Below, piece by piece: positions 1-39,450 of a stretch of DNA of 39,450 nucleotides. This DNA comes from Candidatus Dormiibacterota bacterium. Its GTDB lineage: Bacteria > Chloroflexota > Dormibacteria > Aeolococcales > Bog-877. The translations under genes and the position numbers were made by a program. The number at the start of each line of letters is the position of its first letter. The stretch's first letter is position 1. The notes beneath the pieces are model-generated. The model did not search any database. It saw only the letters and a list, made by a program, of their open reading frames with translations, and was not told the DNA's origin. The stretch spans positions 1 through 39,450 of the forward strand of contig DAHUZI010000126.1 of assembly GCA_027306595.1 (NCBI GenBank). Reading direction: 5' to 3'.

Positions 1-919
1 CCAGGAACGGGAATGTGGGCAACGGACCCAGCCGGGGCTGCTCGGCGGCGAAGCGTTCGCCCACCGTCTCCCCGTGGCCCCGCCGCTGCCGTCGCTCCTC
101 GGCCCGGCAGCGGGCCGCCCGCATCGGGTTCAGCTCCGCCCACTCGGCCACCGTCGGCACCGGCCCCGGCCCGGTGCGCCGGACGTACCCCACCAGCCCC
201 TCCACGCGGCCCTGCTCATGGCCTTGCGCCGGGGTGCAGTGGTGGGCCCGGAACCGATACGCCCTCTGCAGCGCCACGAACTCCGAGCAGGGGACGCACA
301 CCCCCGCGCGCCGCCGCCCCAGCTGGCTGGGATTGTCATACCAGCAGCTCGCCGGCACCCCGCCCCAGGCGTGGAACGCCCGCACGGGCAGGGCCAGCCA
401 CGCCGCCCGGTCCTGCTGCCGGTACGCCACCACCACGTCCCGGGTCGAGTACGCCAGCCGGGCGCAGAACAGGAACACCCGGGTCGCCACCCCGGCGAGC
501 AGCACCGTCGCCTCCCCAAAGTCGATCTGAGCCTCCGCCCCCCGGTCGTGGGCCAGCGGCAGCGTCACCCCGCGCCCATCGGTCTGGCGGTGCCGCCGCA
601 CCCACTGCCGCACCGTCGACTCCCCGCCGTGGAAGGCGTACTCGTCCCGCAGCCGCTCCCAGATCCGGCGGGCGGTATGGCGCTGCTTGCGGGGCGCGTC
701 CTGGTCCGCTGCCAGCCAGCCCTCCACCACCGCCGCCAGCGGCCCCATCACCGGCTCCCGCACCGGCCGCTGCCGCCGGTACGTCCACGGGCCCGGGTCC
801 GCCAGCGCCCGCCGCACCGTCTTGCGGCTCACGTGAAAAGCCCGCGCCACCTGCCGGATGCTCAGCCCGTCCCGAAAGTGAGCCCAGCGGATACGCTCAA
901 CGTCAGCCACCTTGATCAC
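1..919 (-). CDS. istA: IS21-family transposase IstA, 3' end cut by the window edge
   Basis: This frame is open from GTG at 919 to base 1 and is missing from the ORF track, which shows shadows of it in other frames. The N-terminus reads VADVERIRWAHFRDGLSIRQ and goes into a helix-turn-helix (SIRQVARAFHVSRKTVRRAL). After about 110 residues comes the integrase-core start AQIDFGEATVLL, followed by FLFCARLAYSTRDVVVAY, a CWYDNPSQLG segment and HEQGRVEGLVGYVRR, the DDE catalytic core typical of IstA. GGGAG lies about 6 nt before the GTG, which supports the start. The product would cut and join transposon ends with the help of IstB. It looks intact over the 306 codons visible. Whether the rest is intact cannot be seen here. 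Confidence 0.88.
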   Translation of the reverse strand, partial: MIKVADVERIRWAHFRDGLSIRQVARAFHVSRKTVRRALADPGPWTYRRQRPVREPVMGPLAAVVEGWLAADQDAPRKQRHTARRIWERLRDEYAFHGGESTVRQWVRRHRQTDGRGVTLPLAHDRGAEAQIDFGEATVLLAGVATRVFLFCARLAYSTRDVVVAYRQQDRAAWLALPVRAFHAWGGVPASCWYDNPSQLGRRRAGVCVPCSEFVALQRAYRFRAHHCTPAQGHEQGRVEGLVGYVRRTGPGPVPTVAEWAELNPMRAARCRAEERRQRRGHGETVGERFAAEQPRLGPLPTFPFL

Positions 920-985
920 GCCTCACTCCCGATCGGTCTCGGCTCCAACTACCGAGCACCGTATCGGGCCTCGAGCGGGTCAAGG

Positions 986-1034
986 TGGTCCCCTTTTACG
1001 CCATCGTTCCCGCCTCAGGGTGGGTCCCCTTTAC
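986..1034. repeat. Paired terminal repeats of the IS21-family element
   Basis: TGGTCCCCTTTTAC (986-999) and TGGGTCCCCTTTAC (1021-1034) are near-identical direct repeats between the istA start and the element tip. IS21-family ends commonly carry two or three such internal repeats, which act as transposase-binding sites. They lie in the istA leader and so could also affect its transcription (inference). Confidence 0.6.
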
Positions 1035-1047
1035 TCTGGCGATTACA

Positions 1048-1293
1048 AACGCCGTCTGGCTGCTCTGCGGGCAACTGGCGCACGACATCCTGGCCGGGAC
1101 GCAGGCGTGCTGTCTCGAGGGCGCGCTCACGCGCGCCGAGCCGAAGCGCCTGCGCTACACCCTCTGGCACGGCCCGGGTCGACTGGGGCACACCGGGCGG
1201 CGCTGGCTCCTCCGGCTCGATCGCCGCTGGATGGGGGCGCGTCTCCTCGCGGCCGCCTGCCACCGCTTGCCGGCGCTGCCCCGCGCGGCCTGA
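1048..1293 (+). pseudogene. C-terminal remnant of an IS1380-family transposase
   Basis: From NAVWLLCGQLAHDILAGTQA to the stop at 1293 the frame resembles the C-terminal end of IS1380-family (DDE group 1) transposases, with the typical pattern KRLRYTLWHGPGRL then RRWLLRLDRRW. Only about 81 residues remain, and the catalytic core is gone. The recognisable sequence starts at the first base outside the IS21 tip, and the ORF-track start at 985 lies inside the IS21 end. The IS21 element therefore either inserted here or removed the upstream part. No function is expected. Confidence 0.68.
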
Positions 1294-1502
1294 GCACGCG
1301 CGGCGACGCGGCGGTGATGACCCCGACGGGTCGCGGCTGTGGCAGCACGCCCCCGCCCCCCCCCCCGCGGCCCGCTCGCGTCCCCTCACCACCCCCGTCA
1401 TCGTCCGGAGCGCCATTGGCCCGCTCTGACCGTTGCCGGTCTGGCGCTCCCGCCCCTCGACGGCTCGCCGCGTCCACTTTGAGGCCCTGTCCCGCCCCCC
1501 TG
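1294..1502. other. Gene-free stretch between transposon remnants
   Basis: I see no supported gene here. The stretch has long C/G runs, including a run of Cs near 1350-1366. The overlapping ORFs in the track have no recognisable domain and are GC-driven shadows. Confidence 0.5.
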
Positions 1503-1655
1503 ATGAAAGTTCGAGGCTAGGCCGGCGTCCCGCCGGGGCACGCGCCGGGGCGCCGTCTTGGGATCGCCGCCCGCCCGCCGAGCCGTGGTCGAGGCAGACC
1601 GGGTCAGGTCGTACGCCTCGAGAATCTCCGTGAGCTCCCTGTCAGACTTCGCCAT
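1503..1655 (-). pseudogene. N-terminal scrap of an IS21/IstA-like transposase
   Basis: From ATG at 1655 the minus strand reads MAKSDRELTEILEAYDLTRS and then a degraded helix-turn-helix, ending in DPKTAPRRVPRRDAG. This resembles the start of a second IstA-like subgroup, in which EILEAYDLTGS is followed by a DNA-binding helix and a DPKTVRRYV-like segment. Similarity ends after about 45-50 residues. It differs in sequence from the istA at 1-919, so it came from another element. The 3' boundary is approximate. Confidence 0.5.
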
Positions 1656-1745
1656 GGGCCCCCCGGTCCGGTTCGCGGTCCAACACCGCCAGTGAACCGG
1701 CCGCCGGGGTCTTCCTGTTGCGCCCGCCCCGGAGATCGGGTGTCC

Positions 1746-2275
1746 ATGCCCGGGCCGTATGATCTTGGGGTGTTCACGGTGAGGCGGGTCCGTGCCGACG
1801 AGTACGTCGCCGCCGGCGAGGTGACGGCGTCGGCCTGGCAACCACTGGGAGCGGCGGACGACCCGACTGGCTGGCGTTCCGCACGCGGCTTGCGGACGTC
1901 GCGACTCGGGACCGCGTCGCGGCCGTCTACGTCGCCCTTGACGGAGACACAATGCTGGGATCGGTCACCCTCGAACTCGACGCCCGTATCGCCGACAGCG
2001 ATAACCCCGGAGCGCTCGCCACGGACGAGGCCCACGTGCGGCTCCTTGCGGTAGCGCCGGTGGCTCGGCGCCTTGGGGTGGGGCGCACCCTCATGGAGCA
2101 CTGCGCCGCGGTCGCCCGCGACAGGGGGAAGGCGCGGCTCACCCTCAACACGTCCCAGGGGAACATCCCCGCCCAGCGCTTCTACGAGGCGATCGGGTTC
2201 GTCCGCCTCCCCGGTCGTCCCCTCCGGGACGGCTCTGCCCTCTGCAGCTACGAACGCGCGCTTCCGGCCAGCTGA
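1746..2275 (+). pseudogene. GNAT-family N-acetyltransferase interrupted by one frameshift
   Basis: The gene would begin at ATG 1746 (GPYDLGVFTVRRVRADEY), with a weak GGAG upstream. The frame is lost near 1850. The continuation lies one frame over, as DWLAFRTRLADVATRDRVAA, then MLGSVTLELDAR and VRLLAVAPVARRLGVGRTLM, and ends with NTSQGNIPAQRFYEAIGFVR. The R-R-x-G-V-G-R segment is the acetyl-CoA pyrophosphate-binding loop of GNAT motif A, and the FYEAIGF segment is motif B. Repaired, the protein would be about 176 residues, a normal single-domain GNAT length. The substrate cannot be told. The frameshift may be real decay, fitting the neighbouring IS debris, or a sequencing error. The ORF at 1952 contains only the C-terminal two-thirds. 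Confidence 0.7.
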
Positions 2276-2446
2276 CACGCCGGGATCCGCGCGCGGACCC
2301 TACTGCCCCCCGCCCGGCGGGCGCACCCGCCGTGTCTGACCTTGCAGAGACAGATAGCTGACCCGGCCCATTGGCGTGATGGTGGTCGCGAGGGGGGGCC
2401 AACCTCCGGTCGCGGACGGCGAGAGCGCCGCTCCGCTCCGCCGACG

Positions 2447-2775
2447 ATGGACAGGGCGGCACCGCCTGCGGAGCTTCCCGAGCTGACGCGTCCCCCCCAC
2501 GGACACGGCCGCGCCAAGGCGTTGATCTTGGTGGCGCACGACGGGCTGGACACCGCGGCCCTGGTCGCACGCCTGCGCCGCGAGGCGATGACGAGTTGGC
2601 TGATCGCTGAGTCGCGCTCACACGGGGACCGCTGCCGGCCGGTGGATCCGTGCGGCCGTGCGATCGCGAAGTGGGAGCCGCGCTGCCGGCAGCTCGAAGG
2701 CGAGCGAACGCAGGCGCGGCACGTGATCAGCTCGCCGGAGAAGCGCTCGCCGCGGCTCGGGCCGGTCGCACCGGA
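2447..2775 (+). pseudogene. Decayed IS3-family OrfA
   Basis: The plus-strand frame keeps the layout of an IS3-type OrfA. There is a helix-turn-helix region (AKALILVAHDGLDTAALVAR, then LRREAMTSWLIAES), followed by a leucine-zipper-like stretch (RCRQLEGERTQARHVISS) that corresponds to the usual ENARLEARLARAEAIIEVQKK. Many positions are substituted, so it is unlikely to work. It lies just left of the IS5 element, whose other side carries the matching OrfB remnant, so both are halves of one older IS3 element. ATG 2447 is a nominal boundary. Confidence 0.48.
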
Positions 2776-2805
2776 CCATCCCGCTCCCGCCGCGGCGCCA
2801 CCGGG

Positions 2806-2826
2806 CCTGAGAACATGTTTGAGAAC
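2806..2826 (+). repeat. Left inverted repeat of the IS5-family element
   Basis: CCTGAGAACATGTTTGAGAAC pairs with the reverse complement of 3728-3748 with three mismatches. It lies 52 bp before the transposase start. Confidence 0.75.
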
Positions 2827-2878
2827 CAGATAGGGCTCCGGCCTGCACGGGGCGGCCAGGATCGGGCATCGTGGGTCG

Positions 2879-3724
2879 ATGCGGTCCTCTCCACGTCCTT
2901 CTCGCTACCCGACCGACCTCACCGATGCGCAATGGGCCCTGATCGCGCCGCTGCTGCCCCCGCCCAAGACTGGGCCGGCAGGCGGCCGGCCCCCCAAGCA
3001 CCCGATGCGGGAGATCGTCAACGCGATCCGGTACCGGGTCCGCACCGGCTGGGCCTGGCGGCAGTTACCGAACGACCTCCCGCCCTGGCCGACCGTCTAC
3101 TGGTACTTCGCTGCCTGGAACCGGGACGGCACCTTGGACCGCGTCCATGATGCGCTCCGGGAGCGGGTGCGGACCCGAGCGCAGCGCCAGCCGCGTCCGA
3201 GTGCCGGGGTGGTGGACGCCCAGTCGCTGCGCGGGGCCGACACGGTCGGGAGCGCGCCCCGCGGCTACGACGCGGGCAAGAAGGTCAATGGACGCAAGCG
3301 CCATATCGTCGTCGACACGATCGGGCTGTTGCTGGTGGTGATGGTCACCGCCGCGAGTGTCCAGGATCGCGACGGGGGACGCCTCGTGCTGGGCCGGGTG
3401 CACCGCCTGCCGGCCGGGGTGCGCCGCGTCTTCGCCGACGGTGGCTACGCGGGCTTGCTGGTCGCCGGTGCCGCGCGCGCGTGGCGGATCACGCTGGAGA
3501 TCGTGCGCAAACCCGCAGGCCAGGTCGGCTTCGCGGTGATCCCGCGGCGCTGGGTGGTGGAGCGCACGTTTGCCTGGATGATGCGCTGGCGGCGTCTGGT
3601 CCGGGACCACGAGCGCACGATCGCGCACCAGGAGGCGATGGTGAAGTGGGCGATGGTCGGGCTGATGGTGCGCCGCCTCGCACCGTCGCCGGGGCCGCTA
3701 CCGTGGGCGGACCGACGACGATGA
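2879..3724 (+). CDS. IS5-family transposase, intact
   Basis: The protein has 281 residues, a normal length for the short IS5 subgroup encoded in a single frame. Residues 10-85 form the N-terminal domain of unknown function found in these enzymes (LTDAQWALIAPLLPPP, then REIVNAIRYRVRTGWAWRQL). The DDE nuclease fold follows, with likely catalytic D113 in VVDAQS, D187 in FADGGY and E229 in VVERTF, after which comes the usual W-R-R-L-V-R-D-H-E segment. It would cut and rejoin the 21-bp ends. The stop is only 4 nt before the right inverted repeat. All core residues are present, so it is probably functional. Confidence 0.9.
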   Translation: MRSSPRPSRYPTDLTDAQWALIAPLLPPPKTGPAGGRPPKHPMREIVNAIRYRVRTGWAWRQLPNDLPPWPTVYWYFAAWNRDGTLDRVHDALRERVRTRAQRQPRPSAGVVDAQSLRGADTVGSAPRGYDAGKKVNGRKRHIVVDTIGLLLVVMVTAASVQDRDGGRLVLGRVHRLPAGVRRVFADGGYAGLLVAGAARAWRITLEIVRKPAGQVGFAVIPRRWVVERTFAWMMRWRRLVRDHERTIAHQEAMVKWAMVGLMVRRLAPSPGPLPWADRRR

Positions 3725-3727
3725 ACA

Positions 3728-3748
3728 GTTCTCAAGCACGTTCTGAGG
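3728..3748 (-). repeat. Right inverted repeat of the IS5-family element
   Basis: Read on the minus strand it is CCTCAGAACGTGCTTGAGAAC, which matches the left end at 18 of 21 positions. Confidence 0.75.
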
Positions 3749-3759
3749 GCCCGACCGGC

Positions 3760-4615
3760 GCTCGCTGACGCCCCAGGAACGGGAGCCGGTGCCCGAGTTG
3801 CTTGACGAGCCCGCGCACGCGGCTCAGGCGCCGGCGCCCGCCCACGCGGAGCTGCTCGGCGACCGAGGACATCGCCGCTCGGTATCGAGCGCGTCCCCGC
3901 TCCTGGGGTCGGGCCACGTGGCCGAGAGCGCCGCCCCGTGGCGACGCACCCGGCCGCGATGAAGTCGGAGTTGGTGGCGCCAGCCCCCGCGGGGCCTGGA
4001 GCTGGGACATCCCGCACGCTTCTCGGCCCGGCGGAGCAGATGTCCCGCTCACTCGTCGACGGCCGCGACCTCCGCGGCCAGTTCCGTCGGAGGCTGGATG
4101 ATAACCGCCCGGCAGGCTGCGGTGGCGGCTGAGCGGCTCGTTTCTGGGCCGGTGACCCGCCAGAGCCTGGCTGGGGCCAAGCTGGCCGTTTCCGTGGACC
4201 GGGGCGCCGCGACGAGGCCCACGCCCTCGCCCTGCTGCTGGTCGACCTCGGCGTCGCACGCACCCTGTCGCCTTCGAACTGCGCGAACGACACCCCGTAC
4301 CCGTACGCCCACCTTATCACGCGAAAGGACCACCCGCCCGTCCCCGACCGCACTGGCAGCCTCGGAGCCGCGCGTGCCATTGGCAGGACGTCGGCCCCTG
4401 GCCCTCGCAGGCCCCCCTCCGCGATCGGCCGGCACACGCCCGCCGAATGCCACTCAGTTCGGGCCACCCCGGTCCGGACCGCAGGCGCCAGCGTCCCGGC
4501 CGGTGCCGGCTATGCACCCTGGAGCGCTTCGTCCGCCCCGCGGGAGTGCCCTCGCTCCTGCCCGGTGCCTGGCTGTACCCTTCCCCGCGAACCCCGTGGG
4601 GTTGGCGCAGTGAAT
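3760..4615 (+). pseudogene. Decayed IS3-family OrfB transposase, several frameshifts
   Basis: No single frame is open, but pieces in different plus-strand frames follow the order of an IS3-type integrase. LTPQEREPVPELLDEPAHAA corresponds to the usual LSPAERQAVLDLLHSERF. HPAAMKSELVAPAPAG, then LGPAEQM, corresponds to HPNYAKPELLATAPNQ, then LGPAKW. ALALLLVDLGVARTLSPSN, then GSLGAARA, corresponds to ALLLADLGVTKTHSRPHVSND, then FGSLEDARA. ERFVRPAGVPSLLPGA is the C-terminal tail. The catalytic segments are mostly destroyed. This explains a kilobase that otherwise looks empty. Its partner OrfA lies left of the IS5 insertion. Confidence 0.6.
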
Positions 4616-4798
4616 CCGACTGGTCCTGTCCCGCCGGTGTCGCCCGCTCCGAAACCTCATCGCGGCCCGTTCACCCGGCCGATGGAGTCCACCTTGGACG
4701 CGGTGGAACTGATCGGGCCCGAACCGCTGCCGCCACGGCCGTGGCAGCAGCGGTTCGCCCCGGGGCAGATGCGAAGGTGGGTCAGCTAGGCCCCCGCC

Positions 4799-5185
4799 TC
4801 AGCCCGACGCACGTCGCGGCTCTCCGAAGCCCGCTCCCCTCAGGACGTGGTTGAGGATGACAATCAACCAGGCGACGAAACCCGTGGCCATAAAGGCGGC
4901 CAGGAGCGACCCCGCGAAGCTGGATTCCGCAAGGATGAGCGTGGTGATGCCGATCGCAAGCGCGAGGGTCGCGATCGCGACCTCGGCACGCGCAAGGCCG
5001 ACACCGCCGGTGCCCCACCACGCGGCCGCAAAGGCCACGCCGCCCAGAACCAAGGCCATGGCCGCCATCCCCCGCGGGTCCTGCAGGTAGGGCATCCCGC
5101 CGTACAGAAGATAGCCGGCGTAGGGGACGGCGATCGCCGCCACCGCAACCGTGGCCACCACGTCTCCGAACATCCCGCGACTCAT
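4799..5185 (-). CDS. Small four-helix membrane protein of unknown function
   Basis: I chose ATG 5185, which starts MSRGMFGDVVATVAVAAIAV, because GGAGG lies 8 nt upstream. The track ORF begins at 5368 and would add a polar 61-residue leader without a good ribosome binding site. The resulting 128-residue protein has about four hydrophobic helices, roughly residues 7-30, 40-60, 68-88 and 92-116. The short loops include GGMPYLQDPRG and a conserved-looking WWGTGGVG. I do not recognise a family. It stands alone between the IS region and the LysR gene. Helix spacing and codon bias suggest a real protein. Confidence 0.6.
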   Translation of the reverse strand: MSRGMFGDVVATVAVAAIAVPYAGYLLYGGMPYLQDPRGMAAMALVLGGVAFAAAWWGTGGVGLARAEVAIATLALAIGITTLILAESSFAGSLLAAFMATGFVAWLIVILNHVLRGAGFGEPRRASG

Positions 5186-5861
5186 GGCCGGGCCCTCCAA
5201 GCCAAGACCCACCGCGTCGGAGGCCCAGCGCCCCAAGACGGTCTCCGCGCCGGTCCCCACCGCCACCACCGCGAACTCCCGGCGGCAACCGGACCAGAGC
5301 CGGCCAGCCCTCCGATGGGCCCTCTCCGCCGTGTCGACGCGACGGGCATTGCGCACCTCCGCTTTCAATTCCAGTATAGGCTGAACCCCAACGAACGGGC
5401 CCCGTGGTATCCCCGGGCCAGCCCCCGGATGCGCGCATCATTGCGCGCGAGCGCCGCGGCGGCGGGGCGATGCGAACCCGAGGCGCGCGGCTCGAACACG
5501 ACATCCGCAACACCGAGGTCCGAGGGTGGGCTGCCCGTGCGTTCAGCTGTCCCGATGCCCCGCCGCGCGGACCGCGGCGAGCCCGAGCCACGCCGCTCGG
5601 GGGGCGGCGCGTGGGCACGCGCCACCGATCCCAGTCGTGGGGCGCCGGCGCGAGGCGCGGCCATCTCCAATGGGACCCGGCGATGCCGAGCGACCGCCTC
5701 GACGCCCAGATGGTCCGCTCACCCGGCTCGTGAAGCGGCGGACGGTCCCGCACCCGCCGAATGCGATGCCCGGCCTGGCCCCACGTCCCCCCGAGAGACA
5801 AGGGTGCGGGCCCGCGCGGCCCGATGGTAGCTCCGGCGTGCTCCGCGCGGGCCGGGCGCCC
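5186..5861. other. Gene-free region of about 675 bp
   Basis: No recognisable domain, RNA gene or repeat is seen on either strand. It lies upstream of the small membrane protein and downstream of the LysR gene, so it should hold the membrane protein's promoter. The overlapping track ORFs are Pro/Arg/Ala-rich shadows. Confidence 0.5.
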
Positions 5862-6800
5862 TCACGGCGGAAGGTCGCCCCCATCGGGGTCACCGGTGGC
5901 TTCCGGCCCGTATCGATCGATGACATATTCGGCCAGCTGGCTCACCACCAGTTGAATCGCCCGATCCGCATAGTGTCCAGGCTCCCATGCCGCGTAGAGA
6001 GGGAGCCGCAGGGGGCCAGCAGGCCCGTCGATGGCCAGGGAGCGCAGACCGAACCGGGCATCATCGGACACGACCGCCACCCCACGGTGGGCGGCGGCGA
6101 GGGCCTGGGCGGCCAGCGGCAGCCGGCACTCGGTGACCTCGCAATACCGAGCCGCGACCTGCTCGGCGGCCGCGTCGAATACCCGTCGGGTCCAGTGGTC
6201 GGCGGTGGGCAGCAGGAGGGGGGTCCGGACAAGCTCGGCGATCGGCACGCGCTCACGCCCACTCCAGGGGTGGTCCTCCGGCACGTACGCCCAGATGGGC
6301 ATCCGCGCGATCTGAGCGACCCTGGCCGCGCTCGTGAGCGGGAACGGGGCGATGACGAGGTCGGCACCGCGGTCGAGCGCCGTGGCGATCCGTGCGGGCA
6401 TCTCATCGTCGACGCTGAGGTGAGGCGGGCCGGGTCCACGGGCGGCCACGTAGGGGGCGACCAGGTCGTTGATGGTCACCGCCGGTGCCACCAGTTGAAG
6501 CTGCCGCACCTGGCCGGTCCGAAGGGCCGCCGCGGTCTCGCCCAATCGGTCGGCCCGCGCGAGCACCTCGCGGGCGGAGTCCAGCAGCCGCCGGCCAGCT
6601 GCGGTCAGTCGGATGCGACCCTGGCGGCGGTCGAAGAGGGCGAGGCCGAACTCAAACTCCAGCCGCCGGAGCTGCCGCGACACCGCCGGCTGGGCGACAC
6701 CAACCCGCCGGGCACCCTCGGTGACCGAGCCGGTCTCGGCCACGGAGGCGAAGTACCGCAGGGCTCGCAGATCCGCCCCATTGCCCGGACGCGGGTGCAT
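5862..6800 (-). CDS. LysR-family transcriptional regulator
   Basis: This is a 312-residue one-component regulator. The N-terminal winged helix-turn-helix is clear (LRALRYFASVAETGSVTEGA, then RVGVAQPAVSRQLRRLE and LALFDRRQGRIRLTAAG), and a linker helix leads to a two-lobed effector-binding domain over residues 90-290. ATG 6800 is preferred over the track start at 6821 because GGAGGT lies 3 nt before it. The gene is divergent from the binding-protein/aminotransferase/nitrilase operon, so it probably controls that operon and itself. The inducer is unknown, and a substrate or product of that operon is the natural guess. Length and domain layout are normal for the family. Confidence 0.92.
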   Translation of the reverse strand: MHPRPGNGADLRALRYFASVAETGSVTEGARRVGVAQPAVSRQLRRLEFEFGLALFDRRQGRIRLTAAGRRLLDSAREVLARADRLGETAAALRTGQVRQLQLVAPAVTINDLVAPYVAARGPGPPHLSVDDEMPARIATALDRGADLVIAPFPLTSAARVAQIARMPIWAYVPEDHPWSGRERVPIAELVRTPLLLPTADHWTRRVFDAAAEQVAARYCEVTECRLPLAAQALAAAHRGVAVVSDDARFGLRSLAIDGPAGPLRLPLYAAWEPGHYADRAIQLVVSQLAEYVIDRYGPEATGDPDGGDLPP

Positions 6801-6817
6801 CGGACCTCCGAAGCAAG

Positions 6818-6836
6818 CCATGCCGGATTGGCATGG
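6818..6836. promoter_or_regulatory. Inverted repeat in the LysR/operon divergent region, likely LysR-type binding site
   Basis: CCATGCC-GGATT-GGCATGG is a perfect 7-bp inverted repeat with a 5-bp spacer, 18 nt upstream of the chosen LysR start. It fits the dyad, T-N11-A-like shape bound by LysR dimers near divergent promoters. An AT-rich stretch on its other side (CATATCAGTATTAGACA, about 6846-6862) could hold the -10 of the plus-strand operon. Assignment rests on position and symmetry only. Confidence 0.5.
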
Positions 6837-7123
6837 TGTCTCTCACATATCAGTATTAGACAGCATGGCCCGCGAGCGCCAGAATGACAGCCGCGTGAGG
6901 TCCCGCGGGAGCGCGGTGCCCGCGCCCGCCGGAGCGCGAAGGAGAGGACCGTGCCATGGAGACGGACCCGGGGACACCACCCGCGGCCGCCGGGCTGCGC
7001 GCCCGGGCGCGGGAATGGCCCTGCAGCCCGCGTGCCATCCCGAGCTGGGCGCTGGCGGTCACCAGACCGACGGCCCACCGGAGCCTGATCCGTAAGGCCG
7101 GTCCGAGAAGGAGGAGCCCGCCC

Positions 7124-8989
7124 ATGCCATCCACGCCGCACGTCTCACTCGGTGCCCCCAGCCGGTCGTGGCGGGCCCCCATCGGCCGGGTCGGTGCGGC
7201 TCTGGCCGCGGCCCTCATGCTGGCGGCCATCTCGCTGCCCGCTCCGGGAGCGGCGGCCGCGCTCCGACCGGCCGCGGGCGGGTCCGCCGCTGTCCCCCTG
7301 CCGATCGGCGAGCGCCCCCTCTACATCTTCCCGCTCGCGCCGGGGGCCGACTTCATCTTCGCCAACGACCAGCTGTTCCAGTACCTCATGTACAAGCCCC
7401 TCTTCTGGTACGGGGACAACGGCAAGGCCGCCATCAACTACCGGCTCAGCATCGCCAATCGCCCCGTCTTCAGCGACGGCAACCGCCGGGTCACCATCAC
7501 CCTCAAGCCCTACGTTTGGTCGGACGGGGTCCCGCTGACGACCCGCGACGTTCGGTTCTGGATGGATCTGCTCGTTGCCAACAAGGACCAGTGGGGCGAC
7601 TACACGCCCAGCGAGTTCCCAGACAACGTGTCCGGTATCGAGTGGACATCGGCGCGCCGATTCACCATCACCTTCAATCGATCGTACAGCCCCACCTGGA
7701 TCCTCTACAACCAGCTCAGCCAGATCTTCCCCATCCCCCAGCACGCCTGGGACCGGGTCTCCAAGGGGGGGCCGGTAGGCAACTTCGACGAGACCACCAA
7801 GGGAGCCGTTTCCGTCTGGAAGTACCTGAACGCCGAGTCGCTCAAGCAATCGACCTACGCCACCAATCCACTGTGGCAGGTCGTGGACGGCCCTTGGCGC
7901 ATCCAGCCGCGAACCGGCTTCGATCCCGCCACCGGCTACACCGTCTTCGTCCCCAACGCCAGGTATTCGGGCCCCGACGTTCCCCATCTGGCCCGCTTCG
8001 CCGAGGTGCCCTTCACCAGCGATACCGCTGAGTTCGACGCCCTGCGCGCAGGCACGATCCAGGCCGGAGGGATTCCCATCGCCGACAGCAGCCAGATCGC
8101 CTACTTCCGTCATCTCGGGTTCACCGTTCAGCCCTGGTACATCTTCGGCTGGTCGTGGATCGGGCTCAACTACACGAACCCCGCTGTCGGCCCGATCCTG
8201 AAGCAGCTGTACGTTCGGCAGGCTCTGCAGCGGGTCATCGACCAGCCCACGTGGGTGCGGTCGATCCTCAAGGGCTACGGCAAGCCCCAGTACAGCCCGA
8301 TCCCCACCGTGGTGCCCAACCCGTTCGTGGACGCCTCCGTGAAGCGCAACCCGTACCCGTACAGTCCGACGGCCGCAGCCCGGCTGCTTCGGGCGCACGG
8401 CTGGAAGGTGGTCCCCGACGGCACCAGCACCTGCGAGCGGCCGGGCACCGGCCCGTCGGCCTGCGGCGCCGGCGTGTCTCGAGGTCAGGCGCTCACCCTG
8501 CAGCTTCAGTACGCTGCCGGAGACACTCAGCTGACCCAGGAGATGGAGGCGTTCAAGTCGGCAGCCAGCAGGGCCGGTGTGACCATCAACCTCCAAGAGC
8601 AGCCGATCGACTCGATCTTCGCCGCCTATGCACCGTGCACGGCAGGCAAGCCCTGCACCTGGCAGATGCTGGACGTCGGGATCGGCGCGAACTACGTGTA
8701 CTATCCAGATTACTATCCCTCCGGGGAGCCGTACTACCTCCCCCACGCGGCGTTCAACGGGGGCGGATACAGTGATCCCGCCGCCACCCGCCTGATCCTC
8801 GCCACGCTGGAGCAGCCCGGTCGGGGGCCATTCGTGGCCTACGAGAACTACATCGCCACCCATCTCCCCACCCTGTGGACGCCGTCGGCGGTCTACTCGA
8901 TCAACGTCATCAGCCCGCACCTGCACGGCGTGCCCCCGGCCGACCCCTACGGCGCCATCTATCCTCAGGACTGGACCGTGAGCGGCTGA
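7124..8989 (+). CDS. ABC transporter substrate-binding protein, Opp/Dpp type (SBP_bac_5)
   Basis: This 621-residue exported protein has an N-terminal signal sequence (GRVGAALAAALMLAAISLPA, then an AAAA cleavage region) without a lipobox. The mature part has solute-binding-protein features: KPYVWSDGVPLTTRDVRF matches the DVxFS-type segment of the family, and a long C-terminal lobe follows. ATG 7124 is chosen because GGAGGAG lies 8 nt upstream and the signal peptide begins there. The track start at 6956 also has a GGAGAGG and would add 56 residues before the signal, which would block export. It starts an operon with the aminotransferase (stop and start overlap at 8989) and the nitrilase. No permease is in this operon, so it must share a transporter or lie apart from its own. 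Ligand unknown. Confidence 0.88.
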   Translation: MPSTPHVSLGAPSRSWRAPIGRVGAALAAALMLAAISLPAPGAAAALRPAAGGSAAVPLPIGERPLYIFPLAPGADFIFANDQLFQYLMYKPLFWYGDNGKAAINYRLSIANRPVFSDGNRRVTITLKPYVWSDGVPLTTRDVRFWMDLLVANKDQWGDYTPSEFPDNVSGIEWTSARRFTITFNRSYSPTWILYNQLSQIFPIPQHAWDRVSKGGPVGNFDETTKGAVSVWKYLNAESLKQSTYATNPLWQVVDGPWRIQPRTGFDPATGYTVFVPNARYSGPDVPHLARFAEVPFTSDTAEFDALRAGTIQAGGIPIADSSQIAYFRHLGFTVQPWYIFGWSWIGLNYTNPAVGPILKQLYVRQALQRVIDQPTWVRSILKGYGKPQYSPIPTVVPNPFVDASVKRNPYPYSPTAAARLLRAHGWKVVPDGTSTCERPGTGPSACGAGVSRGQALTLQLQYAAGDTQLTQEMEAFKSAASRAGVTINLQEQPIDSIFAAYAPCTAGKPCTWQMLDVGIGANYVYYPDYYPSGEPYYLPHAAFNGGGYSDPAATRLILATLEQPGRGPFVAYENYIATHLPTLWTPSAVYSINVISPHLHGVPPADPYGAIYPQDWTVSG

Positions 8990-10266
8990 TGGCGCCTCTG
9001 GCCGAGGCGTCGGGATCCGCCTTGTGGCACCCGTTCGCCGATATGGCGACGCTCGGTGGCGGGGCCGTGCGCATCGTGCGGGGGTCGGGCTCGACCGTCT
9101 ACGACGACCGTGGACGGCCGTACCTCGATGCCACCGCGGGGCTTTGGTATTGCAACGTCGGCCATGGCCGCCACGAGCTGGCCGAGGCAGCAGCCCAGCA
9201 GATGCGAACGCTTGCCGGGTTCCACACGTTCGAGGCCTACAGCAACCCGCCCGCCGACGAACTGAGCCTGCGGCTCGCTGATCTCGCCCCGGTGGTCGGC
9301 GGCCGGGTCTTCCTCACCGCGGGCGGTGGCTCGGACGCGGTCGACACGGCGGCCAAGCTGGCGAGAGCCTACTGGGCGGCGGTTGGTCGGCCCGACAAGC
9401 GCTACATCCTGTCCCGCGCCTCCGCGTACCACGGCATGAACGCCTACGGCACCTCGCTGGGCGGCATCCCCGCCAACCTGGAGGCGTACGGCTCGCTCAT
9501 CGGTGAGGTGGACCGGGTGGCCTGGGACGATCCCGAGGCCCTTGCCACCACCATCGACCGACTGGGACCGGAGCGAGTGGCGGCCTTCTTCTGCGAGCCG
9601 GTCCTCGGCGCCGGCGGAGTTCTCCTCCCGCCGCCGGGGTACCTCCAACGGGTCCAGGCCATCTGCCGGTCCAGCTCGGTCCTGTTCGTCGCCGACGAGG
9701 TGATCACGGGGTTCGCCCGGCTGGGTGCTTGGTTCGGGAGCACGCGGACGGGGTTGGAGCCAGACCTCCTCGTCTGCGCCAAGGGTCTCACCTCCGGCTA
9801 CCTGCCGCTCGGCGCGGTGATCGCGTCCCAAGCCGTGGCCAGCCCATTCTGGGAGGGCGCCGGCGGTCTGGTCTTCCGCCATGGCTACACGTACTCCGGC
9901 CATCCCACCAGCTGCGCGGTGGCGCTGGCCAACCTTGCGATCCTCGAGCGGGAGGACCTGGCCGGGCGGGCTCGGATGCTCGAGCCCGTGCTCACCGCGG
10001 CGCTGGCACCCCTCGCCGAGCTCGAGGTGGTCGCAACCGTGCGCAGCGGGCTCGGCCTCCTCGCGGGGATCGAGATCGAGGCCGATCGACTGCGGGAGGA
10101 TCCGGGGCTCCTGGGCCGCCTGGTCCTGGCGGCGCGGGCCCGCGGGGTGGTGACGCGGGGGCTGGCGGGGCGGGCCCTTCAGGTCTCGCCCCCCCTGGTG
10201 ATCACCGAGGAGGAGATCGGTCGGATGGCCGACCTCCTGCACCAGGTCCTGGCCGAGGCCGGCTGA
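8989..10266 (+). CDS. Class III PLP-dependent aminotransferase
   Basis: The enzyme has 425 residues. ATG 8989 overlaps the TGA of the binding-protein gene, so the track start at 8875 is rejected. The fold-type I signature is present: the N-terminal WHPFADM segment of omega-aminotransferases, LDATAGLWYCNVGHG, the cofactor-contact segment YHGMNAYGTSLGG, the Asp that binds the PLP ring nitrogen in FVADEVITGFARLG, and the Schiff-base lysine K265 in CAKGLTSGYLPLGA. YTYSGHPTSCA follows. Such enzymes move an amino group from a diamine, beta-alanine or similar omega-amine to pyruvate or 2-oxoglutarate. With a nitrilase next door, it may handle an amine released from, or leading to, an amide or carbamoyl compound (inference). 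Confidence 0.92.
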   Translation: MAPLAEASGSALWHPFADMATLGGGAVRIVRGSGSTVYDDRGRPYLDATAGLWYCNVGHGRHELAEAAAQQMRTLAGFHTFEAYSNPPADELSLRLADLAPVVGGRVFLTAGGGSDAVDTAAKLARAYWAAVGRPDKRYILSRASAYHGMNAYGTSLGGIPANLEAYGSLIGEVDRVAWDDPEALATTIDRLGPERVAAFFCEPVLGAGGVLLPPPGYLQRVQAICRSSSVLFVADEVITGFARLGAWFGSTRTGLEPDLLVCAKGLTSGYLPLGAVIASQAVASPFWEGAGGLVFRHGYTYSGHPTSCAVALANLAILEREDLAGRARMLEPVLTAALAPLAELEVVATVRSGLGLLAGIEIEADRLREDPGLLGRLVLAARARGVVTRGLAGRALQVSPPLVITEEEIGRMADLLHQVLAEAG

Positions 10267-10272
10267 GACGGG

Positions 10273-11229
10273 ATGCCCCCGCCTGCCTGCAGCGCCGGGA
10301 CGGCGACCGTGAGCCGCTGTGTGACGATCGCCGCGCTCCAGCGACCGCCGGTCGAGCCCGGACCGGACCGGTGGAGCCGGGTGGCGGCGGACGTCCGGCG
10401 CGTCTGCGCCCAGTTCCCGGCTACCCGGCTGGTTGTGCTGCCGGAGTACCACGCCCACCTCTTGGCTCCACCGGCCATCGCCTATCGGGAGCACATGGAA
10501 GCGGTCGCCGAGCCCATTCCGGGGCCGGGCTCGCAGGGGATGGCCCAGCTCGCCCGCGATCTCGGGATCTGGCTGGTGCCCGGCAGCTTCTACGAGCGGG
10601 GCCCACGGGGCGCGATCTTCAACACCACCATCGCCATCGACCCCGACGGCTCGATCGCGGCGGTGTACCGCAAGCTGTTCCCGTGGCGGCCGTTCGAGAG
10701 CACCGATCCCGGCACCGAGTTCACCGTCTTCGATGTCCCCTCGGTCGGCCGGGTGGGCCTGTCGATCTGCTACGATGGGTGGTTCCCGGAAGTCGCCCGC
10801 CATCTCGCCTGGCTGGGGGCGGAGGTGATCATCCAGCCCACCTGCACCACCACCGCCGATCGGGAGCAGGAAATCATCCTCGCGCGCGCCACCGCCATCG
10901 TGAATCAGCTGTTCGTGGTCAGTGTGAACACCGCCTCCCCGCCCGGCTGCGGGCGGAGCCTCATCGTCGATCCCGAAGGGGGGGTGCGAGTGCAGGCCGG
11001 GGAGGGCTCACTGGTGCTCACCGATGTGCTTGATCTCGGCAGCGTGCCCCGGATCCGGTCGCACGGCACCCTTGGGATCGACCGGGTCTGGCAGCACTTC
11101 CGGGCCGGGGACCCCTGCCTCGAGCTCCCCCTGTACGAGGGTCGCCTGCGTCCCGAGCGGTGGACCCCGCGCGCGTTCGGGACGGACGCCGCGCGTGCGG
11201 CGCCGGATGGTCCGCCGGAGGCGCGCTGA
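10273..11229 (+). CDS. Carbon-nitrogen hydrolase (nitrilase superfamily)
   Basis: The protein is 318 residues from ATG 10273. A GTG at 10309 (VSRCVTIAALQRPP) is an alternative start that fits the usual family N-terminus better. The Glu-Lys-Cys triad is complete: E58 in VVLPEYHAHL, K134 in YRKLFPWRPF and C166 in LSICYDGWFPEVA. LARATAIVNQLFVVSVN follows, the usual core strand-helix pair. Members hydrolyse amides, carbamoyl groups or nitriles in the cytoplasm. The gene follows the aminotransferase by 6 nt and is probably co-transcribed. Its last 212 bp overlap the 3' end of the convergent GH94 frame. Confidence 0.9.
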   Translation: MPPPACSAGTATVSRCVTIAALQRPPVEPGPDRWSRVAADVRRVCAQFPATRLVVLPEYHAHLLAPPAIAYREHMEAVAEPIPGPGSQGMAQLARDLGIWLVPGSFYERGPRGAIFNTTIAIDPDGSIAAVYRKLFPWRPFESTDPGTEFTVFDVPSVGRVGLSICYDGWFPEVARHLAWLGAEVIIQPTCTTTADREQEIILARATAIVNQLFVVSVNTASPPGCGRSLIVDPEGGVRVQAGEGSLVLTDVLDLGSVPRIRSHGTLGIDRVWQHFRAGDPCLELPLYEGRLRPERWTPRAFGTDAARAAPDGPPEAR

Positions 11230-13702
11230 GGGCTGACCCACCCGGCTCTGGCGCCTCCCCCAGCACCGCCTCCACATGGACGGTGCGACCGGGCTCGGCG
11301 CAGGCGGCGAGGTTGCCGGCGACGGGGCACCCGTCCACGAGCAGGGCATCCACCCGGGGTCCGGCGCCGCGGCGACGGCCCACCCGGATGTGGTAGGTGG
11401 CGCCTCGAAACCGCCGAACCGCGGAGAAGCCGGGCCAATCCGGCGGCAGACAGGGATCGATCCGAAGTCCATCGTGCTCGGGGCGGATGCCCAGGACCCA
11501 CTGGGTCAGGGCGACCAGGTTCCAGGCCGCGCTGCCGGTGAGCCACGAGTTCTTGGCCTCCCCATGCACGGGCGCGTCGCGCCCGGCGATCATCTGCGCA
11601 TACACGTACGGCTCGCAGCGGTGTCGATCCGCCAGCGCCTCGCGGGCGGACGGGTTGATCCGCAGGTAGTAGGCGAAGGCCCGGGCGCCATTGCCGACCA
11701 TCGTCTCAGCGATGACGATCCACGGGTTGGTGTGGCAAAAGACCCCGCCGTTCTCCTTCACCCCCGGCGGATAGGAGGTGATCTCCCCCAGCCGGGGGTC
11801 GTAGGCGGTGAAGGACGGTTGCACCAGCATGAGACCATCGGGGCTGGCGAGCCGCTCAGCCACCGCGTCCAGGGCGCGCACGGCTCGCCCGTCGTCGAGA
11901 CCGATCCCGCCCATGACGCACATCCCCTGGGGCTCGATGAAGCATTGGCCCTGGCGGCTGGCCGCCGACCCGACCGGCGCGCCCGCGTAGTCGTATGCTC
12001 GAAGGAACCACTCGCCGTCCCACCCGTGGAGGCGGATCGCCACCGCCATGCGCTGGCGCTGGGCGACCACGGCGGCGGCATCGTCGCTGCGCCCGATCCG
12101 CTCCGCCATGTTCGCCAGCTCCGCCGCAGCCAGGCAGAAGAGCCCGGCGATGAAGACCGACTCGGCGGATCCGCCCGGCCGGTTCGGTGCCGCCTGAAAG
12201 GACTCCCCGGGGCTCGTGGAGAAGCAGTTGAGATTGAGGCAGTCGTTCCAGTCGGCGCGGCCGATCCGAGGCAGGCCGTGGGGACCGAGCTGCTCCTGCG
12301 TGAAGCCAAGCGACCGAAGGAGGTGGTCGAAGAGGGGGGCCTCGGTCCCAACCGCGCGCTCGTAGGGGATGGGCTCGTCGAGGATCGCGAGGTCGCCGGT
12401 CTCCTTGCAGTAGGCGGCCGCCGCGACCACGAGCCAGAGGGGGTCGTCGTGGAAGCCCGATCCGATGGCCTCGCTCGCCTGACCGGTGAGCGGCTGCACC
12501 TGATGGGGCGTGGCCCCCGAGGGCAGCTGGGTCGCCGCCAGCTCGAGCAGCCGAGCCCTAGCTCGCGCCGGCTCCATGTGGACGATCCCGAGCAGGTCCT
12601 GGCTGGCATCGCGGAAGCCCATCCCCCGTGCGATTCCGGTCTCGAACATCGAGGCCGAGCGAGCCACGTCGAAGGCGACGCGGCACTGGTAGGGGTTCCA
12701 GCTGTTCACCATCCGGTCCGTGTCGGGGCTCGGCGTCGCGACCTGGAGGCGCTCGAGGCGTTCACGCCAGGTGGCTTGAATCGCCTTGAGCGCCGCCGCC
12801 GCCGCCCCCGGCGCCAGGTGGCGGGCGATGTCCGCCCGCGCGTCGCCCTTGGCGAGCACGCTGGACCCGGGCGGGTCGAACTTGCGGTCCACCGGGTTCT
12901 CCGCGTAGCCGAGGGCGAACCCCACCTCGGCGATCTCGCCGGCCGCGATTCGAAGACGGATCCGGTGGGATCCGATCGGAGCCCAGCCGTAGGCGATCGA
13001 GCCCTCGGAGCGGCCCTGCTCCACTGTGAGGGGATGGTCCCAGCCACGATACGGGCCCAGGAAGGCGCTCCGGTCGGTATCGAAGCCGGCGAGGTCGGAT
13101 GAGCAGGCGAAGTAGGCGAAGTGGTTGCGCCTCTCCCGGTACTCGGTGACGTGGTAGATGACGCTGCCGACCACCTCGACCTCGCCGATCGAGAGGTTGC
13201 GCTGGAGATTGGTGGCATCGTCGAGCGCGTCCCAGAGGCAAAACTCGACCGCGCTGACGAGGTCAAGCTCCACCGCCGAGCGGCGGTGATTGGTGACCCG
13301 CGTACGCCATACCTCGCAGGTGGAGCCGGGCGGGACCAGGTAGAGGGTCTCGCAGGCGATGCCCTGATGCCGGGAGCCGATCACGGTGTACCCGAGCCCG
13401 TGCCGGCAGTGGTACCGATCGAGATCGGCACGGACCGGCTGCCAGCTGGGCGACCAGATCGAGCCGCAGTCGGCGTCCCGCAGGTAGAGGTAGCGGCCGC
13501 CCGCGTCGGTGGGCACGCCGTTGTAGCGGTACCGGGTCAGCCGTCGCAGCCGCGCGTCCCGGTAGAACGCGTAGCCCCCGGCGGTGTTGGAGATCAACCC
13601 ACAGAGCCCCTCCCCGCCCAGGTAGTTGATCCAGGGCAAAGGCGTGTCGGGGCGGGTGATGACGTACTCCCGGGCCCGGTCGTCGAAGTGGCCGTATCGC
13701 AT
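11018..13702 (-). CDS. GH94 glycoside phosphorylase, cellobiose-phosphorylase-like
   Basis: This 894-residue frame starts MRYGHFDDRAREYVITRPDT and PWINYLG, the typical N-terminus of cellobiose and chitobiose phosphorylases. Domain order is an N-terminal beta-sandwich to about 280, a linker, then an (alpha/alpha)6 catalytic barrel. The barrel carries GFRDASQDLLG, HQVQPLTGQASEAIGSGFHD, ADWNDCLNLNCFSTSPGESF and ENGGVFCHTNPW. D487 in WND aligns with the general acid near D490 of characterised cellobiose phosphorylases. The reaction would be cellobiose or a related beta-glucoside plus phosphate giving glucose 1-phosphate and free sugar, which saves ATP. The last 70-80 residues are low-complexity and are read antisense through the nitrilase gene, so the natural end is probably near 11240 and the stop may have been lost. 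It is last in the beta-glucoside operon, 19 nt after GH1. Confidence 0.88.
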   Translation of the reverse strand: MRYGHFDDRAREYVITRPDTPLPWINYLGGEGLCGLISNTAGGYAFYRDARLRRLTRYRYNGVPTDAGGRYLYLRDADCGSIWSPSWQPVRADLDRYHCRHGLGYTVIGSRHQGIACETLYLVPPGSTCEVWRTRVTNHRRSAVELDLVSAVEFCLWDALDDATNLQRNLSIGEVEVVGSVIYHVTEYRERRNHFAYFACSSDLAGFDTDRSAFLGPYRGWDHPLTVEQGRSEGSIAYGWAPIGSHRIRLRIAAGEIAEVGFALGYAENPVDRKFDPPGSSVLAKGDARADIARHLAPGAAAAALKAIQATWRERLERLQVATPSPDTDRMVNSWNPYQCRVAFDVARSASMFETGIARGMGFRDASQDLLGIVHMEPARARARLLELAATQLPSGATPHQVQPLTGQASEAIGSGFHDDPLWLVVAAAAYCKETGDLAILDEPIPYERAVGTEAPLFDHLLRSLGFTQEQLGPHGLPRIGRADWNDCLNLNCFSTSPGESFQAAPNRPGGSAESVFIAGLFCLAAAELANMAERIGRSDDAAAVVAQRQRMAVAIRLHGWDGEWFLRAYDYAGAPVGSAASRQGQCFIEPQGMCVMGGIGLDDGRAVRALDAVAERLASPDGLMLVQPSFTAYDPRLGEITSYPPGVKENGGVFCHTNPWIVIAETMVGNGARAFAYYLRINPSAREALADRHRCEPYVYAQMIAGRDAPVHGEAKNSWLTGSAAWNLVALTQWVLGIRPEHDGLRIDPCLPPDWPGFSAVRRFRGATYHIRVGRRRGAGPRVDALLVDGCPVAGNLAACAEPGRTVHVEAVLGEAPEPGGSALSAPPADHPAPHARRPSRTRAGSTARDAGDPRTGGARGRGPRPGSAARPGRSQGCRATGSGARCRDQAHR

Positions 13703-13721
13703 CGAGCCGACCCGCCGAGCC

Positions 13722-15077
13722 TCAGCCGGCCCCGGAGGCGGCGCCGCGGCTGCGCGCGATCACGTCGCGGTACCAGTAGTAGCTCGCCTTGGGAACCCGC
13801 TCCAGGGTCGGGTAGTCGACGAAGACGATCCCAAAGCGCCGGGCATAGCCGTGAGCCCACTCGAAGTTGTCCAAGAGCGCCCAGACGAAGTAGCCGTCGA
13901 CCGGCACCCCCGCGCGGATGGCCGCCGCCACCGAACCGAGGTGCGCCTCGAGGTAGTCCCGCCGCTCGGGATCCTGCACTCGGCCGTCGTGGATGCGGAC
14001 GTCCTCGTAGGCCGCCCCGTTCTCGGTGACGATCAGGCTCGGCGGGCGGTAGTCCGTGCGCAGTCGGCACAGCAGATCCTCAAGGCCCGACGGGAACACC
14101 TCCCAGCCCATCTCGGTGTGCTTGGCGGCGGGCTGCGGGACGTGGACCGGGTCGCCTCCCCCGGGATCGGCTCGAACGACGTGCCGGTGGTACATGTTGA
14201 CGCCGAGGAAGTCGATTGGCCGGCTGATGGTCAGGAGGTCATCGCCGACAACCGGCGGAGGCGTCGAGCGCCAATGGGCAAGGATGTCGGCGGGATAGAC
14301 CCCGCGCCAGAGCGGATCGAGGAACCAGCGATTGACGAGCCCGTCGAGCCGGCGGGCGGCGGCGCGGTCGGCGGCACCGTCCGACGCCGGGTAGACGGGG
14401 GTGAGGTCGAGGCTGATGCCGACTCTGGCCCTGGGCGATCGGGCTCGAATCACCTGCGCCGCCCGGCCATGGGCGAGCAGGAGGTGGTGGGCAGCCGCCA
14501 TTGCGTCTGCCAGGCTGGTGCGCCCCGGCGCGTGGAGGCCCTGCTGGTAGCCGGTGAAGGCGGCCACCCGCGGCTCGTTGCAGGTCGTCCAGCTCGTCAC
14601 CCGGTCGCCAAGGCGGTCAAGCACCGCCTCGACGTAGGCCGTGAAGGCGTCGACGGTGGCGCGAGCCGGCCATCCGCCCGCGTCCTCCAGGGGCTGGGGG
14701 AGGTCCCAGTGATAGAGGACGGGGTAGGGCTCGATGCCAGCGGCCAGCAGCGCATCCACCAGCCGATCGTAGAAGTCCAGCCCCGCCCGGTTCACCCGAC
14801 CCGTCCCGCTCGGCACCACCCGCGGCCATGCGATCGAGAACCGGAAGGCGCCCAGCCCCAACTCCTTCATCAGCCCAATGTCCCCGGGGTAGCGGTGGTA
14901 GAAGTCACAGGCGACCGTCCCCGTCTCACCGTTTCGGGTCCGGCCGGGTTCGGCCGCGAATCGGTCCCAGATGCTCACCCCTCGGCCGTCCGCGTCCACC
15001 GCCCCCTCCATCTGGTACGCGGACCCGCCGGCGCCGAAGATGAACCCCGAAGGGAGCTCGAGGCGGGCGGGGCTCAC
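13722..15077 (-). CDS. GH1 beta-glucosidase
   Basis: The enzyme has 451 residues, standard for the single-domain TIM-barrel family GH1. The N-terminal signature is present (FIFGAGGSAYQMEGAVDADG). The acid/base is E168 in TTCNEPRVAAF and the nucleophile is E352 in LIVTENGAAYED. WALLDNFEWAHGY near the C-terminus is the usual aglycone and glycone-binding loop. There is no signal peptide, so it acts in the cytoplasm on imported beta-glucosides. The start is GTG 15077, overlapping the TGA of the upstream ATPase gene by 4 nt, which indicates translational coupling. With the downstream GH94, the cell has both a hydrolytic and a phosphorolytic route. Confidence 0.95.
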   Translation of the reverse strand: MSPARLELPSGFIFGAGGSAYQMEGAVDADGRGVSIWDRFAAEPGRTRNGETGTVACDFYHRYPGDIGLMKELGLGAFRFSIAWPRVVPSGTGRVNRAGLDFYDRLVDALLAAGIEPYPVLYHWDLPQPLEDAGGWPARATVDAFTAYVEAVLDRLGDRVTSWTTCNEPRVAAFTGYQQGLHAPGRTSLADAMAAAHHLLLAHGRAAQVIRARSPRARVGISLDLTPVYPASDGAADRAAARRLDGLVNRWFLDPLWRGVYPADILAHWRSTPPPVVGDDLLTISRPIDFLGVNMYHRHVVRADPGGGDPVHVPQPAAKHTEMGWEVFPSGLEDLLCRLRTDYRPPSLIVTENGAAYEDVRIHDGRVQDPERRDYLEAHLGSVAAAIRAGVPVDGYFVWALLDNFEWAHGYARRFGIVFVDYPTLERVPKASYYWYRDVIARSRGAASGAG

Positions 15078-16006
15078 CGCCGCACCCCGCCATCGGCGCC
15101 GCTCTGGACGCCGGTGGCCACGAAGTGGTCGGCCTCCACCTCGATCAGCCCTCCCACCGGCCAGTTCGCATCGGCGCGGGCCGGGGCCGGCGCCGCGGCG
15201 GCGGGAGCGTCGTCAAGCGCCTGGGCTCCCCAGCGCCGGCGCAGGTGGGGAACCGCCGCGAGCAGGCTTTGGGTGTAGGGGTGCACCGGGTTGCGGTAGA
15301 TCCGATCGGTCAGGCCGATCTCCACCACCTGCCCCCGGCGGAGGATCACCGTGCGCTGGCTGATGTAGTGGCCGAGGGAGAGGTCATGGGTGATGAACAG
15401 CACGCCGACCCCCTTGGCCCGAAGGTCACCGAGCAGGTTCAGCACATCGATGCGGGTGGAGGCGTCGAGCATGCTGATCACCTCGTCCGCCACCAGGATC
15501 CGAAGGTCGAGCACGAGGGTACGCGCAATCAGTACCCGCTGCAGCTGCCCGCCGCTGAGCTGGTGGGGAAATTTACCAAGGACGTCGGCGGGGTTGAGCG
15601 CCACCGATTCGAGGGCCGCGCCGACTCGCCGCCGCCAGGTGGCCGCGCCGGTGCTGGCGAAGAACTCCCGGTGCAGGGTGCTGAAGAGCCGGTCGACCTT
15701 GAAGATCGGGTTGCACGAGCTGAACGGATCCTGGAAGACGCCCTGCACCCGCCGGTAGTACTCCTTCAGGTGGCGGCCCCGCAGGTCGGCGATGTCCTCG
15801 CCGTCGAACCGAAGCGTCCCGGCGCTGGCGTCGATCAGCCGCAGGATCATCCGCCCGATCGTGCTCTTGCCGCTCCCGCTCTCGCCGATCAGGGCGACGA
15901 CCTCCCCGGGGGCCACCTGGAGATCAACGCCCCCCACCGCTTGGACCAGGCCGCCGCCGAAGGTCCCCGTCTTGAAGACTTTCGAAACCCCGCTCAGCTC
16001 GAGCAT
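15074..16006 (-). CDS. ABC transporter ATPase, OppF/DppF type
   Basis: This is a 310-residue nucleotide-binding subunit with Walker A GESGSGKST (K48), Q-loop GVFQDPFSSCNP, signature LSGGQLQRVLIA, Walker B LRILVADEVISMLDAS and H-loop LFITHDLSLG. The C-terminal HPYTQSLLAAVPHL is the oligopeptide/dipeptide-type tail. Walker B has DEV rather than the usual DEP, but the catalytic Glu is kept. The gene lies 4 nt after the OppD-like gene and overlaps GH1. Although annotated by family as peptide transport, this Opp-like type also imports beta-glucosides (for example the Cbt systems of Thermotoga and Pyrococcus), and the neighbours here favour sugar. Confidence 0.92.
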   Translation of the reverse strand: MLELSGVSKVFKTGTFGGGLVQAVGGVDLQVAPGEVVALIGESGSGKSTIGRMILRLIDASAGTLRFDGEDIADLRGRHLKEYYRRVQGVFQDPFSSCNPIFKVDRLFSTLHREFFASTGAATWRRRVGAALESVALNPADVLGKFPHQLSGGQLQRVLIARTLVLDLRILVADEVISMLDASTRIDVLNLLGDLRAKGVGVLFITHDLSLGHYISQRTVILRRGQVVEIGLTDRIYRNPVHPYTQSLLAAVPHLRRRWGAQALDDAPAAAAPAPARADANWPVGGLIEVEADHFVATGVQSGADGGVRR

Positions 16007-16010
16007 GGAA

Positions 16011-16961
16011 TCAGCCTGCGCGCCAGCAGGCGACGAGATGCCCGGGTGCCACCTCGATCACCGGCGGCACCTCTGCACACCGCTCGTACGCAACCGGGCA
16101 CCGCTCCCGGAAGCGGCACCCTCGGGGCGGGCCGAGCAAAGAGGGCGGTCGTCCCTGGATTCCGGCCAGCCGACTCTCGTCGAACCGGACACCCGTCTCG
16201 GGCAGCGACGCGATCAGCATCTTGGTGTACGGATGGCGAGGGGCGGCCACGATCGTATTAGCCGACGCCCGCTCTGCCATCATCCCCGCGTACATGATCA
16301 TGATCGTGTCCGCGATCTGGTAGAGGATGGAGAGATCGTGGGTGATCACGATCATGCTCTTGACGAAGCCCCGCGTGCGGAACTCCACCAGCATCTCGGC
16401 CACCGCCTTCTGGGTCGAGACGTCCAGAGCGGACGTGATCTCGTCGGCGATCAGCAGCGAGGGATTGAGCAGCGTCGACAGGACCATCACGGTCCGCTGC
16501 TTCATCCCTCCGGAGAGCTCGATCGGGTAGCGGTCCAGGATGTCGGAAGAGAGCTGGACCAGCTCCAGCCGCCTCACCATCTCCGGGAGCACGGCCCTGG
16601 GGTCGACGTGCCGGGACCGGAGCAGTTCGGTCGTGAGCTTGCCGATCTTGCGTGTGGGATTGAGGGCACTCATCGCATACTGGGGGATGAGCGACACGGA
16701 CCGGAACCGATAGGGCACCATCTTGTCGGGCACGCCGATGGGCAGCTCCTCACCGTCCAGCTCGACCGTTCCCGCCACGTACCTCATCCGACCGGTGAGG
16801 GCGATCAGACTGTTGCCGAGCGTCGACTTCCCGCAGCCAGACTCCCCCGCCAACCCCATGATCTCGCCGTCGGCGATACCGAAGCTGACCCCGTCCACCG
16901 CCTGAACATCCCCGCTCAGGGTGCGGTAGTGGACGTGGAGGTCGTCGACCAGAAGGCTCAC
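16011..16961 (-). CDS. ABC transporter ATPase, OppD/DppD type
   Basis: This is a 316-residue nucleotide-binding subunit with Walker A GESGCGKST (K45), Q-loop SLIPQYAMSALNP, signature LSGGMKQRTVMV, Walker B LLIADEITSALDVS and H-loop VITHDLSIL. The C-terminal HPYTKMLIASLPETG and the cysteine-bearing GCRFRERCPVAYERC are the oligo_HPY extension seen in OppD proteins. It forms a heterodimer with the neighbouring OppF-like ATPase. The 4-nt gaps on both sides indicate one operon. Confidence 0.92.
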   Translation of the reverse strand: MSLLVDDLHVHYRTLSGDVQAVDGVSFGIADGEIMGLAGESGCGKSTLGNSLIALTGRMRYVAGTVELDGEELPIGVPDKMVPYRFRSVSLIPQYAMSALNPTRKIGKLTTELLRSRHVDPRAVLPEMVRRLELVQLSSDILDRYPIELSGGMKQRTVMVLSTLLNPSLLIADEITSALDVSTQKAVAEMLVEFRTRGFVKSMIVITHDLSILYQIADTIMIMYAGMMAERASANTIVAAPRHPYTKMLIASLPETGVRFDESRLAGIQGRPPSLLGPPRGCRFRERCPVAYERCAEVPPVIEVAPGHLVACWRAG

Positions 16962-16965
16962 GGCG

Positions 16966-17928
16966 TCACATCGCCCGCAGCCGAGGGTTGAACACCTCGT
17001 CCAATCCCACGTTCATGACGTAGAGCCCTCCCACCACCCCCATGATCGCCACCCCCGGGGGGATGAACCACCACCACATCCCGAACTGGAGGGCGCTCCA
17101 CAGAACCGCCCTGTTCATCATCAGCCCCAGCGACCCGCCGGTGGTCGGGCCCAACCCGATGAAGTCGAGCGTGGCGGCGATCAGGATCGCGCCCCCGAAC
17201 AGCAGGATGAAGGTCATGAAGAGATACGAGGCCATGTTGGGGGCGATCTCGGTGAAGATGATCCGCCAGCTGCTGAGCCCGCTGAGCCGGGCGATGCCGA
17301 TGAACTCGCGGCCCCCGAGCGAGAAAGTCTGGGCGCGAATCGCCCGTGCCGCCCAGGGCCACGACGTCAGGCCAATGAACACCGCCTCCACCACCACCCC
17401 GCGCACCGTGAGGTACGCGGCGATGATGAGGAGAACCGCAAAGGTCGGAATCACCAGGAAGACGTTGGTGATCATATTGAGGATTTCGTCGATCCATCCA
17501 CCTCGATAGCCGCTCACGAACCCGACCACCATCCCCGCAGAAGCGGCGATGCCACCGCCGAGCAGTCCAACCACGAAGGTGTTCTGCAATCCATAGACGA
17601 ACTGCGAGAAGACGTCCTCGCCGAACGAGGTGGTGCCCAACCAGTGGGCTGCCGAAGGCGCCATCCGGACGTCCGGGCCGATGGTGTTGGGCGAGTAGCG
17701 GGCGAGGAACGGGCCCACCACGGCAATGACGACGAAAGCGAGGACGACCGAGAGGCCGATCACAAGCTTGCGGTTACGGACGGCGAAGTAGAGTACCTCC
17801 CGCCGGGTACTCATCGCCGGTCGCCGTGCCAACGCGGGCATCGGTCCCGCAGCTGCCGGGACCGGGCTTTCATCTGCGCTGGAGGCCGACACTCTGTCGG
17901 CAGGCGGGGTGACGCTGCTCACAAGCAC
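16966..17928 (-). CDS. ABC transporter permease, OppC/DppC type
   Basis: The protein has 320 residues with about six membrane helices. A polar Ser/Pro/Ala-rich N-terminal tail of about 45 residues precedes helix 1 (KLVIGLSVVLAFVVIAVVGP). The OppC N-terminal motif HWLGTTSFGEDVFSQFVYG is present, and the cytoplasmic coupling segment IARLSGLSSWRIIFTEIAPN is the EAA loop that docks on the ATPases. The start is GTG 17928, with MSTRREVL at about residue 39 as an alternative. It follows the OppB-like gene by 16 nt. Confidence 0.9.
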   Translation of the reverse strand: MLVSSVTPPADRVSASSADESPVPAAAGPMPALARRPAMSTRREVLYFAVRNRKLVIGLSVVLAFVVIAVVGPFLARYSPNTIGPDVRMAPSAAHWLGTTSFGEDVFSQFVYGLQNTFVVGLLGGGIAASAGMVVGFVSGYRGGWIDEILNMITNVFLVIPTFAVLLIIAAYLTVRGVVVEAVFIGLTSWPWAARAIRAQTFSLGGREFIGIARLSGLSSWRIIFTEIAPNMASYLFMTFILLFGGAILIAATLDFIGLGPTTGGSLGLMMNRAVLWSALQFGMWWWFIPPGVAIMGVVGGLYVMNVGLDEVFNPRLRAM

Positions 17929-17944
17929 CGCCCCCCGGCGCCGG

Positions 17945-18937
17945 TCATGTTCTGCCCCCCTGCATGCCTATGCGGGTCCTCGGGTCGACCAGCACATAGA
18001 CGACGTCGACTACGAAGTTGGCGATGAGGACGCCGATGATGATGAACAGGAAGATCCCTTGGAGGAGAAAGTAGTCGGAATTGAGGATGGCGTTGAACAC
18101 CAGAGAGCCGAGGCCTGGATATGCGAAGACGATCTCGGTGACCAGAGCCCCCGCGACGACCGCGCCGATCGCGAGCGCCAGGCCGGTGATCTGTGGCAGC
18201 ATGGCGTTACGGAATGCGTAGCGGCGGATCAATCGCTGGGGCGCGCCCAGCGCCTCCAGGTAGTGAGCGTAGTCCGCCTCCAGCTCATAGATGATGACGT
18301 TGCGCATGCCGATCGCCCAGCCACCGAACCCCACGAGGAACAGCGAAGCGAAGGGGAGGAACCAGTGCTGGAGCAGGGACTCGATGAAGGGCCAGGAGAA
18401 CGAGGGGGGCATGCCGAAGGTCGAGCCGCCCGCCAGCGGCAGGATCCGGAGCACCGAGCCGAACACCCAGGCGAGGAGCAGGGCCAGCCACATGTAGGGT
18501 GTGGCCGTGAGAAGGTAGCCGGCCGGCAGGACGGTGTTGTCAAGCACTTTCCGCCGGGCGGCCATGGCACCCACCTTATTACCGGCGTACCAGCCAAGCA
18601 GGATCGCTGGAACGAGAAGGCCCAACGTGTAGGGCAGCGCCTGGGCGATCACGCTGGACACCGGGCTCCCCACGACATAGATGCTCTGCCCGAGATTGCC
18701 GTGGATAAGCCCCGTCCAGAAGCTGAGGTACTGGTGCCAGATCGGCTGGTTGAGCCCATACACCTTCTCGTAGTAGGCGGTGACAGCCTGGGAGGCGCCC
18801 GGCGGCAGGGTCATTCGGGCGATCAGGCCCTGGATGGGGTTGCCGGGCATCAGCCTGGGAATGGCCCAGTCGATGGTGACGGCCACGAAGAAGGTCAGGC
18901 CGTAGGTGACGAGCTTTCTCGAGAAGTAGCTGCGCAC
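17945..18937 (-). CDS. ABC transporter permease, OppB/DppB type
   Basis: The protein has 330 residues with about six membrane helices. The N-terminal helix VTYGLTFFVAVTIDWAIPRL is followed by MPGNP and YGLNQPIWHQYLSFWTGLIH, characteristic of OppB-type subunits. The EAA loop is LEALGAPQRLIRRYAFRNAM, and GLGSLVFNAILNSDYFLLQG is near the C-terminus. It starts at GTG 18937. It pairs with the OppC-like protein to form the channel. A perfect hairpin lies between its start and the stop of the binding-protein gene. Confidence 0.92.
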   Translation of the reverse strand: MRSYFSRKLVTYGLTFFVAVTIDWAIPRLMPGNPIQGLIARMTLPPGASQAVTAYYEKVYGLNQPIWHQYLSFWTGLIHGNLGQSIYVVGSPVSSVIAQALPYTLGLLVPAILLGWYAGNKVGAMAARRKVLDNTVLPAGYLLTATPYMWLALLLAWVFGSVLRILPLAGGSTFGMPPSFSWPFIESLLQHWFLPFASLFLVGFGGWAIGMRNVIIYELEADYAHYLEALGAPQRLIRRYAFRNAMLPQITGLALAIGAVVAGALVTEIVFAYPGLGSLVFNAILNSDYFLLQGIFLFIIIGVLIANFVVDVVYVLVDPRTRIGMQGGRT

Positions 18938-18973
18938 GACATCTGCCCGGATGGGGTGGTTCGGAGCCAGGAA

Positions 18974-19006
18974 CCGCCCCCCTTCGGCTCCGCCGAAGGG
19001 GGGCGG
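18974..19006. promoter_or_regulatory. Perfect 15-bp intercistronic hairpin between binding-protein and permease genes
   Basis: CCGCCCCCCTTCGGC (18974-18988), a 3-nt loop TCC, and its exact complement (18992-19006) form a very stable stem-loop on the minus-strand transcript. No T-run follows, so it is not a classic intrinsic terminator. Comparable hairpins after binding-protein genes, as at malE-malF, protect the upstream mRNA from 3' decay and lower downstream expression. That gives excess binding protein over permease and is the likely role here. Confidence 0.7.
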
Positions 19007-19051
19007 TCGGAATCGCAGTCGGTTAGACCGGAGTGCACTGCCCCCGGCCGC

Positions 19052-20785
19052 TCAGCCCGCCTTCACCGGCTTGATCTTGGCGAGCATGTACACGGAGCCC
19101 ATGTTCGGATAGCCGCGCCAGAGCGTGGGGACGGTCTGGTAGGTGCTCGACGAGGGCCAGTTACTCCACGTCGTGGTGTTGTACTGCGCCCACATCCCGT
19201 TGTACCAAAGCGGGATCACCGGCATCTGCGACAGCTGGATCTGCTGCAGCTTGGCGATGGCGCTCTTCATGCCGGCAGTATCGGTAACCGGAGTGCGGTC
19301 CAGTTGCTGAACCAGGCTCCAGGCGGTCGGATTGTTGTAACGCCCGTAGTTGCGGTAGCTCTGAGTCTTGAGGATCGGAAGGCCGAACATCCACTGGTAG
19401 TAGGACCATGGGGTGTTGCTGATCTGCTGGTCATTGTTGATGACCAGATCGAAGTTGCCACTGTTCCGCTGCGCCACCAGCGAGTTGTAGGCGGGGAAGC
19501 TCGGGGTGATCTGGATTCCGGCCTTGGCCGCACCCTGAGCGAGTATCTGGATTCCCGCCATCCAGTCGCTCCATCCCTGGGGCACGATCAGCGAGAGATT
19601 GATGGGCTTGCCGGACTTGGTCTCGACCATTCCGTTTGAGCCGAACTTGTAGCCGGCCGACTTCAGCATCTGATTTGCCTTGCTGGGGTTGTAGCTGAAG
19701 CCGAGGCTCTTGACCAGCGTCTGGTCCACGTACTGCGACCAGGTCGGTAGCATACCCGTCGGATTCGAACCTTTGACTATGTAGTTGTAGTCGGAGCGCA
19801 CCACCGCGGGGATGTCCATCGCGAATGCGAGCGCGCGGCGGAACACGGGGTCGTTCAGTGGGGTCCGCTTGAGGTTCATGACCAGCCAGGCGGTGTTGGC
19901 CGAGAGCATGTACGGAGCCTTGGGGTAGTACGTGGTGATCGGATAGCCGCCGATTCCGCCCACCAGCGATGCGATGCCGGGGAGGAAGTTGTTGCTAAGG
20001 TCGAGCTGGTCTTGGAGAAGGAGGCTGAGTGCGACGTTGTTGCTCTGGTTGGCAACGTCCACGATGTACTTGGGGGCCATCTTGAGGTTGAGCGCCTTGA
20101 TGCCCCACCAGTTGGGATTGCGCTGCCATACCATCGTGGTCTGGTCATGAGCAAGGTATAGATAGGGGCCGCTCCCGATCGGGTTGGGATTGGTCCCGGT
20201 GATGATGTCGGTGAGCGACCGGCTCTGCCAGATGTGCTTGGGCAGAATCGGGTAAGTGTAGAGGAAGTTGGCCCACTCCTGATAGTTGGGCGTCGACTTG
20301 AAGGCCAGGGAGACGGTCGTGGTGTTGACCTCGGTGACGCTCTTGAGGTAGGTCCAGATGTTGTGGTAGGGAACAGCGGTGTACTGGCCGAGGTCGATCG
20401 TGTAGACGACATCAGCGGCGGTCAGCGGCTGGCCGTCGCTCCAGGCCAGTCCCGGCCGCAGGGTCAGGGTGTAGACGGTGGAACTGGTGAACGAGCCGCT
20501 CTTGGCGAGCCAGGGTGTGAACTGGTTGTTCAGAGGGTTGTAGAGGAAGAGCGTCTCGTAGAGGAGCCCGATCGTTCCGGTCGCGTAATTGCCGGTCACC
20601 ATCGGATTCCAGTTCGAGGGCGGACCGTACTGGGTTCCGCTCGTGTACAAGGTCTGGCTGCGGGGGTAGTTCGCCGCCAGCGGAGTCTGCTGAGCACTGG
20701 CGCCGCCAGTGCTCAGCAGCGCCACAGCGGCGACGGCCACGGCGCCGACGCCGGCCCACCCGCGCCGCCGCTTGAATATTGACAT
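19052..20785 (-). CDS. ABC transporter substrate-binding protein, Opp/Dpp type, probably for beta-glucosides
   Basis: The protein is 577 residues from ATG 20785 (MSIFKRRRGWAGVGAVAVAA), which gives a Lys/Arg-rich signal peptide ending near GGASA. GGAGG lies 10 nt upstream. ATG 20794 is too close to it, and the track start at 20842 would precede the signal. The mature part has the SBP_bac_5 pattern (LRPGLAWSDGQPLTAADVVY) and many aromatic residues (W, Y) suited to sugar stacking. It heads a run of two permeases, two ATPases, GH1 and GH94. Opp-like binding proteins for cellobiose and other beta-glucosides are known, and the downstream enzymes make that the best reading over peptides. Confidence 0.9.
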   Translation of the reverse strand: MSIFKRRRGWAGVGAVAVAAVALLSTGGASAQQTPLAANYPRSQTLYTSGTQYGPPSNWNPMVTGNYATGTIGLLYETLFLYNPLNNQFTPWLAKSGSFTSSTVYTLTLRPGLAWSDGQPLTAADVVYTIDLGQYTAVPYHNIWTYLKSVTEVNTTTVSLAFKSTPNYQEWANFLYTYPILPKHIWQSRSLTDIITGTNPNPIGSGPYLYLAHDQTTMVWQRNPNWWGIKALNLKMAPKYIVDVANQSNNVALSLLLQDQLDLSNNFLPGIASLVGGIGGYPITTYYPKAPYMLSANTAWLVMNLKRTPLNDPVFRRALAFAMDIPAVVRSDYNYIVKGSNPTGMLPTWSQYVDQTLVKSLGFSYNPSKANQMLKSAGYKFGSNGMVETKSGKPINLSLIVPQGWSDWMAGIQILAQGAAKAGIQITPSFPAYNSLVAQRNSGNFDLVINNDQQISNTPWSYYQWMFGLPILKTQSYRNYGRYNNPTAWSLVQQLDRTPVTDTAGMKSAIAKLQQIQLSQMPVIPLWYNGMWAQYNTTTWSNWPSSSTYQTVPTLWRGYPNMGSVYMLAKIKPVKAG

Positions 20786-20881
20786 AGCCCTCATTCCTCC
20801 TGTCCTACAGGCCGATTGGACGAACGGCTGTCGACGGAGCATGCCCTCAAGTTGCCGGCACGACGAACCGGCCGAAGGCGC

Positions 20882-22985
20882 TCACCCATCGAGCCTCGCA
20901 CCGCGGCCGGGTACGCGCTCCGTTGGAATCACGCGCTGTGGCCCCCGTGGGAGCCGCCGTCTGATCTCGCCGCGCACCGAACGCCCGTCGGGTGTCACCT
21001 TGCCGCCCTTCGCGGAGTCGCCCGGGGGCGGCGGGGGCAGCCTGCGGCCTCCCCGGGCACGGGGACCCGCCTCGGTGACGCGGTCGAACAGCCCGACCGC
21101 GTGCGGGTGGAGCGCCACAACGAGCTGGCTTGCGGTCACGGGCTGATCGGACCGCACTCGAAGGCCGCGACCCGGGCCGAGGTGACGTGCCGTCTCAACG
21201 GTCTCTCCTGAGCCATTGACCAGGATGTCCAGCTCTCCGTCAGCGCAGCGGATCCGACCCGCCAGCCCCCGCGGGTCGTCGGCCCTGACGGGCCGCTCCA
21301 CCCCGGCCAGCTCGGCGAGTGCCCACAGAGCCGCCAGGTGTCCTCAGGGTTGACGTCCGGAGACTGGGGGGCCAGGTGCTCGAGGGGGTAGGTGGACAGC
21401 ACCACGGTGCCCATCCCCACCCGGTGGCGGAGAAGGACGGGCCGGCCCTGCTGGTCCACCGCGACCACCTCGGCGCCTGCTAGATCGACCGGCAGGTAGG
21501 CACGCGCGTGCTCGTTTCCGGCGACCCAGAGGCGTAGTTGGGTGCCCCGGCGCAGCGACCCGAGGGCCCTGCGGAAGTCGAGCACGACCTCGTCGACCTC
21601 GATGCGGTTGACAAGCCCGTAGCGAAGGCGATGGTGGACGTGGAACAGCGTGCGGTACCAATCCAACCGCGGCCCTCGGTGGTGGGCCGCGCCCCCGGAG
21701 AAGTACGAGGCGTAGACTGCGGCCCCATCCACGGCGAGGGTTCGCAGCTGGTCGGCGGCGGGAGCGGTCACCAGCTGCGCCGACGGGAAGAGGGCGAGTC
21801 GGTGGCCTCCACTGAGGCCGTCGCGCTCGCGGGCGAGCACCGGCGCGAGATCCGCCTTCCGCGCGGCGTTGTACGACTGGAAGAGGTTCGCGCGAATCTC
21901 GGCGCGGAGCGAGTCGGGCACGAAGGGGAGTACGGACTCGAAGTGTTCGGGCACCGCGATGGCCGCGGCGTAGCGCGCCGGCTCCCACCCCCGGCCATAG
22001 AGCTCGCGCGCGACGGCCGCACACCGACCCAGCTCCCGCAGCTGGGGTTTGGCACGGCCGGAGGCATCGGTGCGGCCGAAGTGCGTCTCGAAGGGATGGT
22101 GGCGGTAGGGTTCCTCGGACTGCAGGCCGTCGAAGTCGGTGTTGGTCCACGCGATCCACCCGCGCGCGCCCGCGAAGAAGGTTGTGTACAACACTCGCGG
22201 TAGTAAGCGGCGATGGCTGCGGCGGCGGCGGCCCCATCGGAGCTCGCCCCGAACTCTTCGGGCACGACCGGACGGTCGAACCCGCCAACGAGCTCCCGGG
22301 TGAAGGCGGCCGCCAGCGCTTGCCGCACCTCGTCATCGCTGGTCGGGTGGACGTGAGGTCCGAGCAAGTCCACCAGCGGGGCGAGCGAACGCAACGTGTA
22401 GCCGCAGTCTTGCCCGGTCACTTCGATGCCCCAGGCTCCGTCCCCGGCCGACACCGGCTTGGTGGACCCAGCCGCCCGCACGGCCTGAACGAGGAGCGCG
22501 GCCCAGGCGGCAACCACATCCACCTCGGCCTCCCCAGCATAGAGAGGCATCTGGTTCGACAGCAGGCAGCCCACAACGGCGGGGTGACGATCGAGGCGTT
22601 GGACCATCGCGCTGACGAACCAGGCCTGCTGGGCGACCATCCAGACCTCCCGGTAGAGGTCGCGCCCCCCTCGCCACCGTGGGTTCCAGCTCTCCCCCGA
22701 CGTGTGCCCGACAATGAAGGTCGGGACCGTCCCCAACCGCGGCTCCGCCTGGACGTCGAGGAAGTCACTGAAGCGATAAAGTCGGTGGGGGTCGAGCGCG
22801 CGCGCCTCGGGAACGAACTCGGGCCAGAAGCAGAACGAGCGGGTGACAGTCAGTCCGTGCGCGGCCCGCGGTGCCAGCTCGGAGCGGACGAGGGCGGGAT
22901 CGCAGCGCGACCAGATCCGAAGCCCCCCGCTCCGCGACCAGAAATTGGCCCCGACCCAGACCCCAAGGGGATTGGCCTGCGCCAT
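20882..22985 (-). pseudogene. Clan-A-like glycoside hydrolase with two frameshifts and an altered acid/base motif
   Basis: Three overlapping minus-strand frames join into one protein of about 700 residues. Frame 1 (from 22985) carries NPLGVWVGANFWSRSGGLRI, a TIM-barrel region and VVPEEFGASSD, the probable nucleophile strand. Near 22194 one base is missing, and the protein continues as LYTTFFAGARGWIAWTNTD through LGSLRRGTQLRLWVAGNEHA. Near 21320-21335 a second base is missing, and GVERPVRADDPRGLAGRI continues in the third frame to 20882. The layout resembles GH5/GH42-like enzymes with a C-terminal trimerisation-like and beta domain. At the acid/base position it reads LSNQMPLY where relatives usually have SNE, a Glu-to-Gln change by one base. 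Decay seems likely. Indel errors in assembly could explain the frameshifts but not the Gln. Confidence 0.72.
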
Positions 22986-23077
22986 CCGTGCGCCCCCGCG
23001 TCGGCGACTGACCGGGCTGGTTCGGTCCCCCCAACCCGCCGCGGGGTTGGCACCGCCCCGACCCAGGCGACGGCGCC

Positions 23078-23106
23078 AGTCTGGAACTTTATCGGTTCAG
23101 TGTCAA
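23078..23106 (-). promoter_or_regulatory. Candidate promoter with LacI-type operator before the glycosidase gene
   Basis: On the minus strand TTGACA (23106-23101) is followed after 17 nt by CAGACT (23083-23078). The spacer contains TGAACCGATAAAGTTC, an imperfect dyad (GAAC-N7-GTTC) whose left half TGAACCG is shared with the site before the LacI gene. It lies between the LacI stop and the glycosidase start, where a repressor would block RNA polymerase. The -35 matches the consensus perfectly, while the -10 is weak. Confidence 0.42.
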
Positions 23107-23237
23107 GCCTCGAGAGCCCCGGGAGACGGGGGTCCCTTCAGGTACCACCGATGGCCGGCCCTCACTCTCGGGGACCGCAACCGGTCGGCTGGCAGCGGGG
23201 GCGGCGGTCGGGTTCCGGCCGGGACGAGGGATGCGGG

Positions 23238-24287
23238 TCACGCGGCGGCGGGGGGACCGGTCGTGCCCCGCGGGGTCATCCGGCCTCGGGGCTGGCCCCG
23301 GCGGACCACCGGCCCACCGTCGACGAGGGTGAGGAGGGCACGGGCGGCGTCCGCGCCGTGGGCGGTGATGTCGCGGCTGACCGCGGACAGCGGAGGGTGG
23401 ACCACCTTGCAGAGCAGGGAATCGTCCCAGGCGACGAGTGAGACCGCCCCCGGCACCGACAGTCCCATCTCGTGCGCAACGCTGAGCCCGGCCACGGCCA
23501 AGACGTCGTTGTCGTAGACGATCGCGGTCGGCGGCTGCGGCCGGGTGAGGAGGTCGCGGGTCGCCTGGGCGCCGTTCTCGGGCGTGTAGTCGGTGGAGAG
23601 CAGGGTAGGGGGCAGCCCCAGCTCCGCCATGGTCCGCTGGTAGGCGACGGTGCGGACCTCGGTGTGGAGGAGGCCGGGCACGCCGCCGACGCGGGCGATC
23701 CATCGGTGCCCCAGTCGGGCAAGGTAGCGGACCGCGTCGACCACCGCCCCGTCGTCGTCGCTCCAGACCGCCGAGAGGCCACCCGTCCCCTCGGGTCCGC
23801 CGACCACCACCGCCGGAAGCCCGAGCCGCTCCACCTGGTCCACCCGCGGATCGTCCACCCGCAGGTCGACGAGGATCACGCCGTCCACCCGTCGCTCCGC
23901 CCACCACCGCCGGTAGATGGCCAGCTCCTGCTCGATGTCGACGACGACCTGGAGCAGCAGGCCGATCCCCGCGGACGCGACCTCGGCCTCGATGCCGGCG
24001 ATCAGTTCCATGAAGAACGTCTCGAAGGCCAGGGTCTGCGCCGGCCGGGCCAGGACGAGCCCACAGACGCCGACCCGAGCCTGGGTGAGCGCGCGCGCGG
24101 CGCTGTGCGGGTACCAGCCAAGCTCCTCGGCCAGATCGAGGATGCGCCGCCGGGTATCGGCCGACACGCCGGGCCGGTTGTTGAGGGCGTAGGAGACGGC
24201 ACCCTTCGAGACCCCCGCCCGGTGGGCGATGTCGGCGATGGTTACCCGGCCCCCGCCGCGAGCCGGCTCAGCCACCTGATCCCCCAT
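23238..24287 (-). CDS. LacI-family transcriptional repressor
   Basis: The protein has 349 residues. The DNA-binding headpiece is typical (TIADIAHRAGVSKGAVSYAL, then NNRPGVSADTRRRI and LGWYPHSAARAL, which contains the hinge). A periplasmic-binding-protein-like sugar-sensing domain follows, with DGVILVDLRVDDP, YDNDVLAVAGLSVAHEMGL and VAWDDSLLCKVVHPPLSAV, as in the family. ATG 24287 is chosen because the track start is a TTG at 24329 that lies upstream of a likely -10. The gene sits immediately before the glycosidase and beta-glucoside transport operon in the same direction, so it is the likely local repressor, relieved by a cellobiose-type sugar. Confidence 0.92.
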   Translation of the reverse strand: MGDQVAEPARGGGRVTIADIAHRAGVSKGAVSYALNNRPGVSADTRRRILDLAEELGWYPHSAARALTQARVGVCGLVLARPAQTLAFETFFMELIAGIEAEVASAGIGLLLQVVVDIEQELAIYRRWWAERRVDGVILVDLRVDDPRVDQVERLGLPAVVVGGPEGTGGLSAVWSDDDGAVVDAVRYLARLGHRWIARVGGVPGLLHTEVRTVAYQRTMAELGLPPTLLSTDYTPENGAQATRDLLTRPQPPTAIVYDNDVLAVAGLSVAHEMGLSVPGAVSLVAWDDSLLCKVVHPPLSAVSRDITAHGADAARALLTLVDGGPVVRRGQPRGRMTPRGTTGPPAAA

Positions 24288-24319
24288 CCGTCGTCGGGAC
24301 GGCCCAGCCCACGCCGGCC

Positions 24320-24359
24320 ACGGTATCAAGGCCGCGCCGTGTCGGTGTGAACCGCTTCA
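24320..24359 (-). promoter_or_regulatory. Candidate LacI-gene promoter with autoregulatory operator
   Basis: On the minus strand TTCACA (24350-24345), a 19-nt spacer and TACCGT (24325-24320) form a plausible promoter 33 nt before ATG 24287. TGAACCGCTTCA (24348-24359 on plus) is a 12-bp palindrome with one mismatched pair around a central CG, the classic shape of LacI-family operators, and it overlaps the -35. It also overlaps the 3' end of the ogt gene by a few bases. Confidence 0.45.
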
Positions 24360-25007
24360 GTCTCGATGGGGATCTCGGGCCACCGGGTCACCCCGCCGGC
24401 GGCCGGCCCCCTCGAGATCGAGGAGGAATCGCTTACGGTCGAGGCCGCCGGCGTAGCCGCCCAGCCCGCCCCCGGTCCGGACGACCCGATGGCACGGGAT
24501 CACGATGGCGATCGGGTTGCCGGCCAGGGCATTGCCCGCCGCCCGCGCCGCGCCCCCGGCCCCGGCGGCCGCCGCCACCGCGGCGTAGGTTCGCACCTGC
24601 CCGTAGGCGATCGCCGCCGTGCTCCCCAGCACCCGGGCGGCGAAGCCGCGGATGAGCTGCCAGTCGCAGGGCAGGTCGAACCGCTGGCGGCGGCCGCGGG
24701 CGTAGGCGTCGAGCTGGCGGCGAACCTCGGCGAGCTGGGTGGGGATCTCCATGAGGTTGGGCGAGAGCTGACCGGCCAGCTCGGCCAGGATCGGCTCCAC
24801 TCCGGCGTCCACGTAGGCGAGGCGGACGAGCCCGGCCCGGGTTCGGGCCGCGAGCAGCCGGCCCACGGGGGTTTCGAAGCTCTGGTAGGCGACCTCCACC
24901 GCTCCGGACGCCTCCGCTGCTTGCCGCCAGCGGGCGTCGAGGCCGGGCGGAACACGGCGGGGCAGCCGGCGGACCGCAGCCGCGAGGTCCTGGGGGTCTC
25001 GGTTCAT
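24357..25007 (-). CDS. ogt: Methylated-DNA-protein cysteine methyltransferase (Ogt type)
   Basis: The protein is 216 residues from ATG 25007. Residues 40-105 form the N-terminal ribonuclease-like domain (VEVAYQSFETPVGRLLAART), and the DNA-binding and active-site domain follows. The methyl-acceptor C172 lies in AIVIPCHRVV, preceded by the helix-turn-helix with its arginine finger (IAYGQVRTYAAVA), and GGYAGGLDRKRFLLDLE closes the domain. It removes alkyl groups from O6-alkylguanine in one suicidal turnover. An N-terminal extension of about 37 residues (LAAAVRRLPRRVPPGLD) is not standard. The ATG overlaps the TGA of the sigma-factor gene by 4 nt, so both are made together. Confidence 0.93.
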   Translation of the reverse strand: MNRDPQDLAAAVRRLPRRVPPGLDARWRQAAEASGAVEVAYQSFETPVGRLLAARTRAGLVRLAYVDAGVEPILAELAGQLSPNLMEIPTQLAEVRRQLDAYARGRRQRFDLPCDWQLIRGFAARVLGSTAAIAYGQVRTYAAVAAAAGAGGAARAAGNALAGNPIAIVIPCHRVVRTGGGLGGYAGGLDRKRFLLDLEGAGRRRGDPVARDPHRD

Positions 25008-25489
25008 TCGCCGATCTCCTGGCGAAGGCGCCGGAGCGCCAGGTGGACGTTCTGCCGCGCCGCCGCCGACGAGGTGCCGGTGGCGGCCGCGATCGCCGCA
25101 TAGGAGAGGTCGCCCACCACCCGAAGGGTGAGGGCGGTCCGCTGGCGGGGTGGCAGGGCCCGGACCCGGGCCCACAGCGCCTCGTCTGCCAGCTCGGCCG
25201 GGGGTGCACCTGCGGCCAGCCGGGCCCGCGCCGTCCGCTCCTCCGCCTCCATCTGTCGATGGAGCCGGCTGCGACGTCGGTGGTGATCCACCACCTTGCG
25301 GGCCGCGATCGTGAGGATCCAACCGCGCAGGTTGCGATGGTCGCGGAGGCGCGGATAGCCGCGCAGGGCGGCGAGGAAGGTCTCCTGGAAGCAGTCCTCG
25401 GCCCCCTGGGCACCCACGGCTGCCACCAGGAAGCGGTAGACGGCCGCCCGGTGGGCGGCGTAGAAGCGGGGGAACGGCACGGCCTCCAT
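25004..25489 (-). CDS. ECF-type RNA polymerase sigma factor
   Basis: The protein is 161 residues from ATG 25489 (MEAVPFPRFYAAHRAAVYRF). GTG 25537 is an alternative in-frame start. Region 2 binds core enzyme and the -10 (AVYRFLVAAVGAQGAEDCFQ, then ETFLAALRGYPRLRD and LRGWILTIAARKVVDHHRR). Region 4 is a helix-turn-helix for the -35 (LPPRQRTALTLRVVGDLSYA, then AIAAATGTSSAAARQNVHLA and LRRLR). No anti-sigma factor gene is adjacent. Its neighbour in the same transcript, overlapping by 4 nt, is an Ogt repair protein, which suggests a response to alkylation or related stress (inference). Confidence 0.92.
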   Translation of the reverse strand: MEAVPFPRFYAAHRAAVYRFLVAAVGAQGAEDCFQETFLAALRGYPRLRDHRNLRGWILTIAARKVVDHHRRRSRLHRQMEAEERTARARLAAGAPPAELADEALWARVRALPPRQRTALTLRVVGDLSYAAIAAATGTSSAAARQNVHLALRRLRQEIGE

Positions 25490-25553
25490 CACATGGGGGA
25501 ACGCTGGGCCGGCGGCCGGCGTGAGGTCCGCGGCCACCCGGCGGAGTCGCCCC

Positions 25554-27107
25554 TCAGCGCCGCCCGCGCACCCAGACCGTGACCGCGCCCGACGTGTAGG
25601 CGAGCCGGTACGACCGGTGGAGGACGGGCTTGATCGAGGGCCAATACGCAAGACCGGTGGCGTCGGCGAGGATGACCCGGGGACGCCCCTGTTCGACCCT
25701 GCGGATCACGGCGGCCGCTCCCAGCCAGTATTCGTTCATGTAGACCGTCGGCGTGATCAGCTGCGGCCGCAGCGGGACGAGCAGGTCGGCCCACGCGTCG
25801 GTGGACCAGATCACGGAGCTCGAGCCCGCGTAGCCGTGGGCGCGCAACCACCGCGCCGCGACCACCATGGCGGCGCTGGGTGCGCCGAACCCCACCCGGT
25901 AGCTGGCGGGGGCCACGGCGCCCGTGGCCCGACCGATGAAGGACTGGTAGTAGTGCCCGGTGAGCGCTAGCGAGTAGAAGGCGCCGGGCGGGCTGAGCAG
26001 CGACCAACCGATGCCGAGCGGCAGCAGCACGGCCACCCCGAGGAGGAGCTGGCCCGCCCGCGTGACCGCCTGCCGCCCCGCTGGCCACCGGAGGCGGAGC
26101 CGCAGGGGAACGCTGGCGAGCAGGATCGCAAGGGGCGCGACCGTCGGCAGCCCGAGGTGGGGGTAGGGGCGGTTCGGCAGCGTCGCAACGATCAGCGCCG
26201 CCCCCGCCCAGAGCCAGATCAGCAGACGCCAGCGGTCCATCCGTCGGGCGGCGACGGCCCCCGCAAGCAGGGCCAGGACCTCGACCGCCCGGACCCCGAC
26301 ATTCGCGAGCGTCGGCGCAAGTGAGGCACCCGCGTACCCGCTGTAGGTGGTGACCAGCAGGAAGACGAGGCGGCGCGGCCCAACCCAGATGGCGTAGGGG
26401 GCGAGGGCGGCTGCCACCAACACCGTGATCGTGCCGAGGAGGACGGCGACACGTGACGACCCGCCCCGGCCGCGGCGGACCACGAGCCAAAGCGCGCCGG
26501 CGGCGATGACGTCGAGAGCGGTCTGCTGGAAGAGCGCCGCTGCGGCGAAGCAGACCCCCGCCCCCACGGTCCACCCAAGCCAGGCCCGCGCTGGCGCGTC
26601 GTCGGCCCGCAGGAGGGCGAGGATCCCGAGCGCCGAGGGCCCGACGAGGAAGTTCTCGGGGAGCGCGAGGTCGCCGTTGAGCAGCGGCGTACCCAGCAAG
26701 AGAGCGGCGACCGCCGCCCCGATGCCGGCCCGGACCGGACCCATGGGGCGTCGCAGGATCGCGTACACGGCGGCGACCGCCACCAGACCCGAGAGCCAGG
26801 ACGCGCAGTGGAGGGCTGCCTCCGAGGGCCCGAACAGGGTGAGGATGAGGCCGTACGTCCAGAACAGCAGGGGCGGCTTGTTGTTCCAGACCGACCCGTA
26901 GAGGGTGTGGCCGTGCATGGCCAGCCAGGCCGTGACCGCGTAGCCCGCTTCGTCGGTGTACCAGTGCGGCTCCAGCAGCGTCGGCACCCGCAGGAGCGTG
27001 AAGACGATGACGGGAACCGTCCAGGCAACCCATCCCGGGACTCGAGCGGCCACCCGGCTCCGTCCGGAGGTGGCTACGGCGCCGAACTCAGCCGGGGGAG
27101 CCGCCAT
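25554..27107 (-). CDS. Polytopic membrane glycosyltransferase, PMT/ArnT (GT39/GT83)-like
   Basis: The protein is 517 residues from ATG 27107 (MAAPPAEFG). The track start at 27425 adds 106 residues without hydrophobic or domain sense. After an N-terminal helix (VAWTVPVIVFTLLRVPTLLE), the first external loop carries WYTDEAGYAVTAWLAMHG and SVWNNKPPLLFWTYG. Acidic pairs followed by NKPPL are the hallmark of dolichol/undecaprenyl-phosphate-sugar-dependent transferases. About ten helices follow, then a C-terminal soluble part with WSTDAWADLLVPLRPQLITP. It would move a sugar from a lipid carrier to a protein, lipid or polymer outside the membrane. The acceptor is unknown. It is upstream of the sigma-factor gene, with a 64-nt gap. 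Confidence 0.78.
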   Translation of the reverse strand: MAAPPAEFGAVATSGRSRVAARVPGWVAWTVPVIVFTLLRVPTLLEPHWYTDEAGYAVTAWLAMHGHTLYGSVWNNKPPLLFWTYGLILTLFGPSEAALHCASWLSGLVAVAAVYAILRRPMGPVRAGIGAAVAALLLGTPLLNGDLALPENFLVGPSALGILALLRADDAPARAWLGWTVGAGVCFAAAALFQQTALDVIAAGALWLVVRRGRGGSSRVAVLLGTITVLVAAALAPYAIWVGPRRLVFLLVTTYSGYAGASLAPTLANVGVRAVEVLALLAGAVAARRMDRWRLLIWLWAGAALIVATLPNRPYPHLGLPTVAPLAILLASVPLRLRLRWPAGRQAVTRAGQLLLGVAVLLPLGIGWSLLSPPGAFYSLALTGHYYQSFIGRATGAVAPASYRVGFGAPSAAMVVAARWLRAHGYAGSSSVIWSTDAWADLLVPLRPQLITPTVYMNEYWLGAAAVIRRVEQGRPRVILADATGLAYWPSIKPVLHRSYRLAYTSGAVTVWVRGRR

Positions 27108-27171
27108 TGGGTTCGGTCGGATGGTGTGCACTGCCCCCCATCGTGCCCCTCGCGCCGCGGGGCCCACCGAG

Positions 27172-27177
27172 ATGGTA
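27172..27177 (-). promoter_or_regulatory. Candidate -10 element for the membrane glycosyltransferase gene
   Basis: TACCAT on the minus strand lies 64 nt before ATG 27107 and matches the TACCNT pattern seen before other genes here. No convincing -35 is seen. Confidence 0.3.
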
Positions 27178-27201
27178 GCAGCGGGCCAACAGAACCGCCC
27201 C

Positions 27202-28392
27202 CTAGAGGGCGCGATCGGCCTGAATCCGGTAGACGACCCCCCGGCCCCAGTCAAGTACGAGGAGCGCCCCCCTCGGATCCACCACCACCGCGATCGGGTG
27301 GGAGAGCCCCTGGGCGAAAACGCTGACGTCCGAGATCGGCGCGGTCCCGTCGCGTCCAAGCACGACGCGCACGACCCGACGCCCCGGACCGGCGGTGGAG
27401 TGGGCCAGGCCCCACTCCGCCACAAACAGGTTGCCCCGATAGCCGGGCGGGAAGCTGCGCCCGGCGTAGAAGGTCATCCCCGCGGCCCCGGCGTGGGGAC
27501 CGAGATAGGCCGCTGGGGCGGTGACCCCGCGGCAGCCCCCCTGCATGACGAGCAGCCGGGCATCGGGCCAGCACCGTGGCCAGCCGTACCACCCCCCCTG
27601 GAGCACGCGAACCACCATGTCGGCGGGCTCCGGATCCGTCGCCGAGCCCATGTTGAGCTGACCGTCGACGCTGGCGTAGAGCCGATCGGTGCTCGGCTGG
27701 ATCGCCAGGCCGGCTGCGTCCCCCAACCCGTTCGCGACGACGCCGAGGTCGCGACCGGACGGCAGGACGGACAGGATGGTGCCGGCGTACGGGCTCGGCT
27801 CGCGGCAGGCGTTGCAGGTCGAGCCGCTGCCCAGGTAGAGGCGCCCGCCCCGGCCTGGCAGGATGGCGTTCTGCTGGTGCAGGCCATGGGGCAGGCCCGA
27901 GAGGATCACCCGACGCCGACCGGCCCGCCCGCCGATCAGCTGGACCCCGTCGACCTGCCCCGTCGCCGACACGTAGAGGGTGTGGCCCACCCAGGTGAGC
28001 CCCCGCGGATCGGCGAACCCCGTGGCAAACGGTCGGGGTCGGTCGCTGCCGGGGGGGACCACGACCACGGCACCGGAGGCCTCGGCGACGTACAGCGCCT
28101 CGCCGGGTCCGAACGCCATCGCGGTGGGGTGCACAAGCCCGCGACCGTACACCTGGGCCTGGAATCCCGGAGGCACCTGGACGTCCCGGGCGGGAGGGAA
28201 GGGAAGGGCCGCCCCGGCGGGGGAGACCAGGGTCGTCCGCCTGGGGGGCGGCCCGAGGCCGCGCCCCTGGTTGGTCGGCGCAGCGGCGCACCCGGTCACC
28301 ACGAGGGCCAGCGCCCCCCAAGCCAGCACGCGCGGCCGGGTCCGCCCCGCCCGCGGCACGGGGACGGGACGCCGCCGCAGCCGCAGCCCCAT
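27202..28392 (-). CDS. Exported lipoprotein of the glucose/sorbosone dehydrogenase (PQQ-type beta-propeller) family
   Basis: The protein is 396 residues from ATG 28392; the track start at 28404 is a TTG. The N-terminus has arginines, a hydrophobic run (VLAWGALALVVTGC) and a lipobox with C35, so it is anchored outside the membrane. The repeated propeller pattern is evident: VPPGFQAQVYGRGLVHPTAM, then GEALYVAEASGAVVVV, LPHGLHQQNAILPGRGGRLY and GSGSTCNACREPSPYAGTIL. YRGNLFVAEWG and LSHPIAVVVDPRGALLVLDW come later. H in GLHQQNAIL fits the catalytic base area of soluble-glucose-dehydrogenase-like proteins. The true substrate is not inferable, and many members are uncharacterised. Confidence 0.82.
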   Translation of the reverse strand: MGLRLRRRPVPVPRAGRTRPRVLAWGALALVVTGCAAAPTNQGRGLGPPPRRTTLVSPAGAALPFPPARDVQVPPGFQAQVYGRGLVHPTAMAFGPGEALYVAEASGAVVVVPPGSDRPRPFATGFADPRGLTWVGHTLYVSATGQVDGVQLIGGRAGRRRVILSGLPHGLHQQNAILPGRGGRLYLGSGSTCNACREPSPYAGTILSVLPSGRDLGVVANGLGDAAGLAIQPSTDRLYASVDGQLNMGSATDPEPADMVVRVLQGGWYGWPRCWPDARLLVMQGGCRGVTAPAAYLGPHAGAAGMTFYAGRSFPPGYRGNLFVAEWGLAHSTAGPGRRVVRVVLGRDGTAPISDVSVFAQGLSHPIAVVVDPRGALLVLDWGRGVVYRIQADRAL

Positions 28393-28453
28393 CAGCCGGT
28401 GCAACGCGAGGGGCCGGGAACGGTTACGACCCCGGCTCCCGGGCGGCCCGCGC

Positions 28454-28486
28454 TACCGTGGGCGGGGCAACGGTCGAGGGAGGGGG
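28454..28486 (+). promoter_or_regulatory. Promoter element and ribosome binding site for the alpha-galactosidase gene
   Basis: TACCGT (28454-28459) is a likely -10 element, and GAGGGAGGGGGGAG just before ATG 28490 is the ribosome binding site. The first 20 nt (TACCGTGGGCGGGGCAACGG) match the segment at 30845-30864 before the cobalamin riboswitch at 16 of 20 positions. Confidence 0.4.
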
Positions 28487-28489
28487 GAG

Positions 28490-30190
28490 ATGGAGCCGGT
28501 GGCGGTCGCGGTGACAGACCTCGACGGCACCGTCCACCGGGCGAGGTGGCGCGGCGGCCCCGAGCAGCGCTGCGGCCCGTGGACGGTGCTGGCCCGGATC
28601 AGCGCCGACGTCAACGGCGGTCGGCTCGAGTGGGGGCTCGTGGCGGCCCGACCCCGGCGCGCCGAACGGGTCTCGGTCCGTCTCGCGGGTCACCAGCTCG
28701 GCGCTCGAACCGTGCACCGGGAGGGTTGGCAGTCCTGGTCGCCGACCGGCCCCCGGCTCGAGCGGCGCCCGGCGCGCTGCCCGGCCTGGGCGGCCCGCTC
28801 GATCGACGGGGGCGCAGCCCGGCCGCGGGGATGGTCGGAGTCGGTGGCGGTGGTCGGCGGCCCGGACGGGGCGGTAGCGGTCGGCTTCCTCTCGGCCGCG
28901 CGGGCCTTCGGGCGGATCGGCCCCGCCTCCCCAGCGGGCTGGGGCCTCGCGTGCCGGGCGGAGCTGGACGGGATCGCCGTCGGGCCGTCCCCGCGTCCGC
29001 TGGACGCGCTCGGCTGGACGAGGGGCGAAACTGTCGGGGCAGCCCTTGCCGCCTACGCCGACGCCGTCGCGCGCGAGGCAGGGGCCCGCGCGCAGGCGCC
29101 CGCGGTCACCGGGTGGTGCTCCTGGTACGCGCACGGCCCCGACGTCACGGCCGGGCTCATCCGGCGGACGGTGGGGGTCCTTCAGGACTGGCGCGACTGC
29201 CTGCGGATCCTCCAGCTCGACGACGGGATCCAGGCCGCCGTGGGCGACTGGCTGGAGACCGGCGCGCAGGTCGGCGCCCCACTACCAGCCCTGCTGGAGC
29301 TGATCCGGGCCGGGGGATTCACCCCGGGGCTCTGGCTCGCGCCCTTCGCGGCCGCCAGACACTCCCGGCTCGCGCGCGAGCACCCGACCTGGCTGCTGCG
29401 GGGGCGAACCGGTGCCCCGGCGGTCTGCATGCCCTGGATGGATGACGCGGCCGCGCTCGACCTGTCCCAGCCGGCCGCCGTGGAGCACGTTCGCCTGACC
29501 GCGGCGCGGCTGCGAACGCTGGGGGCAGGCTACGTCAAGGCCGACTTCTGCTTCGCGGGCGCGGTGGCGGGGCGTCGCAACCCCGCCTGGACCCGGGCGG
29601 CGGCCCTGCGAGCTGGCCTCGAGGCCCTCCGCGCCGGACTGGGCCACGACGTCCACCTGGCGGTCTGCGGCTGCCCCTGGCTGACGGCAGTCGGGGTGGC
29701 CGACAGCTGCCGGGTGGCCGCCGACGTCGATCGCCGCTGGCGACCGCGGGGCGACCGGACCGTCCCCGTCCCGCAAGGAGGCTCGGCCCCCGCGGCGCGA
29801 AACGCCGTCGTCGGGAGCCTCCGCCGGGCGTGGATGCACCGTCGGCTGTGGGCGAACGACCCCGACTGCTGGCTGCGGGCCGGGCTCCCGGCCCCGGTCC
29901 GCGACACCCTCGGCGAGGTGGCGGCAACCGCCGGCGCGGTCCTCATGCTCTCCGACCCGGCGGAGCGGCTTGCCGACGCGGATCACGAGGCCACCCTGGG
30001 GACGCTGGCGCGCCTGGCCCGGTTGGACGGCCCCCTCGTCCCTGCGTGGGGGACGGCGGGGGGCCACCTGCGCTTCCAGCGCACCGGAGGGGGCGGGGCG
30101 TTGGCGCTGACGGTCGATCTCCGAAGGGGCGGCTCGCGGGTCGAGGGTGCCCAGGGCCAGGCCGGGCCGCCGGGCGGTGGGCGCGGCTGA
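28490..30190 (+). CDS. GH36-like alpha-galactosidase (melibiase superfamily)
   Basis: The protein is 566 residues from ATG 28490, which has a purine-rich ribosome binding site. The track ORF starts 170 codons earlier, inside the divergent dehydrogenase region. An N-terminal beta-sandwich contains REGWQSWSPTGPRLERRP, the typical GH36 N-domain signature. The barrel follows with TGWCSWYAHGPDVT, LQLDDGIQAAVGDW and PGLWLAPFAA. The likely nucleophile is D352 in AGYVKADFCFAG and the acid/base D412 in ADSCRVAADVDRRW. A short C-terminal beta domain ends the protein. There is no signal peptide, so it acts in the cytoplasm on alpha-galactosides or related sugars. It is shorter than the 700-residue bacterial GH36 enzymes, and substrate specificity is open. 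Confidence 0.86.
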   Translation: MEPVAVAVTDLDGTVHRARWRGGPEQRCGPWTVLARISADVNGGRLEWGLVAARPRRAERVSVRLAGHQLGARTVHREGWQSWSPTGPRLERRPARCPAWAARSIDGGAARPRGWSESVAVVGGPDGAVAVGFLSAARAFGRIGPASPAGWGLACRAELDGIAVGPSPRPLDALGWTRGETVGAALAAYADAVAREAGARAQAPAVTGWCSWYAHGPDVTAGLIRRTVGVLQDWRDCLRILQLDDGIQAAVGDWLETGAQVGAPLPALLELIRAGGFTPGLWLAPFAAARHSRLAREHPTWLLRGRTGAPAVCMPWMDDAAALDLSQPAAVEHVRLTAARLRTLGAGYVKADFCFAGAVAGRRNPAWTRAAALRAGLEALRAGLGHDVHLAVCGCPWLTAVGVADSCRVAADVDRRWRPRGDRTVPVPQGGSAPAARNAVVGSLRRAWMHRRLWANDPDCWLRAGLPAPVRDTLGEVAATAGAVLMLSDPAERLADADHEATLGTLARLARLDGPLVPAWGTAGGHLRFQRTGGGGALALTVDLRRGGSRVEGAQGQAGPPGGGRG

Positions 30191-30266
30191 AGGGTCCGAC
30201 GCCCGCGAAGGGGCTGCGACGGGATCGTTTTGGCCGGGGGGCGGGGGGGAGACTACCCTGTCCAGC

Positions 30267-30785
30267 GTGGACTACGCCGCTTGGCCCACGGCGTTCCGTG
30301 GGCTCCTCCAGGAGGGGGAGGTGGTGGTCGCGGCCGCCGCCGTTCGGATCACCGGCACCGCCTCGAACTCGCTGGCCTGGGGCCGGCCGGCGGGCGGGCC
30401 GGCCCGCGGAATCGTCGACCCCTGCGAGCGGGATGCCCGCGAGGGCACCGCCGGCACCCTGGCCGCAGCGTACCCGAGCTGCCGGGGACTCCCGGGGACC
30501 TGGCTCCTGGCGGTGACGAACCAGCGACTCGCCGTCTGGTACCCGAGCGTCGGCCCCCGCAAGGAGCTGGTCTGGTCAGTCCCCGCCAGCGCCCTCGCCG
30601 ATGCGTCGCTGGCCGGGCGCCATCACCTCCTGGTGACCACCATCCGCCTTCGCTTCACCGACGGCTCGTCGATCCGCCTGAACTGCCTGGGCCACCGCGA
30701 GTTCCTCATGCGACTGGCCGCGCACCGGGCCACCATCGGGACCTCGAGCCCGACGGCCTCCGGGCCCCACGCCGCCGCCGGCTGA
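30267..30785 (+). CDS. Hypothetical protein with a PH-like domain
   Basis: The protein is 172 residues from GTG 30267 (VDYAAWPTAFRGLLQEGE). TACCCT lies 8 nt upstream, so a leaderless mRNA is possible. The track start at 30147 lies inside the upstream gene. The C-terminal half has the alternating strand pattern of bacterial PH-like domains (WLLAVTNQRLAVWYPSVG, then ELVWSVPASALADASL and HHLLVTTIRLRFTDGSSIRL), with a closing helix HREFLMRLAAHRA. The N-terminal 80 residues are unrecognised. No catalytic motif, signal or membrane segment is seen. It lies between the alpha-galactosidase and the cobalamin locus, in the same direction as both. Confidence 0.6.
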   Translation: MDYAAWPTAFRGLLQEGEVVVAAAAVRITGTASNSLAWGRPAGGPARGIVDPCERDAREGTAGTLAAAYPSCRGLPGTWLLAVTNQRLAVWYPSVGPRKELVWSVPASALADASLAGRHHLLVTTIRLRFTDGSSIRLNCLGHREFLMRLAAHRATIGTSSPTASGPHAAAG

Positions 30786-30844
30786 CCGCCAGCAGGCCCG
30801 GCGCCCGTGGCCCCGGCAGACCCTTCAGTCGGTCGGCGCTGCCG

Positions 30845-30850
30845 TACCAT
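30845..30850 (+). promoter_or_regulatory. Candidate -10 element of the cobalamin-riboswitch transcript
   Basis: TACCAT lies 23 nt before the riboswitch P1 stem and continues as GGGCGGCACAACTG, resembling the alpha-galactosidase promoter region. TTCAGT (30824-30829) with a 15-nt spacer is a weak -35 candidate. Confidence 0.4.
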
Positions 30851-30872
30851 GGGCGGCACAACTGAAGAAGAG

Positions 30873-31044
30873 CCGCCCGGGCAAATGGGAATCCGGTGCA
30901 GGGCCGCCGCGAACGCCGCGACCCGATTCCGGAGCTGTCGCGCAACTGTGAGCGGGGAGCTCGGACCGAGCGCCACTGGGACCGTGGTCCCGGGAAGGCG
31001 GTCCGCCAGCTGAGAGCCGCAAGCCAGGAGACCGGCCCGGGCGG
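30873..31044 (+). ncRNA. Cobalamin (B12) riboswitch
   Basis: The conserved core is readable in order: AAATGGGAATCCGGTGCAGG, a CCGGAGCTGTCGCGCAACTG segment running into TGAGCGGGGAGC, GCCACTGGGACC, CCCGGGAAGGCGG, and the B12 box GAGAGCCGCAAGCCAGGAGA. The P1 ends pair perfectly over 10 bp (CCGCCCGGGC at 30873-30882 with GCCCGGGCGG at 31035-31044). It precedes a transcobalamin-like lipoprotein gene and an ECF transporter. When bound by adenosylcobalamin or a related form it should lower expression of that operon. Confidence 0.93.
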
Positions 31045-31071
31045 TCCGCTGCACCCCCGCGCGCAACGGGT

Positions 31072-31126
31072 GGGTCGGGCCTCCGGTGGCGGACCGCCCT
31101 CGGCGCGGGGACCACCGGGAGGACCC
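31072..31126 (+). promoter_or_regulatory. Hairpin masking the ribosome binding site downstream of the riboswitch
   Basis: CCTCCGGTGG (31080-31089) can pair with CCACCGGGAGG (31112-31122), leaving one bulged G, and the outer GGGT (31072-31075) can pair with ACCC (31123-31126). The right arm contains GGGAGGA, the ribosome binding site of the lipoprotein gene that starts at 31130. This fits a riboswitch that acts on translation initiation rather than termination, and no T-run is present. Confidence 0.55.
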
Positions 31127-31129
31127 GTC

Positions 31130-31621
31130 ATGCGCCCGAAGCTTGGTGCCAGCGCGACTCTGGCTCCCCTCGCCCTCGCCGCGGCGGCTGGACTCGCCGG
31201 CTGCGGTGGCCCCGCCCCCGGCCCCCACCGAGCCGCCAGCTGTGCCGCGGCCACGGCGGCTCACGTCACGGTTGTGGTCGAGCCCACGCGCCGGGTCGTG
31301 CTCACTCGCTGCGTCGCCATCCCCTCAGGAGGGCTGGGAGCGGTGGCCGTGATGCGCCGGAGCGGGGTCGAGATGGCGCTGCAGCACTACAGCTTCGGCG
31401 ACGCCGTCTGCCAGGTCGATCGTGTCCCCGCCGCGTACTCCCAGTGCCTGGCCTCGGGCCAGCCCTACTGGGCCCTCTTCGTCGCGCCCGCCCACGGGCG
31501 CTTCGCGCCGGCCGCCACCGGCATCTCCGGGATCCACGTCAAGGCCGGGGAGGTGCTCGGCTGGCACTACGTTCCGGCCCGGGGGCCGGCGACCGCGCCG
31601 CCGCTCCCCCGCGGCCGGTGA
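31130..31621 (+). CDS. Lipoprotein with a transcobalamin-like (DUF4430-type) domain
   Basis: The protein is 163 residues from ATG 31130, with GGGAGGA 6 nt upstream; the track start at 30896 lies in the riboswitch. The signal peptide ends in LAGC (C25), so it is lipid-anchored outside the membrane. The mature domain has the pattern VTVVVEPTRRVVLTRCVAIP, then GALGAVAV-like turns, HYSFGDAVCQVDRVP, QPYWALFVAPAHGRF, SGIHVKAGEVLGWHYVP. That order (TRCV, G, VCQID, YWAxF, GxxVxxGDxxGW) is typical of the small beta domain that resembles the C-terminal domain of transcobalamin and intrinsic factor. It likely captures cobalamin for the ECF transporter. Its TGA overlaps the GTG of ecfT. Confidence 0.78.
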   Translation: MRPKLGASATLAPLALAAAAGLAGCGGPAPGPHRAASCAAATAAHVTVVVEPTRRVVLTRCVAIPSGGLGAVAVMRRSGVEMALQHYSFGDAVCQVDRVPAAYSQCLASGQPYWALFVAPAHGRFAPAATGISGIHVKAGEVLGWHYVPARGPATAPPLPRGR

Positions 31622-32454
31622 CGGGGCGCGCGGCGCCCGACGCCCGAGCGCTGGCCCTGTGGGTGGCGGCGGTGGTCACCATCGCCCTGGCCAGCGACGA
31701 CCCCGCCGCCCGCGCCGTCTGCCTCGCCTCCGCGCTCCTGCTCCTCCTCCGCCGTCGCCGCGGCGACGCCCGGCTGCGCCCGCTGTTCACGCTGGTGGCG
31801 GTCGCGGCCGTTGCCAGCGTCGTCCTGAACACCCTCCTCAGCCACACCGGCGCCACCGTCCTGATCGGGATTCCCGGCTGGCTCCCGGGCGTCGGCGGGC
31901 CCCTCACCCTCGAAGCCGTCCTCTTCGGAGTCGACATCGCACTCGGGCTGGCCGCCTGCTGCATGGCGGCGGCGACCCTGGCTCAGCTCACGGAGCCGGA
32001 GGCGCTGGCCGGGGCGCTCCCCGGACCGCTGCGCCAGACGGGGGCCGCCCTCGGCGCGGCGCTCACCCTCGCGCCCCGGCTGGCGGCTGGGGTTCGGACC
32101 GTGCGGGAGGCGCAGGCGATGCGGGGCTGGCGCCCCCGGGGGGTGCGGTCGTGGGCGGCGGTGGTGGTGCCGGCGGTCCTGACCGCCGTCGAGGGCTCCC
32201 TCCAGCTGGCCGAGGCGATGGAGGCCCGAGGGTACGGACCGGGGCGGCGCACCCGCTACCGCCCGAGTCGGACCGGGCCAGCCGACGCCCTCCTCGGGGG
32301 CACCGGCGTGCTGGCGATCGGCCTCTTCGTCGCCGCCGTGATCGGCGGCGGCGCGCCCACCTGGTATCCCTACCCGGTCCCGACCGTCCCCCACGCCTCC
32401 CCGCTCGCGTACGCCGCGTGCGCCCTCCTGCTGCTCCCGGCCCTGATCGGATGA
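31618..32454 (+). CDS. ecfT: ECF transporter transmembrane subunit EcfT (CbiQ family)
   Basis: The protein is 278 residues from GTG 31618, which overlaps the lipoprotein stop (GTGA). The track start at 31444 lies within the lipoprotein gene. It has several membrane helices (ALWVAAVVTIALAS, LRPLFTLVAVAAVASVVLNT). The two coupling-helix motifs that contact the ATPases are present as AQAMRGWRPRG and EAMEARGYGPG, matching the Ala-Arg-Gly-type signatures of EcfT. It links the S component to ATP hydrolysis. ATG of the next gene overlaps its stop. Confidence 0.9.
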   Translation: MTGRAAPDARALALWVAAVVTIALASDDPAARAVCLASALLLLLRRRRGDARLRPLFTLVAVAAVASVVLNTLLSHTGATVLIGIPGWLPGVGGPLTLEAVLFGVDIALGLAACCMAAATLAQLTEPEALAGALPGPLRQTGAALGAALTLAPRLAAGVRTVREAQAMRGWRPRGVRSWAAVVVPAVLTAVEGSLQLAEAMEARGYGPGRRTRYRPSRTGPADALLGGTGVLAIGLFVAAVIGGGAPTWYPYPVPTVPHASPLAYAACALLLLPALIG

Positions 32455-33797
32455 CCGCCCCCGACTTCGCCGCCAGCCTGGAGCGGTTCAGCTACTGGTA
32501 CCCCGGCGGCGCCCGTGCCGCCCTCGAGGAGGTGAGCCTCGCGATCGGGGGCGGGACAATGGTCATCCGGGGCGACTCCGGCTCGGGCAAGTCCACGCTC
32601 CTGCGCACCCTCAACGGACTTGTTCCCCACTTCCATGGCGGCCGAGCCCGCGGCCGGATCACCGTTGACGGCCGCGACGCCCTCCGCACCCCGACCCGGG
32701 TGCTGGCGGGGGCGGTCGGGATGGTGTTTCAGGAGCCGGAGTCGCAGGTCGTGCTCCCCGGGGTCGCGGCCGACATCGCCTTCGGGCTCGAGAACCGGGG
32801 CCTCCCGTCCGCCACCATCGGCGCCCGGGTGGAGAGGGCGCTCGACGCCCTCGGCATCGCCCACCTGCGGGACCGGCGGGTGGCGACCCTCTCCGGCGGG
32901 GAACGGCAGCGGGTCGCCCTCGCCGGCGTCCTGGCGCTGGAGCCGAGGGCGGTGGTCCTCGACGAGCCGACCGCGCAGCTCGACGCCACCGGCGCCGGGG
33001 CGCTGGCGGCAGCGCTCCGGGCGTGCTGCGCGCGGGGGACGGCGGTGATCGTCGCGGAGCATCGGCCGGAGCGGCTCGGGCTGCGCGACGCCGCGACGGT
33101 CTGGCTCGCCGAGGGGCGGACGGGCCCGGCCGCGGCCCCCGCTTCCGGCGCCGGCCGAGGGCGTGGCGAGGGGCGGGCGGGCGGCGGGGCGATGCGGTTC
33201 GCCACCGAGGGCCTGGCGGTCGGGCACGATCGGGTCATCCTCGAGACCGGCCCCCTGGCGGCGTGCGGCGGGGAGATCGTCTGCTGCACCGGGCCCAATG
33301 GCAGCGGCAAGACCAGCCTGCTGCGGACGATCGCCGGCCTCCTCCCGCCCCAGGCCGGCACGGTGTGCCGCGCCCCCGGGCGCACCGCCTACCTGCCCCA
33401 GGACCCAGGGGCTCTGCTCCACCTGCCCACGGTCCGGGCCGAGCTGCTCCAGACCCAGCGCTGGCTCGGACGTGCGATCCCCGTCGAGCCGCTGCTCGAC
33501 GAGCTCGGCCTCGCCGAGCTGGCCGATCGCGACCCGCGCGACCTCAGCGTCGGCGAGCGCCAGCGGACCGCCCTGGCCGCCGTGCTCGCCGGCGATCCGG
33601 AGCTGGTCCTCCTCGACGAGCCCACGCGAGGAATGGACGGCCGAGCCCGGCTCGCGCTCGGCCGAGTGCTCCAGCGCCTCGCCGCCGCCGGGGTCGGGGT
33701 CGTGGTCGCGACCCACGACCCCGGGCTGATCGACGGGCTGGCGAACCGGTGGATCCGGCTCGGGGACGGGCGGGCCGAGGTGGCGGGGACGCCATGA
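32451..33797 (+). CDS. ecfA: Fused ECF transporter ATPase EcfA-EcfA'
   Basis: The protein is 448 residues with two complete ATPase domains. The first has Walker A GDSGSGKST (K48), Q-loop MVFQEPESQVVLPG, signature LSGGERQRVALAG, Walker B AVVLDEPTAQLD and H-loop VIVAEHRPE. The second has Walker A GPNGSGKTS (K287), YLPQDPGALL, signature LSVGERQRTALAA (Val in place of the second Gly), Walker B LVLLDEPTRGMD and H-loop VVVATHDPG. A Gly/Ala/Arg-rich linker near residue 230 joins them. EcfA and EcfA' are separate genes in many bacteria, while the fusion is known in some. ATG 32451 overlaps the ecfT stop, and the track start at 31422 is a run-through. Confidence 0.93.
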   Translation: MTAPDFAASLERFSYWYPGGARAALEEVSLAIGGGTMVIRGDSGSGKSTLLRTLNGLVPHFHGGRARGRITVDGRDALRTPTRVLAGAVGMVFQEPESQVVLPGVAADIAFGLENRGLPSATIGARVERALDALGIAHLRDRRVATLSGGERQRVALAGVLALEPRAVVLDEPTAQLDATGAGALAAALRACCARGTAVIVAEHRPERLGLRDAATVWLAEGRTGPAAAPASGAGRGRGEGRAGGGAMRFATEGLAVGHDRVILETGPLAACGGEIVCCTGPNGSGKTSLLRTIAGLLPPQAGTVCRAPGRTAYLPQDPGALLHLPTVRAELLQTQRWLGRAIPVEPLLDELGLAELADRDPRDLSVGERQRTALAAVLAGDPELVLLDEPTRGMDGRARLALGRVLQRLAAAGVGVVVATHDPGLIDGLANRWIRLGDGRAEVAGTP

Positions 33798-34582
33798 CCC
33801 TGGCGCTGACCTCGGTGGCGGGGCTGGCCCTGTTCCTGTGGCCGTTCACCGGTCTCGGGCTCCCCTCGGAGACCCCCGCCCTGGCGGTTGCCGGCGGTGC
33901 GATCCTCGCCCTGCTCCTCGTGGAGGCGGCCCAGCGGCGGCTGGACAGCCGTCGGCTGGCCCTTCTCGTGTCGATCAGCACCATCGACGCCGGGCTCCGG
34001 GCCGCCCTGGTCACCGGCATCGGCGGCTTCAGCCCCACCTTCCTCGGCGTCCTGTGCGGCGGCTACGCGCTGGGCCCGAGCTTCGGCTTCGCCTGCGGCG
34101 GCCTGTCGCTGCTCGTCTCGGCGGTCGTGACCGGCGGGGTCGGACCCTGGCTCCCATACCAGATGCTGGCCGCCGGCTGGGTCGGGGCCGCGGCCGGCTT
34201 GGCCGGCCGGTCCCGCCGGCGGGCACGGCCAGGCCGGGCCGACCTCGTGATCCTCGCCGCCGTCGGGGCGGTGTGCGGCCTGGGATTCGGGGTTCTCATG
34301 GACGTGTGGAATTGGACCTTCTTCCGCGCCGCGCCGCAGCTGGGCTGGAGCCCCGGCCTGGCCCCGGCGACCGCGGCGCTCCACTTTCTCCGCTACTATC
34401 TGGCGACCTCGCTCGCCTACGACAGCCTGCGGGCCGCGGGCAACATCCTGATGGTGGCGGCCGTCGGGCTGCCGGTCCTGGTCGGGCTGCGCCGGGTCGC
34501 GGCCCGCTTCAGCGTGACCCTGGAGGCGGGCACCGCGACAGCGGGCGCGGCGGGATCGAGCGGGAGCCGTCCCGAAGGTTGA
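33794..34582 (+). CDS. ECF transporter S component, predicted cobalamin/corrinoid-specific
   Basis: The protein is 262 residues from ATG 33794, overlapping the ATPase stop by 4 nt. It has about six membrane helices (LALAVAGGAILALLLVEAAQ, then LALLVSISTIDAGLRAALVT and FGFACGGLSLLVSAVVTGGV). GPWLPYQMLAAGWVGAAAGL, common to ECF substrate-binding subunits, is also present. A further region has GVLMDVWNWTFF and HFLRYYLATSLAYDSLRAAG. The Ala/Ser/Gly-rich C-terminal tail of about 25 residues is probably disordered. Specificity is inferred from the B12 riboswitch and the transcobalamin-like lipoprotein in the same operon, not from the protein itself. Confidence 0.83.
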   Translation: MTLALTSVAGLALFLWPFTGLGLPSETPALAVAGGAILALLLVEAAQRRLDSRRLALLVSISTIDAGLRAALVTGIGGFSPTFLGVLCGGYALGPSFGFACGGLSLLVSAVVTGGVGPWLPYQMLAAGWVGAAAGLAGRSRRRARPGRADLVILAAVGAVCGLGFGVLMDVWNWTFFRAAPQLGWSPGLAPATAALHFLRYYLATSLAYDSLRAAGNILMVAAVGLPVLVGLRRVAARFSVTLEAGTATAGAAGSSGSRPEG

Positions 34583-34719
34583 GGCGGGGGCGCGCCAAGG
34601 CTCGGCCGGGGCCACACCGCCACGGTCCCCGGCGCCATCGTCCTGGGCATGGCGACGGGTCTGCCTTCGCTCCCACGGGCCGGTGTACGGCCCCCCCGGC
34701 CGGCGGGTTCGCGGGCCGC

Positions 34720-34818
34720 GTGGCGACGCGGTGCCCCCGCTGCGAGGGGGCGATGGTCCCCGGGCACGCCCACTACCGCCGTCCTCGCCGCGGGACCCGC
34801 GACGCCTGCTCGATGTGA
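34720..34818 (+). CDS. Possible tiny zinc-ribbon-like peptide
   Basis: From GTG 34720 the frame reads VATRCPRCEGAMVPGHAHYR and ends DACSM. CPRCxGAM resembles the first knuckle of small zinc ribbons, but the second CxxC is reduced to one cysteine. Only 32 codons are present and no ribosome binding site is clear. It may be a relic or chance. It lies between the ECF operon and the convergent amidohydrolase gene. Confidence 0.2.
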   Translation: MATRCPRCEGAMVPGHAHYRRPRRGTRDACSM

Positions 34819-34845
34819 CCGGGCGTCCGCGTCCCGCCGACCGGG

Positions 34846-36495
34846 TCAGCCGAGCGCGGTTGCCAGATCCGCGTCCGGCGGGTGGACGACCCGGCCACCC
34901 AGGACGGTGAGGACGACCGTCGGCTCGGTGCTCGGGCCCGGTCGGGCCGCCAGGGGATCGCGGTCGAGCACGACCAGGTCGGCCAGCTTGCCCGGGGCGA
35001 TCGAGCCGAGCCGGTCCTCGCGGCGCAGGGCCCGGGCGGCCTCGAGCGTGTGGGCGTGGAGCGCCTCAGCCGGGGTGAGCGCCTGGTCCGCACCGATCGG
35101 ACGGCCGCCCCGCGTGCGACGCCGGATCGCGTGGGCGATGGTCTCGAGCGGGCGGTACGAGGCGACGTCGGAGTCGCTGCTGAGGACCACCCGCACCCCG
35201 GCCTGCAGCTCGTCTCGGAGCGGGATCAGGCGATCGGCGCGAGCGCCCAGCCGCCCGTGAAAGGCGTCACCCGAGTCGTGGAGGTACGTCGGCTGGTTCA
35301 CGGTCGTGAGGCCGAGGCGCGCCATCCGCTCGATCTGGTCCGGTCGCGGCCCCCCCGCATGCTCCAGGCGGTGGCGGGGGTCGGGGCGGGGGTCTGCGAC
35401 CATCGCCGTCTCGATGGCGTCGAGGACCAGGTCGATCGCCCGATCGCCCTGAGCGTGCACCCCGATCTGCCAGCCGAGCCGATGGGCGCGTCCGATCAGC
35501 GCCCGGAGCTCCTCGGGCTCCCAGTAGAGGACGCCCGGAAACTCCCCGGCGACCCCGTATGGGGCGGAGAAGGCCGCCGTGCCGCCGATGAGCGAGCCGT
35601 CGGCGTAAACCTTCAACGCCCCGATCCAGAGGATGTCGTCGCCGAACGGCCCGGCCAGGCCGAGGCGGGCGTAGCCCTCGAGCTGGTGGGAGAGGGGCAT
35701 GCAGGCGGTGCGGACGAGGAGGCGTCCCTGGCGGCGCGCCTCGCGATAGGCGGCCAGCTCGCGACGGGTCACCTGCGCGTCGCACACCGTGGTCAGGCCG
35801 ACGGCCAGGAAGGCGCGCCCCGCTCGCTCCACCGCGTCGACGAGCTCAGCCAGCGGCGCCGCGGTGTGGAAGTTCGGGCCGTGGCCCCCGATGTCGACCG
35901 CGACCGGCAGCACCAGACGCATGGCGGCGTCCTGGCACCACCCAGAGACCCGACCATCCGGATCCCGCGCGAATCGTCCGCCCTTGGGGTCGGGAGCGTG
36001 ATCGGGAACCCCTCGCCGCCGGAGCACAAACGAGTTCACGAGGACGGAGTGGCCGGAGACGTGGGAGACGGCGACCGGATGGCGCGCCGTCGCCCGGTCG
36101 AGGTCCCAGCGGGTTGGCGGCGTCGGGTCGGGAAAGCTGGCCGGATCGAAGCCAGAGGCGCGGATCCAGGCCCCGGGAGGGGTTTCCGCCGACGCCTCGG
36201 CGATCGCCGCCACCAGGGCCGCGGTCGAGCCGACGCCCGGTGCGCGCACGTCGAGCCCGGCCAGGGATTCGCCGGTCGCGAGGAAGTGGTTGTGGGCGTC
36301 GATCAGACCGGGGATGAGCGCGCAGCCGCCGAGATCGACCGTGGCCGCGCCGGGCACGGCCCGTTGGCAGGCGCCGCGGCTGCCGACGGCGACGATCCCG
36401 TCGCCACGGATCGCGACCGCCTCCGCCCGGACGGGGGCGGGCTCCATCGTGTGGATGACGCCGTTCGTGAAGATCCAGCCAGCGGGGTCCGTCAT
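34846..36495 (-). CDS. YtcJ-type metal-dependent amidohydrolase (amidohydrolase family 3)
   Basis: The protein is 549 residues from ATG 36495, with AAGGGAGAGG upstream. The track start at 37446 lies inside ureC. The fold starts with the small beta domain (GWIFTNGVIHTMEPAPVRAE), then the metal-binding HxH at H68/H70 in LIDAHNHFLATGESL. KVYADGSLIGGTAAFSAPYG, IGVHAQGDRAIDLVLDAIE and HRLEHAGGPRPDQIERM follow, with SSDSDVASYRPLETIAHAIR near the end and GKLADLVVLDRDP closing the beta domain. Members hydrolyse amide or related bonds with diverse substrates. It follows the urease-like alpha gene by 68 nt in the same direction, and may act on a linked nitrogen compound (inference). Confidence 0.9.
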   Translation of the reverse strand: MTDPAGWIFTNGVIHTMEPAPVRAEAVAIRGDGIVAVGSRGACQRAVPGAATVDLGGCALIPGLIDAHNHFLATGESLAGLDVRAPGVGSTAALVAAIAEASAETPPGAWIRASGFDPASFPDPTPPTRWDLDRATARHPVAVSHVSGHSVLVNSFVLRRRGVPDHAPDPKGGRFARDPDGRVSGWCQDAAMRLVLPVAVDIGGHGPNFHTAAPLAELVDAVERAGRAFLAVGLTTVCDAQVTRRELAAYREARRQGRLLVRTACMPLSHQLEGYARLGLAGPFGDDILWIGALKVYADGSLIGGTAAFSAPYGVAGEFPGVLYWEPEELRALIGRAHRLGWQIGVHAQGDRAIDLVLDAIETAMVADPRPDPRHRLEHAGGPRPDQIERMARLGLTTVNQPTYLHDSGDAFHGRLGARADRLIPLRDELQAGVRVVLSSDSDVASYRPLETIAHAIRRRTRGGRPIGADQALTPAEALHAHTLEAARALRREDRLGSIAPGKLADLVVLDRDPLAARPGPSTEPTVVLTVLGGRVVHPPDADLATALG

Positions 36496-36563
36496 CGCCC
36501 TCTCCCTTGGAGCGCCCGGTTCCGGTTGGGATCGCCGCGGCGCCCCGGGCGCGCCGCCGGCGG

Positions 36564-38297
36564 TCAGAGCAGCAGGTACCGCCGGCTGAGCGGAACCGCG
36601 GCGACCGGTTGCGATCGCAGGCGGCGGCCGTCGACCCGGACCGTCCCGTCGACCGGGTCGACGGGGATGCGCAGCGGGACCTGCCCGTCGACGAGATCGG
36701 GCCGGGTGCGGACGCGGGTGCCGGCCACCGCCACGAACCGCCGGCGGCTCGCCAGCCGTTCGGGCAGGCCGGCGGCGAGCGCCGCCGCCGACACGAACGT
36801 CGTCGCCAGCGACGCCGGAGCGTGCCCGACGGCCCCCCAGTGGGGACCGAAGCGACGCGGCTCGGCGCCCTCGACGGTGGCGTTCCCCTCGCCGGAGGCC
36901 GCCCACGTCGGATGGCCGGCTTTGAGCACCAGCTCGGGGCGGACGCCGAAGTGGCTCGGCCGCCAGAGGACGATGTCGGCGAGGCGTCCGGGCGCAAGCG
37001 ATCCCACCTCGTCGGCGATCCCCTGGGCCCGTGCGGGGTTGACCGTGTACTTGGCCAGGTAGTGGAGGACACGGGCGTTGTCGTCCCCGCCGGATCCGGC
37101 GGCTGCCGGTGGCCGCCCGGCGGTCCCCGGCAGCGGCCGGCTGGGGGGCCAACCGGCCCCGCTGGCGGTGCCGCGCCAGCGCTTCATCGCGTCGGCGAGC
37201 TGCCACGTCCGCCGGATGGTCTCGCCGATCCGACCCATCCCCTGGGCGTCGCTGTTGATGATCGCAATCGCCCCGAGCTCGTGGAGCGGACCCTCCGCCT
37301 CCAGCGACCCCCGGTGGACCCGCTCGCGTGCGGCCGCGACGTCCTCGGGGCTGTCGAGCGATCCCCCGTGGACCAAGACGATCATGGCGGCGTGCTCGGC
37401 CGCGGTGGCGGGACCCCAGGGGAGCGTGGGAGTCGTCGACGAGCACACGACGTTGGGCTCACCGGCGATCCCGATCAGGTCGGGGATGTGGCCGCCGCCG
37501 GCCCCCTCGACGTGGTAGGCATGGACCGCCCGTCCGGCGATGGCGGCCAGGGTCTCGGGGAGCTCGCCGGACTCGTTGAGCCCATCGGTGTGGAGGCAGA
37601 CCGCGATGTCGTGGGCGTCGGCGACCGTGAGCGCGGCGTCGATGACCTCTGGGTATGCGCCCCAGTCCTCGTGGACCTTGAGCCCGCAGGCCCCCGCCTC
37701 GATCAGGGCCTCGAGCGGCGCCCGGGCGTCGGTGCGGGCGCTCGCTTGGAGGCCGAGATTGACCGGGAGCCCCTCGAACGCCAGGTAGGTCCGCTCCATC
37801 ATCGCGGGGGGCTCCTCGAACCCGGCCGTGATGCAGGTGGTGATGCCGGCGGCGAGCGCCACCGGCACGAGGCGGGGGGTGATGAGGTGGACGTGGCTGT
37901 CGACGCCGCCGGCGGTGGCGAGGAGACCGTAGGCGTTGATCGGCACGGTGTGCGGGCCGACGACGAGGTCGACGGCGTCGGAGATGGCGGGGCTGCCGGC
38001 GCGGCCGATCCCGACGATCCGCCCGTCCTTGATGCCGAGGTTCGTCTTGACCACCCCCAGCAGCGGGTCGACCACCACCACCCCGGCGAGAAGCGCGTCC
38101 AGCTGGCTTGCGGGCGTGGCCGCGTCGTCCTGCGCCTGGCGTGAGCGCAGGTTCTTCGCATAGCCCCAGATCGGCTCGTCGCCGTACCCGAGGTGGTCGG
38201 CCTCGATTCGGATCCACAGATCCGTGTCCGCCAGCCGGAGGCGGTCGCCGGTGGTGGGTCCGTAGCGCCCGACGTACTCAGCGCGGCTGAGCCGCAT
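36564..38297 (-). CDS. ureC: Atypical urease alpha subunit (UreC-like)
   Basis: The protein is 577 residues from ATG 38297 (MRLSRAEYVGRYGPTTGDRL); the track start at 38618 is a run-through. All six nickel ligands of urease are at expected positions: H135 and H137 (DSHVH), K207 (the lysine that is carbamylated, GLKVHEDWG), H236 (CLHTDGLNE), H262 (AYHVEGAGGGH) and D350 (INSDAQGMGR). H209 is also kept. Two features differ from standard enzymes. About 11 residues of the GGGTGPA...TPGPW loop are missing (TAGFEEPPAMMER instead), and the flap CHH reads VHG, so the flap cysteine is V309 while H310 stays. An inserted Pro/Gly/Ala segment lies near residues 380-405. Urease activity is therefore uncertain. 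It overlaps ureAB by 20 nt. Confidence 0.9.
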   Translation of the reverse strand: MRLSRAEYVGRYGPTTGDRLRLADTDLWIRIEADHLGYGDEPIWGYAKNLRSRQAQDDAATPASQLDALLAGVVVVDPLLGVVKTNLGIKDGRIVGIGRAGSPAISDAVDLVVGPHTVPINAYGLLATAGGVDSHVHLITPRLVPVALAAGITTCITAGFEEPPAMMERTYLAFEGLPVNLGLQASARTDARAPLEALIEAGACGLKVHEDWGAYPEVIDAALTVADAHDIAVCLHTDGLNESGELPETLAAIAGRAVHAYHVEGAGGGHIPDLIGIAGEPNVVCSSTTPTLPWGPATAAEHAAMIVLVHGGSLDSPEDVAAARERVHRGSLEAEGPLHELGAIAIINSDAQGMGRIGETIRRTWQLADAMKRWRGTASGAGWPPSRPLPGTAGRPPAAAGSGGDDNARVLHYLAKYTVNPARAQGIADEVGSLAPGRLADIVLWRPSHFGVRPELVLKAGHPTWAASGEGNATVEGAEPRRFGPHWGAVGHAPASLATTFVSAAALAAGLPERLASRRRFVAVAGTRVRTRPDLVDGQVPLRIPVDPVDGTVRVDGRRLRSQPVAAVPLSRRYLLL

Positions 38298-38934
38298 CGC
38301 CAGTTCCGCCCTGCGGCCGGCTCGGGGCAGCGCGCTCGCCCGGGGCATCCCCGTGCCGCCCCCCGAACCGGGCGAGCTCGACCTCGCGCGACTCGCCCGG
38401 CGCCCAGTGGAGCGAGCTGCCAGCGGGGATGTCCAGGTGATAGCCGCGCGCCTGCGGGCGGTCGAACACCAGATGGGTATTGGCCCGCCAGAACGGGAGG
38501 TGGGAGGAGACCCGAATCGGCCGGTCCGAGGTGTTGCGGACCAGGAGCCGGCGGCGGGGCCGGTTCGGGCTGAGCTCGATCGCGCCCTCGGCGAGGGCAA
38601 CGGCCCCGAGCCGCCCATCGCCGCGGGCCGTGGACGGCCACGGGCTGCGCAGCACGATCAGCCGCGAGCCCTCGGCGAGGACCACCTCGAGCCTGATCTC
38701 CGTGACCAGGTCGGCGACACCGTCCATGAGCTGGTCGGGCGCGACCGCGCCCCGGCCAGCTGCACGGACCGCCTCGAAGGAGTCGCCGCGGCGCGCCGCC
38801 AGGTGCATGACGTCGCAGGCGAGCGCCACCGCCTCGGGCGCGCTGAGCGGCAGGCCGAGGGTGAGGTGGCGGCGGGCCAATTCGGCCGCCACGAACACCA
38901 GGAGGCGATCGTCCTCGGTCGGGGTCAGGTACAC
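38278..38934 (-). CDS. ureAB: Fused urease gamma-beta subunit (UreA-UreB)
   Basis: The protein is 218 residues from GTG 38934 (VYLTPTEDDRLLVFVAAELA). The track start at 39048 lies upstream of a likely -10. Residues 1-100 are UreA (LGLPLSAPEAVALACDVMHL, then DQLMDGVADLVTEIRLEVVL). Residues 108-200 are UreB (LGAVALAEGAIELSPNRPRR, then LLVRNTSDRPIRVSSHLPFW and FDRPQARGYHLDIPAGSSLH). The UreB strand that normally reads GSHYHFFEVN is SSHLPFWRAN here. A gamma-beta fusion is known in Helicobacter and some actinobacteria. It would assemble with the downstream alpha subunit. Confidence 0.9.
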   Translation of the reverse strand: MYLTPTEDDRLLVFVAAELARRHLTLGLPLSAPEAVALACDVMHLAARRGDSFEAVRAAGRGAVAPDQLMDGVADLVTEIRLEVVLAEGSRLIVLRSPWPSTARGDGRLGAVALAEGAIELSPNRPRRRLLVRNTSDRPIRVSSHLPFWRANTHLVFDRPQARGYHLDIPAGSSLHWAPGESREVELARFGGRHGDAPGERAAPSRPQGGTGDAAQPR

Positions 38935-39336
38935 CGTGGAGTCATCCAGCCGCCTGGACCGTCGGGGGCGGGCCGGCGACCCACGCGTCGCCTGCCGCCG
39001 TGACGACGGGGATGATACCCGCGGGCCCCACGACGGGTCCGCTGCCACCGGCCGAGCCGCTCCATCCGGCGCCAGGAGTCAGCGGTCCCGGGACGGGCGG
39101 TGCCGGACGAGAGGCGGAGCCGATTCCGGTCCCGGACTCGGCTGCCCCCCTCGCCGCCGCGCGGAGGACAGCGGCGGGCCTGGCGTCGCAGGGACCGACT
39201 CGACGAGTCGGCCGGTGCGCGGCGGGGTCGGCGCGCCGGCCCCGCCGCCGGCCCCCGATGGGCAAAGATGGCGGGCGGATGACCGTCCATCGCCGCCCAG
39301 GGCTGCGCCCGGGGACGGTGCGCAGGAGGATTGCCG
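38935..39336. other. Divergent intergenic region of about 400 bp
   Basis: It lies between the urease-like operon (minus) and a plus-strand gene running off the edge. I see one -10-like element for the minus strand and a strong ribosome binding site at the right end. No other gene or RNA is recognised. Confidence 0.5.
39012..39017 (-). promoter_or_regulatory. Candidate -10 element for the urease-like operon
   Basis: TATCAT on the minus strand lies 77 nt before GTG 38934. It supports the downstream start over the track start at 39048. No clear -35 is seen. Confidence 0.35.
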
Positions 39337-39450
39337 ATGGCGAGTGGCCCCACGGACGTCGCGGCGGGCCTGCCCACCGGCCAGACGGTCCGAGCGCCCG
39401 AGCCGCCGTCGACGGCGGGCCCGGCCGGATCGGCCGCCACGGCGCCGGCC
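39337..39450 (+). CDS. N-terminus of an unknown protein, cut by the right edge
   Basis: ATG 39337 follows AGGAGGA by 6 nt, the best Shine-Dalgarno sequence in this part of the window. The frame is open for all 38 remaining codons (MASGPTDVAAGLPTGQTVRA, then Pro/Ala/Ser/Thr-rich sequence). It is absent from the ORF track because it has no stop. The Pro/Ala-rich start is not a signal peptide and no domain is visible, so it may be a disordered leader of a larger protein. Confidence 0.55.
   Translation, partial: MASGPTDVAAGLPTGQTVRAPEPPSTAGPAGSAATAPA

Follow-up and report, generated by a model that had tools for sequence, protein, structure and literature searches.

A cobalamin riboswitch-led operon of Candidatus Dormiibacterota pairs a lipoprotein of predicted transcobalamin β-like fold with an ECF importer

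Within the window, the whole 39,450-nucleotide stretch of DNA that was analysed, we find an operon that places a lipoprotein (LP) with a predicted transcobalamin β-like fold between a cobalamin riboswitch and a complete ECF importer. We consider it likely that this is a B12-repressed corrinoid-uptake operon, in which LP captures the ligand and hands it off to the S component for import by the ECF complex. The riboswitch, the gene identities, the predicted fold, the synteny and the genome context were computed, and it is from these that we infer ligand binding and direct hand-off. The initial annotation had proposed much the same division of labour, and those of its parts that can be checked by computation, namely the predicted fold of LP, an S component nearest to CbrT by sequence profile and the link to the riboswitch, are supported. 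Many B12-dependent bacteria still await the identification of their B12 importer, and this gene set provides a testable candidate in Dormiibacterota, Chloroflexota and Actinomycetota; if the reading is true, it would represent an ECF importer served by a capture protein outside the membrane.

In the mechanism that we propose, the riboswitch would leave the ribosome-binding site of the LP gene free when cellular B12 is low and would sequester it when B12 is high. Outside the membrane, lipid-anchored LP would use its transcobalamin β-like domain to capture cobalamin or another corrinoid and would pass this on to the S component, after which EcfT and the fused ATPases would drive release of the corrinoid into the cytoplasm, where it would be used by the adenosyltransferase and B12 enzymes.

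Operon architecture and regulation

The operon runs on the forward strand in the order riboswitch, LP, EcfT, EcfA-EcfA′ and S, with the following features:

30862..31054, + strand: cobalamin riboswitch aptamer RF00174 (cmscan, 83.7 bits, E 2.4e-19)
31080..31122, + strand: probable expression platform hairpin, its arms conserved in nine distinct sequences of family f1
31130..31621, + strand: LP, 163 aa, with lipobox LAGC (Cys25) followed by a predicted transcobalamin β-like domain at about residues 44-150 (AlphaFold2, Foldseek)
31618..32454, + strand: EcfT, 278 aa from a GTG start, the transmembrane coupling subunit (PF02361 CbiQ, E 1.5e-8)
32451..33797, + strand: EcfA-EcfA′, a single chain of 448 aa that joins two ECF ATPases (ABC_tran in two stretches, E 8.3e-50)
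33794..34582, + strand: S component of the ECF transporter, 262 aa, predicted to carry two additional helices at its N terminus (PF12822, E 1.1e-7)

All three gene junctions overlap by 4 nt (GTGA, ATGA and ATGA), in agreement with the four overlapping genes described in the initial annotation, whose identification of EcfT, a fused EcfA-EcfA′ and an S component is likewise confirmed by the PF02361, paired ABC_tran and PF12822 matches. With EcfT, two ATPase domains and S in one overlapping operon, the group I (dedicated operon) ECF set is complete. EcfT has syntenic homologues in most loci, and among the NCBIfam models the EcfA-EcfA′ chain scores above the cut-off of TIGR01166 (cbiO), with the ECF_ATPase models below theirs.

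What had earlier been recognized as a cobalamin riboswitch core proves to be a full-length RF00174 match, spanning model positions 1-189 of 189 and scoring 83.7 bits where the cut-off is 31.5. Rfam has no other match within the window, no second cobalamin riboswitch was found in the host assembly, and the aptamer ends 76 nt before the start of the LP gene. Between the two, an anti-Shine-Dalgarno arm (31080-31090) pairs with a second arm (31111-31122) that includes the Shine-Dalgarno sequence of the LP gene, GGGAGG (31117-31122). Across the nine distinct family f1 leaders, 97.8% of cells in these arms are paired, compared with 35-65% when the arms are slid, and two pairs have changes on both sides; because the arms were delimited by hand and nine distinct leaders make a small set, we read this covariation as suggestive. 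The minimum free energy of the single-sequence leader fold was not lower than that of shuffled sequences, so that the claim of a Shine-Dalgarno hairpin rests on covariation. The hairpin fits, and is suggestive of, translational repression by B12, which is the direction of regulation that we infer. A sigma-70 promoter scan returned nothing in this GC-rich region.

Predicted fold of the lipoprotein

An AlphaFold2 model of LP, built from an alignment of 46 sequences in which C61, C94, C106 and W114 are invariant, has a confident β-rich core (pLDDT ~95). Searched against the PDB with Foldseek, the model comes closest to the β domain of human transcobalamin (5no0; E 8.7e-5, probability 1.00, with a TM of 0.73 by target length). 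The second match, 3u7z from Ruminococcus gnavus, carries the annotation of a putative metal-binding protein, and all further matches are far weaker. The isolated human transcobalamin β domain binds cobalamin and cobinamide (PMC5599065).

At the sequence level, LP matched none of the Pfam and NCBIfam families and no PDB profile, and its homology to transcobalamin received an hhalign probability of 2.6% (P 0.018). The weak alignment between LP and the human β domain spans the YW...GIS...GD block only, and brings the invariant W114 of LP into register with the FW motif of its human counterpart. The initial annotation had described a DUF4430/transcobalamin-C-like domain; of this, the transcobalamin half stands, as a β domain by predicted fold, whereas the DUF4430 label (PF14478) had to be abandoned: HMM searches up to E 1 for the window protein and up to E 0.1 for its 45 relatives gave no match. 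As sequence-level homology to transcobalamin or DUF4430 was not found, the link between LP and transcobalamin rests on the predicted fold.

These matches also bear on a rather unlikely alternative, in which the ECF complex imports B12 and LP does not deliver the substrate but instead stabilizes the complex, scavenges metal or serves at the surface as a receptor for a B12-loaded partner. Although the annotation of 3u7z would suit a metal scavenger, the top fold match of LP is a cobalamin-binding domain.

The S component and its substrate

The S component scores above the gathering score of PF12822 and is the only PF12822 gene in the host assembly. The best PDB match of its profile, which covers 42 homologues, is 6fnp_A, that is, CbrT (E 6.2e-5), followed by FolT at 0.013. 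The AlphaFold2 model of S, including the two additional N-terminal helices, matches S-component structures, with FolT, PanT and ThiT at the top of the Foldseek ranking and CbrT not among the matches listed, from which we conclude that the protein has the S-component fold and that its substrate is not fixed by that fold. Comparison with known S families, a check suggested at the outset, thus yields CbrT as the nearest solved structure by profile, but FolT, PanT and ThiT first by structure. None of the NCBIfam S subfamilies claims the window protein, and two homologues weakly match the folate S model.

CbrT has been shown to transport cobalamin and, as do B12 importers of its kind, cobinamide as well (PMC5997447); importers of the dimethylbenzimidazole type (CblTS) have been described as well (PMC8123684). 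Both observations would be compatible with an operon whose substrate is a precursor or fragment of B12 (cobinamide, α-ribazole or dimethylbenzimidazole) rather than whole cobalamin. We judge this to be improbable, given that a transcobalamin β fold together with an S component of the CbrT type is suited to whole corrinoids and not to small base moieties.

Cobalt importers of the CbiMNQO type are commonly found under B12 riboswitches, and the EcfT and ATPase subunits of the window are annotated with CbiQ and CbiO names. That the operon is such a cobalt importer is nevertheless very hard to reconcile with its S gene, which belongs to PF12822 and not to CbiM: S matches PF12822 only, and neither S nor any of the 42 homologues matches CbiM (PF01891). 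Furthermore, corrin-ring synthesis, which would use the cobalt, is almost absent from the class.

Host genome and its apparent need for B12

The host is a soil bacterium in which B12 synthesis is apparently absent. Its Candidatus Dormiibacterota assembly (2.6 Mb) is 76% complete, so absences from it are soft, but the absence of corrin genes is matched by relatives: CbiC, a corrin-ring protein, was found neither in the host genome nor in 97 of the 101 class genomes, and three of the four genomes that carry it are without the operon. The proposal that the gene set is tied to a B12 riboswitch in genomes without corrin synthesis is borne out by these counts. The host genome encodes a cobalamin adenosyltransferase and a B12-binding mutase-type subunit, together with a single BtuF-like gene (PF01497) that has no adjoining permease (BtuCD). 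Corrinoid import is the simplest reading of this gene content.

Conservation across genomes

S is present in 73 and LP in 72 of the 101 class genomes, with both in 66 and neither in 22, a co-occurrence for which Fisher's test, ignoring phylogeny, gives 4e-11. A cobalamin riboswitch lies less than 3 kb upstream, on the same strand, of LP or of the barrel gene described below in 59 of the 72 LP-bearing class genomes, whereas about 0.0006 would be expected upstream of LP by chance per genome; among the LP genomes without an upstream riboswitch, several are cases near contig ends. The order riboswitch, LP, EcfT, EcfAA′ and S is repeated in most loci read. Overall, 324 loci are related to S, the closest being from Candidatus Dormiibacterota MAGs, and the records of the best 80 of the 324 are mostly labelled Dormiibacterota, Chloroflexi or Actinomycetes/Acidimicrobiales. 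A cobalamin riboswitch is also found upstream in Chloroflexota and Actinomycetota loci, and the presence of the same gene set in three phyla points to a widespread and largely undescribed form of B12 capture.

Individual genomes depart from this layout. Genome G065 has its ECF operon divided between two riboswitch-led loci: in L080 the riboswitch precedes LP and, directly after it, a second S gene with no EcfT/A, and in L081 it precedes EcfT-A-S, with LP absent. Genome G073 also has two riboswitch-led loci, one of them with LP, and locus L199, which carries EcfT-A-S without LP, belongs to a genome that shares the two riboswitch coordinates of G073. The pairing of LP with S in L080 supports a capture-and-hand-off role for LP, without proving it. 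Because L081 and L199 lack LP, transport is apparently possible without it locally, as would be expected if LP were not the protein that delivers the substrate. Against this, the genome of L081 carries LP elsewhere, no gene comes between the riboswitch and LP in the family of the window, and LP pairs with S alone in L080. For capture by LP and hand-off to S, which we prefer, one counterargument is general: to our knowledge, known ECF importers, ECF-CbrT included, bind their substrates with nanomolar affinity and without an external protein.

Comparison with known systems

Among characterized systems, ECF-CbrT of Lactobacillus delbrueckii (6FNP, PMC5997447) is likewise an ECF importer and is the best solved sequence match of the window S profile. 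CbrT has 182 aa, is encoded together with nrdJ and pduO, and works through a shared ECF module (group II) without any external binding protein (PMC5997447), whereas the window combines a dedicated operon, fused ATPases and a longer S component with a lipoprotein. CbrUVT is another ECF set predicted for B12 uptake, and the ECF half of the window may fall within those earlier predictions (PMC6593275, PMC8123684); these papers, as far as searched, describe no transcobalamin-like partner. BtuG of Bacteroides, too, is a lipoprotein anchored at the surface where it captures B12 for an importer, but its partner is the outer-membrane protein BtuB, in a Gram-negative host, and no ECF link is mentioned (PMC6143338). 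Neither a transcobalamin-like ECF partner nor its split form was found in the open literature searched.

A barrel partner in related operons

Operons of the sister families f2 and f3, like many loci in Chloroflexota, carry an extra gene between the riboswitch and LP. Its product, which we term the barrel, has a C-terminal membrane helix and α/α-toroid repeats, a fold that we take to resemble the α domain of transcobalamin. By sequence, the barrel shows no homology to that domain, and its PDB matches are squalene cyclases. The barrel gene is absent from the window operon and from families f1 and f4, which makes the window a β-only version of the set. Apparent barrel matches in f1 (E 1e-6 to 1e-10) were rejected as cyclase-like open reading frames (744 aa in the host) distinct from the B12 barrel.

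Three of the four barrels tested match the NCBIfam family SCO2321_fam (NF053823), with E between 1e-21 and 3e-47. SCO2322_fam (NF040672) is matched at E up to 0.1 by 33 of the 46 LP relatives (best E 3.9e-7), with the window protein itself giving no match, and for one relative a match at E 2.9e-7 corresponds to 31 bits against a cut-off of 85. The barrel and the β protein are distantly related to the SCO2321 and SCO2322 families. In a sample of 247 Actinomycetota genomes, 38 had SCO2322_fam and 20 regions were fetched. The β protein, EcfT, EcfA and S stand in the same order in all 20, and in most of them the barrel was detected ahead of the β protein; barrels from two of the regions exceed the SCO2321_fam cut-off. 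A cobalamin riboswitch lies directly upstream of the barrel in 7 of the 20 (L238, L244, L245, L247, L248, L249 and L251). The window differs from these loci in having no barrel and in an LP without an NF040672 match. With an ECF set and, in these seven, a riboswitch in the same loci, both families appear to belong to B12 uptake; the open literature searched gives no function for either, and the gene set suggests one for two unassigned NCBI families.

The barrel-first sister operons and the kinship with SCO2321 and SCO2322 indicate that the window is probably a reduced, β-only form of a split transcobalamin-like device. In the sister lineages, the membrane-anchored barrel would probably be the other half of a split clamp, and the lineage of the window appears to manage with the β half alone. 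Separately made α and β domains of human transcobalamin assemble only when cobalamin is present (PMC5599065). More tentatively, and with somewhat less than even confidence, we propose that SCO2321, SCO2322 and their Dormiibacterota and Chloroflexota relatives constitute a bacterial split transcobalamin, a pair of anchored proteins that would enclose a corrinoid outside the membrane for delivery to the ECF S component; the importer would then possess an extracytoplasmic device for binding its substrate.

The likeness to human transcobalamin, intrinsic factor and haptocorrin lies in the β domain matched by the predicted fold of LP (5no0). Compared with these carriers, the bacterial version would consist of two polypeptides, anchored in the membrane and coupled to an ABC-type importer, and neither of its halves has significant sequence similarity to them. 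If the proposal is true, the fused animal carriers would be relatives of the bacterial pair or convergent with it, and a transcobalamin-like fold in bacteria beside a B12 importer would bear on the origin of animal B12 carriers.

A circularly permuted β domain, considered for large Actinomycetota genomes, is unproven, since the profile score did not rise when its two halves were swapped. Beyond the initial annotation, the analysis adds the barrel of related operons, the broad distribution of the gene set and the connection to SCO2321 and SCO2322.

Copy number and arrangement of the putative capture proteins

At three loci (L094, L131 and L137), EcfT is preceded by two tandem lipoprotein genes, an arrangement that suggests that a single transporter is served by several capture proteins. 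One genome carries two riboswitch-led units: at one locus (L080) the riboswitch is followed by a lipoprotein gene and a second S gene, without EcfT/A, and at the other (L081) a separate riboswitch leads into EcfT-A-S, without a lipoprotein gene.

Related clusters in Actinomycetota, and two-unit barrel proteins

Across the Actinomycetota clusters of SCO2321/SCO2322 type (L235-L254), the order beta protein, EcfT, EcfA, S is kept, the barrel gene is usually part of the cluster, and a cobalamin riboswitch lies immediately 5' of the barrel in 7 of the 20 loci. In Actinomycetota with large genomes of 8-10 Mb (L236-L239), the YW...DGD..GF block of the beta protein precedes the VALV.DFG...LCAI.GYP block; this beta protein seems to be circularly permuted. 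Swapping its two halves gave no higher profile score.

Two barrel proteins of about 750-800 aa contain a tandem pair of alpha/alpha-barrel units within a single chain:

L067:1062-3308, two-unit barrel protein
L100:910-3321, two-unit barrel protein

S component and flanking genes

The window S component has two predicted helices ahead of the usual S-component core (33794-34000), which are apparently missing in proteins the size of CbrT, a known cobalamin S component. The operon is flanked by:

28601-30190, melibiase-type alpha-galactosidase gene (PF02065), upstream
30147-30785, ORF of 212 aa, just 5' of the riboswitch
34846-36801 (-), amidohydrolase gene (PF07969, E 5e-92)

The 212-aa ORF has no matches in Pfam or NCBIfam, and its counterpart was seen only in a same-genus genome (63%). 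The amidohydrolase gene, on the opposite strand, is convergent with the operon.
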